A stretch of 64,000 bases of DNA from Acidobacteriota bacterium (lineage in GTDB: Bacteria; Acidobacteriota; Terriglobia; Acidiferrales; UBA7541). The stretch lies in contig QHYH01000107.1 of NCBI GenBank assembly GCA_003223215.1, forward strand, positions 1 to 64,000, in the 5' to 3' direction. Positions 1 to 64,000 of this stretch are shown piece after piece; the first letter of the stretch is position 1, and every line of letters starts with the position of its first letter. The notes under the pieces are model-generated. The model searched no databases and was not told where the DNA came from. It saw nothing but the letters and a program-made list of their open reading frames with translations. Position numbers and translations under genes: made by a program.

Positions 1-296
1 AACCAAGTTTTTGGTAGGTCGCGACTGGGAGAAGCGTGGAAGTGGAGGAACCCAGCAATCCCGCGAGCCAAGGCCCCACCGTGCCAGACACCGTAAACGG
101 CTAAAGGGATTACCCGCATCGCAACTCCAGTGTTTCCCTAACTTGTCAACTACTGCGCTCAATGATAGCTGTTTTCGATATTCCTTCGAATTGGAAGCGG
201 CTGAGCAAAGGTCTTGGGCATTCCCAGTGAGGGAGCCTTGGCTTCCAGGCAGTGTCCCTTACGCGTCGATTTCAGAACCATTGCCGGAGGCAAGCC
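1..296. other. Non-coding left edge
   Basis: No convincing gene is visible before the first PilZ gene. Open frames here lack a ribosome site and recognisable protein motifs. The last bases (GGAGG at 286-290) are the ribosome site of the next gene. Confidence 0.5.
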
Positions 297-668
297 ATGC
301 AATCTCCAAAAAGAATCGAGCCCGTCGAGAACGAGCAAGCTGATTATCACAGTACGCAACGGAAGATTCCTCGTCTGAAGAGTTTCGATGCGAGAATTGA
401 GAGGCGCGAGCCTCTGCCAGTTCAGATCTACCTCGCGAACTTGGAAGAGCCGCGGGCTCGCGAACACACTGTAACGGAAGACGTCAGTCCCCACGGTGCT
501 CGAGTGCTCACCAAACGATGCTGGCAGCCCGGCGAAGTACCGCTGGTTACCCCCTTGATGGGCGAGTTTCCGAAGCACGCTCGAGTCGTATATTGTGATC
601 CTCAGCCGAAGGGTGGCTATTGTGTGGGCATACAATTCGAAGGCCTCCCATTCAACTGGCACATATAG
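297..668 (+). CDS. PilZ-domain protein (first of three paralogues)
   Basis: Small single-domain PilZ protein of 123 residues, probably cytoplasmic; the family usually binds cyclic di-GMP. The second half carries the D-V-S-P-H-G signature (D/N-x-S-x-x-G), followed by the A-R-V-V-Y-C and G-I-Q-F strands of the PilZ barrel. An arginine-rich segment (R-I-E-R-R) before the barrel could be the RxxxR half of the nucleotide site, though it fits less cleanly than in the paralogues. I chose the ATG at 297 because GGAGG lies 6 nt upstream; an in-frame start at 252 has no such site. Two paralogues follow within 1.3 kb. The output partner is unknown. Confidence 0.8.
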   Translation: MQSPKRIEPVENEQADYHSTQRKIPRLKSFDARIERREPLPVQIYLANLEEPRAREHTVTEDVSPHGARVLTKRCWQPGEVPLVTPLMGEFPKHARVVYCDPQPKGGYCVGIQFEGLPFNWHI

Positions 669-927
669 CTCTCGCCGGGTTCCCCATCACGCTCTGCGTA
701 ATAGCAGCCAAAACTCCGAAGAGCGATGCCAGGAAGAAATTCGCGTTCTTCCGGAATTTTGTGGGCGAAACCGTGGTGATATCGTCGGGTGGTGCATGGG
801 TCAACTCGCATGCGGAGCTGGGAGGTGGCAAGAGTTCGTAGGGGACTCCGAAGGCGAGCGGTCGCAGCCTGCAGAGAACTCCTTTCCCTTCCTGGGGGAT
901 AGCAGTTCAGAGCTGCCCGCAGCGAGC

Positions 928-1018
928 TCATTAACCGGTCCAATCTTTCCACGCGACTTAACCTACTCACGTCATAGGGGATAGAGCCGTCGCGGGGCAA
1001 AGATTGGCCGGTTAATGA
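928..1018. repeat. Long imperfect inverted repeat
   Basis: The left arm (928-957) and right arm (989-1018) are each 30 bases. They are complementary apart from one indel and a few mismatches: both arms, read on opposite strands, begin TCATTAACCGG and end with CGCGAC. The spacer is 31 bases. The right arm touches copy A of the repeated element. It could be a transcribed hairpin, a protein-binding dyad or fused ends of a lost mobile element. Confidence 0.75.
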
Positions 1019-1059
1019 CGGCGAGGACCGTTCTGAAATCTTCGTACAAGAGGGAAAGG
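1019..1059 (+). repeat. ~40-bp repeated element, copy A
   Basis: Begins CGGCGAGGACCGTTCTGA and ends ACAAGAGGGAAAGG. Nearly the same bases recur at 2018-2058 in the same orientation and, more diverged, inverted at 1931-1973. It lies 180 bp upstream of the second PilZ gene. Confidence 0.75.
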
Positions 1060-1237
1060 CAAAGCGTCGTTCCTTCATGGCTCCGGGCACTCTCTGCCTC
1101 ACCTGCGCCCAGCACTCTCCGGTACTTTGGCCCGAGGCGTCGATTCACGAGATTCGCGCTGTTGCTGAACCCGTGGCAACCAAAGGAGGCGGCTTTAAGA
1201 GGCACCCGATTAAGGCACTGACAGGGGCAAAGGCGAG

Positions 1238-1546
1238 ATGCGTGTACCTACTGGCCGATATGAAGAGCGCACTCCGAGGGCAGTGACGGTAGAGTTCTTG
1301 CGCTTTGACGAATTGCAATCTAATAAGAGGGCGGTCACTGAAAATGTGAGTCCTCGGGGTGCGCGCATCGTGACTGACTGGAACTGCGCTCCCGGAAAGC
1401 ATGTCCTGGTTACTGCCCCAAGGGAAGGCGTCAAGTCGCTGGCGCGTGTGGTTTACTGCCAACAGCTAGAAAGCACAAAATTTGCTGTCGGCCTCCAATT
1501 TGTAGTGCGGGTCGAAGAGTGGGGGAAACCTACCAGCCACGCATGA
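1238..1546 (+). CDS. PilZ-domain protein (second paralogue)
   Basis: A 102-residue single PilZ domain. Both halves of the cyclic di-GMP site are visible: R-Y-E-E-R (RxxxR) near residues 7-11 and N-V-S-P-R-G near residue 37. These are followed by A-R-V-V-Y-C-Q and F-A-V-G-L-Q-F, almost word for word as in the flanking paralogues. The ATG at 1238 follows a modest AAAGGCGAG ribosome site. The upstream region carries a long inverted repeat and copy A of the repeated element, so expression may be controlled there. No effector domain is attached; it probably acts through a partner protein. Binding of cyclic di-GMP is inferred from motifs only. Confidence 0.8.
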   Translation: MRVPTGRYEERTPRAVTVEFLRFDELQSNKRAVTENVSPRGARIVTDWNCAPGKHVLVTAPREGVKSLARVVYCQQLESTKFAVGLQFVVRVEEWGKPTSHA

Positions 1547-1566
1547 GTGGAGGGCGAGTAGGAAGG

Positions 1567-1923
1567 TCAATCACTGTATTCGGCATCACGTTGGCGCGAC
1601 CCATGCGCAAGTCCGAACAGAAACTGTAGCCCGAGTGCAAATGCATTGGCTGGAAGCGGCTGGCAGTAGACGATCCTCGCACGTGCACAGAGTTCGCCTA
1701 GTGCAGACTTTACAAGTACAGAAGTCCCCTTCTTCCATGGACGGTTAGTTCGCACGCGCGCTCCATAAGGGCTCACGTTTTCCGTCGAAACATACTGCAT
1801 TGACAGCGGCTTCTCCCCATTCGAGAGTAGAACCCGAAATGTCTGTGGGCTCCTCTTTTCTCTCCGGCTGTCGATGGCGGTGGAAAAAGGGGCCAAAACA
1901 GCGGTGGTCTGGTTACTTTTCAC
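1567..1923 (-). CDS. PilZ-domain protein (third paralogue, opposite strand)
   Basis: A 118-residue PilZ protein convergent with the second copy (20 bp between stops). R-R-E-K-R near residue 20 and N-V-S-P-Y-G supply both halves of the cyclic di-GMP site, and A-R-I-V-Y-C-Q-P-L-P plus F-A-L-G-L-Q-F match the paralogues. I prefer the GTG at 1923, which has AAAGGGG 4 nt upstream. An in-frame TTG at 1980 would put the ~40-bp repeated element inside the coding region. If the shorter form is right, the repeat (copy B) is this gene's leader and supplies its ribosome site. Confidence 0.75.
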   Translation of the reverse strand: MKSNQTTAVLAPFSTAIDSRREKRSPQTFRVLLSNGEKPLSMQYVSTENVSPYGARVRTNRPWKKGTSVLVKSALGELCARARIVYCQPLPANAFALGLQFLFGLAHGSRQRDAEYSD

Positions 1924-1930
1924 TCTGCCC

Positions 1931-1973
1931 CTTTCCCTCTTGGAAGGGGGTGTTCTCTCAGAACGGCCCGCAG
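1931..1973 (-). repeat. ~40-bp repeated element, copy B (inverted)
   Basis: Read on the minus strand it contains GGCCGTTCTGAGAG and CCAAGAGGGAAAG, matching copies A and C with an internal difference. With copy C it forms an imperfect inverted repeat around a ~45-bp spacer. Confidence 0.65.
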
Positions 1974-1976
1974 CGG

Positions 1977-2189
1977 TCAAGGGCGCGCCGGTGTTGCGCG
2001 GCGAAGCGAACCCTTCACGGCGAGGACCGTTCTGAGATCCTCGACAAGAGGGAAAGGGGTGGCATAATCCCGCGCGATCTCCTGCATCAACTCCAATTCC
2101 TGTTTCGAGAAGAGCCGGCCACTGAAACGCACCGGGAGAAAAACACCGCCAGCTTCTCGCACCGAGCGATCAGGAATAAGTAATGTCAC
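1977..2189 (-). pseudogene. Possible DruA-like (DUF4338) N-terminal remnant
   Basis: Minus-strand reading gives a 70-residue frame containing R-F-S-G-R-L-F-S-K-Q-E-L-E-L-M-Q-E-I-A. This resembles the start of DUF4338/DruA-type proteins that often travel with transposases. After that block the frame runs into repeat copy C and loses similarity, so it cannot be an intact gene. It directly follows the transposase remnant on the same strand, consistent with one decayed mobile element. The family assignment is from memory of the motif and is uncertain. Confidence 0.3.
2018..2058 (+). repeat. ~40-bp repeated element, copy C
   Basis: Same orientation as copy A, 1 kb away: CGGCGAGGACCGTTCTGA then GATCCTCGACAAGAGGGAAAGG. 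It differs from A by a few substitutions and one missing base. Confidence 0.75.
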
Positions 2190-2610
2190 GGTTGGACAGC
2201 CGCCGAGACAGGACCCACCGGAGGCAAGGTCGCATGCAGAGCTAGGAGCTCCCGCGGAACGGCACTCTCTGGCGTCGACGCCAAGAGTCTCCCGCCCGCC
2301 TTCGCCGCCCGCGAGGAATCCCGAGTGGCTTCTCGGGTCCCTGGCACCAGATCGAGAATCTTGTGCTGGTCCCGGCCACAGAGTAATTCCAGCAAAACAT
2401 CGAAGGGCTTTTTGCCTTGCTGCTTGGCCGTTTGCAGAATGCTGGTGAGCACGGCCTGGGCGCGAGCTCCCCGTGGGTGCGGTTGCCGCCCCAGTTCTTG
2501 CGCGCGCCGATCAGGGCGCGGATGGCGCGCTCACTGACATTGTTCGTGGCATCCAGCCCAGGACAATAGAGGAAGGTAAAGAGGTAGGGTCGCTCATGAT
2601 CGAGACTGCG
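2189..2610 (-). pseudogene. IS66-type transposase C-terminal remnant, frameshifted
   Basis: The minus strand encodes the end of an IS66-family DDE transposase. T-N-N-V-S-E-R-A-I-R, with the third catalytic acidic residue, lies near 2530-2560, then R-K-N-W-G-G-N-R-T. In a shifted frame R-G-A-R-A-Q-A-V-L-T-S-I-L-Q-T-A-K-Q-Q-G follows. The frame change falls around 2465-2475. Everything upstream (the rest of the DDE core and the N-terminus) is missing, because hpnI begins where it should be. This is a dead fragment of about 140 codons, a mark of past insertion beside the PilZ cluster. Confidence 0.7.
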
Positions 2611-2616
2611 GCCGAG

Positions 2617-3792
2617 TCACATCGTGGCTTTTACGTCTCCGGCAATCGGCACCATTCGCCCATTGCGGACCGCATATTCGACCGGGCCCCATCGGATACG
2701 GTTCGAACCGAAGCTCACCAGCCAAACCACAAAGTAAATGGCGTCGCGAACCGGCACGAGCCAGAGATTTCGCCTTAAAACTTGGTCGCCAACGCCCCAT
2801 CCTCCAACGGTCCAGGCCATACCGGAACGCAGAACCACGTATGCAGCGGGGTATATGCCAGCGATCCATCCTGCTGGTGCAGCCAGAGCCGCGAGGACCA
2901 TCCAGGGCAGTCCTTGCGTGAAGAGCAGTCCCAGGTAGGAAAGTGGCCGACACAGCCTTACCGTGCGGGCCCAGCGCAATTGATGCTCCCAAAAACCACG
3001 GAGCGTTTGCGCCGTATACATGGTCCAAACCGGTTCCCGCGACAGGACAATTTCTCCACCGGCCTCGGCGAGCTTGTAGCCCAATTCGTAATCGTCCGCT
3101 AGGGCATCGACTAGCACTTCGAACCCCCCCATTCTTCGGACCCATTCCTTGGTGGTGGCAATCGAGGCTCCCAGCGCGAAGCGGATTCCTTCCTTCCATC
3201 GCGCCACCAGCACACCAGCAAAAAAATCGCTGGCCGCGCCAATAGCTTCCAGTTTTGCGCCGAGATTTTCCTGGGCAATCGCGCGATAGAACGATGTGAC
3301 CGCGGCGATTTTCTTGTCGCGCAGGGGCGCAACCACTTCGCGAAGATAGCTTGGCCCGACGCGCACGTCGCCATCGGTCAGCACAAGCACGTCGTGTTGA
3401 GCTTCCCGGGCCAGCATCACTAGCTTGTTTACCTTGCGGTTCGCACCCAGGTCCGCTGCGCTCGTGAACAATCGAATTTGTCGTTGAGGAAATTCCGCAA
3501 TGATTTGCCGAATCACGGGCAAGGCCGGATCGCTCTCATCATTGACCGCAAACAAGATTTCGTAGTCCGGATAATCCTGTTTGCAGAAACTTGCGAAGTT
3601 TTCGTAGGAGCCGAAGTCCACGCCGCGCACGGGCTTGAGCAGGCTTGCTGGCGGACTGTACTCTGCACGTGTTTCTCCCCGTTGCGGGCGGAAAAACTGC
3701 AACGCAGCAAGAATCGCCAGCAGGTAGTAAACCAACGGAAAAGCCGCTACCAGCAGCAGGACATCGCGCCAGAGAGGGTAGTGCCAGATCAC
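2617..3792 (-). CDS. hpnI: Hopanoid glycosyltransferase HpnI
   Basis: Membrane family-2 glycosyltransferase of 391 residues. In known systems HpnI adds N-acetylglucosamine to bacteriohopanetetrol. A membrane segment covers residues 11-33. The S-L-L-K-P-V-R-G block (50-57), the D-G-D metal motif (140-142), an A-D-D-Y-E-L-G block (232-238) and Q-L-R-W-A-R-T (271-277, the QxxRW motif of ceramide-glucosyltransferase-like enzymes) are in order. Hydrophobic helices fill the C-terminal quarter. It is the last gene of an operon with HpnJ and two small transporters (46-bp gap from the preceding gene), which supports the hopanoid assignment. The squalene-hopene cyclase and other hpn genes are not in the window. 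Confidence 0.8.
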   Translation of the reverse strand: MIWHYPLWRDVLLLVAAFPLVYYLLAILAALQFFRPQRGETRAEYSPPASLLKPVRGVDFGSYENFASFCKQDYPDYEILFAVNDESDPALPVIRQIIAEFPQRQIRLFTSAADLGANRKVNKLVMLAREAQHDVLVLTDGDVRVGPSYLREVVAPLRDKKIAAVTSFYRAIAQENLGAKLEAIGAASDFFAGVLVARWKEGIRFALGASIATTKEWVRRMGGFEVLVDALADDYELGYKLAEAGGEIVLSREPVWTMYTAQTLRGFWEHQLRWARTVRLCRPLSYLGLLFTQGLPWMVLAALAAPAGWIAGIYPAAYVVLRSGMAWTVGGWGVGDQVLRRNLWLVPVRDAIYFVVWLVSFGSNRIRWGPVEYAVRNGRMVPIAGDVKATM

Positions 3793-3838
3793 GAGAGCCG
3801 GCCCGCTATCATCATAGAAATTCTCTCAGGATCTTGCG

Positions 3839-4213
3839 TCAACCCGCTGCAACCAGCGCGACGCCTATGCAGACCAAGATGACTCCGGCCCACCGTGCGG
3901 TGCTTACTTCTTCCCCAAGAATGAATTTTGCCCCAACCGTTCCGGCGACATAGCTGAGCGCGGACGCTGGAATCACCAGGCTTATCGGCGCCCAGGACAG
4001 CAAAAGAAGGAGGGCATAGAACGAGAACGCCATCAGCGGAACGCCGGTCCAAAACCAGCCGTTCCGCACCGCACGTCCCAGAAACTCGACTACCGCCCCT
4101 GGCCGCAACCGCGCCGGCTCACCTACCGACTTCATTCCGTGGGTGATGGCGATCTCGCCGCCAGTGCTGCCCAGAATCAGCACCGCAAGTCCCACGACGA
4201 CACGAACGTACAT
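3839..4213 (-). CDS. Small EamA/EmrE-like 4-TM transporter (subunit 2)
   Basis: A 124-residue protein made almost wholly of four hydrophobic helices, half the length of a standard EamA/DMT transporter. It resembles EmrE, ArnE and ArnF, which work as dimers. The ATG at 4213 overlaps the TGA of the upstream homologue (TGATG), implying translational coupling and probably equimolar synthesis. A longer frame starting at 4306 would overlap the preceding gene extensively and reads as non-membrane sequence, so I rejected it. Sitting between hpnJ and hpnI, the pair may flip a glycosylated hopanoid or its lipid precursor. That role is inference from position and similarity to ArnEF. Confidence 0.75.
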   Translation of the reverse strand: MYVRVVVGLAVLILGSTGGEIAITHGMKSVGEPARLRPGAVVEFLGRAVRNGWFWTGVPLMAFSFYALLLLLSWAPISLVIPASALSYVAGTVGAKFILGEEVSTARWAGVILVCIGVALVAAG

Positions 4214-4641
4214 CAGGCAGCTACCTCGCTGGGCACTTCCGTGGTTCGAGGTTTGGTTTGTCCGACCAGGAGAACACCCACACAAATCAGGACCACGCCG
4301 ATCCATCGCCGCGGCGAAACGGATTCGTGAAGGAAAACGACCGCCAGGAAAGTAAGCGCTGCGTACCCAATTGCGCCGGCAGGCATGACGTAACTATAAT
4401 CCGCCCAACTCAGCACGGTCATGTAGCTGACCATAAATCCGATGAGAAAAAAGATTGCCAGCCAAATGGTCGTACTCGCTACGGTTAGGCGAAAAGCCTG
4501 GGAGATTCCGTGCGCTGTCAACTCCACAGCGCCAATCTGCGCCATGCCGTACTTGAGCAACAAGTCTCCAGCGTTCGCGCACACGACCATGGCCAAGACC
4601 ATGGCCAGCGTCTTGATCCGCAGCCTTTTCTCGCTTGCCAT
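4213..4641 (-). CDS. Small EamA/EmrE-like 4-TM transporter (subunit 1)
   Basis: A 142-residue four-helix membrane protein of the drug/metabolite transporter superfamily. A short charged N-terminus (M-A-S-E-K-R-L-R-I-K) precedes helix 1, and the last helix (W-I-G-V-V-L-I-C-V-G-V-L-L-V-G) is followed by a polar tail. It starts 9 bp after hpnJ and its stop codon overlaps the start of the second small transporter. Two unequal neighbouring genes of this type suggest a heterodimer like ArnE/ArnF, which moves undecaprenyl-phosphate-aminoarabinose. The substrate is unknown; operon context points to a hopanoid head-group lipid. Confidence 0.75.
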   Translation of the reverse strand: MASEKRLRIKTLAMVLAMVVCANAGDLLLKYGMAQIGAVELTAHGISQAFRLTVASTTIWLAIFFLIGFMVSYMTVLSWADYSYVMPAGAIGYAALTFLAVVFLHESVSPRRWIGVVLICVGVLLVGQTKPRTTEVPSEVAA

Positions 4642-4650
4642 GTTGGGGAG

Positions 4651-6156
4651 CTAGTCGTTTCCGGAAGCCGAACTTGCTCCGGGGACCGAAACCATGGGCT
4701 TGTTGTAATCTTCGCCGCCCTTGCGCGCCCATTTCAGGCGCTCCGCGCGCAGCTTCAAAAACTCCGTAGCTTCCGAGTAGAGCCGCTTGCGCTCGTGGCT
4801 GTCCCACAATGCGTCTTTGACGATGCGCCAGACAACTCTCGGCCGGAAGTAATACTCATCATAGAAACGGTTTACGCCGTCCATCATCTGGGCTTTCGAG
4901 AGATGGGGGTACTCGATGTGCGGAAGCTGGTGCCCGCTGGAATCTGCCAAGGCTTCGACTTTGAGGAATCCCTGCGCCGCCATGGTGTCGTGAAGTTCGG
5001 TTCCCGGCATGGCATGAGCCAGCGACACCTGGATGGTCTCGCAGTCCAGTTCTTTGGCAAAGTCGATGGTTTTTTGGATCGTTTCCTTGGTCTCGCCGGG
5101 CAGGCCGATGATGAAGTCGCCATGTACCTTGATGTGGTATTTGCGACAATGCTTGCGGAAGTTGCGCGCCATCTCCACCGTCGCGCCCTTCTTGATGTTC
5201 TTCAGGATTTGCGCGTCACCGGATTCGAATCCCACGATGAACAGCCGCGCGCCCGCCTCGGCCATGGCCTTGACCGTTTCTTCATCACTATGCACACGCG
5301 CCGTGGACGACCAGCGGAACTTCAGCGGCTTGAGCTTGGCCGAGAGCTCCAAAACGCGATCCTTGCGGATGTTGAACGTGTCGTCGTCAAAGAAAATCTC
5401 TTTCATTTGCGGGAAGTATTCGAGCGCTTGCTTGACTTCCCGCGCCACGTTATCGGTCGAGCGAGTCCGCCAGGCGTGTCCGGAAAGGGTTTGCGGCCAC
5501 ATGCAAAAGGTGCAAAGCGCCGGACATCCCCGGGTGGTATAGAAGGAAATAAAGGGATGCAACAGGAAGGGGACGTTGTAGCGCCCGATTTCCAGATCGC
5601 GCTTGTAAATGTCTGAAGCGAACGGCAGGGCGTCGAGCTCCTCGGTGTGGAGTTGCGGGCGCTCCGGGTTGTGCACAATCTTGCCGTCCTTGCGGTAGCT
5701 CACGCCAAGAATCTCGCCGAGCGGGCGCCCGCGCGCGTACTCGGTCACCGAGTAATCGAATTCCCCGCGCGTGACGAAGTCGATGTCTTCGCTGGCATTC
5801 AGCGTCTCGTCGGGCTTGATGTGTCCGTGGGGTCCGACAAAAGCGATCTTCATGCTGGGATTGGCTTCTTTGATCTTGCGAATGAGCTTCAGGTCGCTTT
5901 GCAGACCCACGGTCGAGGTGAACAAAACTAGGAACTCGTAGTCCTTCGAGATCTCCACCGTCTGCTGCCAGTTCACCTTGTGCGGCGAAGCATCCAGCAA
6001 CCGGCTCCCGGGGAGCATACCGGCCGGGTAGGTCAGCCAAACGGGATACCAATAGGATTCAATCTCCCGCGTCGCGGGCCACCGCGAGCTGGCGCCGCCG
6101 TCAAAGTTCTCGAAACTCGGCGGGTTCAGCAACAAAGTTTTCATCACTTCCGGCAT
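4651..6156 (-). CDS. hpnJ: Hopanoid-associated radical SAM protein HpnJ
   Basis: A 501-residue B12-binding-type radical SAM enzyme. It opens with the M-K-T-L-L-L-N-P-P-S-F-E-N-F-D-G-G block typical of HpnJ. A cobalamin-binding-like domain covers roughly residues 1-140, and the iron-sulfur cluster motif C-P-A-L-C-T-F-C places cysteines at 211, 215 and 218. In characterised systems HpnJ converts the glucosamine head group of bacteriohopanetetrol to the cyclitol ether. GAGG stands about 7 nt before the ATG at 6156; an alternative ATG four codons later also has a plausible site. It is the first gene of the operon hpnJ, two EamA genes, hpnI. Related B12-radical SAM families are the main alternative. 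Confidence 0.8.
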   Translation of the reverse strand: MPEVMKTLLLNPPSFENFDGGASSRWPATREIESYWYPVWLTYPAGMLPGSRLLDASPHKVNWQQTVEISKDYEFLVLFTSTVGLQSDLKLIRKIKEANPSMKIAFVGPHGHIKPDETLNASEDIDFVTRGEFDYSVTEYARGRPLGEILGVSYRKDGKIVHNPERPQLHTEELDALPFASDIYKRDLEIGRYNVPFLLHPFISFYTTRGCPALCTFCMWPQTLSGHAWRTRSTDNVAREVKQALEYFPQMKEIFFDDDTFNIRKDRVLELSAKLKPLKFRWSSTARVHSDEETVKAMAEAGARLFIVGFESGDAQILKNIKKGATVEMARNFRKHCRKYHIKVHGDFIIGLPGETKETIQKTIDFAKELDCETIQVSLAHAMPGTELHDTMAAQGFLKVEALADSSGHQLPHIEYPHLSKAQMMDGVNRFYDEYYFRPRVVWRIVKDALWDSHERKRLYSEATEFLKLRAERLKWARKGGEDYNKPMVSVPGASSASGND

Positions 6157-6453
6157 TCATCACCCTCAGGTGTTCCACAAGAGATGTTTTGTTTGGGCAG
6201 TTCTTCTGGGCTGAGCATCGAAGCAATAACCCACGCGGGCTTCGATGACACACGACCGCGTGCCCGATGCTTAGATTACAGTGTACCCGACTTTGTTGCA
6301 TCGTCTCAAATCTTTCTCCGGAATGGCCGGAATGGCCGGAATGGGTGGTAGCGGGGCGTGAACGTCGAAATCCCGCAGCAAACGGCACTTACAGGCGGCA
6401 CTGCCGGTTGGGAAACCATTTTTTTTGCATAACCGCCTGAGGGACATTGTCGG
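6157..6453. other. Intergenic region upstream of hpnJ, with a 9-bp tandem repeat
   Basis: About 300 bp with no gene. It should contain the promoter of the hopanoid operon, but no clear -35/-10 pair stands out. Three exact copies of CCGGAATGG lie head to tail at 6318-6344. A short run of T (6418-6427) lies near the end of the decarboxylase gene. Confidence 0.6.
6318..6344. repeat. Tandem repeat, 3 x CCGGAATGG
   Basis: Three perfect 9-bp units (6318-6326, 6327-6335, 6336-6344) lie in the intergenic region upstream of hpnJ. They may be a variable-number repeat or a multiple protein-binding site. Confidence 0.85.
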
Positions 6454-7839
6454 TTATCTACTTTCTTTCGCGCGGCCCCCGGCAGAGGTTCGAAAGACTT
6501 CCGAAGCGGCTTCCGACAGCAACTCCCAAATGCGCTCGACCCAGTCGTAGTGTTCCGGTTTCATCAGCACGGACCGCAAACAGGTCAGTCTGTCGCGGTC
6601 GCGTTTCATTAGGCCGAGGTCCTTCTCCCAGAAATGAACCGGCAGTTCTGCGACTGCCAGATGCAGGTTGCCCTTGGCTGCGGCTTCAAAGATTTTCCGG
6701 CTCATTTCGGAAGATTCGCTCACACTTTCACCGCGCGGCGCAAACACTAAGATGTCCAGCTCCGGAGTAAAGGCCGTTACAAACCGCGAATCCGCTTTCA
6801 GTTTGTCGAACAACGCCAGCGCAGATTTCCTGCCCCGTTCCAATCCGCGCGCAAATTCTCCGTGCTTCTTAAGCGGCAGCAGCCTTTGCGTCGCCCAAAG
6901 AGCTGCCGCCGCCGCGCCGGGCCTCGAGCACTCCAGGCTGATTTCTCCCAAATGCAATTCCGCCGAACTGAAATACGTGTACGGCGAATCGTGCTTATAC
7001 AGCCGCCCAATGCGCGGGTCACGAAACAAGACACATCCACATCCATACGGCTGCAAACCGTGTTTGTGCGGATCAATCACGATGGAGTCGGCCTTTCCTA
7101 TTTGGTCGAAAGCCAGTCTTGCGTCTCTCTCGAGATTCTGCGCCAGAGCGAAATATCCTCCGTAAGCCGCGTCCGCGTGAACCCGGAACCCGTGTTTCGC
7201 GCTCAACTCCAATGTCGTCGGCAATGGATCCACGGAACCCGTTGCCGTCGTTCCCATTGTGACAACAACTGTTCCCACATCCCCATGCTCCAGGCGTGTC
7301 GCCAGCGCATTACTGTCCATGCGCCCGAGCTGGTCGGTAGCTACCGATTCGAACGGCAGTTGCAGCACGCCGCTGATTCTGCGGTGCGTGTAATGCGCCT
7401 GTTCGCTCGCCAGAATTTTCTTCCCAGGATGGAGTTGCCCCGCAACCCATAAGGCTTCCAGGTTTGCCATCGTTCCGCCGCTCGAGAGGTGCCCCAGAAA
7501 ACTTGTCCAACCGACCATGGCGGCAATCTCGGTGACGGCTTCCTTTTCCATCGCCGACGTGGCGCGCCCGCCATCCAAGGCGTGATTGTTGGGATTGATC
7601 CACATGGCCAGCGCGTAGGCCATCCGCGCCACCGGGTGTGGCGGCTTTAGCATCTGTCCGGCATAGAGAGGATGAAAATACGGGTAGTTGTCCTTCAGCC
7701 GCTCGGCTGTCGTATTCAGTACCTCTTCAAGGCGGTCCATTCCAGGTGGCTGCCCTTCCAGGTTCGGTAACCCCGTAAAACCACAATCCAGCCGTTTCGC
7801 GGCTTCCCAAAGCGCCCCAAAACTTTTCTGGTCGAGCAT
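6454..7839 (-). CDS. Group II pyridoxal-5'-phosphate decarboxylase
   Basis: A 461-residue amino-acid decarboxylase of the glutamate/tyrosine/aromatic family, cytosolic. S-S-G-G-T-M-A-N (119-126) contacts the cofactor, H-A-D-A-A-Y-G-G-Y (221-229) supplies the aspartate to the pyridine nitrogen, and I-D-P-H-K-H-G (255-261) carries the Schiff-base lysine K259. The substrate cannot be told from sequence; tyrosine-, aspartate- and glutamate-type enzymes all share these motifs. It is the last gene of the efflux operon, starting 40 bp after the TolC-like gene. A link between amine production and export is therefore possible, but the short gap may simply reflect co-transcription. Confidence 0.85.
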   Translation of the reverse strand: MLDQKSFGALWEAAKRLDCGFTGLPNLEGQPPGMDRLEEVLNTTAERLKDNYPYFHPLYAGQMLKPPHPVARMAYALAMWINPNNHALDGGRATSAMEKEAVTEIAAMVGWTSFLGHLSSGGTMANLEALWVAGQLHPGKKILASEQAHYTHRRISGVLQLPFESVATDQLGRMDSNALATRLEHGDVGTVVVTMGTTATGSVDPLPTTLELSAKHGFRVHADAAYGGYFALAQNLERDARLAFDQIGKADSIVIDPHKHGLQPYGCGCVLFRDPRIGRLYKHDSPYTYFSSAELHLGEISLECSRPGAAAAALWATQRLLPLKKHGEFARGLERGRKSALALFDKLKADSRFVTAFTPELDILVFAPRGESVSESSEMSRKIFEAAAKGNLHLAVAELPVHFWEKDLGLMKRDRDRLTCLRSVLMKPEHYDWVERIWELLSEAASEVFRTSAGGRAKESR

Positions 7840-7879
7840 TCTCTGTCACCAGTCAGCAAACACGGGCCAGCCGTCGTGC

Positions 7880-9226
7880 TCATTGCCACACTTTGTCCAA
7901 CTGTCCGGCCGCTTTGAGCAAATCCAACTGCGCCTGCTGCCTCTGGAAGTTGGCGTCCAGGTAGGCCATCCACTTGTCATTTTCATCCAATCTCGCTCTT
8001 TCCATGTCCCGCAGGTTTAGCTTCCCTTCGCCGAATTGCGCCTGCAGCACCGCGACGTTTTGCTGCGCGAGCTGCAATTCGAGACGTGCGACTTCCTTTG
8101 CCGCATCCATCTCGCGCACTCGCCTGGTTTTCTGCCTTACCTCCGCCGTCAACTCGGTGCGCTTGCTGGCCAAATTCGCCTTTGCCGCATCCAGATTCAC
8201 CCGCGCCAGCCCGATATTCGCCTGCAATTGAGCGCTGAAAATCGGGACGCGCAAATCGATTCCCGCATTGAAATTGTTCGGCTGGAAGTGAGTGAAGTAC
8301 AGGTTGTAATTGTTGTATTTCGCGAGCAAGCTGTAAATGCTCACCAGCTCTAGCGTCGGTAAGTATCCTCGCTTCTCTCCCTTCAGCCGGAATTCCTTGG
8401 CTCGCACGTCGGATTCGGCCAGCCGCAGCCCGGGATTGTTGGTCAGCGCCGCCGCGATCAGATTGTCGCCCGCCTGCTCCGCTTCTCCCGGCAAATCTTC
8501 GGGCGTGACTTCGATCGCCTGGTTCTCTGACAGTCCCAGTTGGTACCTCAAAAAAACTTCCAGTTGGTCCTCCCGCTCTTCCAACTGCAGGATGCGCTCG
8601 ACCACGCGTGCCTTGGTCAATTGCGCCTTGGTCACTTCCACCGGCAATTCGAACCCCTGGCTCTCCCGGTCCTGAGTCACCGCGAGAATCTTCTCCGCGC
8701 TCTCCTGTTCGGCGCGCAAGAGCTCGAGGGAATGGCGCACCTTGGCGAGTTCCAAATAGGCCATCGCTGTGCGGGTTATGACGTCACTCCGCGCTTCCTC
8801 GAGCGCGATCTTCTGGGCTTTGGCTTGCTCTTGCAGCTCCTTGGCCTGGCCACGCAGCGGTTCGTTGAGAACCTGCTCGGTGTAGGTCACATTGAACACC
8901 GAAGGCGCTCGGCCGCCCGGCGTTTCCGGCATGCCGTTTGTGTAGCCGGCGCCCGAACCGGCATAAAGGTTAGGCATGAATTGCGCCTTGGTGATTTGCG
9001 CCGCGTGGTCCGCGACGCTTGCCTGAATCTTTGCCACTTGAATTTCTTTGCTGTTCAGCAGTGCCAGCTCGATGGCCCGTTTCAAGGTGACCGCGATCGG
9101 CGAGGCTAGCGCGGTTTGCGCGCTCGACTCCGCTGGCTTTGGCGCCGGCGTCTCCTGCGCTTCTAAAACGCCTCCGCCCATCAGCAGCAACCCGGCAACT
9201 CCGGCAAAACCCCGAAGGAATGGCAT
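7880..9226 (-). CDS. TolC-family outer-membrane efflux protein
   Basis: A 448-residue outer-membrane channel of the TolC/OEP family. A signal peptide (hydrophobic core about residues 5-19, cut before Q-E-T-P) is followed by two long alpha-helical, Ala/Gln/Glu-rich repeats typical of the periplasmic barrel. I chose the ATG at 9226 because AAGGAG lies 7 nt upstream; ATG at 9247 is also in frame and would add seven basic residues to the signal. It forms the outer end of a tripartite pump with the upstream membrane-fusion protein and MacB-like permease. The transported substrate is unknown. Confidence 0.85.
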   Translation of the reverse strand: MPFLRGFAGVAGLLLMGGGVLEAQETPAPKPAESSAQTALASPIAVTLKRAIELALLNSKEIQVAKIQASVADHAAQITKAQFMPNLYAGSGAGYTNGMPETPGGRAPSVFNVTYTEQVLNEPLRGQAKELQEQAKAQKIALEEARSDVITRTAMAYLELAKVRHSLELLRAEQESAEKILAVTQDRESQGFELPVEVTKAQLTKARVVERILQLEEREDQLEVFLRYQLGLSENQAIEVTPEDLPGEAEQAGDNLIAAALTNNPGLRLAESDVRAKEFRLKGEKRGYLPTLELVSIYSLLAKYNNYNLYFTHFQPNNFNAGIDLRVPIFSAQLQANIGLARVNLDAAKANLASKRTELTAEVRQKTRRVREMDAAKEVARLELQLAQQNVAVLQAQFGEGKLNLRDMERARLDENDKWMAYLDANFQRQQAQLDLLKAAGQLDKVWQ

Positions 9227-9295
9227 GTTCACGCTCCTTGGTCGCATCTTCAATGGCCTCTAATCCTTTCTGCCCGCTCCCTAGTTGCTCTCTTT

Positions 9296-10492
9296 TCACT
9301 CATACCGCAACGACTCCACCGGCTGCAGGCTGGCCGCCTGGTTGGCCGGCAAATATCCAAAGAACAGCCCCGTCGAGCAGGACACCACAAAGGCGATCAC
9401 CACGCTTAAAGGTGACACCGGCACCCGCAAATTCCCCGGCAAAAAGTACTGCACCGCGACCGGCACGGCAATCCCGAGCAATATCCCAATCACTGCCCCT
9501 CCTCCACTAATAAAAAAAGACTCCACCAGGAACTGATACAGGATCTCCCGCCGCGCCGCCCCGATCGCCTTGCGGATTCCGATTTCGCGCGTTCGCTCTG
9601 TTACCGTCACCAACATGATGTTCATGATACCGATTCCGCTGATGAGCAGGGCGATGGCTGCAATAATGATCAGCACGAGCGTCAAGGCGAGCGAAATGTT
9701 CCTTGCTGCCCCCAGGATGGCCGTCAGCGTTTGCACCTTGTACTCCGCTTCCACCGGATGCCGGCTTTGCAGCAAGAGCCCCAACTGCCTTGCCACCGAT
9801 GGCACGTTCTCTTCGCTGTCTGCCTGCACGTCGAGCGAACCCACAACCTCGTTTCCGGTGTAATACTTCATCAGCGTGAAAGGAATAAGCGCCGAATTTT
9901 CCTGAATCTCCGAGAGGCCAAAGGTTTCCACGCGTTCGCGAAAAACGCCTATCACCGTAAAGGTCAGCTCTCCCATGCGAATCGGTCTTCCGACGGGGTT
10001 TTCCTGAGCGAAGATTCTTTCCGCGAGTTGCGTCGTGATCAGGCAGACCTTGCTGCGCATTTCCATGTCGCCGGCGTCAAAATACCTCCCGCGGACGATG
10101 AGCAGCCGGCGAATGGTTTGGTAACCATCGGTCACGCCAACGAGGTTCACGGCGCGGTCCACGCCATCGACGGTCGTGGTCATGGGGTGTTCGCTTGTGC
10201 CTGCCACGGCAACGACATGAAGAATGGACTTTGCCGCTTCGATATCGTCCACGGTCATTTCATAACTGCGCGGCGGCGCTTTGTCCGGCCGCTGTACCAG
10301 TTCCACCCAGACCAGGTTGGCTCCGGTTGCTTCAATTTGTGAGAGCACAAACTTCCGGCTGGTCAGTGCCACGGTGACCACCAGCACGACCGAGGCGCTC
10401 CCGATAATGACTCCGAGCGACGTGAGCATTGCGCGCAGCTTGTTTGCGCGCAGCGCGTCGATGGCCACCGCGATAGTCTCTTTGATGTCCAT
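9296..10492 (-). CDS. MacB-like ABC transporter permease (no ATPase domain)
   Basis: A 398-residue FtsX/MacB-type permease. One membrane helix near residues 25-45 is followed by a ~210-residue periplasmic domain and three C-terminal helices. The conserved R-T-R-E-I-G-I-R-K-A-I-G-A block precedes the third helix. Macrolide exporter MacB carries its ATPase at the N-terminus; here that domain is absent and no separate ATPase gene lies in this operon. The nearest ATPase (13502, opposite strand) sits with its own permease. The permease must therefore borrow an ATPase encoded elsewhere. It works with the neighbouring membrane-fusion and TolC-like proteins. Confidence 0.85.
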   Translation of the reverse strand: MDIKETIAVAIDALRANKLRAMLTSLGVIIGSASVVLVVTVALTSRKFVLSQIEATGANLVWVELVQRPDKAPPRSYEMTVDDIEAAKSILHVVAVAGTSEHPMTTTVDGVDRAVNLVGVTDGYQTIRRLLIVRGRYFDAGDMEMRSKVCLITTQLAERIFAQENPVGRPIRMGELTFTVIGVFRERVETFGLSEIQENSALIPFTLMKYYTGNEVVGSLDVQADSEENVPSVARQLGLLLQSRHPVEAEYKVQTLTAILGAARNISLALTLVLIIIAAIALLISGIGIMNIMLVTVTERTREIGIRKAIGAARREILYQFLVESFFISGGGAVIGILLGIAVPVAVQYFLPGNLRVPVSPLSVVIAFVVSCSTGLFFGYLPANQAASLQPVESLRYE

Positions 10493-10552
10493 GGTTTTCT
10501 TCTATCGTTCGGAGAACGCTTGCTGATCCGGCTGGAGCCGTTCCGAAGAGGT

Positions 10553-11551
10553 TTAGTTCCTCTTCAGTTTCTTCAGCTCTTCCTGAGCTATTTTATTTCT
10601 CGGATCCAGCCGGAGCGCGCTCGCAAATTCTTCCCTCGCTTCTGCCAGGTTGTTTTTGTTTTCATACAAGCGCCCTCGCCAGGCGTGCACCCACGCTCGG
10701 GAAGGATAACCGTTCCTCTTGGGAGCTCTCCCGAAATACTCTTCGAACAAGCGTTCGGCTTGCTCGGGTTTTTCTTTGATCAACACCAGCGCCACTCCGC
10801 GGTAAAACTTCCCCCGCGGGTCGTTCGGTGACGCGCGCTCCCCGGCCTCGGCCACGGAAAACAACCGTTCCGGCTGCGCGCGCTTCATCGCGTAGTCGCC
10901 AATGTCGTAGATCAGCTCCGCCGATTTTGGGCGGCTCTCCAGCGATTTCGTGAACTCCTCATCCGCCCCGGCGAAGTCCTTTTTCTGCCGCTTGCAATTC
11001 CCAGCCGCGTAATAGCCTTCCGCCGCGTCCAGTTCCATCAGTTTCTGGATGTGGGGCCGGGCTTTTTCTTCTCCCCCGCCGACTAGCCCCGGCGCGCTGC
11101 AATCAAATTCAATCAGCGCCTGGCGCGCCGAGAAATTCCGGTCGTCCAAGTCCACGGCCATTTGAAATTCCTTCCGCGTTTTTTTTGCCAGCGAAATCGC
11201 GGAAAACCATCCGGCACGGTCCGCTTTGTCCCCGTACGCCCTTCCCAGCCACTCGTGAAAGAGCGAATTTTCCGGATCGAGCGCCACGGCTTTCTCGGCG
11301 CTGCGAATGGCCGCGTCGTGCTGCTGCAGCTCCAGGTAACTTTTCGCCAGCAGCAACTGAATGTCGCCGTTTTTTGGCTCTCTGGCTGAGGCCTCCTCGA
11401 GCACCTCGATGGCTTTCCCGTAATCGCTGGCTTCGTAAGCGCGCCGCGCCTCTTCCAGGCTCTCTTCATGCTTGACGGCGGGCTGAGCAGCCGCAACTGC
11501 CGCTCCCGCCAAGAGCGCCATGACCAAGCCGAGTTTGCTCCCGGTAGCCAT
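10553..11551 (-). CDS. Periplasmic TPR-repeat protein
   Basis: A 332-residue protein with a signal peptide (hydrophobic residues 8-22, A-A-A-Q-P at the cut) and repeated TPR helices. Examples are Y-E-A-S-D-Y-G-K-A-I-E-V-L-E near residue 40 and A-L-R-L-D-P-R-N near the C-terminus. TPR proteins are scaffolds, and this one lies between the membrane-fusion protein (10-bp gap) and the MacB-like permease of the efflux operon. It may help assemble the pump or hold a cargo in the periplasm. Such a gene inside a MacAB-TolC-type operon is not standard. The exact role is unknown. Confidence 0.75.
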   Translation of the reverse strand: MATGSKLGLVMALLAGAAVAAAQPAVKHEESLEEARRAYEASDYGKAIEVLEEASAREPKNGDIQLLLAKSYLELQQHDAAIRSAEKAVALDPENSLFHEWLGRAYGDKADRAGWFSAISLAKKTRKEFQMAVDLDDRNFSARQALIEFDCSAPGLVGGGEEKARPHIQKLMELDAAEGYYAAGNCKRQKKDFAGADEEFTKSLESRPKSAELIYDIGDYAMKRAQPERLFSVAEAGERASPNDPRGKFYRGVALVLIKEKPEQAERLFEEYFGRAPKRNGYPSRAWVHAWRGRLYENKNNLAEAREEFASALRLDPRNKIAQEELKKLKRN

Positions 11552-11561
11552 TCGTTCTTCT

Positions 11562-12851
11562 CTAATAATTCCCGGCCGATGTATTTAGGACAATGACGTC
11601 CATGCCGTCGCGCAGGTCCACGTCACCGGGCAACGCCACCCATTCGCCTTCCTCGAGACCGCTTACGACCTCGTAGTTCGTTGCATCCGCGATTCCCACG
11701 CGGATCTCGCGTTTTTCCAGCGTCGACCTGCCTACCCCAAGCTGGTTCGATTTCACTACAAACACGTAGCGCCGCCCGCCTTCGGCCTCCACCGCCCCGC
11801 GCGGCACGGACAGCACGCCCAGGCGCTCTTTGGAATTGATGCGTACATTCACGTTGGTATTCGGCAGCAGCTCCAGATTGTCGTTGTTCACCGAACACAT
11901 TAATTCACCCACGCTGCGCGTGTTTCGCTGCACGACTTGTTTGGGAATGGTTTCGGTCCTGCCCACCCAGGTTTTGTTGGGAAGCGCGTCCCAGGTGATT
12001 CTCACGGGCTCGTTCACTTCCAGCCCGCCAAGATCCGGCTCATCGATAAAGGCGCGCACGCGCACCTGGTGCAGGTCCGCCATCTCCGCCAGCAGGTCGC
12101 CGACCCTTACATAGTCTCCCGTTTTTAGTGGCAAGGAAGCGGCATCCCTGCCCAGCGCATACAAAGTGCCGTTTGCCGGAGCCGTGATTCGGGCCTGTCG
12201 CACTTTGTCTTCGAGCGCTGCGACTTGGCCTTTCAGTTGCTGCACCTGCAGGGCCGCGCGATCGCTCTCGAGCCCCGCGCTGCGGTCAAACTCCTGCTTC
12301 ACCGCTGTCAGCCTCGCAACTTCCGCTTGCTCGTTGCTCAGCTCCAGCTCGTTTGCGGCCAGTTCTTCCTGCGTCGCCGCCTGCTGTGCCATCAGGTGCA
12401 CCAGCGCCTCATGATTCTTTTGCAGGCGCTCGCGCTTCTTTTGTGCATTAGTCAGATCCCCGGCAACTTTTGCGGCCTGGTCCGGCTTTCCTCCCGCCCT
12501 GGCCACCCGCAAATCATCCTGCGCCTGGAGCAGCTTCCCGTGCGTTTCCGCAAGCTGCGCCGCGGCATCTTTGACGTCCAACTCCATCAGCAACTGGCCT
12601 TTTTTCACCTGCTGTCCTTCACTGACGTAGACTTTCTCGACGAACGTATCCAGTTCCGCGCGCATTACGTAAGGCGAGATGGGTTCGACCTTTCCATTGC
12701 TGCTGATGGACGAAATCAGGTTCTCGCGCACCGGCGTCACGGCGGAAATCTTCGGGGCTGGCTTGCGTCCGCTCAACCTGATCAGGACGAATGCCAACAC
12801 CGCTGCCAGGAACAGGTAGAGCAGAATCCGGTTTCGCAGCTTTCGGTCCAT
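11562..12851 (-). CDS. HlyD/MacA-type membrane-fusion protein
   Basis: A 429-residue periplasmic adaptor anchored by one N-terminal helix (I-L-L-Y-L-F-L-A-A-V-L-A-F-V-L-I). Next come a biotinyl-lipoyl-like half domain (V-S-E-G-Q-Q-V-K-K-G-Q-L-L-M-E-L), a long coiled-coil hairpin (about residues 115-220), the second lipoyl half (I-T-A-P-A-N-G-T-L) and beta-barrel domains to the C-terminus. It is the first gene of the operon. It would link the MacB-like permease to the TolC-like channel encoded downstream. Confidence 0.85.
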   Translation of the reverse strand: MDRKLRNRILLYLFLAAVLAFVLIRLSGRKPAPKISAVTPVRENLISSISSNGKVEPISPYVMRAELDTFVEKVYVSEGQQVKKGQLLMELDVKDAAAQLAETHGKLLQAQDDLRVARAGGKPDQAAKVAGDLTNAQKKRERLQKNHEALVHLMAQQAATQEELAANELELSNEQAEVARLTAVKQEFDRSAGLESDRAALQVQQLKGQVAALEDKVRQARITAPANGTLYALGRDAASLPLKTGDYVRVGDLLAEMADLHQVRVRAFIDEPDLGGLEVNEPVRITWDALPNKTWVGRTETIPKQVVQRNTRSVGELMCSVNNDNLELLPNTNVNVRINSKERLGVLSVPRGAVEAEGGRRYVFVVKSNQLGVGRSTLEKREIRVGIADATNYEVVSGLEEGEWVALPGDVDLRDGMDVIVLNTSAGNY

Positions 12852-13212
12852 GATTTCTTATTCCGCGCGTTTTCGCTCTCGGCGCTCGAAGAGTGTGAAA
12901 ATACCCTTCTCTTGCACAGTCCCCGGCCATTGCTCGGCAGCTAGCGGCCCGCCCCTTGCCCGAAGGGTTCCAAGATACTGCATTCTAAGAAGGGCCGCGC
13001 GGCTTTCTGTATGCTCCATGCCTTACGTAAACACACCTAGAAAAGCGCGCTTGGAGAGTAACCGACCGGCGCAAACGGCCTGTGATGGTCTTCATGATAA
13101 GAGGCGTTCTTCATCAAGAATGTTGCTCATCCCTCACAGAAGAAAGATGCTCTCTGCGGGGTTCTGGATGCCGCTGGTTGGCCGGCAAGCCTTGGCGTGC
13201 TAGGATGAGTTT
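12852..13212. other. Divergent intergenic region, efflux operon / zinc-ribbon gene
   Basis: About 360 bp between divergent genes, with no gene. It must contain the promoter of the efflux operon on the minus strand, which I could not place with confidence. A plus-strand promoter for the zinc-ribbon gene is at its right end. The region looks less GC-biased than its flanks. Confidence 0.55.
13178..13206 (+). promoter_or_regulatory. Sigma-70-type promoter abutting a start codon
   Basis: TTGGCC (13178-13183), a 17-bp spacer and TAGGAT (13201-13206), then six bases and the ATG at 13213. Each hexamer matches the consensus at four of six positions. Transcription would start at or next to the ATG, giving a leaderless message. 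Confidence 0.4.
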
Positions 13213-13389
13213 ATGGCTCAGGAAACCCCTAGCGCCCAGACAAGCCCTCCGGCATCGAAGCGCTCAGCTAAGCTCGCGCCCGTCTCGAGCACCGTTCTTC
13301 ACCGCGTGTGCATTCAGTGCAACAACATGTTTCGCGTTACCCCCGATAAGTTCGATGCAAAACAGTGTCCTACCTGTCACAAGGGCTGA
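13213..13389 (+). CDS. Small zinc-ribbon protein
   Basis: A 58-residue protein with two C-x-x-C knuckles, C-I-Q-C near residue 33 and C-P-T-C near residue 53, spaced as in a compact zinc ribbon. A Ser/Ala/Pro-rich N-terminus precedes it. It starts with ATG at 13213 and ends at TGA 13387-13389, so it is shorter than usual gene-finding cut-offs. A promoter-like pair lies immediately upstream. The ABC exporter ATPase gene follows about 110 bp later on the same strand. Possible roles are nucleic-acid or protein binding; none can be assigned. Confidence 0.6.
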   Translation: MAQETPSAQTSPPASKRSAKLAPVSSTVLHRVCIQCNNMFRVTPDKFDAKQCPTCHKG

Positions 13390-13501
13390 CTGCGCCCCCG
13401 CTCCCGCCCTGCCTACGCCCTGTAATCTTCCCGGGTCGCTTACGTAGTAGACTCTGAATGCTCTGTGTCCCGCTTCAGGAATTTCACACGAGGACTTACG
13501 A

Positions 13502-14257
13502 ATGATCGAAGCTCGCGGCCTGTCCAAGCGGTTCCAGGACAAGAAGCGCGGCGAAATCCGCGCGGTGGAGAACGTCAGTTTCACCTGCCAGCCCGGCAAA
13601 ATCTATGGTTTGCTCGGGGCCAACGGCGCGGGCAAGACTACCACGCTACGCCTGCTCGCGACCATCCTAGAACCGACCGACGGCACAGCGGTCATCTGCG
13701 GCCACGATGTCGTGGAGGAACCTGAAAAAGTTCGCGCGAGCGTCGGCTTCCTCTCCACAGCGACCGCCCTCTACCCCCGCCTGACCGCCCAGGAACTAGT
13801 CGAATACTTCGGCCGTCTCAACGGCCTCGACGAGCCCACACTCAACAAGCGCGTTGACGACATCTTCAACCGCCTGGACATGAACGGTTTTCGCGACCGA
13901 CGCTGCGACAAACTGTCCACGGGCATGAAGCAAAAAACTTCCATAGCCCGCACGCTCGTCCACGACCCCCCGGTCATGATCTTCGATGAGCCCACGCTCG
14001 GTCTTGATGTCATGACCGCCCGCACCATCACCGCTTTTATCCGCGAATGCCGCAACAACGGCAAGACCGTCATCTTCTCCACTCATGTTATGAGCGAAGT
14101 CGAAAAGCTCTGCGATACCATCGGCATCATCCAGTCCGGTAAGCTCCTCGCTGAAGGCCCGCTCGATCAGCTCCGGCAAAAGTACTCTGAGAACGATCTC
14201 GAGGAGATCTTTGTTAAGGTGGTCGCGCCACATTCCGTTGCTGCAGAGGCCCACTGA
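13502..14257 (+). CDS. ABC transporter ATP-binding protein (NatA-like)
   Basis: A 251-residue ATPase. Walker A is G-A-N-G-A-G-K-T (39-46), the ABC signature L-S-T-G-M lies near residue 140, and Walker B is V-M-I-F-D-E-P near 160 followed by the H-loop F-S-T-H-V. The signature has T in place of the usual second glycine region (LSGGQ), as is common in NatA-type exporters. The permease gene starts 1 nt after its stop (TGATATG), so the two are translationally coupled. Sodium-export NatAB and other ABC-2 drug or polymer exporters share this architecture, so the substrate is open. Confidence 0.9.
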   Translation: MIEARGLSKRFQDKKRGEIRAVENVSFTCQPGKIYGLLGANGAGKTTTLRLLATILEPTDGTAVICGHDVVEEPEKVRASVGFLSTATALYPRLTAQELVEYFGRLNGLDEPTLNKRVDDIFNRLDMNGFRDRRCDKLSTGMKQKTSIARTLVHDPPVMIFDEPTLGLDVMTARTITAFIRECRNNGKTVIFSTHVMSEVEKLCDTIGIIQSGKLLAEGPLDQLRQKYSENDLEEIFVKVVAPHSVAAEAH

Positions 14258-14258
14258 T

Positions 14259-15464
14259 ATGTCCGTTCGAAATATCGGGATCGTCTATCGCAAGGAACTC
14301 ACCGAATGGCTCCGCGACCGCCGCACGCTCATCTCTACCGTCCTTGTGCCCCTCCTTGCTTTTCCCATCCTCATGGTCGGCATGACTTCCCTCATGGCCG
14401 TCATGATGAGCAAGGCAGAAAAAGAAGTTCCCAAGGTGATGGTTATTCACGGCGAAAACTCACCCGAGCTGGTTGCGGCTTTGCATGCTAGCAAGGACCT
14501 GGAAATCGTGCCCTATGCTGACGACTGGAAAGACCAAATCTCTAACAAGGAAATCCGCGCCGCCGTGGAGATCCCCTCCGGCTTTGATGCCTCCCTCAAC
14601 GGCAAATCCCCCCTTACCGTCCAAATTCATTATTACCAGGGTGAGGTGAAGTCCGAATATGGAGCCGGGCACGTCGAAGATTCCTTGAAGTCCTTTCGCG
14701 ATGAGTTCGTCAAAAAGATTCTTGAAGCCAAGAATCTCCCGGACTCCCTTATTTCTCCCTTCCGCCTCGAAAGACACAACGTCGCGCCCCCCGAAAAAGT
14801 CAGTGGGGCAGCACTAGGCGGCCTTCTCGGCTACATGGTCATTCTTCTTTCCATGACCGGCGCCATTTATCCCGCCATCGACCTGACTGCGGGCGAAAAG
14901 GAACGCGGCACCATGGAAACCATCCTCTCCAGTCCCTTATCGCGTGTGGATCTGGTTCTCGGCAAGTTCTTCCTGGTATTGTCCGCCTCTCTCGCGACGG
15001 CCATTCTTTCGATCATTTCCATGGGTGCCTCTTTCTACCTTGTGGGCCATTCGAGCGCGATGGCAAAAAAGGATGCAGCCGTGTTTCAACTTCACATTGG
15101 CGTTCCTACGGTCTTGTCCGTTTTTCTCATGGCCTTGCCCTTGGCAGTGCTCTTTGCCGCGGTCTTGCTGACGATCGCCCTGTTCGCCAAAAGCTACAAA
15201 GAAGCGCAGAGCTACCTGACCCCGATGACGTTTATCGTGGTCATCCCGGCGGTCGCCTCTCTTCTGCCCGGTTTCGACCTCACCCCCAAGCTCGCTCTCA
15301 TTCCCATCCTCAGCACTAGCCTGGTCTGCAAAGAAATAGTCGCCGGCACTTTTCACTGGAACTACATCCTGCTTATTTTGCTCTCGAGCAGCGTCTATGC
15401 GGCCGCGGCGCTCTTCATCGCCGTCAAAATGTTCCAGCGCGAGTCGGTCCTCTTCCGCTCCTAG
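14259..15464 (+). CDS. ABC-2 type permease (NatB-like)
   Basis: A 401-residue membrane subunit. One N-terminal helix (about residues 20-45) is followed by a large extracytoplasmic domain (about 50-180) and a block of five or six helices to the C-terminus. The E-K-E-R-G-T-M-E-T-I-L motif before a helix, around residue 210, is typical of NatB/ABC-2 exporters. The ATG at 14259 follows the ATPase stop by one base. An earlier in-frame start at 14211 would overlap the ATPase gene and was not used. It functions as a pair with the upstream ATPase. Confidence 0.88.
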   Translation: MSVRNIGIVYRKELTEWLRDRRTLISTVLVPLLAFPILMVGMTSLMAVMMSKAEKEVPKVMVIHGENSPELVAALHASKDLEIVPYADDWKDQISNKEIRAAVEIPSGFDASLNGKSPLTVQIHYYQGEVKSEYGAGHVEDSLKSFRDEFVKKILEAKNLPDSLISPFRLERHNVAPPEKVSGAALGGLLGYMVILLSMTGAIYPAIDLTAGEKERGTMETILSSPLSRVDLVLGKFFLVLSASLATAILSIISMGASFYLVGHSSAMAKKDAAVFQLHIGVPTVLSVFLMALPLAVLFAAVLLTIALFAKSYKEAQSYLTPMTFIVVIPAVASLLPGFDLTPKLALIPILSTSLVCKEIVAGTFHWNYILLILLSSSVYAAAALFIAVKMFQRESVLFRS

Positions 15465-15506
15465 GTTGTTGGCATACAATGCTTCCGCTTTATCTCCGGA
15501 GGGCTC

Positions 15507-17303
15507 ATGCCAGATTCGCGCAGGCAGTTTCTTGCAAAAACTTCGCTTGGACTTCTCGCCGCCGCGGTTTCCCGCAACGCCGAGGCGCAAGAGCCGTCGC
15601 AACTCCCTCCCGGCGCGCCTTCCGCCTTCGGCACCGGCCCGGCCGTCGGCCCTGAAGTTTCTCCCGACACCTTCGCCGAAGCCGAGAAACTCGCCCGCGT
15701 GGAACTCCGGCCTGCCGAGCGTACGCAAGCCGCCGCCTCCTGGCGCGTGAACATGGCCGCCCTGATGGAGCGCCGCACCGGCCCGCGCAACGTCTCTCTC
15801 TCTCCTCCGCTTGCTCCGTTCTCGCGGTACGATTCCGTGCTTCCCGGCCAACATCCTGCCGCCGAGCGCGATCGCTTCGTCCGCACCAATTCCGACCCCG
15901 GCCCGCTCCCTTCGAACGACGCTGACATCGCTTTCGCGCCCGTCACCAAGCTCTCCCGCTGGATCGAGCACCGCGAGCTCACTTCCGAGCGGCTCACGCA
16001 CACTTATCTCAATCGCATCGAACAATTTGATCCTAGACTTCGCTCCGTCATCACCCTCACTCGTGATCTCGCTCTTGCGCAAGCCAAAAAAGCCGACGCC
16101 GAAATCGCTGCCGGCAAATACCGGGGCCCGCTCCACGGCATCCCCTGGGGCGCAAAAGATCTCCTCGACACCGCCAACATCCCCACCACCTACGGCGCAG
16201 AGCCTTTTCGCAACCGCATCCCGGTACAAGACGCCGTCGTCGTCCAGCGTCTCGAAGACGCCGGAGCGGTTCTGATCGCCAAACTCAGCCTCGGTGCGCT
16301 CGCCCTCAATGACATTTGGTTCGGTGGCCAAACCGTGAATCCGTGGCTTCTCGAAGAAGGTGCGTCTGGCTCGAGCGCCGGTCCGGGCGCAGCCACCGCC
16401 GCCGGCCTTGTCGGCTTCTCCATCGGCAGCGAAACCGGCGGCAGCATCGTCAGCCCCAGCATGCGATGCGGCATCACCGGCCTTCGTCCCACCTACGGCC
16501 GCGTCCCGCGCACCGGAGCCATGACGCTCTGCTGGTCGCTCGACAAGCTCGGCCCCATGACTCGCTCCGTCGAAGACGCCATGCTCGTTTTGCAAGCCAT
16601 CACCGGCCCCGACGCCGGCGACGTTTCGAGCGTTCCGAGCCACCTCGACTTCGATTCCGGTGCATCCATTAAAGGACTTCGCGTCGGTTACTTTCCTAAC
16701 TGGATGAAGCAGCCTCCCGCCACGGACGTCGACCGCGCTGCTCTCGAAACGATCGAGAAACTTGGCATGCGCGCCGTCGAAGTCTTTCTTCCGGATTGGC
16801 CTTACGGCTCGCTCAATGTCAATCTCTTCGCCGAAGGTGCCGCCTCTTTCGAGGAGCTCACGCTCTCCCACGGCGTCGATCAGCTGAAAATGCAGACACA
16901 CGACTCCTGGCCCAACCTTTTCCGCCAAGCGCGTTTTCTTTCTGCCGTGGATTTTGTTCAGACCGATCGTTTCCGCCGCAAAGTCTGCCAGGAGATGGCG
17001 CGCCTTTTTTCCGATGTGGATCTGCTGCTTGTTCCTTCGCTCCGCGACGAAATGCTCACCATCAGCAACAACACCGGCCATCCTTCACTGACGCTTCGCG
17101 CCGGTTTTGTCGAAGTCTCCCAAGTGCGCTCCGATTGGGCGCCCGACCCGCAGCACCCCCTGCCAAAATTCGTTGCGCCGCGCCGCGTTCCCCACGGCAT
17201 CACGCTGATCGGCCGCTTGTTTGATGAGGGCACGCTCTGCCGGGCCGGCATGGCCCTGGAACGCGTCTTCGGCGTTGCCTCCGACCGTCCCGCTGGTTTC
17301 TAA
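15507..17303 (+). CDS. Tat-exported amidase (amidase-signature family)
   Basis: A 598-residue amidase-signature hydrolase. S-R-R-Q-F-L at residues 4-9 plus a hydrophobic stretch and A-E-A at 25-27 form a twin-arginine signal, so the folded enzyme probably goes to the periplasm. The Ser-cisSer-Lys triad is visible: K217 (P-W-G-A-K-D), S290 (G-S-S-A-G) and S313 (G-S-E-T-G-G-S). It is longer than GatA (about 480) through its N-terminus and lacks a GatB or GatC neighbour, so a tRNA amidotransferase role is unlikely. GGAGGG lies just upstream of the ATG. The substrate is unknown. Confidence 0.88.
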   Translation: MPDSRRQFLAKTSLGLLAAAVSRNAEAQEPSQLPPGAPSAFGTGPAVGPEVSPDTFAEAEKLARVELRPAERTQAAASWRVNMAALMERRTGPRNVSLSPPLAPFSRYDSVLPGQHPAAERDRFVRTNSDPGPLPSNDADIAFAPVTKLSRWIEHRELTSERLTHTYLNRIEQFDPRLRSVITLTRDLALAQAKKADAEIAAGKYRGPLHGIPWGAKDLLDTANIPTTYGAEPFRNRIPVQDAVVVQRLEDAGAVLIAKLSLGALALNDIWFGGQTVNPWLLEEGASGSSAGPGAATAAGLVGFSIGSETGGSIVSPSMRCGITGLRPTYGRVPRTGAMTLCWSLDKLGPMTRSVEDAMLVLQAITGPDAGDVSSVPSHLDFDSGASIKGLRVGYFPNWMKQPPATDVDRAALETIEKLGMRAVEVFLPDWPYGSLNVNLFAEGAASFEELTLSHGVDQLKMQTHDSWPNLFRQARFLSAVDFVQTDRFRRKVCQEMARLFSDVDLLLVPSLRDEMLTISNNTGHPSLTLRAGFVEVSQVRSDWAPDPQHPLPKFVAPRRVPHGITLIGRLFDEGTLCRAGMALERVFGVASDRPAGF

Positions 17304-17515
17304 GCCAGGCGCTCAGAGCGGGCTTTGCTCCGGCCCCCAGACGGCGTATGACAAAGACGACACGTAATGACGTTTGCCGGTCGCCCACGCACCTAGACCG
17401 AGGAGCATGGCCATGTTTTCGAGCCGCCTGAAACCGGTTCTCAAACGGTGCTTGTCCCGCCTGGATGGACAAGCGCATCGTTAAGGCCGAAGATACGCGT
17501 CGTTTTGGCGGGCCG

Positions 17516-18613
17516 CTATCTGCCGTATACCAGCACGCGAAACGTCCCCGGAATCGCCTGCCGCCGCCCGTTTGTGCCCGCCGGCGCAAAATCTGCCGTA
17601 TCCACGAAAATGTTGTGCGTCTTCGTGTCCAAACCCATGGTCTTGGCGCCCAATTCCGTCTTCACCTGCTCTACCTCACTGAACTTGTCCGGCGTGTCTT
17701 CGTGGAAGATGTGCACAAAACCTTCGCGCGTCGAGACGTACACCATCCCCGTCTCCGGCTCAAACACCGCCGCATCCACGCCCCCGGTGATCGGGAACGA
17801 CTGGATCGCTTTCCCGCTGTCCGCGTCCAGCACTACCAGCATCTGCGGCTTCCGCCCCGCGCTGAAGAGCCTTCGGTGCGCGGTGTCCATCGCGAGCGCC
17901 GTGGGCGCTCCCGCGGGCGCCACCGGCCACCGCGACTTGATCTTCAGCGTGTTCGAATCAACGGCCACTAGCTCGTTCTTATCTTCGATATTGACAAACA
18001 CCGTGCCTTTGCCATCGGCCACGGCAAACTCCGGCCCACCACCGAGCGCGATCGTCCCCACCACGTTGCCGCTCTTCGCATCGATCACCGTGGCGCTGTT
18101 CGGGTCGCCATTCATGACGAAAACACGCCTCGACGCCGGATCGTACACCACGCTGTCCGCGTCCTTGTCCGCCTTCGCTTCGCCAATCACTTTTAGCGTT
18201 TTGGGATCGAAAATGATCACTTTCCCTTGCTCTCCATCGGTGATGAACCCACGGCCAAACTCGTCCGCAACCGCCACCCCGTGCGTCAGCTTCAAGCCCC
18301 CAATGGTGCCCACCACGCTGCCGTTATCCGCGTCGATCACTTTGATTTCCGTGCCGTGCGACAAATAGACCCGCCGCGCCGCGGAATCCACCATGATGTA
18401 GTCGAAGTACTCCCGCGTGCTTCCCTCCGCCGCGGGGAAATTGTATTTCTTCAGCTGGTGGTAGCTTTCGGCCGCGCGCGCCGTCGCCAACCCGGCGAGC
18501 GCGATCACGGCTGCGCTTACCACAACCGCCACAATGCCGCCCCTCATCTTTCCGAAGCGAATCTGTCGCCTTGTTCTCGAGAGTTTTCCACTGCTCGCAC
18601 CAAAAAGTCTCAT
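17516..18613 (-). CDS. Secreted YVTN-type beta-propeller protein
   Basis: A 365-residue protein with a basic start, a hydrophobic segment (about residues 25-45, A-R-A-A-E at the cut) and repeated ~40-residue propeller blades. Repeating words include V-Y-L-S-H-G-T-E-I-K-V-I-D, V-F-V-M-N-G-D and M-V-Y-V-S-T-R-E-G. Such proteins bind partners or act as surface or periplasmic platforms. The ATG at 18613 has AGGGGGG 8 nt upstream, supporting the long basic N-terminus. It is convergent with the amidase. No catalytic residues can be named. Confidence 0.8.
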   Translation of the reverse strand: MRLFGASSGKLSRTRRQIRFGKMRGGIVAVVVSAAVIALAGLATARAAESYHQLKKYNFPAAEGSTREYFDYIMVDSAARRVYLSHGTEIKVIDADNGSVVGTIGGLKLTHGVAVADEFGRGFITDGEQGKVIIFDPKTLKVIGEAKADKDADSVVYDPASRRVFVMNGDPNSATVIDAKSGNVVGTIALGGGPEFAVADGKGTVFVNIEDKNELVAVDSNTLKIKSRWPVAPAGAPTALAMDTAHRRLFSAGRKPQMLVVLDADSGKAIQSFPITGGVDAAVFEPETGMVYVSTREGFVHIFHEDTPDKFSEVEQVKTELGAKTMGLDTKTHNIFVDTADFAPAGTNGRRQAIPGTFRVLVYGR

Positions 18614-18804
18614 CCTAATCCCCCCTCGATCGAATGTTCCAGCCAGCCCAACCTATCACAGGGCAGATAAACCAGTCATAAATACGGCATGCAACTCGCC
18701 ATTCCCGGTCACCGCTTTTGTTCGCGCCGTCGTAGGGCAGGGCATCCGTTTGGTTTGACGTCCGAGATGGATTTGGCTAATTGGTCTCGCTTCGTCCGCC
18801 CCGG

Positions 18805-18833
18805 TTGCTGCTCTTCGGCGCGAATGCTACGAT
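18805..18833 (+). promoter_or_regulatory. Promoter-like pair close to a start codon
   Basis: TTGCTG (18805-18810), 17 bp, then TACGAT (18828-18833) preceded by TG as in extended -10 sites. The ATG at 18844 is 10 bases on, so the leader would be only a few bases. No ribosome site is visible before that ATG. Confidence 0.35.
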
Positions 18834-18843
18834 TTGTTGTTCT

Positions 18844-19638
18844 ATGTCCCCCACTGACACCGGGCAGAGCGGAGCGTGTCGTCCTCGTGTAGGCATCCCC
18901 TGGCGCACGTCTGCCGAAGAGGAAGAGGCCACGATAAGCGGCAAGCGCGGCAAGACGCAGGACTACATGAGTGCGGTTGAAAGAGCAGGGGCCGAGGGCG
19001 TACTCGTTCCGTTGAAGGATGAACCAGCAAGAAATCACCTAATCCCGACGCTCGACGGCTTTGTCCTCCCCGGCAGCCCCGCGGACGTTGCGCCCCGGCA
19101 ATACGGTTCGGTCAACCGGGGGTTGTCCGCGCCCGCGGATGCGGCGCGGGAAGAGGCTGACCGTGCCATCCTCCAGCATGCCTTTGCCGAGAAAAAGCCG
19201 GTCCTGGCCATCTGCTACGGCTGCCAACTCCTCAACGTCTATCTGGGCGGCACGCTCATTCAGGATCTTAGGGCGGAGACGTCGACCGCAGCGCCTCATC
19301 GCAAAAAGGATCTCGTGCCGGAACCCCAGGACGATCCGACCCATCCGGCCACTTTGGTGTCCGGAAGCCGTCTCGCCACGCTTGCCAGGGGGACGCAAGC
19401 GGTCATCAACAGCTCGCATCACCAGGCGATTCGGGAGCCGGGCAAGCATTTGCGCGTTACTTCGCGCGCCTCCGACGGGACCATCGAGGGCGTCGAGTGG
19501 ACGGGCGATTCCAACTGGGTCACCGGTGTGCAATGGCATCCCGAGCGCATGCTCGGAGACGCATTTTCAGAGCGATTGTTTCGTGAGTTCGTTACCGCTG
19601 CCGCAGACGCGCGCGAGGCGGTCGCTCACAAGACGTAG
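18844..19638 (+). CDS. Class I glutamine amidotransferase-like hydrolase (PuuD type)
   Basis: A 264-residue protein of the peptidase C26 / gamma-glutamyl-GABA hydrolase family. The nucleophile is C124 in A-I-C-Y-G-C-Q-L-L-N. The catalytic His and Glu are H232 and E234 in V-Q-W-H-P-E. F-V-L-P-G-S-P and the N-V-Y-L-G-G-T-L block are also characteristic. No polyamine catabolism genes lie nearby, so hydrolysis of gamma-glutamyl-GABA is only the family default. The chosen ATG lacks a ribosome site but has a promoter-like pair just upstream. An SDR gene follows 60 bp later. Confidence 0.8.
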   Translation: MSPTDTGQSGACRPRVGIPWRTSAEEEEATISGKRGKTQDYMSAVERAGAEGVLVPLKDEPARNHLIPTLDGFVLPGSPADVAPRQYGSVNRGLSAPADAAREEADRAILQHAFAEKKPVLAICYGCQLLNVYLGGTLIQDLRAETSTAAPHRKKDLVPEPQDDPTHPATLVSGSRLATLARGTQAVINSSHHQAIREPGKHLRVTSRASDGTIEGVEWTGDSNWVTGVQWHPERMLGDAFSERLFREFVTAAADAREAVAHKT

Positions 19639-19698
19639 CAAGACCAGTTTCCCGTTTCAATTTCCAAGTTCGCTTTTCGCGTTCCAATCGGGGGTGTC

Positions 19699-20463
19699 AT
19701 GATTTCTCTCGCAGGCAAAGCGGCGCTCATCACCGGCGGCTCGCGCGGCATCGGCGCCGCGGCGGTCAAAATGTTTGCGCAAGCCGGCGCCGACGTGGTT
19801 TTTAGTTACTTCAAATCCAAGGATGCTGCCGTCCAAATTCAGCAAGAAGCTCGGAAACACGGCACGCGCGTGGAGGCCTTTAAAGCCGATGTCGGCAGGC
19901 ACGCCGAGAACAAGAGTCTCGTCGACCACTCGATCGCGCGGCTGGGCCGCCTGGACATTCTCGTGGCCAACGCCGGTATTTGGAATCTCGAGGATCTCCC
20001 CATCGAAAAAATGTCCGAGAAGCAGTGGGACGACATGATCCGCACGAACCTCAAAGGCATTTATTCCATCGTCCATTTTTCCGTGCCACAGATGATCAAG
20101 CAGAAGTCCGGCAAAATCATCACCATCAGCTCCACCGCCGGGCAGCGCGGGGAATCCCTCCACACGCACTACGGCGCTTCCAAAGGCGGCATCATCAGCT
20201 TCACCAAGGGTCTGGCTACCGAGCTCGCGCGCCACAACATTTTGGTGAACTGCGTCGCCCCCGGCTGGGTGGCCACGGATATGTCCAACCCCGTGCTTGA
20301 GACAAAAGCCGGTCAAAAAATGGCCGGCACGGTGATTCCGCTGCGCCGCGCCGGCACTCCGGAAGAAATTGCTGGGCCGATCCTCTTTGTCGCCTCCGAT
20401 TTAGCCAACTTCATGACCGGTGAAGTCATCAATGTAAATGGAGGCGCGGTCCTGTGCGGATAA
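19699..20463 (+). CDS. Short-chain dehydrogenase/reductase (FabG-like)
   Basis: A 254-residue classical SDR. The cofactor loop is T-G-G-S-R-G-I-G (12-19), N-A-G lies at 91-93, and the catalytic set is N117, S145, Y158 and K162 (Y-G-A-S-K). The C-terminus ends E-V-I-N-V-N-G-G-A as in 3-oxoacyl-ACP reductases. No other fatty-acid genes are next to it, so it may instead reduce another keto substrate. Its last ten bases overlap the start of the next gene, so the two are probably co-translated. Confidence 0.88.
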   Translation: MISLAGKAALITGGSRGIGAAAVKMFAQAGADVVFSYFKSKDAAVQIQQEARKHGTRVEAFKADVGRHAENKSLVDHSIARLGRLDILVANAGIWNLEDLPIEKMSEKQWDDMIRTNLKGIYSIVHFSVPQMIKQKSGKIITISSTAGQRGESLHTHYGASKGGIISFTKGLATELARHNILVNCVAPGWVATDMSNPVLETKAGQKMAGTVIPLRRAGTPEEIAGPILFVASDLANFMTGEVINVNGGAVLCG

Positions 20464-21350
20464 CGCTTGGCCAATTGGTGTCGAGAACCTCAGCTGCAGT
20501 CGCTGTTTTTGCCGCTGTCTGTCTTGTTCCACTCGCCCACGCGCAAAATCCCGAAACCATGATGCCCGAACAAAGCGAAGCGAAGGGCAAGCAAATCCTG
20601 CATGAGCTCATCAACGGTCTCGGGGGCCCGGGCTATTTGGAAGTGCGGGAGAGCGAGTGTTCGGGGCGACGCGCGCTGTTTGGCCACAGCGGCGATCTCA
20701 CAGGCTACATCGACTTCGACGATTTCCGCCACTATCCCGATAAGGCGCGCATCGAGTACATTGCCAAGAGACACAATACCCTCCTCCTGTCGCTGGTTGG
20801 TCTTGATGGATTGGATTTTACCCACGGCGGAATGGTGATCACCTTGTATAACGGCGATCTCGGCTGGTCCTACGATCGCAGCGGCATCAATGAGTTGCCC
20901 GCGCCTGCCGTCACGGATTTTCAGGAGGCCATGAAGCGGAACGTCGACAGCCTGTTGCGCTTCCGCCTCAACGAACCTGGTCTTACCATTCGCTTTGGCG
21001 GCAGCGACACCGTTGATCTCAAGCAGGTCCAATGGGTGGAACTCGACGACAGCGAAGGCCGCAAGTACCGCCTCGCGGTCGATCACTCCACGCATCTTCT
21101 GGTCCGCGCGGTGGTCAGCACGGAGGATCCGGAGAACCAGCAAATCAACGATGACAGCACCATTTATACGAATTACCACCTCAAGGACAGCGTCTGGACA
21201 CCCATGCAGGTTACCCGCGAGCACAACGGCCGGAGAACCGCGCAGTTTTTTTATGACAACTGCCGCTACAATCCCAGCTTCCCACAGGATCTTTTTTCGA
21301 AAGATTCACTGAAAACGCGCGGCGCGGAACTGGTCTCCAAGAAGAAATAG
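20454..21350 (+). CDS. Periplasmic protein of unknown function (LolA-like fold possible)
   Basis: A 298-residue secreted protein with a signal peptide (residues 9-30, A-H-A-Q at the cut). The remainder is beta-rich. A helical segment (K-Q-I-L-H-E-L-I-N-G-L-G-G) precedes alternating strands with R-I-E-Y and W-V-E-L-D-D blocks, as in LolA-like outer-membrane sorting proteins. It starts at a GTG that overlaps the SDR gene by ten bases. No family assignment is firm; the protein is common-looking for acidobacterial periplasmic proteins of this size. Confidence 0.7.
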   Translation: MRITLGQLVSRTSAAVAVFAAVCLVPLAHAQNPETMMPEQSEAKGKQILHELINGLGGPGYLEVRESECSGRRALFGHSGDLTGYIDFDDFRHYPDKARIEYIAKRHNTLLLSLVGLDGLDFTHGGMVITLYNGDLGWSYDRSGINELPAPAVTDFQEAMKRNVDSLLRFRLNEPGLTIRFGGSDTVDLKQVQWVELDDSEGRKYRLAVDHSTHLLVRAVVSTEDPENQQINDDSTIYTNYHLKDSVWTPMQVTREHNGRRTAQFFYDNCRYNPSFPQDLFSKDSLKTRGAELVSKKK

Positions 21351-21638
21351 GCCCTGGCGAAGGAAATCAACCCTGCATTGCGAGATAGTCTGGTTGCGTG
21401 CTCTGTATTTGCTAAGTGATAAACAATGCCGAGGAACGCGCCATTTTGCAATTTGTTACATTCTCCCCATCATCCGTACCCCTCCGGCCCCCTATAAGTA
21501 TGATATAGTATGTGTTCCTGAAAAAGTACTATGCCTAGCGGCACTTGCGAGCCATGGTCCCCGGCCGTACAGGTGCCTATAACTGGCATTTGGGACGTCG
21601 CTTATTCCTAGATAACCAGTTCCGCCTTCGGACGAGGA
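21351..21638. other. Leader region of pseudopilin set A
   Basis: About 290 bp without a gene, poorer in GC than its flanks. Potential hairpins are GGCAC/GTGCC (near 21540-21575) and AACTGG/CCAGTT (near 21580-21622). The words TTGTTAC and GTGTTCCTG recur in the leader of set B. No c-di-GMP-I riboswitch core or sigma-54 promoter was found. Confidence 0.5.
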
Positions 21639-22238
21639 ATGACCTTGAGTAAGAGTGCAACCCGGCCGGGCACTCCGCGAAGCGCCGCCGCCGGCTTCAG
21701 CATGATCGAGCTGGTGGTTTCCCTCTCGGTGATGTTAATCCTTACGGCCCTGGCGGTGCCGTCTTTGATGCGGTCCTTGCGAACTTATCAGCTCAACAGC
21801 GCGGCCGCGCGGGTCTCAGACATGATGAAATATACGCGCTTTGAAGCCGTTCGCCAGAACAAGAAAATGAGTTTCCTGTTGACGGCTAGCGGCCCGGGTT
21901 GGATCGTTTGGACGGGGCCGTCCACCGATACGGCCCCCTCTCCGACCGAGAAACAGCTTCTCATCGCCGGTTTTGTGTACCTGGTTACAGCCGGGGCGCC
22001 TGCCGGTCCGAACATCGCCGGCGGCGGCGCGCTCACGATGCTCTCCGCAAGCGTCTGCACTCACGCTTGTTTCGCCTTTGACGCCCGGGGCGCCGTCTCT
22101 AACCTTCAAGGTTACGTGATGTATATTGGTGGAATCAACGACCCGGATACCAGCTATCGCGCCATAGTTTTGCTTCCTTCCGGGAGCACGCAAGTGTGGA
22201 GTGCTCCGGCCGGAGGTCCCTGGCACCAGGTGAACTGA
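21639..22238 (+). CDS. Type IV pseudopilin, GspH/FimT type (set A)
   Basis: A 199-residue pseudopilin. The prepilin site is A-A-G|F-S-M-I-E-L-V-V, with glutamate at +5 and about 20 hydrophobic residues forming the pilin helix. The globular part is glycine-rich. FimT/GspH proteins are low-abundance subunits near the pilus or pseudopilus tip. The ATG at 21639 sits directly after GAGGA; a TTG two codons later would have better spacing. It opens a four-gene set with PilV-, PilW- and PilX-like genes. The prepilin peptidase and motor must lie elsewhere. Confidence 0.85.
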   Translation: MTLSKSATRPGTPRSAAAGFSMIELVVSLSVMLILTALAVPSLMRSLRTYQLNSAAARVSDMMKYTRFEAVRQNKKMSFLLTASGPGWIVWTGPSTDTAPSPTEKQLLIAGFVYLVTAGAPAGPNIAGGGALTMLSASVCTHACFAFDARGAVSNLQGYVMYIGGINDPDTSYRAIVLLPSGSTQVWSAPAGGPWHQVN

Positions 22239-22243
22239 GTTAT

Positions 22244-22810
22244 ATGACGCTGCGGACTTCCATGAAGTGGTCGATAACAAGACTTCGCCGACGTCAGCGG
22301 GGCTTTAGCATCCTCGAGATGTTGATTGCTACCGTCATTCTGCTTGTCGGTCTGGTGTCCGTTGCCCAACTCGTTCCTGCCTCGCTGCTGCTAAATTACC
22401 GCAATCGCATGGATTCCTCGGCTCTGGTGTTTGCGCAGCGAAGATTAGACCAGATGCTGGACCAACCGCTCACGTCTAGTTCCTTTGTCGATGACCTTGG
22501 GAATACCTGCCAGCTCGGAGATCCCGCAAACCCCGACGTCGTCCAGGGAACCAACGTTGTGAACCTCAACAACGAGACGCTCATCGATTTTAGCGGGGCG
22601 ACTCCGCCGGCTTGGCCGACGAACGGCTATGGTTTTACCTATCAGGATCCCAAAGATCCGAATGGAATCAGCTATGACGTCCGCTGGGCGGTCATTGTCA
22701 CCGGCAACGGTTCGGTAGCCTATTCCAAACGCTTTCTCCTTGGCGTTCGGCAAGTCGGCGGAAACGGTTTCTTTCTTCCCGTCACCCTCGACACCATGGT
22801 GACCAGATGA
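22244..22810 (+). CDS. Type IV pseudopilin, PilV/GspI type (set A)
   Basis: A 188-residue pseudopilin with cleavage site R-G|F-S-I-L-E-M-L-I-A (Glu +5) after a strongly basic leader (R-L-R-R-R-Q-R). It lies between FimT-like and PilW-like genes in the order used by minor-pilin operons. I chose the ATG at 22244, which has AGGTGA about 10 nt upstream. An ATG six codons later lacks a site. The start of the PilW-like gene overlaps its stop by 4 bases (ATGA). Confidence 0.85.
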   Translation: MTLRTSMKWSITRLRRRQRGFSILEMLIATVILLVGLVSVAQLVPASLLLNYRNRMDSSALVFAQRRLDQMLDQPLTSSSFVDDLGNTCQLGDPANPDVVQGTNVVNLNNETLIDFSGATPPAWPTNGYGFTYQDPKDPNGISYDVRWAVIVTGNGSVAYSKRFLLGVRQVGGNGFFLPVTLDTMVTR

Positions 22811-23652
22811 AGCTAGGCCGCAGGCACACGCGCGAGCGCGGCTTCACGCTCATCGAAATGGTGGCCGCGCTCGGCATCTTTCTTTTGGTCACCGGAGCGG
22901 CTTTCACCTTATTGACCTCTTCGCAGCAGCGCTACCGGACCGAGTCGGAAGTTCTGACCTCTTTCCAGGAAGCCCGCCTCGGCCTCGACCAAATGGTGCG
23001 CGATATCAACGACGCCGGCTTTCCGCCGCCGAGTTTCGCCAACATTGATCCCACGAAAGTCACCAGCGCGCCCTTCGGTTGGAGCCCCGGTTATACGATG
23101 ATTCCGCAAAGCCCCTGCCAGATCGTAACCGGCGGCGGTGGGCCGTGCTTCACGCCAACAGATTTCGACATCATCATCGAAACCGAGCCGAATCCGAATG
23201 ACCCGGCTTGTACTCCCAACTGCTCGGTCCAGTGGATTCGCTATCAATTGCAGGGGACCACGCTCATGCGCGGGATGGTTCCCAAACAGGCTTCGCATGA
23301 CCCGGCTGTGGATAGCTCCGCCGCCGGGGTTCTCGTGCCGTTCGTCCAGAACGTCGTGAACAATTCGCCCACTCTTCAGATCGGTCAATTTCAATTAGAG
23401 GCGGCCTATCCGGCGGTCTTTCCGGGAGGGGCTCCCGTGCCTATCTTCCAGTACACGTGCGATACTCCCAGCACGCCCCTGAACCCGGCGCAGCCTTGCC
23501 CCACGCTAGGAGCACCGGATAACTCCCCGACAAACATTCGGGACGTTTCCATTACCTTGATTGTGGCCGCGCCTTTGCCGGATGCTACGACGGGCCAGCC
23601 GCGCCTTGTACAATTGGAAGGGAGGGGCCGCCGCATCAATCCGAATCAATGA
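22807..23652 (+). CDS. Type IV pseudopilin, PilW/GspJ type (set A)
   Basis: A 281-residue pseudopilin with R-G|F-T-L-I-E-M-V-A (Glu +5) near residue 12. The helix is followed by the Q-E-A-R-L-G-L-D-Q-M-V-R-D-I segment typical of PilW/GspJ. The C-terminal domain is Pro/Thr-rich with several cysteines that could form disulfides. The ATG overlaps the stop of the preceding gene. In GspI-J-K tip complexes the J subunit bridges I and K; its neighbours here fit those two roles. Confidence 0.85.
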   Translation: MKLGRRHTRERGFTLIEMVAALGIFLLVTGAAFTLLTSSQQRYRTESEVLTSFQEARLGLDQMVRDINDAGFPPPSFANIDPTKVTSAPFGWSPGYTMIPQSPCQIVTGGGGPCFTPTDFDIIIETEPNPNDPACTPNCSVQWIRYQLQGTTLMRGMVPKQASHDPAVDSSAAGVLVPFVQNVVNNSPTLQIGQFQLEAAYPAVFPGGAPVPIFQYTCDTPSTPLNPAQPCPTLGAPDNSPTNIRDVSITLIVAAPLPDATTGQPRLVQLEGRGRRINPNQ

Positions 23653-23745
23653 GGTTCGTAGTAGGCTGGTATTCGGATTTGGTTGTAACCTTGTTGCCCT
23701 TTACGGCCATGCCGAGCGAAGCGAGAAATCCCTCTTCGTAGGGGC

Positions 23746-25266
23746 ATGAAGGGCCAAGCTAATGGCTTTCGCCAGATCGAAATGAGACTGCGAAGAACAA
23801 CCCGAAAGCGTCGGCAGGAAGCCGGAATCGCCCTGCTCATCGCCATTTTCATTTTGCTGCTGATTGGGGTTGTGGCCATCGCCCTGGTGGTTTCCTCGGG
23901 AACGGAATCAGCGCTGGCGGGCAACTATCGTTCCTCGACCAACGTATACTACGCGGCCGTGGCGGGCCTGGAAGAGGTCCGTGCGCGGCTGCGTTCCAAT
24001 AATCCCAACTCTTTCAATAACACCGCGCCGGGATTCCTGCCGCCCCCGGCCACGCCGCTCGGGGATTGCGCTCCCGTCTACGTCATCAACTCCCGCGGGG
24101 GCGAGGCTATTACGCCCTGGGACCTGGGTTCCGGCTATCCCGACACGCAATTCGGCCAGGAGCATGGCGCCGCGTGCGGAGGGGCCATAGCACCTCCCAG
24201 CTCTTCGCCGGCCACCTCCTCGGTTTGGAACCGGAGTCCGCTGAATGTCTTACCCTTTCCAGGTCCGCTCTACAAATGGGTACGCCTCAACGGTGTCTCC
24301 GAGAAATCCCTGAATTTGGACGTCGATGCTGACGGTCAGGCGGACTCGATCACCCCGCTCTATTACAATAGCGCCGGAAATAGCTACAGCAATGATTCCG
24401 CCGTCGGCCCCCAGGCGCTCGAACTCACCGCTCTCGCCGTCCTCCCTAATGGCAGCCAGAAGCTGATGCAGTACCTGGTCGCCCCAATTTCCGTCTCGCT
24501 ACCCCCTTTCCTGGCTGCGCTGACAATCGGTGGTAGCTCCGCAAACAGCGTGGCTTTTAGTGCACCAACCTCCAATGCAAACTACAGCATAAAAGGGGGC
24601 GACCAGGATTCTGTCAACGGGTGCGCACCCGGATTGCCGGTGCACGCCGTGGGGGTATTTAATGCCGCGGATCAGGCCAATGTCACCGCGGGCGGAAACG
24701 GCGGAACGGGAATCCCAGCCGCCGACAGACCAAATTACACCGGCAGTTCTGGCGCTCCCGATGTGAACGTCATCGCCACCGTTCCCGCTAGCCTGCAATC
24801 CCCGGCCCAGCTCGAAGCGTTGGTGCAGAGCATCATGCAAAGCGCGGATGTTGTCCTCCCCGGCCCCAATCTGCCGCCTTCTGTGTACTCGCCGAGCCCG
24901 GATCCCATGACCATCGTTGTCAACGGCGATCTTGACCTGACCGGGCATCAGACAGGCTATGGACTATTGCTCGTGCGAGGCAATTTGAACTACGGCCCCG
25001 ACGCTTCTTGGGACGGCATCGTGATGGTGGTGGGAAAGGGAACGGTGACGGGCAGCGAAAGCGAAAGCGGCAGCGGCGAATTTGATGGTGCCTTCCTTTT
25101 GGCAAAGACCCTCGATGGCTCCGGACACACGCTTTCCCCCAATTTCGGTAGGGCCACCATGAAAAATATGGGCGGCAACGGCATTCGCTACAGCAGTTGC
25201 TGGACGCAAGCTTCCCAGCCCCTCGCCAGCGTCAAGATTCTCTCCTTCCACGAAATCTCGCAGTAG
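23746..25266 (+). CDS. Long PilX/GspK-type pseudopilin (set A)
   Basis: A 506-residue protein with a PilX-like N-terminus: E-A-G|I-A-L-L-I-A-I-F-I-L near residue 28, then hydrophobic, with no glutamate at +5, as in GspK. This is 2-3 times the length of typical PilX. The rest is Gly/Ser/Asn/Pro-rich and ends in a predicted beta-rich section (G-Y-G-L-L-L-V-R-G-N-L near 405-415, then a Ser-Glu-Gly-rich turn) resembling a right-handed helix or bactofilin-like fold. It is the last gene of set A. The start at 23746 is uncertain; an ATG at 23782 is possible. Confidence 0.8.
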   Translation: MKGQANGFRQIEMRLRRTTRKRRQEAGIALLIAIFILLLIGVVAIALVVSSGTESALAGNYRSSTNVYYAAVAGLEEVRARLRSNNPNSFNNTAPGFLPPPATPLGDCAPVYVINSRGGEAITPWDLGSGYPDTQFGQEHGAACGGAIAPPSSSPATSSVWNRSPLNVLPFPGPLYKWVRLNGVSEKSLNLDVDADGQADSITPLYYNSAGNSYSNDSAVGPQALELTALAVLPNGSQKLMQYLVAPISVSLPPFLAALTIGGSSANSVAFSAPTSNANYSIKGGDQDSVNGCAPGLPVHAVGVFNAADQANVTAGGNGGTGIPAADRPNYTGSSGAPDVNVIATVPASLQSPAQLEALVQSIMQSADVVLPGPNLPPSVYSPSPDPMTIVVNGDLDLTGHQTGYGLLLVRGNLNYGPDASWDGIVMVVGKGTVTGSESESGSGEFDGAFLLAKTLDGSGHTLSPNFGRATMKNMGGNGIRYSSCWTQASQPLASVKILSFHEISQ

Positions 25267-25283
25267 ATTCCACATTGGACTCT

Positions 25284-25297
25284 CTCTAGATCTAGAG
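25284..25297. promoter_or_regulatory. 14-bp perfect palindrome CTCTAGATCTAGAG
   Basis: A perfect two-fold dyad lies 18 bp after the stop of PilX set A and 230 bp before set B. It could be an operator; without a loop or T-tract it is not a convincing terminator. Its core CTAGATCTAG recurs at 34737-34746. Confidence 0.5.
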
Positions 25298-25339
25298 GGA
25301 TCAAAGAGCCAAGCAACGCGACTTGTTACGTTATTACCC

Positions 25340-25355
25340 GTGCCCAGACGGGCAC
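25340..25355. other. Perfect 6-bp stem hairpin in set B leader
   Basis: GTGCCC-AGAC-GGGCAC, a 6-bp stem with a tetraloop. No T-tract follows on the plus strand, so it is more likely a leader RNA structure than a terminator. Confidence 0.5.
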
Positions 25356-25527
25356 CCCGCTAGTGTTCCTGCTCCTCTTCCGTAATCTGCACAATCAACA
25401 AGACTTATGGCGATGCCCTCGGTGGCGCTCGACGTGCCCTTCCTACTCCTGCCGTCATGTCATGGGTCGACGCCTTACGTTCTTCCATAGTGGCGCGGCT
25501 CGAGAAACTTGCGGCATGAGGGAAACA

Positions 25528-26205
25528 ATGAGGATGAACTGCAAACCAGATCAAGCTGAACACGATCGCAGTAGAGGCTTCTCCACGCTGGAAGTGCTCA
25601 TGGTCATGTTCGTATCACTCGTCATCGCTGCTCTTGCGATACCCGGATTTGATCAAGTAAGGCGCACTCTGCGCATATCGGGAGACGCCCGGGACCTGAA
25701 TGCCGCCATTAACCAGGCGAAGCTCATGGCGGCTGCCGACTTCACACGCGCCCGCGTGTACATCGACCTGGGCTTCAGCAACGTAAATACTTTCCATGTG
25801 GATGTGTGGAATAAGGCTAACAACTGCTGGCAAGTCGTCGGTGATGTCAACAACCCGTGCCTGACCCCGGGAGTCAGCCCAGTTCAATACCTCTCGCCGG
25901 GCGTCAGCTTTGGCACCGGCGGAGTTGGCGCGCCGCCGCCGAATACACAGCCAAACGGCATAGGACAAGCACCGAGGTGCTACAACGTACATGGAAATAG
26001 ATTCGGGCAAGTGGCGACGACCGCCTGCATCACCTTCAGTTCGCGAGGCATACCCATCGATCCCAACACTGCACTGCCGAACCCAAACGATGCTGTCTAC
26101 ATGACCGACAACACGCAGGTCTACGCAGTGACCATTGGCCCCACGGGCCTTACCCAGGTCTGGGCCACCAGCGCAAACGGCAATGGAAACTGGTATCACA
26201 AGTGA
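25528..26205 (+). CDS. Type IV pseudopilin, GspH/FimT type (set B)
   Basis: A 225-residue pseudopilin with R-G|F-S-T-L-E-V-L-M-V (Glu +5) near residue 18 and a GspH-like globular domain. C-W-Q-V-V-G-D and C-Y-N-V-H-G cysteines may pair. I chose the ATG at 25528, which has GAGG 6 nt upstream. Longer frames from 25363 or 25516 lack a site and their extra residues look non-coding. It opens the second four-gene set in the same order as set A. The two FimT-type proteins share architecture rather than close sequence, so any duplication is old. Confidence 0.85.
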   Translation: MRMNCKPDQAEHDRSRGFSTLEVLMVMFVSLVIAALAIPGFDQVRRTLRISGDARDLNAAINQAKLMAAADFTRARVYIDLGFSNVNTFHVDVWNKANNCWQVVGDVNNPCLTPGVSPVQYLSPGVSFGTGGVGAPPPNTQPNGIGQAPRCYNVHGNRFGQVATTACITFSSRGIPIDPNTALPNPNDAVYMTDNTQVYAVTIGPTGLTQVWATSANGNGNWYHK

Positions 26206-26216
26206 GGAAGGCGGAA

Positions 26217-26750
26217 ATGAGACTTCACGATTCAGCACGATTTTGGAGTGGCCAAAAGAAATCCCAGGCGGGCATAAGCCTGGTCGAAACCATGATCGCG
26301 TTATGCCTGCTTCTGATCGCTGCGGCTGGCATCATGACCATGGCGACCGTGGCCATGACCACCACGGAAAACCAGGGTCATCTGGCCGCGCGCACCGCCG
26401 AATACGCGCAAGACAAAATGGAGCAGCTTCTCGCCCTCCAATATCCTGATGGCAAGACCGATACAACTGTTTTTCCTTCAGTGGTTACGGGGGCCGGAAC
26501 GGGGCTGACGCCGGGCGGTGGCTTGAACCCCAATGCGCCCGTCGCCGGGTATTCGGACTTCGTGGACAAGAGCGGGAACCCAGTCGCCGCTGGGGCCAAC
26601 TGGCAATATGTCCGGGTCTGGCAAATCACGGAAAATGTGGCACTGCAGTTGAAGACCATCACCGTTCTAACCCAGGTTCGCTACGACGTGGGTCAGGGCG
26701 GCATTCTTCCCAAATCCGCCTTAACTTGCTTGAAATCAAGTCCTTTCTGA
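26217..26750 (+). CDS. Type IV pseudopilin, PilV/GspI type (set B)
   Basis: A 177-residue pseudopilin with A-G|I-S-L-V-E-T-M-I-A (Glu +5). The residue after the cut is Ile rather than Phe. The following helix (C-L-L-L-I-A-A-A-G-I-M-T-M-A) leads into A-E-Y-A-Q-D-K-M-E-Q-L-L, typical of PilV/GspI. The ATG at 26217 follows GAGGAAGG. It starts 11 bp after the FimT-like gene and precedes the PilW-like gene by 37 bp. Confidence 0.83.
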   Translation: MRLHDSARFWSGQKKSQAGISLVETMIALCLLLIAAAGIMTMATVAMTTTENQGHLAARTAEYAQDKMEQLLALQYPDGKTDTTVFPSVVTGAGTGLTPGGGLNPNAPVAGYSDFVDKSGNPVAAGANWQYVRVWQITENVALQLKTITVLTQVRYDVGQGGILPKSALTCLKSSPF

Positions 26751-26787
26751 TGGTCGTATGCGGCGAATCGAGAAAGAGTGAAAGGTT

Positions 26788-27969
26788 ATGATGCGCAAAA
26801 AAGAAGCTGGCTTCACGCTGATGGAAACAATGGTGGCTTTGGTGGTTCTCTTGGCCGTTTCGGCAGTCGTCATGTCCGGGATGATGCAGATGATCAAGAC
26901 CGAGGGAACCATCACGAATCGCACGGAAATGCACACCAGTGTGCGCAGCGCGACAGAGCTGTTGGAGCAGGAAATTGGCCAGGCCGGGAAAATCTCTCTG
27001 CCTCCGCCCCCTGCAGGCATAGCTTGGGTATTGTCGCCGCCAGGCGTACCGGCAGCCGCGTTTGGTATCACACCAGACCAACCGGTTACCTTAGCAGTGA
27101 CTTTCAACGTTTTCGACACTACCCCTGCCAACGTCCCAGTTCCTGTCCTGTTTGAAGGTGAATGGATAACTATAGATACCGGGCTGAACAAGGAGGCGGT
27201 GCAATTAACCTGCGCCGGAGGGCCTGGGAACTGTCCGAATCCCTCGTATACATGGAACGCGACCTTTTATTATAGCCATATACCTGCCGCGATTCCGGGA
27301 ACCGGCACGGTCGGTGTTCCGATCAGCGTGCCGGGAGCCTTCTCCGCAGGCATCATCCCGCCCGCAGCAGGGGTCATGGCTGCGCCGCCCCCAGGTTATG
27401 CGGGCTATCCGATGTTCCCTGCGGGCTACCCCTACGGTGACGCGCCTGGGAATGGATCGAGTGGCACGGTGCTGAAACTGTTCGGCGATATCAACGGCGA
27501 TGGCCACATGGTTTACGTCGAGTACACGTGCGTCCCCGGCACCCCACAGGCTCCGGGATTTCTGTACCGCAATCAGGTGAATTCCTGGGATTTACCCGCG
27601 GTGCCTCCGCTCGATCCCTCGAAGATGGTACTAACCGGTGTTCTTGCGAATCCGGCTAATCCTGGCGGAGCGGCCGTCCCCTGTTTTACCTATCAACTTC
27701 AGACGCTGGCAGGTGTCAGCGCAGCGGCCAAGGACATGACCTTTGTGACCGACGTGGCGGTTACGCTCACCGTGCAGACGCAGAATCCCGATCCACAAGT
27801 GCCCCTGGTCAATGGGCGACCCAATTACCAAACCGAGACCAAGGCGCTGCTGAACGTCTCGCCGCGAAATGTTTTCGACGCTTATGAATTCGCGACTCTT
27901 GATTATCTAAACCGTATTCAGCCTACACCATTGATCATCAAAGGTAATACTTTGCTCAATTACCAATGA
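26788..27969 (+). CDS. Type IV pseudopilin, PilW/GspJ type (set B)
   Basis: A 393-residue pseudopilin with E-A-G|F-T-L-M-E-T-M-V-A (Glu +5) at residue 8, then R-S-A-T-E-L-L-E-Q-E-I-G as in PilW/GspJ. It is about 110 residues longer than its set A counterpart through a Pro/Gly-rich middle (many P-P-P and P-A-G words near residues 70-230). The leader peptide is very short (M-M-R-K-K-E-A-G). GAAAGG lies about 6 nt before the start. Confidence 0.83.
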   Translation: MMRKKEAGFTLMETMVALVVLLAVSAVVMSGMMQMIKTEGTITNRTEMHTSVRSATELLEQEIGQAGKISLPPPPAGIAWVLSPPGVPAAAFGITPDQPVTLAVTFNVFDTTPANVPVPVLFEGEWITIDTGLNKEAVQLTCAGGPGNCPNPSYTWNATFYYSHIPAAIPGTGTVGVPISVPGAFSAGIIPPAAGVMAAPPPGYAGYPMFPAGYPYGDAPGNGSSGTVLKLFGDINGDGHMVYVEYTCVPGTPQAPGFLYRNQVNSWDLPAVPPLDPSKMVLTGVLANPANPGGAAVPCFTYQLQTLAGVSAAAKDMTFVTDVAVTLTVQTQNPDPQVPLVNGRPNYQTETKALLNVSPRNVFDAYEFATLDYLNRIQPTPLIIKGNTLLNYQ

Positions 27970-28003
27970 AGGTGCCTTGAAATACGGAAACGGAGAAGTA
28001 TCC

Positions 28004-29458
28004 ATGAAACGAAACAACGAAAAAGGTTCCGCGCTGATCTTTGCCTTGATTCTCCTGCTGGTGCTCTCGGCCATGGCCGGTTCGCTGATGTTCCTGTCCA
28101 ATTCCGAGACCTATTCGAGCATGAATTACCGCACGATGACCCAGGCCCGCTACGGGGCGGAGGCCGGTGTGCACGCGGCGGCAAACTTCATCATGAACAC
28201 CTATGTGCCGCCCGCCGCCCCTGCAGGCGGCAATTTCGCGGGCTTTACCACAACCACTTATCCGGTGACCGATGCCGGAGGCGTGAATCCAATCTTCCTA
28301 TCGACGCTAAGCTCGCAGGCGGCAAATTATCCGAATCAAACCCAGCTGGCTGCTTTCGCTAACGCCATGAACTTCAACCAGCCCCTGCAGGCGGGTCCCA
28401 ACACGGTCAAGTATTCGGCTTCCGCGGAGTTGATGTCCATGGTCTCGATTTTGCCGTTCGGAACCACCACTCCGGTGACCATTCAGACCTGGCAGATCAC
28501 CGCGCATGGAGACGTCGCCAACGTGCAGAATGGCGAAGCCGAAGTGCAAACGACGCTGGAACGCTACATTTCGCCGGCTTTTGCTTACGCCGCATTTGCA
28601 GACGCGAACGGCTGCGCGTCCTTGAGCTTCTCCGGCAATGGCACAACCGACAGTTATGACTCCGGAGCATTGCCCTTGGTTGGTGGAGTGGCCAGCGCCC
28701 CCTCCTCTTTCAACAACTACGGAGGCAACGTCGGGACCAACGGGAACGAAAGCAACAGCGGCTCCAATCCGACCATCCACGGCACATTGTCAACTCCCAA
28801 TGCGGGCTTCGGCGTGTGCACGGCAGGCAACGTCACGGCTTTTTCCGGTAGCAACCTGAATCAGGTCACTGGCGGGCTCATCCAGTTGCCGCAGTCGGTG
28901 AGCTTTCCTACCCCCGCGGTTCCACCACCAGGAACGACCGATGTCACCAGCACGCAGACGCTCGCTCCGGGCAGCTATCAGGACATCACTCTTGCCGGCA
29001 ATGACGTAGTAAGTTTGACTCCCGGCGTCTATAACATCAACAGCCTATCGATCACCGGCAATGCTCGGCTGGCAGTTGCTCCGTATCCCGTCGGCAGCCC
29101 GAATGCTGGCCAATACGGCCCCGTTATCATCAACGTGACGGGAAACAATAACGCCACCCCGATCGACCTGGAGGGCAACGGCATCTCCAACCCGACTTAT
29201 AATCCAGGGGACCTGCAAATCCTTTATGCCGGGACGGGCACGATTAAACTCGCCGGCAATGGCTCGAGCGCGGCTGTCGTCTACGCTCCGAAAGCCACCG
29301 CCGATTTCAAAGGGAACGCGTCCTTCTTTGGATCGGTCATCGCCAATCAGTTGCTAGACGTCGGAAATGGCGCCATCCACTACGACATGAAGCTGAAGAA
29401 GGAAATGTTCACGATTGGGGACTACATGCTCAACTCGTTTACCTGGAACAAGTACTGA
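28004..29458 (+). CDS. Long PilX/GspK-type pseudopilin (set B)
   Basis: A 484-residue protein with a PilX-like start: K-G|S-A-L-I-F-A-L-I-L-L-L near residue 8. It lacks Glu +5 and has the A-R-Y-G-A-E-A-G-V-H-A-A segment of PilX proteins. The C-terminal ~200 residues hold regularly spaced short strands (L-A-G-N-D-V-V-S-L-T-P-G-V-Y-N-I, then I-T-G-N-A-R-L, then L-A-G-N-G-S-S-A-A-V-V-Y-A-P), suggesting a beta-solenoid. The ATG at 28004 has GGAGAAG just upstream. A terminator follows the stop by about 40 bp, ending the set. Confidence 0.82.
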   Translation: MKRNNEKGSALIFALILLLVLSAMAGSLMFLSNSETYSSMNYRTMTQARYGAEAGVHAAANFIMNTYVPPAAPAGGNFAGFTTTTYPVTDAGGVNPIFLSTLSSQAANYPNQTQLAAFANAMNFNQPLQAGPNTVKYSASAELMSMVSILPFGTTTPVTIQTWQITAHGDVANVQNGEAEVQTTLERYISPAFAYAAFADANGCASLSFSGNGTTDSYDSGALPLVGGVASAPSSFNNYGGNVGTNGNESNSGSNPTIHGTLSTPNAGFGVCTAGNVTAFSGSNLNQVTGGLIQLPQSVSFPTPAVPPPGTTDVTSTQTLAPGSYQDITLAGNDVVSLTPGVYNINSLSITGNARLAVAPYPVGSPNAGQYGPVIINVTGNNNATPIDLEGNGISNPTYNPGDLQILYAGTGTIKLAGNGSSAAVVYAPKATADFKGNASFFGSVIANQLLDVGNGAIHYDMKLKKEMFTIGDYMLNSFTWNKY

Positions 29459-29499
29459 TTTTCAGCCATACCGGGGATTTCCCCCTTCCGTGATGCAAC

Positions 29500-29530
29500 G
29501 GGCCGGCCTCGAAGCCGGCCCGCGCCTTTT
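29500..29530 (+). terminator. Intrinsic terminator after pseudopilin set B
   Basis: A perfect 8-bp stem GGGCCGGC (29500-29507), loop CTCGAA, GCCGGCCC (29514-29521), followed by GCGCCTTTT. The T-tract is short, so termination may be partial. Confidence 0.65.
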
Positions 29531-29551
29531 ACGCCGAGCGGTTCGAGCGTT

Positions 29552-29581
29552 TTGGCGTGCAACCGTTCGGGGCGCTATAAT
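29552..29581 (+). promoter_or_regulatory. Sigma-70 promoter of hslV, leaderless arrangement
   Basis: TTGGCG (29552-29557), an 18-bp spacer and a perfect TATAAT (29576-29581), followed after six bases by the ATG at 29588. Transcription would begin at the start codon or within a base or two of it. No ribosome site can fit. Confidence 0.6.
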
Positions 29582-29587
29582 CCTCTG

Positions 29588-30139
29588 ATGCGAAACAACC
29601 CGGGAAGTGCGCCGACGCACGGCACCACGGTTTTGTGTGTGCGCAAAGACAACAAAGTGGTGCTCGTTGGTGACGGTCAGGTGACCATGGGCGATCACGT
29701 CATGAAGCACACCGCGCGCAAAACCCGCCGGCTGTACAACGACAAGGTTCTGGCGGGATTTGCCGGCTCGACCGCCGACGCCATCACCCTGTTTGAACGC
29801 TTCGAAGGAAAACTGCAGGAAACTTCAGGCAATCTGCAGAAGGCTGCCGTGGAACTGGCCAAAGATTGGCGCAAGGACCGTGCGCTGCGTCACCTGGAAG
29901 CCATGCTTATTGTGGCCGACAGCAAGAGTACCTTCATTGTTTCCGGCAACGGCGATGTCATCGAGCCGGACGACGGGATTGTGGCGATTGGTTCCGGCGG
30001 CAGCTATGCTTTGGCCGCCTCGCGCGCGATGTTGAAACATTCCAAGCTGTCCGCCAAAGACCTGGCTATGGAAGCGATGCGCATCGCCAGCGAAATCTGC
30101 ATTTATACCAATGCAAATTTCACGGTCGAAGAGCTGTAA
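29588..30139 (+). CDS. hslV: HslV (ClpQ) protease subunit
   Basis: A 183-residue threonine protease of the bacterial proteasome-like HslUV complex, cytoplasmic. The 12-residue propeptide ends H-G, and the mature chain starts T-T-V-L-C-V-R with the nucleophile at T13. G-D-G-Q-V-T-M-G and the [13 protein letters not shown] motif are canonical. It forms hexameric rings capped by HslU, whose gene lies 250 bp downstream. An in-frame start at 29552 would overlap the promoter hexamers and was not used. Length and motifs are normal for the family. Confidence 0.95.
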
Positions 30140-30391
30140 CGGGTGGTTGAAGACCGCGGCCACACCCGCGAAGCGACGAGGAATCCCTGTTTTGCCTGGC
30201 CTTTGCCGGAAAGGGATTCCGCGAAACGGTCGCAACCAGCGGCAAAGTTCGGGCGCGTCGGCCTACTCGATTTCATTTGTAAACCATCTCCGGGCCTGTA
30301 GCATCTCTTAATGAGGGGGTGTTAGTCTTGGCTGTGCCTCTATTCATTGAAAACCTGAGACTGATATCTCGGCCTGGGACTGAGAACGCGG

Positions 30392-31831
30392 ATGACCACT
30401 AAGTCCGAAAAGGAAATAATTCTCGCGCCGGGTGGTAACGGCGCCGTCACCGGAGAAGCAGAGGAGCTTCTTCCGGCGCTCGACGACATGACGCCGCGCG
30501 AGATCGTCCTCGAGCTCGACAAATACATCGTGGGGCAAGCGGCCGCGAAGCGCGCTGTCGCCGTGGCCCTGCGGAATCGAGTTCGCCGGCAGAAGCTGCC
30601 TCCCGAACTCGCAGACGATGTCCTGCCGAAAAACATTCTGATGATCGGGCCGACGGGCGTGGGGAAAACCGAGATTGCCCGGCGTCTGGCTCGGCTGGCC
30701 GGATGCCCGTTCATCAAGGTGGAAGCTTCGAAATACACAGAAGTGGGCTACGTCGGCCGCGACGTCGAGTCCATGGTGCGCGACCTCGTCGAGACTTCCA
30801 TCGACATGATCCGCGAGGAAAAGCTCGATGAAGTCGCCGACCGCGCCGAACAAGCAGCGGAAGAGCGCGTGCTCGATGTTCTGTTGCCGCCGCTGCCTTC
30901 TCCCGCTCCAGGCACGCCCGAAAGCGAGGTCACCGCACAGCGCGAACAAAACTTGCGCACGCGCGAAAAGCTTCGCGTCCAGCTTCGCGAAGGCAAGCTC
31001 GACCAGCGCATGGTCGACCTGGAGGTGCGCGAACGCTTGATGCCCGCGTTCGAAATCATTTCCAATCAGGGCGTCGAGGAAATGGACAACAACATCAAGG
31101 AGATGTTTTCCAACATCTTCGGCCAGCAGAAAAAAAAGCGCAAAATGACCGTGGCCGACGCGTTCGAATACCTTATCCAGGAAGAAGAAAACAAGCTGCT
31201 GGACATGGACCTGGTCACGCGCATGGCCGTGGAGCGCGCGGAACAAATGGGCATCATCTTCATCGACGAAATCGACAAAGTCGCGGGGCGCGAAACCGGC
31301 CATGGCCCCGACGTTTCGCGCGAAGGCGTGCAGCGCGATATTCTCCCCATCATCGAAGGAACCACCGTCAACACGCGCTACGGCATGATTCGCACCGACC
31401 ACATCCTGTTCATCGCGGCCGGGGCTTTTCACGTGACCAAGCCTTCCGACCTGATCCCCGAACTTCAGGGACGCTTGCCCATTCGCGTGGAGCTGCAATC
31501 CCTCAAGGAAGAGGATTTCATACGAATTCTGACCGAGCCGAAGAACGCGCTTATCAAGCAGTATGCCGCGCTCCTCGAAACCGAGGGCGTGAAGCTGACT
31601 TTCACCGAAGACGCGGTTGCCGCCGTCGCCCGCTTGGCCACCAGCGTCAACGAGCAAACCGAAAATATCGGCGCGCGTCGCCTGCACACAATCCTCGAAA
31701 AAGTTCTTGATGAAATTTCCTTCGAGGCGCCCGACCTCAAGAAAAAGAACGTTAAAATCGACGCCGCTTACGTCAACAAACAGCTCTTGGACATTGTCAA
31801 GAACCAGGACCTCAGCCGCTACATTCTGTGA
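30392..31831 (+). CDS. hslU: HslU (ClpY) AAA+ ATPase subunit
   Basis: A 479-residue AAA+ unfoldase that feeds substrates to Hsl[10 protein letters not shown] is Walker A (near 89-97) and I-I-F-I-D-E-I-D-K is Walker B (near 289). The inserted I-domain lies between them, and G-Y-V-G-R-D-V-E is the pore loop. The C-terminus D-L-S-R-Y-I-L is the tail that docks between HslV subunits. The N-terminus is about 30 residues longer than in Escherichia coli HslU. The 250-bp gap from hslV has no gene; a separate promoter is possible. Confidence 0.95.
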
Positions 31832-33222
31832 GTGTCGAAAATGGAAACTGGAAAATGCAAGATCGCGAAGGGAAGTATCACCGCTCCCTGGAAAGCCCGG
31901 ATGGGTCCGCTCCCGTCATCCCACCTGCGGTTTCCATTTTTCCTGTAAGGGAAGCGCTTCCTCACATTGCCGTACGCGCGGCGCGATGGCTCGGCATTTT
32001 GCCATGTCCATTTCCCATTTCGCCTTCGCGAGCCACGCGACGCGCTTGGCGGGAGACGGCTCTTCTTCGTAAGGCACGGGTCACCGGTCACTGGTCAGGG
32101 TTCCTAGCGGTTTTCTGTTATCTATTCGCCCCTTTCTTTTCTGGCTGCGGCGCTCCGGGTGATCCTGTTCCGCCTTCTCCGACCGTCCCCGTTGCTGTTT
32201 CCGACCTCGTCGCGTGGCAGGCCGGTGACGGCGTTGAACTGGTTTTCTCACTTCCTGCAAGATCCGTTTTGGGAGAAAAACTCGGGACCGCTCCGGCCGT
32301 CGAAATCGTTCGCGGTTCTCTGAAACCGGATGGCGCACGCGATCCGAAATCGTTTCGCGTGGTCTACACCATCCCCGGGGCGGTGGTCGGCAACTACCTT
32401 GCCGCCGGCCATGTGCGCTTCAGCGATCCGATTTCGCCTCTCGAAACGAAAGCGCATCCCGGTGCAACGTATGCTTATCTCGTGCGAACGCGGCTCTCGA
32501 CCAGGCGCGCCTCGGCCGATTCGAATGTGGTCACGGCGCGGGTGTTTCCCGTCCCGCAGCCTGTCTCTTCGGTGCGGTCCCAGGTCACCGAGACCGCCGT
32601 GAATCTCACCTGGCCTGTCCCCACGCAAACTTCCGCGGGCGAGCCGCTTTCTGGCATCTCTGGTTACCGCGTGTATCGCGGAGAAATCGATCCGCACGCA
32701 CCCGAGCCCACAAGCAACGACCTTTCAGCCACTCATTGGATTTCTCCGCCGGCGCTTCTTGGGCCTTCCACGACAAACAGCTACAGCGACGCACAATTTG
32801 AGTTTGGGAAGACCTACGTGTACGCCGTGCGCACGGTCGTCCGCGCAGATGGAAGCGAAATCGAGTCGGACAACTCGGAGCCTCGTACGATCACGCCCCT
32901 CGATACCTTCCCTCCTGCCCCTCCGCAAGACCTCGTCGCCGCCGTGCTCCCCGGCGCAACTCCGTCTGCGTTCGTCGTAGACCTGTCCTGGTCCAGCAAT
33001 CTTGAAACGGACCTGGCCGGCTATCGCGTCTATCGAAGTGAACAAGAAGGCGCGCGGGGACAGTTGATTACCCCGGATTTGTTGCCCGTGCCCGCCGTTC
33101 GTGACAGGTCGGTTGCGCTCGGGCATCGTTACTGGTACACCGTGACGGCCGTGGATCGCGCGGGCAACGAAAGCGGGCCCAGCCGTCCTGCTGCAGTTGA
33201 CATCGCCGAACGGCCTTCGTAG
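31828..33222 (+). CDS. Fibronectin type III domain lipoprotein (start uncertain)
   Basis: An envelope protein with at least two FN3-like domains: G-Y-R-V-Y-R words near residues 283 and 395, [10 protein letters not shown] at the boundary, and [16 protein letters not shown] lipobox-like F-F-S-G-C follows a hydrophobic run around residue 107. The frame is open from the GTG at 31828, which overlaps the hslU stop. But the ~80 residues before the hydrophobic run look like translated intergenic DNA, and no good start lies close to the lipobox. Either the true start is a TTG near 31998 or the gene has a damaged 5' end. The function is probably adhesion or envelope scaffolding. Confidence 0.65.
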
Positions 33223-33262
33223 ATTCGGAGTTCGCTACGGGCGTCTTGGAGCCCAGCTTCGC

Positions 33263-33721
33263 ATGCAACTTCGCACAAACTTGCCGGGTTCCCGCCGGCT
33301 CGGGTTTCTTCACAACGCCGCAATTCGCACGGGTGTGTACACGGGAATTTGCCTTAGTCTGGTTTTTACCACTTGGCTGGTCATCGCCAACCAGGTTCCG
33401 TTTCTGGAGCGCTTTGCCTTCGAGCGCAACGTCGCCGCCGCGGGGGTTTTTGTTTTTCTTGCTGCCGTCCCCGTTCTTCGGTTTCTTCGCTGGCCCGGGA
33501 ATCTTCTGGCTGCCAGCATGATCGCCTGGGTGATCTTCAGCCTGGTCTACCGTGTTCTTTGCCTGATTTACCACGGGCTCGGCGATTGGCACAGCGCCTT
33601 TCAGGTCTTCATGGTAGGGGCGGTGAGTTACATGATGTTCACAACGCTATCCTGGATTGCCGCGATTATCCGGACGGCTCGCGCCGCCGAGATTTCTCAT
33701 CCCAAGCGGCGGGCGAGCTGA
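33263..33721 (+). CDS. Four-helix membrane protein, unknown function
   Basis: A 152-residue inner-membrane protein with four hydrophobic helices: T-G-V-Y-T-G-I-C-L-S-L-V-F near residue 20, A-A-A-G-V-F-V-F-L-A-A-V near 55, and two in the C-terminal half. An R-F-L-R-W loop and a basic tail (H-P-K-R-R-A-S) are also present. The start at 33263 is a guess; a longer frame from 33197 overlaps the FN3 gene. It precedes the FAH-family gene by 6 bp. No family was recognised. Confidence 0.6.
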   Translation: MQLRTNLPGSRRLGFLHNAAIRTGVYTGICLSLVFTTWLVIANQVPFLERFAFERNVAAAGVFVFLAAVPVLRFLRWPGNLLAASMIAWVIFSLVYRVLCLIYHGLGDWHSAFQVFMVGAVSYMMFTTLSWIAAIIRTARAAEISHPKRRAS

Positions 33722-33727
33722 AAACTC

Positions 33728-34519
33728 ATGAGAATTTGCCGTTATCTCCCGCGTGACCCCGCTCGGACTCCGACACCCCGCTATGGGCTCATCGAAGGCC
33801 AAAGCGTCATCGAAATCAACGGCCTGCCCTGGGCGGAATGGACGCGAAGCGCGCACGCCTCGCCTCTGTCAGACATTCGCCTCCTGGCTCCCGCCGAGCC
33901 CTCCAAGATTGTCTGTGTCGGCCGCAATTACGCCGCGCACGCCGCCGAACTCGGCAACGAGCTGCCCAAAGAACCCTTAATTTTTCTCAAGCCCTCTACG
34001 TCGGTCATAGGCCCTGAGGAACCGGTCATCCTGACAAAATTCTCTCACCAAGTAGAGCACGAAGGTGAACTCGCCATGGTCATCGGGCGCCACTGTTCGC
34101 ACTTGCGCGATACCGACGATGCGCTTTCTTATCTTCTCGGTTTCACCTGCCTGAACGACGTCACCGCCCGTGATTTGCAGAAGTCCGACGTGCAATTCTC
34201 CCGCGCAAAAGGCTTCGACACGTTCTGTCCCGTTGGCCCGCACATCGAGACCGATCTCGATCCTGCGAGCCTCCAGGTTGAGACGCGCGTGAACGGCGCG
34301 CTCCGCCAGTCCGGCAAGACCTCACTCATGATTTATCCCGTGCCCGTTTTGATCCGCTGGATTTCGCGCATGATGACGCTGCTCCCCGGCGACCTCATCG
34401 CCACCGGCACGCCCGCGGGCGTCGGCCCGCTGGTCTGTGGCGATACGGTCGAAGTCGCCATCTCCGGAATCGGCGTGTTGCGTAATCCGGTGCACGCACC
34501 CCCGGAACGATTCACCTGA
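33728..34519 (+). CDS. Fumarylacetoacetate hydrolase-family protein
   Basis: A 263-residue FAH-superfamily enzyme. C-V-G-R-N-Y-A-A-H (63-71), the metal-binding E112 and E114 (H-E-G-E-L-A) and D144 (L-N-D-V-T-A-R-D) are in place, with P-G-D-L-I-A-T-G-T-P-A-G-V near the end. Members hydrolyse or isomerise or decarboxylate beta-keto acids (acylpyruvase, oxaloacetate decarboxylase, hydroxyhepta-dienedioate isomerase). The aromatic-catabolism genes that would narrow this are absent nearby. It is probably cytosolic and Mg- or Mn-dependent. Confidence 0.88.
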   Translation: MRICRYLPRDPARTPTPRYGLIEGQSVIEINGLPWAEWTRSAHASPLSDIRLLAPAEPSKIVCVGRNYAAHAAELGNELPKEPLIFLKPSTSVIGPEEPVILTKFSHQVEHEGELAMVIGRHCSHLRDTDDALSYLLGFTCLNDVTARDLQKSDVQFSRAKGFDTFCPVGPHIETDLDPASLQVETRVNGALRQSGKTSLMIYPVPVLIRWISRMMTLLPGDLIATGTPAGVGPLVCGDTVEVAISGIGVLRNPVHAPPERFT

Positions 34520-34539
34520 AGCCCTAATTTCGCTAGAAT
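34511..34539 (+). promoter_or_regulatory. Promoter-like pair upstream of the DUF3592-like gene
   Basis: TTCACC (34511-34516), exactly 17 bp, then TAGAAT (34534-34539). It overlaps the last codons of the FAH gene and would give a leader of about 215 bases before the next gene. The leader includes the dyad GGGCTTTAGCCC near 34615. Confidence 0.35.
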
Positions 34540-34762
34540 ACGCTGGAGTGGGGCCTGTGCGGCGACTGGGGATCGCACCCTGCAAATCCGACAGGAACGC
34601 GAGCACGAGCATCGGGCTTTAGCCCCCGGGAACTGCTTGCTACAGTTCTTGCATGCGCTCTAGCGGGGCTTGTTTGACGGTTGCCGTCGGTCGGTCGCGT
34701 CGGTATCGCCCGAGTCTTCCGTTCCCGCGAATCCCCTAGATCTAGCAAACGGAGTGAGAGCA

Positions 34763-35206
34763 ATGCTTGCTGATTGGAAACTCGTGCTCGTCATGGGTGG
34801 AGCGGCAATCGCCGCCGTCGCCATGATTGTCTACGCGTTTCTCCGCCCGGAGGGTGACCCGGAAGACCAAGAACGCAGGCGCCGCCTTCACCTGAACCAG
34901 ATCGGCCGCATCGCCGAAGGCCAGGTCGTGGACCTTGCCGAGCAGCCGCCCGAACCGAAGAAGCCGCGCAAAAAACTGTTTGGTTTTGGTGCCCGTCCGC
35001 TTGCGGACCTGCGCCCTCGCCATCTGGTCTCTTACAGCTACTCGATTTCCGGCGTGACCTATCACACCGCGCAAGACATCACCGGCCTCGAGAGCCAGGT
35101 GCGCCTCGACCGCCTCGTTCCCGGCCTGCCCGCCAGCGTAAAATACGATCCTTCCAATCCCGTCGACTCCATCCTCGTGGCCGACGACTGGTCCGGCTTG
35201 CGCTGA
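34763..35206 (+). CDS. Membrane protein, DUF3592-like
   Basis: A 147-residue protein with one N-terminal helix (V-L-V-M-G-G-A-A-I-A-A-V-A-M-I-V near 8-23), a basic linker, and a C-terminal beta-rich part. The R-H-L-V-S-Y-S-Y-S-I-S-G-V-T-Y-H and L-P-A-S-V-K-Y-D-P-S-N-P words recall the DUF3592 family (V-x-Y-x-P-x-N-P). The ATG has GGAGTGAG just upstream. The function of that family is unknown. A membrane protein gene and the acyl-CoA carboxylase follow. Confidence 0.6.
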   Translation: MLADWKLVLVMGGAAIAAVAMIVYAFLRPEGDPEDQERRRRLHLNQIGRIAEGQVVDLAEQPPEPKKPRKKLFGFGARPLADLRPRHLVSYSYSISGVTYHTAQDITGLESQVRLDRLVPGLPASVKYDPSNPVDSILVADDWSGLR

Positions 35207-35495
35207 AGAACGAGGCATTGGCGTTCAGGTCACTCCACATGATCGCCCAACCACGTCCTGTACTGAGCCTGGTATCTTGCGAATACGCGCGGTGCGGTGG
35301 CGCCGCTTTCCCGAGAGCGGTCGTTTCGAGCGGCGGCTCGGGCTCGAGTGGAGGGAGGCATTCCCCCGGCCTGCTGGTCTTTTGAAGTGCCAGTCTTTAC
35401 ACGGAAAGGTGCGGAAAGGCGGACTGCAACTGACGACGCCACCCCTAATGGGCTATCCTTAGCTCTGGCCAGAGGAAGCGATCTAGTCCGGTCCA
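35207..35495. other. Intergenic, nothing recognised
   Basis: About 290 bp without a supported gene. Short open frames here have neither ribosome sites nor family motifs. Confidence 0.5.
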
Positions 35496-35864
35496 ATGAA
35501 AACGATCCTTGCTTCGATTATCACCACCGTGCTCATCGTGGCGATGACGCTTGCCGCCATGTTTGCCCTGGTGTGGGCCACGGTGAAGGTGACTTCGCTC
35601 CCAACGCCCCTCGAACGCGCGGTCGGCATGGGCTTGGAACTGCTCCTTGGCATCGTGCTGCTCCTCGGCACCACTTGGCTGGCCACGCATTTGGCCGTTC
35701 GCATCTTCAGCCGGAAAGAGCCGCCGTCTGCGGACTTTTCCGAACTTTCCAAAACCGGCTTCGACGGGTCATCTTCTCCCATAGGGGCCCGAACCAACGC
35801 CCCGTCTGGCGCCCGAACCAGCGCCGTGTCGGGCGACCCATTCAAGGGAGGTTCCGTTGTCTGA
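35496..35864 (+). CDS. Small two-helix membrane protein
   Basis: A 122-residue protein with two membrane helices (about residues 6-30 and 46-68) and a polar, disorder-like Ser/Gly/Ala-rich tail. It overlaps the TTG start of the carboxyltransferase gene by 8 bases, which suggests coupling. It might be an accessory membrane anchor for the carboxylase, by analogy with decarboxylase pumps, but it shares no recognised sequence with such subunits. Confidence 0.65.
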
Positions 35865-37473
35865 GACCAAACGCGGCCTGCTCCCCACGTCCAAGGTCTC
35901 CGAAGCCCAGAAAGCCCCGCAGGCTACTGACCCTACCGCGGAATTGCGCCGCTTGGACGCGGAAGCCGAAGCCGGAGGCGGTTCCGAGCGCCGCGAGCGC
36001 GAACACCAGGCCGGCAAGTTGACGGCGCGCGAGCGCATCCACCTGCTCCTCGACGAAGGCACGTTTGAAGAGCTCGACAAATTCGTCCGTCACCGCTGCG
36101 TGGATTTCGGGATCGAGGAGCAGCGACCGGCCGGCGACGGATTCGTGACCGGCTTCGGGCGCATAGAATCGCGTCTGGTCTACGTTTTCGCGCAGGACTT
36201 CACTGTTTTCGGCGGCTCGCTCTCCGAAGCCAACGCGCAGAAAATTTGCAAAATCATGGACCTCGCCGCGCGCGTGGGAGCGCCGGTCATCGGCTTAAAT
36301 GATTCCGGCGGCGCGCGCATCCAGGAAGGCGTAGCCTCGCTCGCGGGCTACGCCGACATTTTTTTGCGCAACACGCTTTCGAGCGGCGTCATCCCGCAAA
36401 TCAGCGCGATCATGGGACCCTGCGCCGGAGGCGCGGTGTATTCGCCGGCGATCACTGATTTTATTTTCATGACGCGCGAGACTTCGTACATGTTCGTGAC
36501 CGGCCCTGACGTCATCAAGACCGTTACGCACGAGGAAGTGACCAAGCAGGAGCTGGGCGGTGCGATGACGCATAACGAAAAAAGCGGCGTGGCCCACTTC
36601 GTCGCTCGCGATGACGCCGATTGCCTGGCGATGATCCGCGAGCTGATGAGTTTTCTGCCGTCGAACAATCTCGAGGATCCGCCGCGCCGGGCCACGTCTG
36701 ATCCGCCCATGCGCCGCGATGAGGCCCTCAACAGGCTTGTTCCGCCGGACCCACAAAAACCGTACGACATCAAGGAAGTGATTCATTCCATCGTGGACGA
36801 AGGCTATTTCTTCGAGGTCCACGAACACTATGCGAAAAATCTTGTCGTTGGTTTTGCCCGGCTCGACGGCCGCCCCGTCGGTATCGTCGGCAATCAGCCC
36901 GCCTACCTCGCCGGGGTTCTCGATATCAACGCTTCGGTGAAAGGCGCGCGCTTCGTGCGCTTCTGCGATGCGTTCAACATTCCGCTGCTGACCTTTGAAG
37001 ACGTTCCCGGCTTTCTTCCCGGAACGCAGCAGGAATTTGGCGGGATCATCAAGCATGGCGCGAAGCTGCTTTTCGCTTTTGCCGAAGCCACAGTTCCGAA
37101 GATTACGGTTATCACGCGCAAGGCTTATGGCGGCGCCTACTGCGTGATGGCTTCCAAGCACATTCGCACCGACGCCAATTTCGCCTGGCCCACCGCGGAG
37201 ATCGCGGTCATGGGTCCGGAAGGCGCGGTGGACATCGTATACAAACGCGACCTGGCAAAAGCCGTGGAGTCCGGGCGCGAGAAACTGCGCCAGGAGAAAA
37301 TCGCGGAATTCCGCGACCGCTTCGCCAATCCTTTTGTCGCCGCCGAGCGCGGCTACATCGACGCGGTGATCGAACCCGCCGACACTCGCCGACGGGTGAT
37401 CACCGCGCTTCGCGCCCTCGATAACAAGCGCGACACCAACCCGCGCAAAAAACACGGCAACATCCCGCTCTGA
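35857..37473 (+). CDS. Acyl-CoA carboxylase carboxyltransferase subunit (PccB-like)
   Basis: A 538-residue carboxyltransferase of the propionyl/methylmalonyl-CoA family, transferring carboxyl from biotin to acyl-CoA in the cytosol. K-L-T-A-R-E-R-I near residue 50, the [11 protein letters not shown] oxyanion region near 148, [11 protein letters not shown] near 188, and A-Y-G-G-A-Y-C-V-M in the C-terminal half are diagnostic. It begins with TTG, chosen because GGGAGG lies 6 nt upstream. Biotin carboxylase and carrier genes lie 3.4 kb downstream. Acetyl-CoA, propionyl-CoA and methylcrotonyl-CoA specificities cannot be separated here. Confidence 0.92.
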
Positions 37474-37486
37474 GGAAGGAGTCGCG

Positions 37487-37672
37487 TTGCGCCCGGTTCA
37501 AGAGCGGCCATCGAACGCCAAGCGATCCCTTCGTCGAGCAAAGTTGCAGCGAATCGTGAATTGGTGGCGAAGGGCCGCGCAAGGCGGCGTAAGAGGCGCG
37601 AACTTCACGGCCGGAGCGGCGAGGTTTTCGCTCGAAAAAATCCTTCGCGATTTGGGAATCCCCGTGCCCTAA
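37487..37672 (+). CDS. Possible small basic protein
   Basis: A 61-residue frame starting at TTG with AGGAAGGAG 6 nt upstream, a strong ribosome site immediately after the carboxyltransferase stop. The product is very basic (many Arg and Lys, W-W-R-R) and ends R-D-L-G-I-P-V-P. No family was recognised. The good site argues for translation; the composition could equally be chance. Confidence 0.35.
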   Translation: MRPVQERPSNAKRSLRRAKLQRIVNWWRRAAQGGVRGANFTAGAARFSLEKILRDLGIPVP

Positions 37673-37683
37673 ACGGGAAGGAT

Positions 37684-39621
37684 TTACTTCAGCAGGTATT
37701 CCTGTAAGAACTCGACGGTGGCGTAGAACTGGAAGTCCTGATTGGGCTTCTTGCGGTAGCCGTGGCCTTCGTCATTGGCGATCATCAACCACACCGGTGT
37801 GCCGGCTTGTTTCAGAGCCTCGGCGATTTGCTGCGACTCGCTCACCGGCACGCGCGGATCGTTTTTCCCGGCGATGACCAACATCGGTTTTTTGATTTTC
37901 TCGATGTTGTTCATCGGCGCGATTTTCTCAAGATACGCGCGCATTTGGGGATCGCGCTCGTCCCCGTATTCAACGCGCCGCAGATCGCGCCGGTAGGCTT
38001 CGGTGTGCTCAAGAAAGGTCACCAGATTGGACATGCCCACGATATCGACCGAGCAGCGAATGCGATCGCTGTAAAATGTCGAGACCGCAAGGGTCATGTG
38101 TCCGCCGTAGCTTCCGCCGGTCACGGCGATGCGATCGCTGTCGAGTTCGGGCTGTGCAGCGATCCAGTCAAACAGCGCGTTGATATCTTTGTAGGTGTCC
38201 TCGCGTTTCATTCCGTTGTCGAGCAGAGAAAAGGCTTTCCCGTAGCCCGTCGAGCCGCGCACGTTGGGATAAATGAGCGCAATCCCCAATTCGTTCAGGA
38301 GGTAATGATTTCGCCCAAGAAATGTGGGAACCGATTGCCCTTCCGGGCCGCCGTGAATGATCAGCAGCACCGGCCGCTTGCCTCCGAATTTTGCAGGCGG
38401 CTTGTACAAGAACCCCGAAATCATTTTCCCGTCGAAGCTTTTCCAGTGGATGAGCTCCGCGGCGGGAAACGATTCGGTTTTCACAGCACTCTCGCTGTTG
38501 GTCCAGCGCTCAAGCTTTTCATTGGCAACGTCAATCGAGTAGCAGTCTCCCGGGCTGCGGGAATTGTTCAGCGAGAAACCGAGGTCGTGTCCGTTGCGGT
38601 GCCAGCGCAACCCGCCCACGACTCCGGTAGGGATGTGTGGCAGGGGCATCTCTTTGCCGTTCGTCGTGTCGCGGACGTGCACGACGCTCAAGCCTTCTTC
38701 GTCGGTCACAAAAGCGAGCAGCTTGCCGTCGTGCGCCAGATCGAAAGATTCCACGTCCCAGTGAATCGGCGTGGTGAGATAGGTCGGCTGCTTGGTTTCC
38801 AGATCGATGTACGCGAGGCGGTGAAACTCGGAGTCTTTGTCCGTGGTGACGTAAATTCCCTTGCCGTCTTTGCTGAATCGCGCTTCGCCGTACGAGACCT
38901 TCTCCGTGGCGTGGCGGGGCGTCAGTTCCGATTTCTGTCCGGTCACCGCGTCCACGAGCCACAAATACGACTCGTTGATCGAAAACTCTTCGAGAAGCAG
39001 AATCTTTTTGTCGTCGGGAGACCAGTCCTCGGGGCGCCAGCCGCCGCCGCTCAATGGCGTCAACAAATGATCCGTCTTGGGGTCGGCGGGATTCATCACC
39101 CATAAATCGGTGTCCTTGCCGGTGCGCCGCGTGGACATGTACGCGATGCGGTCGCCATCGGAGGACCACGGGCCCATTAGATTGCGCGATTTTCCGTCGG
39201 TCAGCAGCGTGACCTCGCCGCTCTTCGTGTCGTAGCGATAGAGTTGATACCATTCGCCGCCGCCTACGTCCTTCATGAACACAATGTAGTCGCCGGCGTT
39301 CGGATGAAAGCGGCCGTTCCCAACGGAATCCGCGAAAAAAGTCAGTTGCTGGCGCGCGCCGCCGGGAATGGCCACGAGGTGCAGCTGCGGCGTCTCGGCA
39401 AAGCGCGTCGAGATCAGGATTTCATGCCTGGTGGGATGCCAGTCGGAAAGGCTCGCGCTGCGAAACGCCGCATAACGTCCCGCTGTTTCCGCCAGCGCAC
39501 TAGGAATTTTGGGAACCCCGTCAATTATCAAGCTTTCCGGGGGTGCGACGTAGGAGTCTTGTGCCATGGCCGGAAACACCGCCAAGGCCTCGAGCGCCAC
39601 CAAGAGACAGTACCGTTTCAT
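37684..39621 (-). CDS. Secreted S9-family prolyl oligopeptidase-like peptidase
   Basis: A 645-residue serine peptidase. A signal peptide (residues 5-20, A-M-A-Q at the cut) is followed by a beta-propeller (about 40-380, repeated S-P-D-D-K-K and T-G-K-D-T-D-L words). The C-terminal alpha/beta-hydrolase domain has the triad S504 (G-G-S-Y-G-G), D588 (G-K-N-D-P-R-V) and H620 (E-G-H-G-Y). S9 enzymes cleave short peptides, often as dipeptidyl or acylaminoacyl peptidases. I chose the M-K-R-Y start, 24 residues inside the longest frame, because it gives a clean signal sequence. It is divergent from the deacetylase gene. Confidence 0.88.
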   Translation of the reverse strand: MKRYCLLVALEALAVFPAMAQDSYVAPPESLIIDGVPKIPSALAETAGRYAAFRSASLSDWHPTRHEILISTRFAETPQLHLVAIPGGARQQLTFFADSVGNGRFHPNAGDYIVFMKDVGGGEWYQLYRYDTKSGEVTLLTDGKSRNLMGPWSSDGDRIAYMSTRRTGKDTDLWVMNPADPKTDHLLTPLSGGGWRPEDWSPDDKKILLLEEFSINESYLWLVDAVTGQKSELTPRHATEKVSYGEARFSKDGKGIYVTTDKDSEFHRLAYIDLETKQPTYLTTPIHWDVESFDLAHDGKLLAFVTDEEGLSVVHVRDTTNGKEMPLPHIPTGVVGGLRWHRNGHDLGFSLNNSRSPGDCYSIDVANEKLERWTNSESAVKTESFPAAELIHWKSFDGKMISGFLYKPPAKFGGKRPVLLIIHGGPEGQSVPTFLGRNHYLLNELGIALIYPNVRGSTGYGKAFSLLDNGMKREDTYKDINALFDWIAAQPELDSDRIAVTGGSYGGHMTLAVSTFYSDRIRCSVDIVGMSNLVTFLEHTEAYRRDLRRVEYGDERDPQMRAYLEKIAPMNNIEKIKKPMLVIAGKNDPRVPVSESQQIAEALKQAGTPVWLMIANDEGHGYRKKPNQDFQFYATVEFLQEYLLK

Positions 39622-39700
39622 CCGGGTGAACCCTCCGTCAAAAGAAAGCTCCTGTATACACCATCGCCAGGGTGGGAAGAAAACATATTTCAAAACATCG

Positions 39701-39827
39701 CCCTCCCTTGTTCAGACGACCGGAGGAAACCTCCTGATAGCGCAAGTGCGCGTTGCTTCGCTCGATTCGCGAACCGTTCGCGTCCCGCTCCGTGATACTT
39801 TGGAGCGGTGCGCACGACAAGGGAGGG
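39701..39827. promoter_or_regulatory. Leader of the YdjC-like gene with dyads
   Basis: An 11-bp inverted pair CCCTCCCTTGT (39701-39711) and ACAAGGGAGGG (39817-39827) brackets the region; the right arm contains the ribosome site. Between them CCGCTCC/GGAGCGG (39785-39791, 39802-39808) forms a perfect 7-bp hairpin. Pairing of the outer arms would hide the ribosome site. Confidence 0.45.
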
Positions 39828-39831
39828 TCTC

Positions 39832-40758
39832 ATGCACATGCGTCGAGCCGCGGCGGTTGCAACTTTCCTGCTGGTCACGGGCGCCCTTGGGCGCGCACAA
39901 ACCAAGACGGTGGCGGAGCGCTTGGGCTATCCACCGGATGCGAAACTTCTGATTGTGCACGCGGACGATCTCGCGGTTGCACATTCGGTGGATGCCGCAA
40001 GTTTTGACGCCCTGGACAAAAACGCGGTGACTTCCGCAAGCGTGATGGTGCCGTGTCCCTGGCTGAATGAAGTTGCGGCCTACGCCAGAGGCCATGCCAG
40101 TGCGGATCTGGGTTTGCACCTCACGCTGACAAGCGAATGGAAGATCTACCGCTGGGGACCGGTGGAATCGAAGGATAAAGTGCCAAGCCTTCTCGATTCT
40201 TCGGGCGCTCTCTGGCCGGAAACGGCGCCCGCGGCGCAAAATATCAAACCTGACGAGGCGGAGCGCGAGATTCGCGCGCAAGTGGAACGCGCGGTGGCGG
40301 CGGGAATCCGGCCGACACATTTGGACAGTCACATGGGCGTGCTTTTCGCGAGGCCCAGTCTTTTCGCCGTGTATGTGAAGGTCGCTCACGAATACGGTCT
40401 GCCGTTTTTGGCGCCGCGCATTCCGGGAGATCCTCTGAAGTTCTCCTCGCAACTCTCGGGAAAGGACCCCGTCGTGGATTCGGTGGTGATGGCCAACCCT
40501 ACGGTCCACGCGGACCGCTGGAAAGAGTTTTACGAAACGGCCATCAAGAATTTGAAGCCGGGGCTTTCGGAAATGATCGTGCACCTTGGTCATGACGACG
40601 CGGAGCTCGAGGCGGTGGCGCTCGACCATCCCGACTACGGTTCGGCGTGGCGCCAGCGAGACTATGATTTTGTGACCAGTGCGGAATTCAGGAAAATGCT
40701 CGAGGAGAACCACATTGTCCTCATCCACTGGAGGGACCTGGAGAAGCTGGCGAAGTAG
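39832..40758 (+). CDS. Secreted YdjC/ChbG/HpnK-family deacetylase-like protein
   Basis: A 308-residue protein with a signal peptide (M-R-R-A-A-A-V-A-T-F-L-L-V-T-G-A then Q-T-K) and a YdjC fold. I-V-H-A-D-D-L-A-V-A-H-S carries the first metal aspartate, and H-L-D-S-H-M-G-V-L matches the S-H-x-H region but lacks its last histidine. YdjC enzymes deacetylate N-acetylglucosamine units; HpnK does so on glycosylated hopanoids and is usually not secreted. A role after the HpnI/EamA pair is possible but it lies 36 kb away. GGAGGG precedes the ATG at 39832. Confidence 0.78.
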   Translation: MHMRRAAAVATFLLVTGALGRAQTKTVAERLGYPPDAKLLIVHADDLAVAHSVDAASFDALDKNAVTSASVMVPCPWLNEVAAYARGHASADLGLHLTLTSEWKIYRWGPVESKDKVPSLLDSSGALWPETAPAAQNIKPDEAEREIRAQVERAVAAGIRPTHLDSHMGVLFARPSLFAVYVKVAHEYGLPFLAPRIPGDPLKFSSQLSGKDPVVDSVVMANPTVHADRWKEFYETAIKNLKPGLSEMIVHLGHDDAELEAVALDHPDYGSAWRQRDYDFVTSAEFRKMLEENHIVLIHWRDLEKLAK

Positions 40759-40776
40759 CGGAACAGAGCCGGAGGA

Positions 40777-40805
40777 TTAGCTCGCTTTTCTCGCCATGCT
40801 AAACT
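40777..40805 (+). promoter_or_regulatory. Promoter-like pair before the biotin carboxylase gene
   Basis: TTAGCT (40777-40782), 17 bp, then TAAACT (40800-40805) preceded by TG. The ATG is 20 bases further on, so the leader would be about 13 bases, with no purine-rich ribosome site. Confidence 0.35.
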
Positions 40806-40824
40806 CTTTCCGCGCGACTCTTCT

Positions 40825-42363
40825 ATGTTCAAGAAAATCTTGATTGCCAATCGCGGCGAAATCGCCGTGCGGATCCTCCGCGCCTGCCGTGAATTGGGCA
40901 TTCGATCGGTCTCGGTATTCAGCGAAGTTGACCGCAAATCGTTGCACGTCCGGCTTGCGGACGAGGCCTACGGAATCGGCCCTGCGCCTTCGCGCGAAAG
41001 CTACCTCCGCATCGATAAGTTGATGGACGTGGCGCGCCGCGCGGGTTGCGACGCCGTCCATCCGGGCTACGGTTTTCTGGCGGAAAACGCGGCGCTGCCG
41101 CGCGCGTGCAAGGAAGCGGGAATCACCTTCATTGGGCCGCCAGCCGAAGCCATGGAAGCGCTGGGTTCAAAGACCGAAGCACGCCAGCTTGCGCGCCGCG
41201 TCGAAGTGCCCACCGTCCCCGGCACCAACGATCCGACCGAGAAATCGGCCGCGCGAGCCCTGGCCGAGAGCATGGGTTATCCCGTTTTGCTGAAGGCCGT
41301 GGCGGGCGGTGGCGGCAAGGGCATGCGGCTGGTTTCGAGCGACGGCGAATTCGAATCCGCGTTTCGCGACGCGGCTTCCGAGGCCATGAATGCCTTTGGC
41401 GATGAGCGCTTGTATCTCGAAAAATATCTGGAGCGCCCGCGGCACATCGAAATCCAGATACTGGCCGACGCGCGCGGCCGCGTGGTTTCTCTGGGCGAGC
41501 GCGAATGCTCGGTGCAGCGGCGGCACCAAAAAGTGGTGGAGGAAGCGCCGTCACCGGTTGTCACACCGGAATTACGCAAGAAAATGAGCGAGGCGGCAGT
41601 CCGGCTGGCTCGTGCGGGCGGTTACGTCAATGCCGGCACGATGGAATTTCTGGTGGACCAGCGCCTGAATTTTTATTTTCTGGAAGTGAACGCGCGCTTG
41701 CAGGTGGAGCATCCCGTCACCGAACAAGTCACCGGGCTCGATCTGGTAAAGCTGCAAATCGCCATCGCTGCGGGGCACGGCCTGCCGTTTGCCTGGGAGA
41801 CCATCACCCCGCGGGGACACGCGATGGAAGTCCGCCTTTACGCCGAGGACCCGGAAAACAATTTCTTCCCATCGCCGGGAAAAATTCTCTCCCGGCAGGT
41901 TCCAAGCGGCCCGGGAATCCGCCTTGACGAGGGCGTCTACGAAGGCTGGACCGTACCCAACGATTACGACCCGCTGCTGAGCAAACTCATCGCCTGGGGC
42001 AACAGCAGGGAAGAGACCGTTGCGCGATTGCGCCGGGCGCTCGATGAATACACCATCACGGGCATTCGAACAAACGCAGGGCTTTTCCGGCGCATTCTTA
42101 GGGAACCCGAGTTTCTTCGCGGCGAGATTCATACCCGATGGATCGATGAGCTGTTGCGACCAGGGCGGGCCGCGGCGCGGTCCGCCTCGGACCGAGGAGG
42201 GGAAGCCGATTTAAATGCCGCCCGGGATGCAGCGGCCATCGCCGCAGCCATTTGGCAATCCCGGCAGAGTGCCGGGCAAGCTGCGGATGGCTCCGGCCCC
42301 AAGGAAACCTCGTCACGCTGGAAAAGGGAGGGGCGTCGGCAGCAACTGGACGGCATGCCATGA
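40825..42363 (+). CDS. Biotin carboxylase subunit of acyl-CoA carboxylase
   Basis: A 512-residue ATP-grasp enzyme that carboxylates biotin. K-I-L-I-A-N-R-G-E-I-A-V-R-I opens the protein; G-G-G-G-K-G-M (near residue 155) is the ATP-binding loop. E-R-E-C-S-V-Q-R-R-H-Q-K (near 228), F-L-E-V-N-A-R-L-Q-V-E-H (near 288) and the biotin-site R-L-Y-A-E-D-P are all present. The chain is about 60 residues longer than AccC by a low-complexity Ala/Arg-rich tail. The biotinyl carrier gene overlaps its stop by 4 bases. Confidence 0.93.
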   Translation: MFKKILIANRGEIAVRILRACRELGIRSVSVFSEVDRKSLHVRLADEAYGIGPAPSRESYLRIDKLMDVARRAGCDAVHPGYGFLAENAALPRACKEAGITFIGPPAEAMEALGSKTEARQLARRVEVPTVPGTNDPTEKSAARALAESMGYPVLLKAVAGGGGKGMRLVSSDGEFESAFRDAASEAMNAFGDERLYLEKYLERPRHIEIQILADARGRVVSLGERECSVQRRHQKVVEEAPSPVVTPELRKKMSEAAVRLARAGGYVNAGTMEFLVDQRLNFYFLEVNARLQVEHPVTEQVTGLDLVKLQIAIAAGHGLPFAWETITPRGHAMEVRLYAEDPENNFFPSPGKILSRQVPSGPGIRLDEGVYEGWTVPNDYDPLLSKLIAWGNSREETVARLRRALDEYTITGIRTNAGLFRRILREPEFLRGEIHTRWIDELLRPGRAAARSASDRGGEADLNAARDAAAIAAAIWQSRQSAGQAADGSGPKETSSRWKREGRRQQLDGMP

Positions 42364-42857
42364 AATACGAGGTCCGCATTTCCGGCAAAACGCGCATTGT
42401 CGAGTTTGCGCGCAATGGCGATGGCTGGCAAGCCACACTCGATGGGGAAGCGGGCCTTGCCGATGTCGTCGAAACCGCACCGAACACCTTCTCCGTATTG
42501 GTTTCAGGACAATCTCACGAGATTTGCGTGACGCCGTCTTCCGACCGGCAGCTCGAGCTGCAAACCGGCGGCTTCGAATTCTCCGCCGAGGTGCTCGATC
42601 CGCGTTCGTGGCGTGGCCGCCACGGCGGCGCGGAAGCGGAGGGCCGCCAGCAAATTGCCGCGCCCATGCCGGGCAAAGTTGTACGACTGCTGGTCAAACC
42701 GGGGGACGCGGTAGAGGCAGGGCAGGGGCTGGTGGTCGTCGAGGCCATGAAAATGCAAAATGAGATTCGCTCGCCGAAAAGTGGGACGGTCGAACGCGTG
42801 CTGGTTGCTGAAGGTCAAGCCGTAAACGCGGGGGAAGCGCTGTGCGTGGTCGCGTGA
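42360..42857 (+). CDS. Biotin carboxyl carrier protein
   Basis: A 165-residue carrier. The N-terminal 90 residues are a beta-rich linker domain and the C-terminal 75 residues a biotinyl domain with the attachment lysine K131 in V-V-E-A-M-K-M. A-A-P-M-P-G-K-V precedes it, as usual. The ATG overlaps the stop of the biotin carboxylase gene. It carries carboxyl groups from the carboxylase at 40825 to a carboxyltransferase, most likely that at 35857. Confidence 0.92.
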   Translation: MKYEVRISGKTRIVEFARNGDGWQATLDGEAGLADVVETAPNTFSVLVSGQSHEICVTPSSDRQLELQTGGFEFSAEVLDPRSWRGRHGGAEAEGRQQIAAPMPGKVVRLLVKPGDAVEAGQGLVVVEAMKMQNEIRSPKSGTVERVLVAEGQAVNAGEALCVVA

Positions 42858-42949
42858 GTTCAAAGAAATGACCGATCGAGATCCCTGGGTGGCAGGAAGA
42901 CGCGGCCGCGAGGACAACACTGCCGAAAGAAGTTGATGCGACCCGAGGA

Positions 42950-44065
42950 TCAGTGGCCGATGGAGCGAGGCGGCATGTAGGTCTTGGCGGCTTCGGGGAG
43001 CTTGCCCCCGGCTTCGATGACCTGCTGCGCCAGGTAATTGGTTACCTGAGCGTCATCGCGAGCGATGGCGAGATAGGCGGACCGCAGCAGCTGCTCCTTG
43101 CGGCTGCGCAGCGTATCGCGGATGTTCTGCTGCACCTGCGGTTCGGAAAGGCTGCGCTGGCCCGCGGCCTCGCGCGAGATAAGCTTCAGAATGCGGTAGC
43201 TGACGCCGGCCTGATCGCGCGCTTCGATGGGCTGGCTCACCTGCCCGGGCTTTAGAGCCAGAACCGCTCTTTTGAGGGCCGGATCGACCTGCGGCGAATT
43301 CAGCGCCGATTCCGGCACGTAGCCCAGGTCTCCGCCGGTTGAAACCGTGTTCATATCCTCGGAATAGTCCATGGCCAGCTGGGCGAAGTCCGCGCCGCTG
43401 TTGAGCCGGTCCATGAGCATTTTGGTCTTCCGCAGCGCTTCGGACTCGTTGCTGGCGTCGTCGTTCTTACGGTTGCGGATTTGCGGGTCTTTCCGCGGAG
43501 TAACCACGATCTGCGCGAGATGGTAAGTCGGCTCCGCGAAATTGAACTGTGCTTTGTTGGCGCTGTAGTAGTCGGCAACTTCCTGATCGGTGATGGTGAT
43601 TTTGGCCAGCACTTCGCGATTCAGAAGTTTCTGAATCGACAGCTGGCGGCGCATGTCCTGCTTCCAGTCGTCCACGATCATGCCCTGTTCCCGCAATTGC
43701 CGCCGAAACTCCTCTTCGGTATACGGGCTTTTTCGCTCGGTGAATTTATCTTCGACTTCCCCGTCGGTGGCCTCCAGGCCCAACTTCTTGGCGCGTTCGA
43801 GAAGGATTTCGTTGTAGATCAGCTCATCGAGAACATTGAGCTTCAACGACAGGGCTTCCTCTTCCGAAGGTTCCTGTCCCTCGGGGTTGACGCGCGTGCG
43901 GTAATACTTGTCCACCTCGTCGCGCTTGATTTCCCTTCCGTTGACTGCGGCCCACACGTCGGGAGCATGCTGTGTCTGCCGCATGCAGCCGGCCCCGATC
44001 GAAACTGCCAGGGCGGCTAATGGCAGCCAGGCTTCGCCGCGGAGGATTCCTCTTGAGCAGTCCAT
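42950..44065 (-). CDS. Parvulin-type peptidyl-prolyl isomerase lipoprotein (SurA/PpiC-like)
   Basis: A 371-residue periplasmic chaperone. The signal ends at a lipobox-like I-G-A-G|C (C27). A SurA-N-like helical domain (about 35-170) precedes the parvulin domain (T-Y-H-L-A-Q-I-V-V-T-P to G-G-D-L-G-Y-V-P, about 180-290), then a helical tail. It would assist folding of outer-membrane or secreted proteins. The ATG at 44065 gives a proper signal; the TTG at 44107 does not. L28 lies just upstream on the same strand. Confidence 0.85.
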   Translation of the reverse strand: MDCSRGILRGEAWLPLAALAVSIGAGCMRQTQHAPDVWAAVNGREIKRDEVDKYYRTRVNPEGQEPSEEEALSLKLNVLDELIYNEILLERAKKLGLEATDGEVEDKFTERKSPYTEEEFRRQLREQGMIVDDWKQDMRRQLSIQKLLNREVLAKITITDQEVADYYSANKAQFNFAEPTYHLAQIVVTPRKDPQIRNRKNDDASNESEALRKTKMLMDRLNSGADFAQLAMDYSEDMNTVSTGGDLGYVPESALNSPQVDPALKRAVLALKPGQVSQPIEARDQAGVSYRILKLISREAAGQRSLSEPQVQQNIRDTLRSRKEQLLRSAYLAIARDDAQVTNYLAQQVIEAGGKLPEAAKTYMPPRSIGH

Positions 44066-44117
44066 GGGGTGCCCCACCAATCGCCGGTGCACAAAAGGTA
44101 TGTTCAAGGCTGGATGC

Positions 44118-44309
44118 TCAGGCAGCTTTTTTCACGCGGCCGGCGCGGATGCACGCCGTGCACACCCGGACGCGCTTCTTGACGCCCGCCACGACCGCGC
44201 GCATGCGCTTCACATTCGGGTTCCAGCGGCGGCGGCGCGTATTGTTTGCGTGGCTGATGACGTTCCCGTAGTGCGGTGTTTTGCCGCAGAAATCACACTT
44301 CAGTCCCAT
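44118..44309 (-). CDS. rpmB: 50S ribosomal protein L28 (zinc-binding form)
   Basis: A 63-residue L28. C-D-F-C near the start and C-T-A-C near the end form the zinc site of the C+ version; H-A-N-N-T-R-R-R-R-W-N-P-N is the family core. An AGGA ribosome site and a promoter-like pair lie upstream. The parvulin gene follows within about 50 bp on the same strand. Confidence 0.95.
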   Translation of the reverse strand: MGLKCDFCGKTPHYGNVISHANNTRRRRWNPNVKRMRAVVAGVKKRVRVCTACIRAGRVKKAA

Positions 44310-44348
44310 TCGGTTATCCTGCTCGGTCTAATTTAATTTAAGCCTGAA

Positions 44349-44377
44349 TATCTAGCCTGTCGGAGACACTAAACCAA
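44349..44377 (-). promoter_or_regulatory. Promoter candidate for rpmB
   Basis: On the minus strand TTGGTT (44377-44372), 17 bp, then TAGATA (44354-44349). The leader would be about 33 bases with an AGGA ribosome site. Confidence 0.4.
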
Positions 44378-44417
44378 GCTCCTCATTCTAACAGAGGCGC
44401 CACACTCCACAAAGCGC

Positions 44418-44478
44418 CGCTTTTCATCTTTTTTCATCTTTATTCCTTTCATCTCTTTCATTTCCTCTTTTTCCTCTT
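44418..44478. repeat. Polypyrimidine, TTTCATC-rich low-complexity tract
   Basis: About 60 bases almost wholly C and T on the plus strand, with TTTCATC recurring four times and TTCCTCTTTTTCCTC at the end. This is a simple-sequence tract. Confidence 0.7.
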
Positions 44479-44672
44479 CGGACAGTACCCTGTTCGATAG
44501 GACGGGCTTCGACCGCGTGGAGCCAACCAGTAACCCCCCCAAAAGCCTTGAAGTAACAGGCGTTTTCAGCAATTTTTCCCCGCCTTGGCCCGGAGTACCA
44601 TTGTTGGTTTTTCCCGTGCCTTCTATTTTCACCTTCCGGGCGCGAGAGCGCGCCCGAAACCGAATCGCAAGG

Positions 44673-45704
44673 ATGAAAACCTTGGCAAACTTCACCAGCC
44701 CTGCCAAAGTTGTCGCGGGAACGACTGCAACCGCAGAGCTGCGGGCAGTGAAGACTCCACTTCGTTGGTATGCTTACCTGGCGGCGTTCCTGGCCGCGGC
44801 GCTGCTATCGACGGAGGCGGGATTTCTTGCCAGGCAGGGCCAAGACGTCGTCAAGAATTGGCTCGGAAGTCATAGCGTGGCGGCCCGAGCTACGCAACAG
44901 GCAGCGACGGCACTGGTTTCAACGCCGCAACCGCGCACAACCGATCGCGACCTCGAAGCTATCTCACACCTGGCGCCACAGCAGCAAGCGGAGCGCTTGC
45001 TCGGACTGGCTATCGAACAGCCGGACCTCGCCTTGAGCCTGATTCGCCGGAACCTCGCTTCCTGGCGCGGCCATCTCGAAGATTCCGAGCGGCTCTTCCA
45101 CCTGGTGCTCGACGCGCTCAATTCCGACGATCCGCGGGTGCGCGTCGCAGCGGTCGAGATCGATTTGACGGCCAATCACCTCGGGCAATCTCGAGCGAGC
45201 GTGGAAAAACTCGAGCGGCAGATTGAGAGCGGCAGCGAAGCGCGGTTTATGGCCCTTTGGAGACTCGGTTCGCTCGGCAATCGCGGCGTGGAGCCGGCCG
45301 AAGCGTTCCGCACGCTGAAGCTCTATGCGTGCAGTCGCAACCAGGCATTGCGCTTCTGGGCGGTCGAAGGGCTCGCGATGCTGGGCAACCATGCCGCAAT
45401 CGATGCGCTGCTCGACATCCTGGCCCACGACCCGGCGCCGCAAATCCGCGAGCGCGCCGCGAACGGGCTTTCGAAGTCGGGACTGCTTACCGGAGAGCAG
45501 CGGCTCGCGGCGGTTCCCGAGTTGCTGAATTTACTGGATGACGATTCTCTCGACGAAGCGACGCAAAACCTGGTTGGCGCGACGCTGGAAGCCATCACCG
45601 GCCGATCCTTCGGCAAAAATGCCGGCGCCTGGCGCGACTGGTGGGCGCACCACAACAGCCGGGAAAAGCCTTCTTCGGGCCGCCCGGGCCACTCCCTGGC
45701 ATAG
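44673..45704 (+). CDS. HEAT-repeat membrane-anchored protein
   Basis: A 343-residue protein with one N-terminal membrane helix (W-Y-A-Y-L-A-A-F-L-A-A-A-L-L near residue 35) and a helical-repeat C-terminal half. F-W-A-V-E-G-L-A-M-L-G-N-H-A-A-I-D-A-L and I-R-E-R-A-A-N-G-L-S-K-S-G-L show the HEAT/PBS-lyase repeat pattern. It is probably a protein-binding scaffold at the inner membrane. The longer frame from 44517 reads through low-complexity intergenic DNA, so the ATG at 44673 is preferred. Confidence 0.7.
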   Translation: MKTLANFTSPAKVVAGTTATAELRAVKTPLRWYAYLAAFLAAALLSTEAGFLARQGQDVVKNWLGSHSVAARATQQAATALVSTPQPRTTDRDLEAISHLAPQQQAERLLGLAIEQPDLALSLIRRNLASWRGHLEDSERLFHLVLDALNSDDPRVRVAAVEIDLTANHLGQSRASVEKLERQIESGSEARFMALWRLGSLGNRGVEPAEAFRTLKLYACSRNQALRFWAVEGLAMLGNHAAIDALLDILAHDPAPQIRERAANGLSKSGLLTGEQRLAAVPELLNLLDDDSLDEATQNLVGATLEAITGRSFGKNAGAWRDWWAHHNSREKPSSGRPGHSLA

Positions 45705-45844
45705 TCTATCGCCGCAGGTGGATCCCTGCAGGTCTTTTCTGTAGAAACAAAAAACTGTTGACCCTCTTCCGCCGCTCCCGTAAAACTTAACTCTGCCCGC
45801 CCGTTTGGAGCTTGCTCGAAACAAAATCTTGCCAAAGGGTTTCT

Positions 45845-46180
45845 ATGCCGGGACACGAGCGTCGTAATGGACACCGCTTCATCATGAGAGTTCCGCTGCG
45901 GCTTCATGCGCCGAAGGAAGCTGCTCTCAGGGAAGAAGCGGTTTCATCTATGAATATTTCCGCTCATGGAGTTTATTTCGCGACGGAGCAAAAGGTAGCC
46001 GAAGGGTTGGTGTTGCAATTGCACTTGAAGATGCCGAAAGAGATTGTCGGCGACGAAGTGGGGGAATGGAGCTTCACCGGCCGCGTTGCACACGTGGAAT
46101 CGTTGAGCCGGAAGAACGGGAAGTCCGGTGTCGGCGTGCAGTTTTTGTTTTACGAGGTGCCACGCCCCCCGATGAAGTGA
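45845..46180 (+). CDS. PilZ-domain protein (distinct subtype)
   Basis: A 111-residue PilZ domain. R-R-N-G-H-R-F near residue 6 and N-I-S-A-H-G near residue 38 are the cyclic di-GMP motifs; V-G-V-Q-F-L-F ends the barrel. It differs from the three paralogues at the left end: it lacks their A-R-V-V-Y-C word and has an extended F-T-G-R-V-A-H-V-E segment. The stop is 3 bp from that of the convergent oxidoreductase gene. Upstream frames from 45812 have no site. No effector domain is present. Confidence 0.8.
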   Translation: MPGHERRNGHRFIMRVPLRLHAPKEAALREEAVSSMNISAHGVYFATEQKVAEGLVLQLHLKMPKEIVGDEVGEWSFTGRVAHVESLSRKNGKSGVGVQFLFYEVPRPPMK

Positions 46181-46183
46181 GGG

Positions 46184-47746
46184 CTACAGCTCCCAGCCCC
46201 TGCGGCGCTCGGGAGCAACCATCTTCTGGGCGGCTTCGGAGTTGAGCACCTTCAGATTAGGACGATCCCACTCCAATCTTTGTGCGGCGCGGAGGGCCAG
46301 GTTGCCCAGCTGAAGCGTCTCCGTAACCATTCCTGAAAACTCGAAGTTTCCACCGGGCTTGACCTTGCCGCCTTTGCAGGCATCGAGCCATTCGCGCTCG
46401 TTGCCGGGCGAGCGAGGCAGAGTCTTCGGCGGTTGTTTGAACGCATCCATCTTTGCCTGGGGAATCAGTCTGGGATGCGCGCCGCTGAATCCGCACAAAA
46501 TCTTGCCGCGGTCTCCAATGAACAGCAGGCCTTCGCTGTCCTCCTCCGCGTCGCCGGTTTTCGCAGGCGGGTTTTCCAGCAATTCTTCGGGAGTAGTGGG
46601 GCGCAACCCGCCGTCGAACCAGGAGAAATCCACTGCTGGCATGTCCGGGCGGGGAGCGAAATGGAAGCGCACGATCGAAGCAAGCGGGTAGGTTTCATCG
46701 TAGCGATCGGTGGAACTAGCTTCGACGCTTGCGGGAGCTTCGAGCTTCAGCACGCGAAAGATGGTATCGAAGCTGTAAGAACCCATGTCTCCCAGCGCGC
46801 CGCAGCCGAAGTCGGTCCAACCCCTCCACACAAAGGGCAGATAGGCGTGGCTAAATGCCCGGTCGGGGGCAGGCCCGAGCCATGAGTCCCAATCCAAACC
46901 TTCGGGCACCGGTTGCGGTTGGTTCGGGCGCTCGATGCCCTGCGGCCAGAAGGGACGCGTCGACCAGTTTTGCACTTCGCGCACGGGTCCGATGGCGCCA
47001 TTCCAGATCCACTCGCAGAGCAAGCGGGTGGCTTCCGAAGCCTGGTTGCCCACGGCGATTTGCGTGGCCACGCCGGTTTCGCGGGCAATTTCAGCCAGGC
47101 GGCGCGCTTCGTAGATCGTGCGGGTAAGCGGCTTCTGGCAGAAGACGTGTTTGCGCCTCTTCATCGCCGCGGCCGAAACGGCCGCGTGTAGATTGTCCGT
47201 GGTGCAGACGACCACCGCGTCCACGTCTTTCTGCTTCTCAAGCAATTCGCGGTAATCGCCGTAGGCCGCGCAGCCGTTGTATTTGCCGGACGGCTGGCGC
47301 GTGGCGTAGTAGGCGTTGACAATCTGCTGGCAGGGCTCGCGGCCGGAGACGCCGCTAGTGACCTTCAGAGCATGCGTCAATTGAATGGGCTGATCGGGGC
47401 TCAGCCAATCCCAGCCGGAGTCTACGCCGAGCAGCGCTCTTACCGATTTCGAGAATTCATGGGTATCCCACTGCGGATAGTCCGCGCTGGCCTTGTTGGG
47501 GTCGCACACGGCCACGCCCTGGACGTCCGGTTCCTTCAAGAAGTGGAGCATGACGCGCAGACCTTGCGAGCCCACACCGATGAAGGCGATGTTGACTTTA
47601 TCGCTGGGAGGGACGTAGCCCGGGCCGCCCAAAACGTGCCGGGGAACAACGGACAGGGCCAGGGCGGCGCCGGCGCCTTGCTCGAGGAACTTGCGGCGGC
47701 TGAGGGGAGGGACGGGTTTTGTATCTCCGGGTTGCGTCGTTTTCAT
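46184..47746 (-). CDS. Tat-exported Gfo/Idh/MocA-family oxidoreductase
   Basis: A 520-residue NAD(P)-dependent oxidoreductase. L-S-R-R-K-F-L near residue 15 is a twin-arginine signal. The Rossmann loop is I-G-V-G-S-Q-G near residue 56. The usual E-K-P catalytic motif reads Q-K-P (C-Q-K-P-L-T), a variant known in sugar-acting acidobacterial and planctomycete-type members. G-D-M-G-S-Y-S-F lies in the substrate domain. It is divergent from another Tat-type oxidoreductase. The substrate is probably a sugar derivative; none can be named. Confidence 0.88.
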   Translation of the reverse strand: MKTTQPGDTKPVPPLSRRKFLEQGAGAALALSVVPRHVLGGPGYVPPSDKVNIAFIGVGSQGLRVMLHFLKEPDVQGVAVCDPNKASADYPQWDTHEFSKSVRALLGVDSGWDWLSPDQPIQLTHALKVTSGVSGREPCQQIVNAYYATRQPSGKYNGCAAYGDYRELLEKQKDVDAVVVCTTDNLHAAVSAAAMKRRKHVFCQKPLTRTIYEARRLAEIARETGVATQIAVGNQASEATRLLCEWIWNGAIGPVREVQNWSTRPFWPQGIERPNQPQPVPEGLDWDSWLGPAPDRAFSHAYLPFVWRGWTDFGCGALGDMGSYSFDTIFRVLKLEAPASVEASSTDRYDETYPLASIVRFHFAPRPDMPAVDFSWFDGGLRPTTPEELLENPPAKTGDAEEDSEGLLFIGDRGKILCGFSGAHPRLIPQAKMDAFKQPPKTLPRSPGNEREWLDACKGGKVKPGGNFEFSGMVTETLQLGNLALRAAQRLEWDRPNLKVLNSEAAQKMVAPERRRGWEL

Positions 47747-47919
47747 TTTCGCACCACCGCGAGGATATCACTCGCGGGGGTTCTTCGGAAGATGCGAGGA
47801 AAAAAGGCGGCCGTTTCCGATTTTTCGCCGCCTTTTGCTTGCGCCGAGGATACCGGAGGGCGTATTTTTGCGTCCAAGGTAGAGAAGAATCTGCGAATTT
47901 TGGTTGCTTGGAGGCCTAG

Positions 47920-48789
47920 ATGAAGCGGCGCGAGTTTCTGCATCGAGCGGCGTACGCGGCGGGAGCGGTTTGGCTCGATCCCAAGACGGCCGCGAAGCAA
48001 ACCTTTCCGTTGCCTGCGCAAGCAGGAAAGTTCAGCGCTTCGGACACCGTTCGGCTCGGAAGCACGGGCATCCAAACCAGCCGATTGGCGATGGGCACGG
48101 GAACGGTCGGCAGCGGCCATCATTCTCACCAGACCGCGCTCGGCATAAAAGGCCTCGCCGATCTGCTTCTCAACGGTTACGACCATGGACTGCGGTTTTT
48201 TGACACGGCGGATTCCTACGGAAGCCATCCACACGTGGCCGAGGCCTTGAAGCGCGTGCCGCGCGACAAAGTTACCGTCCTTACCAAGACCTGGGCGCGG
48301 GATGCCGCCACGGCTCGCGCCGATCTCGAGCGCTTCCGCCGCGAGCTGGGAACCGATTACATCGATATCTGCCTGATGCATTGCCTCACGGAAGCTGACT
48401 GGACCGACCGGTTCCAGCCGGTGATGGATGTACTGTCGGAAGCCAAGCAGAAGGGCGTCATCCGGGCGCATGGCTGTTCGTGCCACAGCATCGAGGCACT
48501 CGAGAGCGCCGCCAAATCGCCCTGGGTGGACGTCCATCTTGTGCGCATCAATCCGCTGGGGGCCTATATGGACGCTCGGCCGGATACCGTCGTGAGCGTG
48601 ATGCGCGAAATGCGCTCGAACGGTCATGCCATCGTGGGGATGAAGATTCTTGGCCAAGGGGAATTGCGAAATCGACAGGACGAAGCGTTGCGGTACGCGC
48701 TGTCGCTGGACCTCCTGGACGCCTTCACCATCGGGGCCGAATCTAAATTCGAGCAGGATGACTTGGTCCGGCGGATCGCGCAAGCCTAA
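47920..48789 (+). CDS. Tat-exported aldo/keto reductase
   Basis: A 289-residue aldo/keto reductase with M-K-R-R-E-F-L at the start, a Tat-like signal. The tetrad is visible: Asp and Tyr in F-F-D-T-A-D-S-Y-G, Lys in V-L-T-K-T, His in C-L-M-H-C-L. The C-terminal NADPH-binding segment is short compared with E. coli-type AKRs. It is divergent from the Gfo/Idh/MocA gene across a 170-bp gap, so both may respond to one regulator and act on related sugars in the periplasm. Confidence 0.87.
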   Translation: MKRREFLHRAAYAAGAVWLDPKTAAKQTFPLPAQAGKFSASDTVRLGSTGIQTSRLAMGTGTVGSGHHSHQTALGIKGLADLLLNGYDHGLRFFDTADSYGSHPHVAEALKRVPRDKVTVLTKTWARDAATARADLERFRRELGTDYIDICLMHCLTEADWTDRFQPVMDVLSEAKQKGVIRAHGCSCHSIEALESAAKSPWVDVHLVRINPLGAYMDARPDTVVSVMREMRSNGHAIVGMKILGQGELRNRQDEALRYALSLDLLDAFTIGAESKFEQDDLVRRIAQA

Positions 48790-49072
48790 CTCGCATCAAA
48801 CGCCCGGCGCTTTGGTTGGGATTTTGCTGGCCAAGCCAGCTCGATTCGCGCTAGAATGCCTCAACTTGAGGAAACGCCTGAGCGATGCCGGAGTCGTCTC
48901 GGTAGCGCCGGGACAGCGCCAAGGAAGTGAAGATGTGCAACCCGCGAATGGCCCGATTGCAGTAATCCGCTCCCGCGGATTTTGATTTCCCCGGTTCTCT
49001 ACCATTTCATTTGTGCAACCGCGTTTGCGCCAGCATTTGTCATGCGCGCATATCGAGAGAGCTAAGGTTTTT
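48790..49072 (+). other. Leader or small-RNA candidate before the MATE gene
   Basis: About 280 bp with a TAGAAT hexamer (48852-48857, no good -35) and a terminator-like hairpin ending near 48990. A transcript of about 120 bases would result. It might be an attenuated leader of the MATE gene or an independent RNA. No known riboswitch class was recognised. Confidence 0.35.
48964..48988 (+). terminator. Terminator-like hairpin upstream of the MATE gene
   Basis: AATCCGC (48964-48970), loop TCCC, GCGGATT (48975-48981), then TTGATTT. A perfect 7-bp stem with a T-rich tail. Confidence 0.5.
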
Positions 49073-50494
49073 ATGTCAACTGACCAGGTCATCGTTCCGG
49101 CCGCTCCGCCACCGCCGATTTGGAGTTCCATTCGCGAAGCGTTACGCGGCTCGCACCAGGACTTCACCAGCGGCAGCCTCAATCGCGCCATTCTGCTGCT
49201 GGCCATCCCGATGATCCTGGAAATGGTGCTGGAGTCCCTTTTCGCGGTTGTGGATGTGTTTTGGGTTGGGCGGCTGGGCGCGGATGCCGTGGCTACCGTC
49301 GGCCTCACCGAATCGCTGCTCAGCCTGGTCTTTGCCATCGGACTCGGGCTGAGCCTCTCAACCACGGCAATGGTGGCGCGGCGCATTGGGGAAAAGGATC
49401 CCGCCGCCGCTGCCGTTGCCGGAGTCCAAGCCATCATCCTCGGGCTGACGGTTGCCGTACTTGTCGGCGCGCCGTGTGTGTTTTGTGCACCGCAGTTGCT
49501 CCGCCTGATGGGGGCGTCGCCGGAAATCATCCGCGTTGGCTCCGGTTACGCGCGCATCGCCCTTGGGGGCGGCGGAGTCATCGTGATGCTGTTTCTCAAC
49601 AACGCCATTTTTCGAGGAGCAGGCGATGCCGCCATCGCCATGCGGCTGCTTTGGGTCTCGAACGTTATCAATCTCGTCCTCGACCCCTGCCTGATTTTTG
49701 GCTGGGGGCCATTTCCGAAGCTGGGTGTCACCGGCGCGGCCCTGGCCACGTTTACCGGCCGCAGTATCGGCGTGCTGTATCAGTTTTACCGGCTGCTGCG
49801 CGGTACCGAACGCATTCGCGTCCTGCGCAACCAGGTCAAGGTTAATTTTCAGGTGCTGCTGCGGCTATTGCGCGTTTCGCTGACAGGCATTCTACAGTTT
49901 GCCATTGCACATACGAGTTGGATCGGGCTGGTGCGGATCGTCAGTATCTTCGGCTCGGCGGCACTGGCCGGTTACACGATTGCCATCCGCGTCCTGATTT
50001 TCGTTATCTTGCCGAGTTGGGGTCTGAGCAATGCAGCGGCTACGCTCGTTGGGCAGAATTTGGGCGCCAAGCAGCCGGAGCGCGCGCAAACCTCCGTCTG
50101 GCGCACCGGCTTTTACAACATGCTGTTTCTCGGCTTCATCGGCGTAATCTTTCTGCTCTTTGCCACGCCGATCGTTCGTCTGTTCTCCAATGATCCGGTG
50201 GTCGTGCCACGGGCCGCCACTTGCCTGCGCATCCTGAGCTACGGGAACATCGGCTACGCCTACGGCATGGTGATGCTGCAGGCCTTCAACGGCGCGGGCG
50301 ACACGGTCACACCAACCTACGTTCACTTCTTCGGGTTCTGGATCCTGGAGATTCCGCTGGCTTATTTTCTGGCGATCACCGCACGCCTGGGCGCGAATGG
50401 CGTGTACATCTCCATCGTGATCGCCGAAGGAGCCATCGCCGCAGCGGGAATCCTTCTGTTCCGGCGAGGACGTTGGAAGGGCCAGCAAATCTAG
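49073..50494 (+). CDS. MATE-family efflux transporter
   Basis: A 473-residue inner-membrane protein with 12 hydrophobic helices in two halves, the usual MATE layout. A-I-P-M-I-L-E-M-V-L-E-S-L-F near residue 50 and the N-A-A-A-T-L-V-G-Q-N-L-G-A motif in the second half are typical. Such carriers export cationic drugs or metabolites using sodium or protons. The ATG at 49073 follows AAGG and gives a cytosolic N-terminus of about 40 residues. A double ACT-domain gene follows 60 bp later on the same strand. Confidence 0.9.
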   Translation: MSTDQVIVPAAPPPPIWSSIREALRGSHQDFTSGSLNRAILLLAIPMILEMVLESLFAVVDVFWVGRLGADAVATVGLTESLLSLVFAIGLGLSLSTTAMVARRIGEKDPAAAAVAGVQAIILGLTVAVLVGAPCVFCAPQLLRLMGASPEIIRVGSGYARIALGGGGVIVMLFLNNAIFRGAGDAAIAMRLLWVSNVINLVLDPCLIFGWGPFPKLGVTGAALATFTGRSIGVLYQFYRLLRGTERIRVLRNQVKVNFQVLLRLLRVSLTGILQFAIAHTSWIGLVRIVSIFGSAALAGYTIAIRVLIFVILPSWGLSNAAATLVGQNLGAKQPERAQTSVWRTGFYNMLFLGFIGVIFLLFATPIVRLFSNDPVVVPRAATCLRILSYGNIGYAYGMVMLQAFNGAGDTVTPTYVHFFGFWILEIPLAYFLAITARLGANGVYISIVIAEGAIAAAGILLFRRGRWKGQQI

Positions 50495-50526
50495 CCCCCT
50501 CACCGCCACCGCGGCAAGAGTGGGGG

Positions 50527-50550
50527 TATAATCGCGGCCCAGAGGAGGTG
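50527..50550 (+). promoter_or_regulatory. -10 element and strong ribosome site of the ACT gene
   Basis: TATAAT at 50527-50532 has no clear -35. AGGAGGTG at 50543-50550 is an almost perfect anti-Shine-Dalgarno match 4 nt before the ATG. Confidence 0.4.
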
Positions 50551-50554
50551 CGGC

Positions 50555-50944
50555 ATGGCCAAAACCAAGCAGTTCACGATCTCCGTTGATAACCAGCCAG
50601 GCGCAGTTGCACGCATCGCGAAGGCACTGGGGGACTCGAAGGTCAACATTCTGGCGCTGTTGGGAACGGCGCAAGGGACGACGGGCAGCATCCAGCTCGT
50701 CGCCGAAGATGCGAAGAAGGCCAAGAAAGCGCTGGATGCCGCAAGAATCTCGTATCAAGAGACCACCGCGGAGCAACACGAACTGCCCAATAAGGCGGGG
50801 GCGCTCGGGCAATATCTGGCGTCACTCGAGAAAAAGGGCGTGAACCTCGGCTCCATCCATGCCACGGCCGCGAAAGGCGGGAAGAAAGCCGTGATCGTTT
50901 ATACCCTGGAGACCGCCGAGAACGCCGCGACGGCCACGGCGTAA
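50555..50944 (+). CDS. Tandem ACT-domain protein
   Basis: A 129-residue protein made of two ACT-like ligand-binding halves. D-N-Q-P-G-A-V-A-R-I-A-K-A-L (residues 12-25) is the ligand-loop motif of the first. L-P-N-K-A-G-A-L-G-Q-Y-L (near 77-88) is that of the second. Free-standing ACT proteins usually sense amino acids and regulate an enzyme or transporter. A strong ribosome site and a TATAAT suggest high expression. It follows the MATE gene, but a functional link is not shown. Confidence 0.8.
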   Translation: MAKTKQFTISVDNQPGAVARIAKALGDSKVNILALLGTAQGTTGSIQLVAEDAKKAKKALDAARISYQETTAEQHELPNKAGALGQYLASLEKKGVNLGSIHATAAKGGKKAVIVYTLETAENAATATA

Positions 50945-51407
50945 AAGAGAGGGTATTCTGTCGCACCGGCTCCGGAGCTGCCGTGCCGGCCCTTTAACCC
51001 ACCTTGCGCCTTTCGGGAGCGCGTGTGTGGCAACCTGAGTTCTCAAGTCACAATGGACGGGTACGGTGTGTAGCGCAGCTCACGGAAATCGTGAGTGGAT
51101 TCAGGGCGCGCGCTGCCCAAAGCAAACTACCCCAATGCTTCGATCGACGGTGGCACCAGGTAAGCAGATTGGGCGCGAATTCCATCCATCTCGAGCGGAC
51201 TCCGCCACATTGTGGTAATCTAGACACGCCCGTGCGGATGGCCCACCCCCTTCGACGGCCGACTCCTTTTGCTGTAAGTCTATGTGTTATCAATAACTTG
51301 TAAATTCGGGCGGGGGACGAAGGGCTAACGGCAACTCGGATGCTATTCCTCGGAGATGCAACGGCAGAAATCAGCCGTCATCTACACACTAAGAGGGAGC
51401 CGAAGCT
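50945..51407. other. Intergenic before the lytic transglycosylase gene
   Basis: About 460 bp without a gene. The right half becomes AT-richer, with the dyad GTTATCAATAAC near 51287-51298. The ribosome site GAGGGAG precedes the next gene. No RNA gene was recognised. Confidence 0.5.
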
Positions 51408-52766
51408 ATGTCGGCAAAAAAGTTCTTCAAAAAGCTGCTCCGATATACGCTCTGCCTGGCCGCCGGCCTCGCGGCTTTTGCCGCCTGCGGGTACACCGAC
51501 TATCGTCTATGGCCTCTGGATTTACCGGCGTCAGCTCACCCGCGAGTTCCGATGACCGCCGTCGCCAACCAGCAGCTGGTCCTTCCCTTTACGCCCGGCG
51601 TGCCCGTGGCGGAGGTGGCCAGTTTCAACGACCAGCTCGAAGCGTTTCTGCGCTTTGAGTATCTGCGCGGCCGCGAAGCACGCGCGGGACACGATACCTC
51701 GCACATGCTGCTGACGGCCGTGAACACAAAAAAGGCGCCGCACTACAAGATTTTTATCGTCACAAACAACGATTTACTCGCCGCGATCTCGCAACTGGCA
51801 GACCTCGAAGGCCGTAACCTCATTGCGCATTACGAGCTGGAGACCTGGTCCGAGAAGGAGCTTTCTTACTACCAGCAAGAAAGCCACACCTTCGACGTGG
51901 CTTATGACCTGCCGACGGAGCAGAAACTAGAAACCATCAACTCTTCCAGGATGCTGCCGGCGCTCGCGCAATTCCTCATCTTCAAATCGCAAACCGACAA
52001 TCGCGTGGTGGACGGCAGCCAGGATGCGCCGCGACCCTTGACGCGCGAGCAAGCCACCGAGTTGGCGTCCGACATTCTCGACGTCGCGCACTTTTATGAC
52101 CTGCCTCTCGATTACTTCATGGGCGTGGGGGCAATGGAAAACGACTACATGGACGTGAACGGAGATCTGACGCACGCGGTTTGGAAGAAGCGTGCGCAGC
52201 GGGGAGACATCGTTCTCCGACGGACGCGAAAGCGCGTGATGGTCAGCGACTACGCCATGGGCATCTGGCAAATTACCCGCGAGACGCTGCGCGCCGCGCA
52301 CCAGCTTTATCTGCATGACAAACGCGACTACAGCCAACTGCCCGCGCGCCTGCGCCCCCCTCGGCAGCTGGACCTGAATAACGTCAACGACGCGGTGCTC
52401 ACCACTTATGCCGGATTGCTATTGCGCGATTTGCTAGACCATTTCGGAGGCGACGTGGAGAAAGCCATTGGCGCTTATAACGGCGGCGTTCGCACTCCCA
52501 ACCCGGACTATGCTTCCGGGGTCAAGAATGTTGCCGATTATGCGCGGCGCATCCTCGAACACGCTTCCGCGCAGGATGATCCGAATACAAACGCAAAGAG
52601 CGCTGACAAACCGCAACCGACCACACCTTGCCTGTCCCCGTCCCCCGCTCCCCCCAATGCGCCTGGCACGAACAATTGTGCCACGCCAGGAGCACGCAAC
52701 TTGTCTGCGGACGATGCGCAAAACCCCTCGCCACAGCCAAAGCCTCCCTATCGCCGCGACGACTAG
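51408..52766 (+). CDS. Lytic transglycosylase-like protein (SLT fold)
   Basis: A 452-residue envelope protein with a signal or anchor at residues 10-27 (F-A-A-C resembles a lipobox). The SLT-type catalytic domain lies at about 220-380: E244 in G-A-M-E-N-D, G-I-W-Q-I at 285-289 and A-Y-N-G-G at 356-360, all classic goose-lysozyme-like motifs. The first 200 residues are of unknown function. The C-terminus is a disordered Pro/Asn/Ser-rich tail of about 70 residues. It probably cleaves peptidoglycan glycan strands. Confidence 0.82.
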   Translation: MSAKKFFKKLLRYTLCLAAGLAAFAACGYTDYRLWPLDLPASAHPRVPMTAVANQQLVLPFTPGVPVAEVASFNDQLEAFLRFEYLRGREARAGHDTSHMLLTAVNTKKAPHYKIFIVTNNDLLAAISQLADLEGRNLIAHYELETWSEKELSYYQQESHTFDVAYDLPTEQKLETINSSRMLPALAQFLIFKSQTDNRVVDGSQDAPRPLTREQATELASDILDVAHFYDLPLDYFMGVGAMENDYMDVNGDLTHAVWKKRAQRGDIVLRRTRKRVMVSDYAMGIWQITRETLRAAHQLYLHDKRDYSQLPARLRPPRQLDLNNVNDAVLTTYAGLLLRDLLDHFGGDVEKAIGAYNGGVRTPNPDYASGVKNVADYARRILEHASAQDDPNTNAKSADKPQPTTPCLSPSPAPPNAPGTNNCATPGARNLSADDAQNPSPQPKPPYRRDD

Positions 52767-52803
52767 CGGAGGATCGGCTTACGGGGGAAGGGTTTGCCGC
52801 GGT

Positions 52804-53868
52804 TCAGCGGTCGTGGGTCATGCCGGCCATCTCGTGCATGGGCGGCGTTTTGCGGCGCAGCGCGGCCATCTTGGAATCGTCGTTCGGGACGAAGTAGCCC
52901 ACGGCGATGCCCATCGCGCCCGAGCGAAGTAACTTGGCGGTAGGATTATCGTAGGTAGCGGAAGTCTTCAGAACGTCGCCGGCAGAAAGCTTGAAGCCGC
53001 CCTCCTCGACAAACAATTTCACTGGTACGGCTTCGAGGCGCCCCTTTTCGTCCACTTTTGCGTCGAGCGTGGCCGCGGTTTCCTTGCGCGTAAGATCCTC
53101 GAGGACGATTTGCCTTCCGTAGTCATGGAGATGGCCGCCGACGCCAAGAAGCACGCCGTCGTATTTCACGATTACGGTTCCTGATTTTTCGCTTTTGCCG
53201 GCAGGCACGTCATAACTGGAATTCCCGCAGGACTTCACGTCCATCCACGCCGGATAGACGTTCTTGCGCGGAGGGAGACTTTCTGCCGCGTCTTGCAACG
53301 AAATGACAACTTCGAGATAAACCTTTTCGTAAGAAGTGGCAGTGGGATTGTAGACCATCGTTTCGATGCGGATTCTGTCGTCCTTCTGCACGTGATAACC
53401 GTAGCCGGGCACTTCGGTCCAGTCGGTCAGCTCGCTGCCTGCGCCAAAAATATGCTCTTCCTTATTGGGGCAAAGAAAGTCGGAGCGGTTTTCGTTCCAG
53501 AAGGCGGTGTGGTGAAGGACGGTTCCGGGAACTTCGTTCCCGGCGGCATCCACGAGCCTCGGATGATACGCCACGAGCCAACCGTCGAACGGAACCTGCC
53601 ACACTTGATCCGGGGGCTGCGGCATTTTCATGTGGCCGGTGTGCGCGGGGAGATTCATCGGGCCGACGCGGAGCGTGACGGAATGCGCGGCAGCGTCCAC
53701 TTTTGCCTCTAGCGTGACGCCCTTGACGGTCGCATGGTGCATGCCTTCCTGCATGAAGCCGCCGTGGTGCTGGTGTTCCATGGGCATTTGTGGTTCGGCG
53801 GGCTTCTCTTGTGCCCAGACCGTGCCGGGTACTAGCAAACTCAGCAATAAGAATCTGTAAGACCACAT
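52804..53868 (-). CDS. Secreted Nod19-like protein with His/Met-rich N-terminus
   Basis: A 354-residue secreted protein with a signal peptide (residues 3-19, V-W-A-Q at the cut). The mature N-terminus is rich in His and Met (about 10 His and Met in 25 residues, near residues 26-50), which suggests copper or other metal binding. The central beta-sandwich with G-G-H-L-H-D-Y-G and W-M-D-V-K-S-C-G resembles the stress-up-regulated Nod19 family. Copper monooxygenase-like folds use similar H-x-H motifs. The function is unproven. It is divergent from the amidohydrolase gene. Confidence 0.65.
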   Translation of the reverse strand: MWSYRFLLLSLLVPGTVWAQEKPAEPQMPMEHQHHGGFMQEGMHHATVKGVTLEAKVDAAAHSVTLRVGPMNLPAHTGHMKMPQPPDQVWQVPFDGWLVAYHPRLVDAAGNEVPGTVLHHTAFWNENRSDFLCPNKEEHIFGAGSELTDWTEVPGYGYHVQKDDRIRIETMVYNPTATSYEKVYLEVVISLQDAAESLPPRKNVYPAWMDVKSCGNSSYDVPAGKSEKSGTVIVKYDGVLLGVGGHLHDYGRQIVLEDLTRKETAATLDAKVDEKGRLEAVPVKLFVEEGGFKLSAGDVLKTSATYDNPTAKLLRSGAMGIAVGYFVPNDDSKMAALRRKTPPMHEMAGMTHDR

Positions 53869-54010
53869 GTTCGGTGTCCCATCCTGCGCACGGTGAGGAG
53901 TCGGCGCTTGCAATTCCCATGATAACTAAGATGGGCGCATCTTGTCCTGAAGATGCTCCGGACTTGACACTATGTGGTCTTCTCCCGGAAAGAAGTTACA
54001 ATCTCCATCC

Positions 54011-55441
54011 ATGAAACCCGTCCGCCGGCTTGTCATTTCTATGCTTGCCTTGGGGTGGATTGTGCCTTCGTCACCAAGGATCGCGCACGCCCAGGAGCCT
54101 TCGGTGAACGAGCTGCTGGTCCTTGACAACGTTACTGTGGTGGACGTACGAACCGGCAAGCTAGAGCCCGACCAAACGGTAATCCTCGAACGCCATCGCA
54201 TTTTTTCCATTCGACCAAGTAAAGCCGCAAAGTATCCACGTAACGCGGACAGCGTGAATGGCAAGGGGCTGTACCTGATTCCGGGATTGTGGGACATGCA
54301 CGTACACCTGGTGTTTGGCGACTGGTTCCCGGATCCGAAAGACATTTCACTGCCGCTCTTTATCGCTAACGGCGTGACTGGTGTGCGGGACATGGGCAGC
54401 GAACTGCACGTTGTTCAAGATTGGCGCAACCAGATTGCAGCGGGACGATTGATTGGACCAAGGATTCTCACTTCGGGCCCGATGCTCGATGGGCCGAGGC
54501 CGCGGTTTCCCAGTTCCGTTGCCATTGCCTCTCCGGAAGATGCGCGCCACACCGTGGATGACCTCAAAGCCCGTGGAGCGGACTTCATCAAGCTGCAATC
54601 GCTAATCCCGCGAGAAGCAGTGCTGGCCATTGCCGAAGAGGCGAAAAAACAGGGGATTGCATTCGAAGGACACGTTCCCGATGCGGTGCGCGCAAGTGAG
54701 ATGTCCGAAGCCGGCATGAAGAGCTTCGAGCACTTGATCGGAATTTTCGAAGGGAGCTCGTCAGCGGAAGATGATTTTTTGAAAGGAAACAAAACGGAAG
54801 GGCGGTTTCTTGCGACTTACGATGCAGTGCGCGCCGCTTCGCTGGCGGCGTTGCTGGCGAAGAACCATACCTGGCAATGTCCCACATTGGTGTGGGAGCG
54901 AGGCGGGAACCTGCTGGACGTGAGCGATTTCAGCGGAGACGCGCGAATCAAATATGTTCCAGGTCCGTGGAAGAAGAAAACGTGGAAGCGGTTCACGGAA
55001 GAAATCACCCAGGGATACGGCACCGATGACATCGCCACACGCAAGAAATTTATCGAGAAGGAGCTGGAGGTCGTGCGCATGCTGCACCAAGCGGGAGTGC
55101 CTTTCGTTGCAGGAACGGACACGCCCGCGGGCGTTCACATATTCCCCGGCTTCAGTTTGCACGAGGAACTACAGCGATTCGTGGCAGCCGGGTTCACGCC
55201 GCTGGAAGCGCTGCAAACCGCCACATTGAATCCTGCGCGATTCTTTGGAATGGAAACGCAGCTTGGCACCGTCGAGGAGGGAAAGCTCGCGGACTTGGTG
55301 GTGCTCAGTGGAAATCCCCTGGAGGATATTTCCAACACCCAGAAAATCGCGGGCGTATTCGTGAACGGACGATATTTCTCTCATCCCCAAATCGAGAACA
55401 TGCTTCGAGGTGTGGAGGCTGCCGCCCGACGTCGTCCCTGA
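54011..55441 (+). CDS. Secreted amidohydrolase (imidazolonepropionase/prolidase-like)
   Basis: A 476-residue metal-dependent amidohydrolase with a signal peptide (residues 7-27, A-H-A-Q at the cut). Metal ligands appear in D-M-H-V-H-L near residue 94, the lysine of F-I-K-L near 195, E-G-H-V-P near 217, F-E-H-L near 240, and G-T-D-T-P near 365. Acidobacterial relatives are annotated as Xaa-Pro or cyclic-imide hydrolases. The substrate is unknown. The start at 54011 gives a normal signal peptide. Confidence 0.83.
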   Translation: MKPVRRLVISMLALGWIVPSSPRIAHAQEPSVNELLVLDNVTVVDVRTGKLEPDQTVILERHRIFSIRPSKAAKYPRNADSVNGKGLYLIPGLWDMHVHLVFGDWFPDPKDISLPLFIANGVTGVRDMGSELHVVQDWRNQIAAGRLIGPRILTSGPMLDGPRPRFPSSVAIASPEDARHTVDDLKARGADFIKLQSLIPREAVLAIAEEAKKQGIAFEGHVPDAVRASEMSEAGMKSFEHLIGIFEGSSSAEDDFLKGNKTEGRFLATYDAVRAASLAALLAKNHTWQCPTLVWERGGNLLDVSDFSGDARIKYVPGPWKKKTWKRFTEEITQGYGTDDIATRKKFIEKELEVVRMLHQAGVPFVAGTDTPAGVHIFPGFSLHEELQRFVAAGFTPLEALQTATLNPARFFGMETQLGTVEEGKLADLVVLSGNPLEDISNTQKIAGVFVNGRYFSHPQIENMLRGVEAAARRRP

Positions 55442-55480
55442 TTGCGAAGACGGCATGGTTCCGAGGAATCAGAGCTTAAG

Positions 55481-57259
55481 TCAGTGAGCGGAGCCGACGA
55501 AAACGCCGAACGGGGCAATGCTGAACCCTGCTAGAGGCAGCGCGTCTTGACCCATCTCGGGTGCAGCGAGCAAAAGCTTCGCCGAGTCACGTTTGAGCCC
55601 AAGAGCAGCCAGATCCAGCTTCACCGATCGCTCTTCCCCGCTCATGTTCAGCACAACGAGAACCGACTCACCCCCGCCAGGGTTTTTGCGGAGATAGGCG
55701 AGCACGTACGGATCATCACGATCCACAGACATATAGCTTCCGTTGCGCAACGCAGGGTCGCTCTGGCGCAAGGCAAGCAAGCGCTTGTAGAAGGACAGGA
55801 TGGAATGAGGTTCGGAGGACTCCACGCTTACGTTATATTTCGCGGCGCTGGGCGGGATGGGCAACCAAGTGTCGTCCGCGGTACTGAAGCCAGCGTTTTT
55901 CGTTGTGTCCCACTGCATTGGTGTGCGCTCGCCGTCGCGGCCTTTCTCTTCGGGCCAACCGATTTTCCCGATGGGATCCTGGACATCTTCCTTGCGAGCC
56001 GGAGGTGTGGTCCGCATACCAATCTCTTCGCCGTAATACATCAGCGGGGTTTGCCGCGTGGTGAGAAGGAGAGCTGCCATCAGCTTGGCAATCTGATCAT
56101 TCTGAGCCCCATCGCCATAGCGGTCCCACTGGCGGGGCTGATCGTGGTTGCTGAAAAAGAACTGGGGCTGGCCGTGGGCGGCGTTGCGGTCCACTTCATC
56201 CAGCAGCTTGCGGAACTCCGGGGCGGAGAGCTTGTTCACGTCGGCAATCTGAAAATCCATGGGCAACTGGATTTCGTCGTTTTTCGCACCGTACATTTTC
56301 GTGAGCTCTGTAATGTTCGGCTCGTCCGCCTCGCTGATCAAAACGGGATTTCCCGGATATGAATTGACCACCTGCCGCATTTCGCGCAGTACGTCGTGGA
56401 TTTCCGGCAAGTTGTCCGTGTATTTGTGCTGGATGTTCGGATCGCCGTAGGCGTTTTTGCCGGGCAACATAGGGTCGTCGCGCAAGTTCGGATCTTCGAA
56501 TAGGCGGGAGACGGCATCGAGACGGAAACCGGCCACGCCGCGATCCAGCCAGAAGCGCATGGCGCCGTACATGGCTTTGCGGACGTCGGGATTGCGCCAA
56601 TTCAAGTCCGGCTGCTGGACGTAAAAGTGGTGGTAGTAATACTGACCGGTCGAAGGATCGAATTGCCATGCAGAATGGCCAAACCACGACTGCCAATCGT
56701 TGGGAGGCTGGCCGGGGCCTTTCCCGTCGCGCCAGATGTACCAATCGCGCTTCGGGTTGGTGCGCGAGGATCGCGATTCCTTGAACCAGGGGTGCTCGTC
56801 TGAAGTGTGATTCGGAACGAAATCCATAATCACGCGGATGTTTCGCTTCTTGGCTTCGGCCACCAAGTGATCGAAATCCGTCAAATTTCCGTAGAGGGGA
56901 TCGAGCGCAGTGTAGTCGGCGACGTCGTACCCGAAATCCACGAGCGGCGAAGGGTACATCGGGGTGATCCAGATGGCGGCGATGCCGAGGTCGTGCAGAT
57001 AGTCCAAGCGAGAGGTGATGCCTTTGAGGTCGCCGACTCCGTCGCCGTTCGAGTCCTGGAAGCTGCGCGGATAAATTTCATAAATCACGGAATGCTTCCA
57101 CCACGGATCTTGCGCCGCGCGAGTGGCTTGCTTTGACTCCGCTCGTCCAGCGGAAACATGGCGCGCAGGAGAAGAAGCTTGCTGCGCACTGGCCGGAATC
57201 GTCGACAGGCAGAAGCTAAGCGAGATAGCGAGGCCGGAAAACTTAGCGAGCTTCGACAC
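55481..57259 (-). CDS. Secreted GH13 alpha-glucosidase
   Basis: A 592-residue alpha-amylase-family enzyme with a signal peptide (residues 10-25, A-S-A-Q). The calcium loop is D-S-N-G-D-G-V-G-D (69-77); the catalytic residues are nucleophile D248 (G-F-R-L-D-A), acid/base E310 (L-I-S-E-A-D) and D373 (S-N-H-D-Q-P). It resembles oligo-1,6-glucosidase or alpha-glucosidase rather than amylase. It is the last gene of the TonB receptor, TPR, GH13 island and would release glucose from short alpha-glucans in the periplasm. Confidence 0.9.
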   Translation of the reverse strand: MSKLAKFSGLAISLSFCLSTIPASAQQASSPARHVSAGRAESKQATRAAQDPWWKHSVIYEIYPRSFQDSNGDGVGDLKGITSRLDYLHDLGIAAIWITPMYPSPLVDFGYDVADYTALDPLYGNLTDFDHLVAEAKKRNIRVIMDFVPNHTSDEHPWFKESRSSRTNPKRDWYIWRDGKGPGQPPNDWQSWFGHSAWQFDPSTGQYYYHHFYVQQPDLNWRNPDVRKAMYGAMRFWLDRGVAGFRLDAVSRLFEDPNLRDDPMLPGKNAYGDPNIQHKYTDNLPEIHDVLREMRQVVNSYPGNPVLISEADEPNITELTKMYGAKNDEIQLPMDFQIADVNKLSAPEFRKLLDEVDRNAAHGQPQFFFSNHDQPRQWDRYGDGAQNDQIAKLMAALLLTTRQTPLMYYGEEIGMRTTPPARKEDVQDPIGKIGWPEEKGRDGERTPMQWDTTKNAGFSTADDTWLPIPPSAAKYNVSVESSEPHSILSFYKRLLALRQSDPALRNGSYMSVDRDDPYVLAYLRKNPGGGESVLVVLNMSGEERSVKLDLAALGLKRDSAKLLLAAPEMGQDALPLAGFSIAPFGVFVGSAH

Positions 57260-57298
57260 GGCTGCTCTCCTGGAGTGGTACTTCTTCGAATCTACTGC

Positions 57299-58387
57299 CT
57301 AGGGCTTTGCGTCACCGCGGTTCTGCAACTGCTCTGCAAACTTGAGTTCGCGCTCGGCGTCCTCCGTCCGGCCCAAATCGCGGTAGGCCTGTCCGAGCAG
57401 GTGATGGGGCATGGGATTATTGGGATCCATCGTGATGGCGCGCTCGAGGGCACGAACAGCTAGCGCGGACTCCCCTTTTTTCTCCAGGACTTTCCCCATC
57501 AGGATGTATGGCCCCGTGGACGTGGCATCCAGCCAAATCGAGCGCTGCAGGAGCTGTTCGGCTTCCTCATATTTTTGTGCTCGTGTATAGGTGTCGGCCA
57601 GCTTGTAGTACACGGCGGCGTCGCCTGGATTCAGCTCCAATTCCTTTTGAAATTGCTCTGTGGCTTCCGGAATGTGCGACTTGTAGAGGTAAATCTCCCC
57701 GAGCAGAGAGTGAGTCAGAGGAAGTTTGGGATCCAGTTCCACGGCTTTCTTTGCGTATTCCTCGGCAACCACGTCAAAATCAAACCGCAGCATCATGCGC
57801 GCGGTGAAGAGGTAACTCGCGGCAGAATCGGGCGGCACGGCGAACATTTTGGCGAAGGCCTTGCGCGAGTTCGGATAATCCTTCGTTTGCATGTAGCAAA
57901 CGCCGAGGATGTAGGCGGCATCAACATTCGCGCTGGGATACCACGTTTGGACTTTCTCCAGAGGGCCGATCGCATCCGCCGGGCGCCCCGCGAGGTAGTA
58001 CGACAAACCGATTAACTGGACGGCCTCACTATCGCTGGGATTCTCCTCGAGAGCTTTCTTGAAGCTTGCGACGGCCTTCAGATAGTCACCCTTCTTGTAG
58101 TAGACGACTCCTAATTCATGGACGAGGCCCTTCGCAGCGGGCTGCTTGGCGGCCAACGATTCGAGTTGCCCAATCGCCTCGTCGAATTTCCCTTGCTGCG
58201 CCATCCGCCGCGCTTCGGCAATCGTCGTCTGCTGCGATATCGTTTGCTTCGGTTGAGGAGCTTCGATTTGTTGCTGAGGCTGCGGTTCAGCCCGCGGCTG
58301 TGCTCCGCAAAAAGTGACGGGAGCGAGCATCGCCGCCTCAGCGAGGATCGGCCGAAGCAGCCAGGCTGTCTTTGTCCCGACTTTCAT
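57299..58387 (-). CDS. TPR-repeat periplasmic protein
   Basis: A 362-residue protein with an N-terminal signal-like segment (A-M-L-A-P-V-T-F-C-G-A) and a Gln/Pro-rich stretch near residues 35-50. About six to seven TPR repeats fill residues 60-345, for example A-I-G-Q-L-E-S-L-A-A and Y-Y-K-L-A-D-T-Y-T-R-A-Q-K. It lies between the TonB receptor and GH13 genes on the same strand. It may hold the glucosidase or an oligosaccharide near the receptor. Confidence 0.75.
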   Translation of the reverse strand: MKVGTKTAWLLRPILAEAAMLAPVTFCGAQPRAEPQPQQQIEAPQPKQTISQQTTIAEARRMAQQGKFDEAIGQLESLAAKQPAAKGLVHELGVVYYKKGDYLKAVASFKKALEENPSDSEAVQLIGLSYYLAGRPADAIGPLEKVQTWYPSANVDAAYILGVCYMQTKDYPNSRKAFAKMFAVPPDSAASYLFTARMMLRFDFDVVAEEYAKKAVELDPKLPLTHSLLGEIYLYKSHIPEATEQFQKELELNPGDAAVYYKLADTYTRAQKYEEAEQLLQRSIWLDATSTGPYILMGKVLEKKGESALAVRALERAITMDPNNPMPHHLLGQAYRDLGRTEDAERELKFAEQLQNRGDAKP

Positions 58388-58439
58388 CCTTGCACCAAGG
58401 TATCGAAAACTCGCTCGATTCAGGGCCCCCGAACAAAAA

Positions 58440-58463
58440 CGGGGAGCCGCTGAGGGCTCCCCG
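58440..58463 (-). terminator. Intrinsic terminator after the TonB receptor
   Basis: A 9-bp perfect stem CGGGGAGCC / GGCTCCCCG with a 6-base loop. Read on the minus strand it is followed by TTTTTGTTC. It lies 30 bp after the receptor stop and 50 bp before the TPR gene start, so downstream genes need read-through or their own promoter. Confidence 0.8.
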
Positions 58464-58492
58464 TCGGGATGGTGGGGTGTCCCGTGTCCTTG

Positions 58493-61400
58493 TTAGAAAG
58501 AGAAACGCAGCCCAAACGTGAGCAGACGCATAGTCGTGTCTGCTTCGATGTTCGTAATCCGTCCGGCATCACCACCGCAGTCAATACAGTGATTGCCCTG
58601 GTTAGCGTTGAAACCCATAACGGGATGGTTAAAGATATTATTCGCGTCCATGCGGAATTCCGCTTTGTAGCGCTCGGTAATACGGAAGTTTTTCGCAACC
58701 GACAGGTTCGATGTGAACAGGTGCGGTCCACGGAACGAGTCGAACCCGATGTTGCCGATTGTACCGGCTGCTGGACGAGAGAATCCCCCTCCCGATCCTC
58801 CAACGCCCATCGTCGGAATTGGCGCAAACCAAGTGAGAAACCCGTTCGAATCTCTCTTGACGCCAAGTGCGAATGAGCCAGACGCTCGATTCGGGCGGCA
58901 CACTCCGACATCCTCGTCCTGGCTGCAGTTGCTGTAGCTTGCAGTCCAAGGCAATCCACCACTCCAATTCGTGGTGTTTGTCAGCCGCCATCCACCGACA
59001 AGATAGTCTGTCAGCGTATTGGCATTGCTCATGTACCTCTTTCCTTTGCCGAAGGGCAATTCATACAGAATGTTGGTTACCCACGCGTGATTGCGGTTCT
59101 GGTCGTCGGGGCCATACGCGACTGTGGGATCGATGCCGTAGTAGTTGCTGTCATGGAACCGTGCCCGGGAAAAGGTGTAGTGCGAGATGAATTGCAGCCC
59201 CTGGGAGAACCGCTTGTCCACTTTGATCTGCAACGCATTGTAATTGCTGCTGGCATCCATGCCAAAATAGTTGCCCAAATCCGACGAGCAACACGTCAAT
59301 TGATCTGCCAACGGCACATTGGTGAGCGCACAGACTCCCTGCGAGACAGAGCAGTCTGGATAAGTGTAATGGTTGAAAAGTGGACGCCGACTATCGGGAT
59401 TTAGCCCGGCAACACCAAAACCGACGATGCTTCTTGGATTAACGTTATAGGCTGGTCCGTCTCCGGCGAACCCGTGCGTCCCCTTGTTTCCAATATAGGC
59501 AACTTCTACGGTCATTGTGGATGTTAACTGGTGCTGGACTACCGCATTCCACATATCAATCGCCGCGATCCGCTGCCTAGACGGACGAATCCTCGGGTCT
59601 ACCGAGTTGGTCGGACCCCTCAATGGAATCGTGCCGTTTGCAGACACGGCCGGGAATTGAGCGGGTGGGGGCCCGCTGGCCGAATCCATCTGATACACCG
59701 GAACATTGTCGTTGATGTTCGCGGAGTTGATGTCATGTGCGCTTATCGACTGGTGAACAAGGACAGGGAGGTTTTGCGTCACGGCATGCCCAAAGTTGGA
59801 GCCGAATACTCCAATATCGAAACTGCGTCCATACCCGATGCGCACCACGGTCTTTGGCTTCAACTGATAAGCGATTCCGAGACGTGGCCCGAAAGCCCCC
59901 AAATAGTTTTCAATATTGCCGTTAAGCCCGTAAGGCCCGAAGCCAGCTACGCGAAGAACGCCCTGGCCGAGGTTAGCAAAGCCTCCATTTCCCTTAGCAT
60001 TCACGGATTCAGGGAAATAATCCTCCCAGCGCATGCCGTAGGTCAATGTCAACTTACTGGTTATGCGGAACTGATCTTGGGCGTATAAGAAAAGGCGTTT
60101 CTGGCTTTCCGAAGCGCTCTGGCTAACACTCGCAAACCGCTCGAAGTGTGAAACATCACCAAGAAGGAAGGAGGCTAAATCAAGGCCACCGGTGTTGCTA
60201 CCCGCTACGGGGTCGAAAAGGGACGTTTCTTTGTGACTGAAGGATAGTTGTCCCGTGCGATTCGCATCGCTCGGGAAGCGGAAGTTATGCGCAAAGCGGA
60301 GATCAACGCCGAACTTCATGGTGTGATTTTCTGCTATTTTGGTCCAGTTGTTCACGAATTGATACTGATGCTCATTCTCGATCAACGGGCAGTTGCAACG
60401 AGACGGATCTAAGCCATCGCCGAAATCAGTGAACTGCGTGTTTTTGTTGTCGCCGCTATCCCAAGCGAAAACAGGAAGGCCTCCTGTTGAAGGATCACTA
60501 GAGATGTTCAGGCCATGTAGCCCCAAAGCCTCCGCGGCCGCAACGTTAGCGTCCGGCTTCACGGAATGCGGATTGTATTTGAACCACCCGAATCGAAAAT
60601 CCGTCAGCAATGTGCTGCTTATGGCCTTGTCAAAGCCCGCGGCTAGGCTGTAGTTGTGAATATTGGAACTGCCGCTCAGTCCTCCGACTCCCCCTCCCGG
60701 ACCACCCAGGCCGATCCCCAAGTTGGGTTGTCCGGTGAGGCTGTAGTAGGCGAGCGTGTAGCGGCCAAATATGTGCAGATTTCCAGGGGCCTGATAGTCG
60801 CCTCGCACATCGAAAGAATTTCCGTGGAAAGGGCCAGAACCGGAACCAAAAAAGTTGTTAGTCAGGTCGCTGTTTATCGGCTGTGGGAATAGCTTTAGAG
60901 TGGCCACGGCTGCGGGCGAGAGGCGGCTTACGGGAATCAAATTACCTGCAAACGGTGTGCGGTTTGCGCCAGTGTGGGGGTCTCCAGTGGCCGGGTCATA
61001 AACCTGCCCGTTGCCACCCGCGACATGCCCCAAGTAATCGCTTAAATCACAGTTGCCCGTGGAAGCGGTGCAGGTACTCAGAACTTTGGCGTCCGGAATG
61101 CTTATGTTGTTGGTCACGCCATTGGCTTGCCTTGTTCCTTGATAATCACCAAAGAAAAACAATTTGTTTTTGATGACCGGTCCGCCCACCGAACCGCCAA
61201 ATTGATTCCACTTCGAATGCGGCAGCGGCACGTTCGGTGCCTGATTGAATGGGTTGCGCGCTTGCGTGGCATCGGAATTCCGGAACCAGAAGGCACTGCC
61301 GTGCAGCTCATTCGTTCCCGACTTTGTGGACGCCACCATCAAGCCAGCAATGGACTTGCCGAACTCGGCATCAAAGTTCGAAACTGTTATTTTTGCCTCC

Positions 61401-62068
61401 TCGACAGAGTCTAAGTTTGGGTTGATGATGATGATGCCGAGGATCGGGTCCTGATTATCGGTTCCGTCCAGTTCATATCCCGTTCCGCTGAAGTGCTGGC
61501 CTTGAACGAAAGTCTGTTGCGACCCTTGTGGGTTTTCGGTAGCCGCGTGATTCCAGCCAACGAGTTGTTGCGTACCGGGCGCGGAGAGCAGCAACGACTG
61601 AAAATTGCGGTTCACTAGGGGGAGCTCATTGACGTAAGCGGAGTTAAAATCCAACGAGACATCCGCCCGGTCTGTCTTGAGTTGCGGAACCTCCCCCGTG
61701 ACTTCTACAGATTGCGTCACTGCTCCAACCTGAAGCTGCGCATTGACTTGAGATTGGGCGTCTACCTGAACCAAGACGCTCGCTACGTCAAAAGCTTTGA
61801 ATCCTGCTGCTTCGATGTGAACCTTGTACGTATCGGGAATGAGGTGCAGCACCGTGTACAAGCCGCTGTCATTCGTTGTAGTTTCATCTGTTGAATTCTT
61901 AGTTATGGAGGTGACCGTCACTTTGGCTCCCGCGACGGCATTTCCCTGCGGGTCGGTCACTGTACCAGCGATGCTCCCATACACCGCTTGACCCGATGCG
62001 CTGCTAGTGCACAGCAAGAACGCCAAACACCCTACTAGGATCCAACCCAAACGAAGATAGTTTCTCAT
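58493..62068 (-). CDS. TonB-dependent receptor, Oar-like
   Basis: A 1191-residue outer-membrane receptor. A signal peptide (residues 8-27, S-G-Q-A) is followed by a carboxypeptidase-regulatory-like domain (Y-G-S-I-A-G-T-V-T-D-P-Q-G-N-A-V-A-G, about 30-115). Next come a plug (N-R-N-F-Q-S-L-L-L-S-A-P-G near 155) and a large beta-barrel ending in L-R-F-S-F, a terminal Phe as barrel assembly needs. This Oar type is greatly expanded in Acidobacteriota and imports polysaccharide fragments or peptides. It is divergent from a membrane-anchored regulator and upstream of the TPR and GH13 genes. AGGGAGGGG precedes the ATG. Confidence 0.92.
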   Translation of the reverse strand: MRNYLRLGWILVGCLAFLLCTSSASGQAVYGSIAGTVTDPQGNAVAGAKVTVTSITKNSTDETTTNDSGLYTVLHLIPDTYKVHIEAAGFKAFDVASVLVQVDAQSQVNAQLQVGAVTQSVEVTGEVPQLKTDRADVSLDFNSAYVNELPLVNRNFQSLLLSAPGTQQLVGWNHAATENPQGSQQTFVQGQHFSGTGYELDGTDNQDPILGIIIINPNLDSVEEAKITVSNFDAEFGKSIAGLMVASTKSGTNELHGSAFWFRNSDATQARNPFNQAPNVPLPHSKWNQFGGSVGGPVIKNKLFFFGDYQGTRQANGVTNNISIPDAKVLSTCTASTGNCDLSDYLGHVAGGNGQVYDPATGDPHTGANRTPFAGNLIPVSRLSPAAVATLKLFPQPINSDLTNNFFGSGSGPFHGNSFDVRGDYQAPGNLHIFGRYTLAYYSLTGQPNLGIGLGGPGGGVGGLSGSSNIHNYSLAAGFDKAISSTLLTDFRFGWFKYNPHSVKPDANVAAAEALGLHGLNISSDPSTGGLPVFAWDSGDNKNTQFTDFGDGLDPSRCNCPLIENEHQYQFVNNWTKIAENHTMKFGVDLRFAHNFRFPSDANRTGQLSFSHKETSLFDPVAGSNTGGLDLASFLLGDVSHFERFASVSQSASESQKRLFLYAQDQFRITSKLTLTYGMRWEDYFPESVNAKGNGGFANLGQGVLRVAGFGPYGLNGNIENYLGAFGPRLGIAYQLKPKTVVRIGYGRSFDIGVFGSNFGHAVTQNLPVLVHQSISAHDINSANINDNVPVYQMDSASGPPPAQFPAVSANGTIPLRGPTNSVDPRIRPSRQRIAAIDMWNAVVQHQLTSTMTVEVAYIGNKGTHGFAGDGPAYNVNPRSIVGFGVAGLNPDSRRPLFNHYTYPDCSVSQGVCALTNVPLADQLTCCSSDLGNYFGMDASSNYNALQIKVDKRFSQGLQFISHYTFSRARFHDSNYYGIDPTVAYGPDDQNRNHAWVTNILYELPFGKGKRYMSNANTLTDYLVGGWRLTNTTNWSGGLPWTASYSNCSQDEDVGVCRPNRASGSFALGVKRDSNGFLTWFAPIPTMGVGGSGGGFSRPAAGTIGNIGFDSFRGPHLFTSNLSVAKNFRITERYKAEFRMDANNIFNHPVMGFNANQGNHCIDCGGDAGRITNIEADTTMRLLTFGLRFSF

Positions 62069-62514
62069 TACACCCCTCCCTGAACACTCTCGATTCCCAT
62101 GACCTAATTCGAGATTGATTGCAATTCCTCGCCTCAGACACGCTCATTCGCTGGACCGACCGGTTTCCCTGTGCAAGTCAAAAGCACGAGCATCGCTTCG
62201 GGTTGTGTTTGATAAGTTCCCAGCGTCTCAAAAAGAACACGGCCTAAACGGCACCCTATTGATTGAATGGATGGCTTCGCGTGAATGGCCCCCAAACTCC
62301 TCGACACCACGACATTTCGCCCACCATTTCCGGTCAACGTATCTAACCGAGATACACCACACCGGCACCGGAACTAGACCCACTCACAATTGGCATGGCT
62401 TGTACCAGTTTTTGCGGTAACCGGTACAGTCTCTTAGGGTCTGATACGGTTACCTAAAGCAAGTGATAGAGTTTCCAGCGGATTAGGAGGCGATGTTACC
62501 CGTGTAGTGTTACA
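62069..62514. promoter_or_regulatory. Divergent regulatory region, receptor / regulator
   Basis: About 445 bp between divergent genes. Near the regulator gene lie nested dyads: TGTACC (62401-62406) with GGTACA (62423-62428), and GGTAACCG (62416-62423) with CGGTTACC (62447-62454), perfect 8-bp arms 31 bp apart. These are operator candidates for the adjacent DNA-binding protein. No gene is supported here. Confidence 0.5.
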
Positions 62515-63774
62515 ATGTCGCGCAGGTGGGGACCGGTGGCGGACAAGGTTCATTACCGGGGCCAGATCGACAAAATCCTCGGCAGCCATGCTTTGCACGG
62601 CTCGGAGTCTTTGTGCAAACTGTTGCGCTACCTGGCCGATCATGCGCTGGACCATCCAGGTGCTGCCCCCAAAGAGTATCAAATCGCGACCGAGGTCTTT
62701 GGGCGGCCAAGCGATTTCGATCCCCACGTGGACTCCACGGTCCGCGTACAAGCGGGACGGCTTCGCGGCAAGCTGGCTGAATATTATGCGTCCGAAGGTG
62801 CGGATGACCAAATCCTGGTCGATTTCCCGAGGGGGACGTATGCCGTTGCCTTTCACGAGCGTCCCGCAGGGGCGGGGCGAAACCATGGCGCGGTCCACGA
62901 ATCCTCGTGGGACGCAGCGCAAACTCCGCGTCGATGGCTTGCTGCCGTCATTTTGCTGTCCGCAGCTCTCTCGGCTGCCGTCGCTGTCACCGCGGGCCGC
63001 TTCCTAAACGGCCGAACGGCGGAAGCGCGGCTGGCCGGGGAAATCACGGATGTCCCGACGGTTCTGCGCGTTTTCTGGAGAGGGTTCCTCACCGGGCCCC
63101 AAGAGCCGTGGGTCATTTTCAGCAACGCGGCCTTTGTGGGCCGCCCGGACAGCGGGATGCGCTATTACAATTCCGCTCGCGACGGCCAGATGCACACCCT
63201 GGATCACTATACCGGGGTCGGGGAAGTGCTGGCCGTGCATGCTTTGGACAGCGTATTTGGGAAACTTCAGCAGCAAATCCGCGTCAAGCGCGGAAGTCTT
63301 TTTTCTCTCGACGACGCGAAGAACAACGATTTGATTTTCATCGGATCGCCTTCGGAAAATCTCACGCTCCTGGAAATTCCGAGCACCAGGGGATTTGTCT
63401 TTAAGAAGATCACTTCTGGGCCGCGCACCGGGGAGGTTGAGATCGTCAATCTGTATCCAGAGGCAGGCGAGCCCAAATCTTATCTGGCCACTCCCTCCGA
63501 TGAGAAGCTCGCCGACGACTATTCCGTTATTGCGCTGGTGAAGGGGCTGAATCCCGCGCGTTCGGAATTGATTCTTGCCGGAACAACGACGATTGGAACG
63601 CAGGCCGCCGTAGAATACGTCTGCCAACCGAATTACCTGGAGCAACTGCTGCTCCGTCTGGCCGTGTCCAATTCCGGCGAATTGAAGCCCTTCGAAGCGA
63701 TCATTCATGTGAAGGTGACCCGCGGCGTCCCGGTAGGTTCAGAGCTAGTCGCACTGCGCAAAGAGCCCGCTTAA
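62515..63774 (+). CDS. Membrane-anchored winged-helix regulator
   Basis: A 419-residue protein. The N-terminal 115 residues form a winged-helix-like DNA-binding domain of the acidobacterial type (I-A-T-E-V-F-G-R, D-P-H-V-D-S-T-V-R-V-Q-A-G-R-L-R, then P-R-G-T-Y-A-V). One membrane helix follows (A-A-V-I-L-L-S-A-A-L-S-A-A-V, about 142-160), then a ~250-residue periplasmic domain that could sense a ligand. It is divergent from the TonB receptor and probably controls it. The ATG at 62515 overlaps a TACAAT hexamer; a GTG at 62536 might be the real start. A ToxR-like one-component mode is inferred. Confidence 0.78.
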   Translation: MSRRWGPVADKVHYRGQIDKILGSHALHGSESLCKLLRYLADHALDHPGAAPKEYQIATEVFGRPSDFDPHVDSTVRVQAGRLRGKLAEYYASEGADDQILVDFPRGTYAVAFHERPAGAGRNHGAVHESSWDAAQTPRRWLAAVILLSAALSAAVAVTAGRFLNGRTAEARLAGEITDVPTVLRVFWRGFLTGPQEPWVIFSNAAFVGRPDSGMRYYNSARDGQMHTLDHYTGVGEVLAVHALDSVFGKLQQQIRVKRGSLFSLDDAKNNDLIFIGSPSENLTLLEIPSTRGFVFKKITSGPRTGEVEIVNLYPEAGEPKSYLATPSDEKLADDYSVIALVKGLNPARSELILAGTTTIGTQAAVEYVCQPNYLEQLLLRLAVSNSGELKPFEAIIHVKVTRGVPVGSELVALRKEPA

Positions 63775-63794
63775 TCTGAACTGAGAAATACCCG

Positions 63795-64000
63795 TTAAGG
63801 CGCAGGCGGCTTCAGGCGCGGATCGAGCTCAGCCGCGGTCTTGAATTCTTGGGCTGCACCTTGTTTGTCGCCTTTTTGCTGTAAAGCCAGGCCGAGCTGG
63901 TAATGCGCCGGAGCGTATCCTGGCACCGCTTGGATTGCCGTGCTAAACTGCGAAATCGCGCCGTCGACGTCGCCCGCATTGAGCAACCGCCGGCCGGAGT
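63795..64000 (-). CDS. TPR-repeat protein, C-terminal part (truncated by window end)
   Basis: The last ~68 residues of a minus-strand TPR protein whose start lies beyond the window. A-I-S-Q-F-S-T-A-I-Q-A-V-P-G-Y-A-P-A-H-Y-Q-L-G-L-A-L and A-A-Q-E-F-K-T-A-A-E-L-D-P are TPR-consensus words. The frame stays open to base 64000. It is convergent with the regulator gene. Confidence 0.75.
   Translation of the reverse strand, partial: SGRRLLNAGDVDGAISQFSTAIQAVPGYAPAHYQLGLALQQKGDKQGAAQEFKTAAELDPRLKPPAP

What the first reader, a model, noticed from the sequence alone, without database searches (positions are those of the whole stretch)
2617..6156. Hopanoid head-group operon with an embedded ArnEF-like transporter pair
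hpnJ and hpnI bracket two tightly coupled 4-TM EamA genes (TGATG overlap), and the four genes form one operon. HpnI and HpnJ build amino-sugar or cyclitol hopanoid heads. ArnE/ArnF-type heterodimers flip amino-sugar-modified lipids. The arrangement suggests a dedicated flippase for glycosylated hopanoids, a step for which I know no assigned protein. HpnJ/HpnI identity is seen from motifs; the flippase role is inference.
Basis: partly seen in the sequence, partly recalled or inferred. Interest (0 to 1): 0.65.

Follow-up and report, generated by a model that had tools for sequence, protein, structure and literature searches.

The report
Candidate flippase for sugar-headed hopanoids
Two small paired membrane proteins sit among, and are sometimes fused to, the enzymes that put sugar heads on hopanoids (bacterial sterol-like lipids), which makes them a strong candidate for the unassigned step that flips these lipids across the inner membrane.

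Summary
In detail: hpnJ, two overlapping 4-TM EamA/SMR-like genes (E1, E2) and hpnI lie on the minus strand, 6156-2617. The pair lies downstream of hpnJ in 72 of 80 named hpnJ loci, mostly Acidobacteriota. In samples of two further phyla an E gene lies in 43 of 62 hpnJ loci, usually single and beside hpnK or hpnI. Four hpnJ-less acidobacteria have hpnI with a single E1 nearby. New evidence: E2 is fused to HpnI in eight genomes (probably two events); E1 and E2 have opposite positive-charge bias (E1 higher in 111 of 112 pairs), as in antiparallel SMR heterodimers, and the fusion fits that orientation; the E1 model has the SMR fold; no hpnJ locus (0 of 145) has both an E gene and flippase-like HpnL, though some genomes do; this genome has a second pair beside a second HpnI homologue. 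Best explanation: a lipid-flippase heterodimer for head-group-modified hopanoids, working like ArnE/ArnF but not an ArnE/F equivalog. A role in the pathway is nearly certain; flipping is inferred. Against: pairs without hpn neighbours in two families, HpnK rarely found in this order, no biochemistry.

The parts
4651..6156 (-). hpnJ, radical SAM enzyme with B12-binding domain (BHT cyclitol ether step)
   Evidence: TIGR03471 710.4 bits, cut-off 577.6; the only match over the cut-off in this genome
4213..4641 (-). E1: 4-TM EamA/SMR-like subunit, predicted N-in/C-in (charge bias +2)
   Evidence: AF2 model pLDDT 90.4, SMR fold
3839..4213 (-). E2: 4-TM EamA/SMR-like subunit, predicted N-out/C-out (charge bias -5); ATG overlaps the stop of E1
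   Evidence: homologous to E1; fused to HpnI in other genomes
2617..3792 (-). hpnI, GT21/GT2-fold glycosyltransferase that adds GlcNAc to BHT
   Evidence: TIGR03472 324.6 bits, cut-off 310; Pfam Glyco_transf_21

Best explanation
E1 and E2 form an antiparallel SMR-like heterodimer in the inner membrane that moves head-group-modified hopanoids (glycosylated BHT and, where HpnK and HpnJ act, its glucosamine and cyclitol-ether derivatives) from the cytoplasmic to the periplasmic leaflet. HpnI glycosylates BHT, presumably at the cytoplasmic face (family knowledge). Its product has a bulky polar head that should flip poorly by itself. E2 lies next to, or is covalently joined to, HpnI and would hand the product to the E1/E2 groove; a carrier such as HpnN would then take it to the outer membrane. 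Shown here: gene order, conservation, fusion, charge bias, predicted fold. Inferred: heterodimer formation, a lipid as substrate, direction of transport.
For: Linkage: E1 and E2 lie downstream of hpnJ on the same strand in 72 of 80 named loci (62 within 300 bases; farthest L094 2.3 kb and L103 5.3 kb), E1 alone in 1, no E with >=4 kb of room in 4, contig ends in 3. In the order, the 30 best of 78 hpnJ genomes have E1 next to hpnJ in 30 and E2 in 29. In the phylum sample 31 of 36 hpnJ genomes have E1 <=2 kb downstream. Other phyla: an E gene in 33 of 39 hpnJ loci from the sampled phylum of the Nitrospirota MAG L101 and 10 of 23 from that of the Myxococcota MAG L100 (labels). Without hpnJ: hpnI-hpnK-E1 in G131, G160 and G290, and hpnI with E1 376 bases on in G329. 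Fusion: E2-HpnI in one frame in 7 genomes of genera g10 and g12 and in L116; the HpnI half of L125 scores 317.1 against 310. Topology: E1 bias mean +1.3, E2 -6.3, E1 above E2 in 111 of 112 pairs (formula of PMC9574504); E2 with both ends outside fits HpnI with its N-end outside and a cytosolic catalytic domain. In 16 Nitrospirota-sample genomes with an unlinked second copy that copy is positively biased in 16 and the hpnI-linked one negatively in 14. E1-E2 distances correlate 0.89, and 0.78 after removing the hpnJ signal (101 loci). Fold: EmrE first (Z 12.1, rmsd 3.1, 109 aligned). Second pair of this genome beside a second HpnI homologue.
Against: No biochemistry. Pairs with no hpnJ, hpnI, hpnK or hpnL match in the stretch held occur in family f21 (G263, 17 kb; G295, 9 kb; G309, 4.7 kb) and f46 (G168, at a contig start), and a lone E1 in G297. 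The second pair of G327 lies near a UDP-sulfoquinovose synthase-like gene and an HpnI homologue below cut-off, so the module may serve other glycolipids. In the Myxococcota sample 13 of 23 hpnJ loci have no E gene. E1 bias is negative in 21 and zero in 11 of 112, so signs are strictly opposite in only 80, and helix ends were set by eye. Hpn-linked single genes as a whole are not centred at zero (mean -1.28; 16 of 39 within 2). Five of 80 loci lack the pair or E2 although the contig goes on. HpnK is over cut-off in only 7 of 56 hpnJ genomes. Z 12.1 is not decisive for a helical bundle (note).
Confidence: 0.62

Rival explanations
1. General glycolipid flippase: the pair serves the product of any HpnI/GT21-type glycosyltransferase (a hopanoid here, another glycolipid at the second locus), with no hopanoid-specific recognition.
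For: Second pair beside an HpnI homologue without hpnJ in the window's genome (L145), and in G327 near a UDP-sulfoquinovose synthase-like gene. Pairs with no hpn neighbour in f21 and f46.
Against: In 27 of 80 loci the pair stays with hpnJ although no hpnI lies within 4 kb after E2, and E1-hpnJ distances correlate 0.77, which suggests a hopanoid role for those copies.
Confidence: 0.2
2. The pair carries a small molecule of the pathway (5'-deoxyadenosine from the radical SAM step, acetate, an amino sugar or a nucleotide sugar) rather than a lipid.
For: DMT relatives include nucleotide and nucleotide-sugar carriers; E1 also aligns to SLC35B1 (Z 10.8). TM1 keeps an acidic or amide residue (E1 D/N in 112 of 112, E2 E/D in 111 of 112), as proton-coupled SMRs keep a glutamate.
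Against: Fusion to the lipid glycosyltransferase HpnI, none seen to HpnJ or HpnK; E1 kept with hpnI-hpnK in genomes without hpnJ, which speaks against a by-product of HpnJ (odds lowered from 0.10 to 0.08 for this); lipid SMRs often have Asn at the central position (PMC9574504, passages).
Confidence: 0.08
3. E1/E2 is a structural or regulatory partner that anchors or activates HpnI (and HpnJ) at the membrane, without transport.
For: Fusion and tight synteny alone would also fit a scaffold.
Against: A conserved acidic or amide residue in TM1, opposite topology bias and a complete SMR transporter fold are features of transporters.
Confidence: 0.06

Closest known systems
ArnE/ArnF (undecaprenyl-phosphate-aminoarabinose flippase, lipid subtype of SMR)
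   Same: two small 4-TM subunits encoded side by side in an operon that decorates a lipid with a sugar; weak similarity (ArnE model at E<=0.01 in 43 of 69 E1 and 63 of 66 E2)
   Different: far below the ArnE/ArnF cut-offs; operon is hpn, not arn; inferred substrate is a hopanoid, not a polyprenyl phosphate; E2 can be fused to the glycosyltransferase. More E1 members (64 of 69) match the phosphonate-associated EamA model TIGR03340, also far below its cut-off in the window (18.6 v 288.15)
SMR transporters (EmrE, Gdx; paired SMRs such as EbrAB, MdtIJ)
   Same: predicted fold; opposite charge bias of paired subunits
   Different: Pfam SMR model matches 2 of 69 E1 at E<=0.01; no evidence of drug, guanidinium or polyamine transport
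HpnL (TIGR03476, LPG_synthase_TM, flippase-like)
   Same: encoded in the hpnI/J/K neighbourhood of loci that have no EamA gene there (L069, L132, L165-L168, L176, L202)
   Different: unrelated family; function not established in print (PMC12583986, passages)
HpnN (RND hopanoid transporter)
   Same: hopanoid transport
   Different: moves hopanoids to the outer membrane (PMC12583986, passages); an RND protein, not a 4-TM pair
EamA-like protein listed in the Leptospirillum hopanoid cluster (PMC12654047)
   Same: an EamA gene in a hopanoid cluster with a glycosyltransferase and a B12-binding radical SAM gene
   Different: only listed among the domains found; no function proposed in the passages read

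Membership tests
ArnE/ArnF flippase subunits | curated NCBIfam score (ArnE 92, ArnF 99 bits) | tested here: not met
   E1 26.1 and 24.4; E2 26.4 for ArnE. Best ArnE E-value over 69 E1 and 66 E2 members is 1.3e-8, far short of what the cut-off asks
ArnE/ArnF flippase subunits | encoded in an arn (Ara4N) operon | tested here: not met
   neighbours are hpnJ and hpnI
ArnE/ArnF flippase subunits | flips undecaprenyl-phosphate-Ara4N | not testable with these tools
   needs biochemistry
SMR-like paired transporter | 4-TM SMR fold | tested here: met
   E1 AF2 pLDDT 90.4; EmrE Z 12.1, rmsd 3.1, 109 aligned; TM 0.79 by the length of 7mgx; all of the first 11 rows are EmrE, Gdx or SLC35B1. Caution: Foldseek E at best 0.025, and Z below about 13 is not decisive for helical bundles
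SMR-like paired transporter | opposite Arg/Lys bias of the adjacent subunits | tested here: met
   E1 above E2 in 111 of 112 (111 distinct); strictly opposite signs in 80 of 112
SMR Pfam family PF00893 | Pfam gathering score 23.7 | tested here: not met
   window E1 15.1, E2 no match listed; 2 of 69 E1 at E<=0.01
EamA Pfam family PF00892 | Pfam gathering score 28.2 | tested here: inconclusive
   window E1 25.4 and E2 21.9, just below; all 69 E1 members match at E<=0.01, best 2e-9
HpnI | TIGR03472 cut-off 310 | tested here: met
   324.6 bits
HpnJ | TIGR03471 cut-off 577.6 | tested here: met
   710.4 bits
BHT cyclitol ether pathway (hpnI, hpnK, hpnJ) | HpnK deacetylase present | tested here: not met
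   own genome best 189.1 bits v cut-off 232.6, unlinked; PMC5462960 (passages) also reports hpnK missing in subdivision 1 and 3 acidobacteria. A diverged HpnK is not excluded

The most novel reading that the evidence does not exclude
Glyco-hopanoid export uses two unrelated, interchangeable inner-membrane flippases: an EamA/SMR-like protein coupled (in some lineages covalently) to the glycosyltransferase HpnI, in Acidobacteriota, Nitrospirota and Myxococcota, and HpnL (LPG_synthase-type) in Proteobacteria and some others. E2-HpnI would be a synthase and a flippase subunit in one chain for a sterol-like lipid.
Probability: 0.35. Interest if true: 0.78.

Novelty: new variant of a known kind. Interest (0 to 1): 0.63.

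Why it matters
How hopanoids with sugar heads cross the inner membrane has no assigned protein in the passages read here; only the later step to the outer membrane (HpnN) has one. A defined two-gene candidate, a natural fusion with the glycosyltransferase and a rival candidate (HpnL) make the step directly testable. It would also add a sterol-like substrate to the lipid branch of the SMR/DMT transporters.

Tried and rejected
Strict genome-wide exclusion between HpnL and the EamA genes: rejected. At the locus level none of 147 hpnJ loci (80 + 66 + L132; 145 distinct, as L100 = L181 and L101 = L200) has both: 114 of the 145 have an E gene, 8 HpnL, 23 neither. But genomes with both exist: G787 has the pair at hpnJ and an HpnL over cut-off on another contig (277.4 bits), and G332, G333 and others hold sub-cut-off HpnL homologues as well as E genes. 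Over cut-off, HpnL is in 0 of 56, 0 of 13 and 3 of 61 genomes; two of those three (G435, G522) have no E match. The local HpnL profile was made from five sequences of four loci that are themselves counted, and lineages are not independent.

Single-gene versions as dual-topology homodimers: zero bias for all was not met. Split after the fact by whether the genome has a second copy: without one 13 of 20 are within 2, with one 3 of 19; so lone copies may be homodimers and the others partners, but this split was not planned. G660 and G689 carry strongly biased single genes (-4) and no second copy at that threshold. The two positive outliers among the 16 linked copies (L201, L216) have unusually long reading frames. 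Around the unlinked copies no hpn gene was found by my profiles in the 16 stretches (a weak 86-bit HpnJ-like match in L233 apart); their neighbours were not scanned against family libraries.

I first read the E1 matches of hpnJ-less acidobacteria as lying away from hpn genes; one search showed hpnI (and in three of four hpnK) beside them in G131, G160, G290 and G329.

Fusion in L022/L144 (G006): a long HpnI frame, but E2 is in another frame; not counted. The HpnK-like gene of this genome (C215) lies next to an ArnC-like glycosyltransferase (209.5 v 529) and a tryptophan-dioxygenase-like gene; no link to hopanoids found. Promoter and terminator scan: no more sites than in shuffles. PDB sequence search was weak (E1: CMP-sialic acid transporter 0.0039, EmrE 0.0096; E2: NIPA2 1.5e-4). 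L076 was left out of alignment A4 because its E1 frame is odd. In the phylum count, 10 genomes with only weaker HpnJ-like matches (284-347 bits) were left out. Whether the genome has shc, hpnH, hpnG or hpnN was not searched.
Full report
What is there. On the minus strand the window holds hpnJ (6156-4651), E1 (4641-4213), E2 (4213-3839) and hpnI (3792-2617). HpnJ and HpnI pass their curated cut-offs (710.4 v 577.6; 324.6 v 310). E1 and E2 are 142 and 124 aa, homologous to each other, and of the EamA/DMT superfamily, scoring just under the Pfam cut-off (25.4 and 21.9 v 28.2). E2 starts inside the stop codon of E1. The assembly is an 8.8 Mb draft; its nearest named relatives are acidobacterial MAGs (93% HpnJ identity).

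Conservation inside the phylum. Of 95 genomes of the order, 78 have hpnJ over the cut-off. In the 30 best loci E1 is next to hpnJ in 30, E2 follows in 29 (L026 lacks it), and hpnI is seen in the short stretch held in 27. 72 have E1 and E2 downstream on the same strand: 41 with hpnI after E2, 27 with none within 4 kb after E2 (many labelled Acidobacteriaceae or Terriglobia; in L101 hpnI is upstream of hpnJ), 4 where the contig ends. One has E1 only (L053), 4 have neither with at least 4 kb of room (L052, L058, L069, L084), 3 end too early. In an even sample of 237 genomes of the phylum, 36 have HpnJ of at least 430 bits (34 over the cut-off); 31 of them have E1 within 2 kb downstream. The others are G123 and G302 (no E1), G286 (contig end), G289 (other contig) and G224 (7.9 kb). 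In nine loci hpnK lies between hpnJ and E1 (L062, L086, L100, L105, L116; L134-L136, L163); in L101 it is upstream of hpnJ and in L055 an hpnK-like gene follows hpnI.

Without hpnJ. Among the hpnJ-less genomes of that sample with an E1 match, G131, G160 and G290 have hpnI-hpnK-E1 in a row, and G329 has hpnI and E1 376 bases apart; G297 has a lone E1; G263, G295, G309 and G168 have pairs with no hpn match in the stretch held (4.7-17 kb; G168 at a contig start). So the E gene goes with the sugar step, not only with HpnJ.

Outside the phylum. L100 and L116 are labelled Myxococcota and L101 Nitrospirota. Samples of the phyla of L100 and L101 gave hpnJ in 23 of 247 and 38 of 245 genomes. Of the 23 and 39 hpnJ loci fetched, 10 and 33 carry an E gene: 4 are pairs, 39 single genes, usually next to hpnK or hpnI. 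In G808 and G816 E genes lie near hpnK or hpnI on another contig. Thus 35 of the 38 Nitrospirota-sample genomes have an E gene near an hpn gene; the others are G763, with an HpnL-like gene in the cluster, and G635 and G620, where the contig ends beside hpnI. A 2025 paper lists an EamA-like protein in the Leptospirillum (Nitrospirota) hopanoid cluster, without a function (PMC12654047, passages).

Fusion. In seven genomes of genera g10 and g12 (L125-L131) E2 and HpnI are one reading frame: 521-558 aa in six gene calls, an open frame of 553 codons in L130. The HpnI part of L125 scores 317.1 (cut-off 310) and the N-terminal part is EamA-like though below cut-off (21.5). L116, from another phylum, has its own fusion of 529 aa, so fusion probably arose twice. 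In the seven whose junction was printed, E2's last hydrophobic stretch leads through a short linker into HpnI's first, which is followed by positive residues and the glycosyltransferase domain (the AF2 model of L126 has pLDDT under 50 only at the linker 124-128). That model's best PDB matches are cellulose and hyaluronan synthases.

Topology. By the charge-bias formula of the SMR review PMC9574504 (passages), 112 E1/E2 pairs (111 distinct; the complete pairs among 124 loci taken) give E1 a mean of +1.3 and E2 -6.3; E1 is higher in 111, and signs are strictly opposite in 80. Helix ends were set by eye; with slightly other ends the window pair scores +5 and -4 instead of +2 and -5. E2 would have both ends outside, which is what fusion to HpnI needs if the active site is cytosolic. 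For the single hpn-linked genes see Tried and rejected: 16 of 39 are within 2 of zero; in 16 genomes with an unlinked second copy that copy is positive in 16 and the linked one negative in 14. In the tree E2 is a well-supported side (100/98), E1 a weaker group (90/80) among the single genes (107 rows, few columns). E1-E2 distances correlate at 0.89 (0.78 after removing hpnJ; 101 loci).

Fold. The AF2 model of E1 (pLDDT 90.4) finds EmrE and Gdx first in the PDB (Foldseek E 0.025 at best); VIA-align gives Z 12.1 over 109 residues for EmrE, and the first 11 rows are EmrE, Gdx or SLC35B1. TM1 keeps D or N in E1 (112 of 112) and E or D in E2 (111 of 112). Whether this is the equivalent of the central glutamate of SMRs was not established; the review says that lipid SMRs often have Asn there.

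Second copy. The same genome has another pair (C190) beside, and divergent from, a second HpnI homologue (290.3 bits, cut-off 310), without hpnJ. G327 has a similar pair with an HpnI homologue 5 kb away; a UDP-sulfoquinovose synthase-like gene (507.6 v 575) adjoins that homologue. In the tree the C190 pair groups with that of G327 and with hpnJ-linked pairs of genus g11, not with the window's own pair. The glycosyltransferase-plus-pair module may thus be broader than hopanoids.

HpnL. Burkholderiales plasmids carry an LPG_synthase-domain gene after hpnI or hpnK and no EamA gene in the stretch (L165, L167, L168). G123, an acidobacterium without the pair, has hpnJ, hpnK and an HpnL-like gene (111.7 bits, cut-off 195.65) in a row. 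None of 145 distinct hpnJ loci has both, but some genomes do (Tried and rejected). This suggests, but does not show, that HpnL does the same job elsewhere.

HpnK. Over the cut-off in 7 of 56 hpnJ genomes; most others have an unlinked homologue below it. PMC5462960 (passages) reports hpnI and hpnJ without hpnK in subdivisions 1 and 3. What HpnJ acts on here is open.

Print. Searches joining hopanoid terms with flippase, HpnI, HpnL, EamA, ArnE/F, transbilayer or HpnN showed no paper that proposes an EamA or SMR flippase for hopanoids. Listings were capped (20 of 34; 25 of 212; 20 of 42); beyond listings I saw passages of seven papers; the library holds only openly licensed PMC papers. The pathway roles of HpnI, HpnK, HpnJ and HpnN are from passages of PMC12583986.

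Verdict. The pair belongs to the hopanoid head-group pathway (about 0.93). That it is a flippase for the product is the best explanation (0.62); that it is specific for hopanoids is less sure.

Noticed in passing
window 6454-7839 (-): A PLP-dependent decarboxylase lies 297 bases upstream of hpnJ and is found there in 9 loci of the same genus (L025, L031, L032, L035, L037, L038, L041, L043, L044; 71-81% identity). A role in the hopanoid head group is possible.
   Followed up: partly
window 39943-40491 (+): A weak HpnK-like (YdjC-type) match of 59.7 bits lies 34 kb from hpnJ.
   Followed up: no
L145:7946-11032 (own genome, contig C190): Second HpnI homologue, second EamA pair and, next to it, a LolA-like protein just below its Pfam cut-off (28.6 v 30): perhaps a synthesis-flip-carry set for another glycolipid.
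   Followed up: partly
L147 (G327): A pair of the same kind has an asparagine-synthase-type gene (479.3 v 267.1) next to it and, 5 kb on, an HpnI homologue with a UDP-sulfoquinovose synthase-like gene.
   Followed up: partly
L048:12562-15135: Two tandem hpnI-like genes follow the pair.
   Followed up: no
L132:25-2067 (G123): HpnI in an open frame of 680 codons (HpnI match 278-665) with no family match in the N-terminal part, in a genome without the EamA pair; it may be only an over-long frame.
   Followed up: partly
window 1567-1980 (-) and 1238-1546 (+): Two PilZ-domain proteins beyond the hpnI end of the cluster.
   Followed up: no
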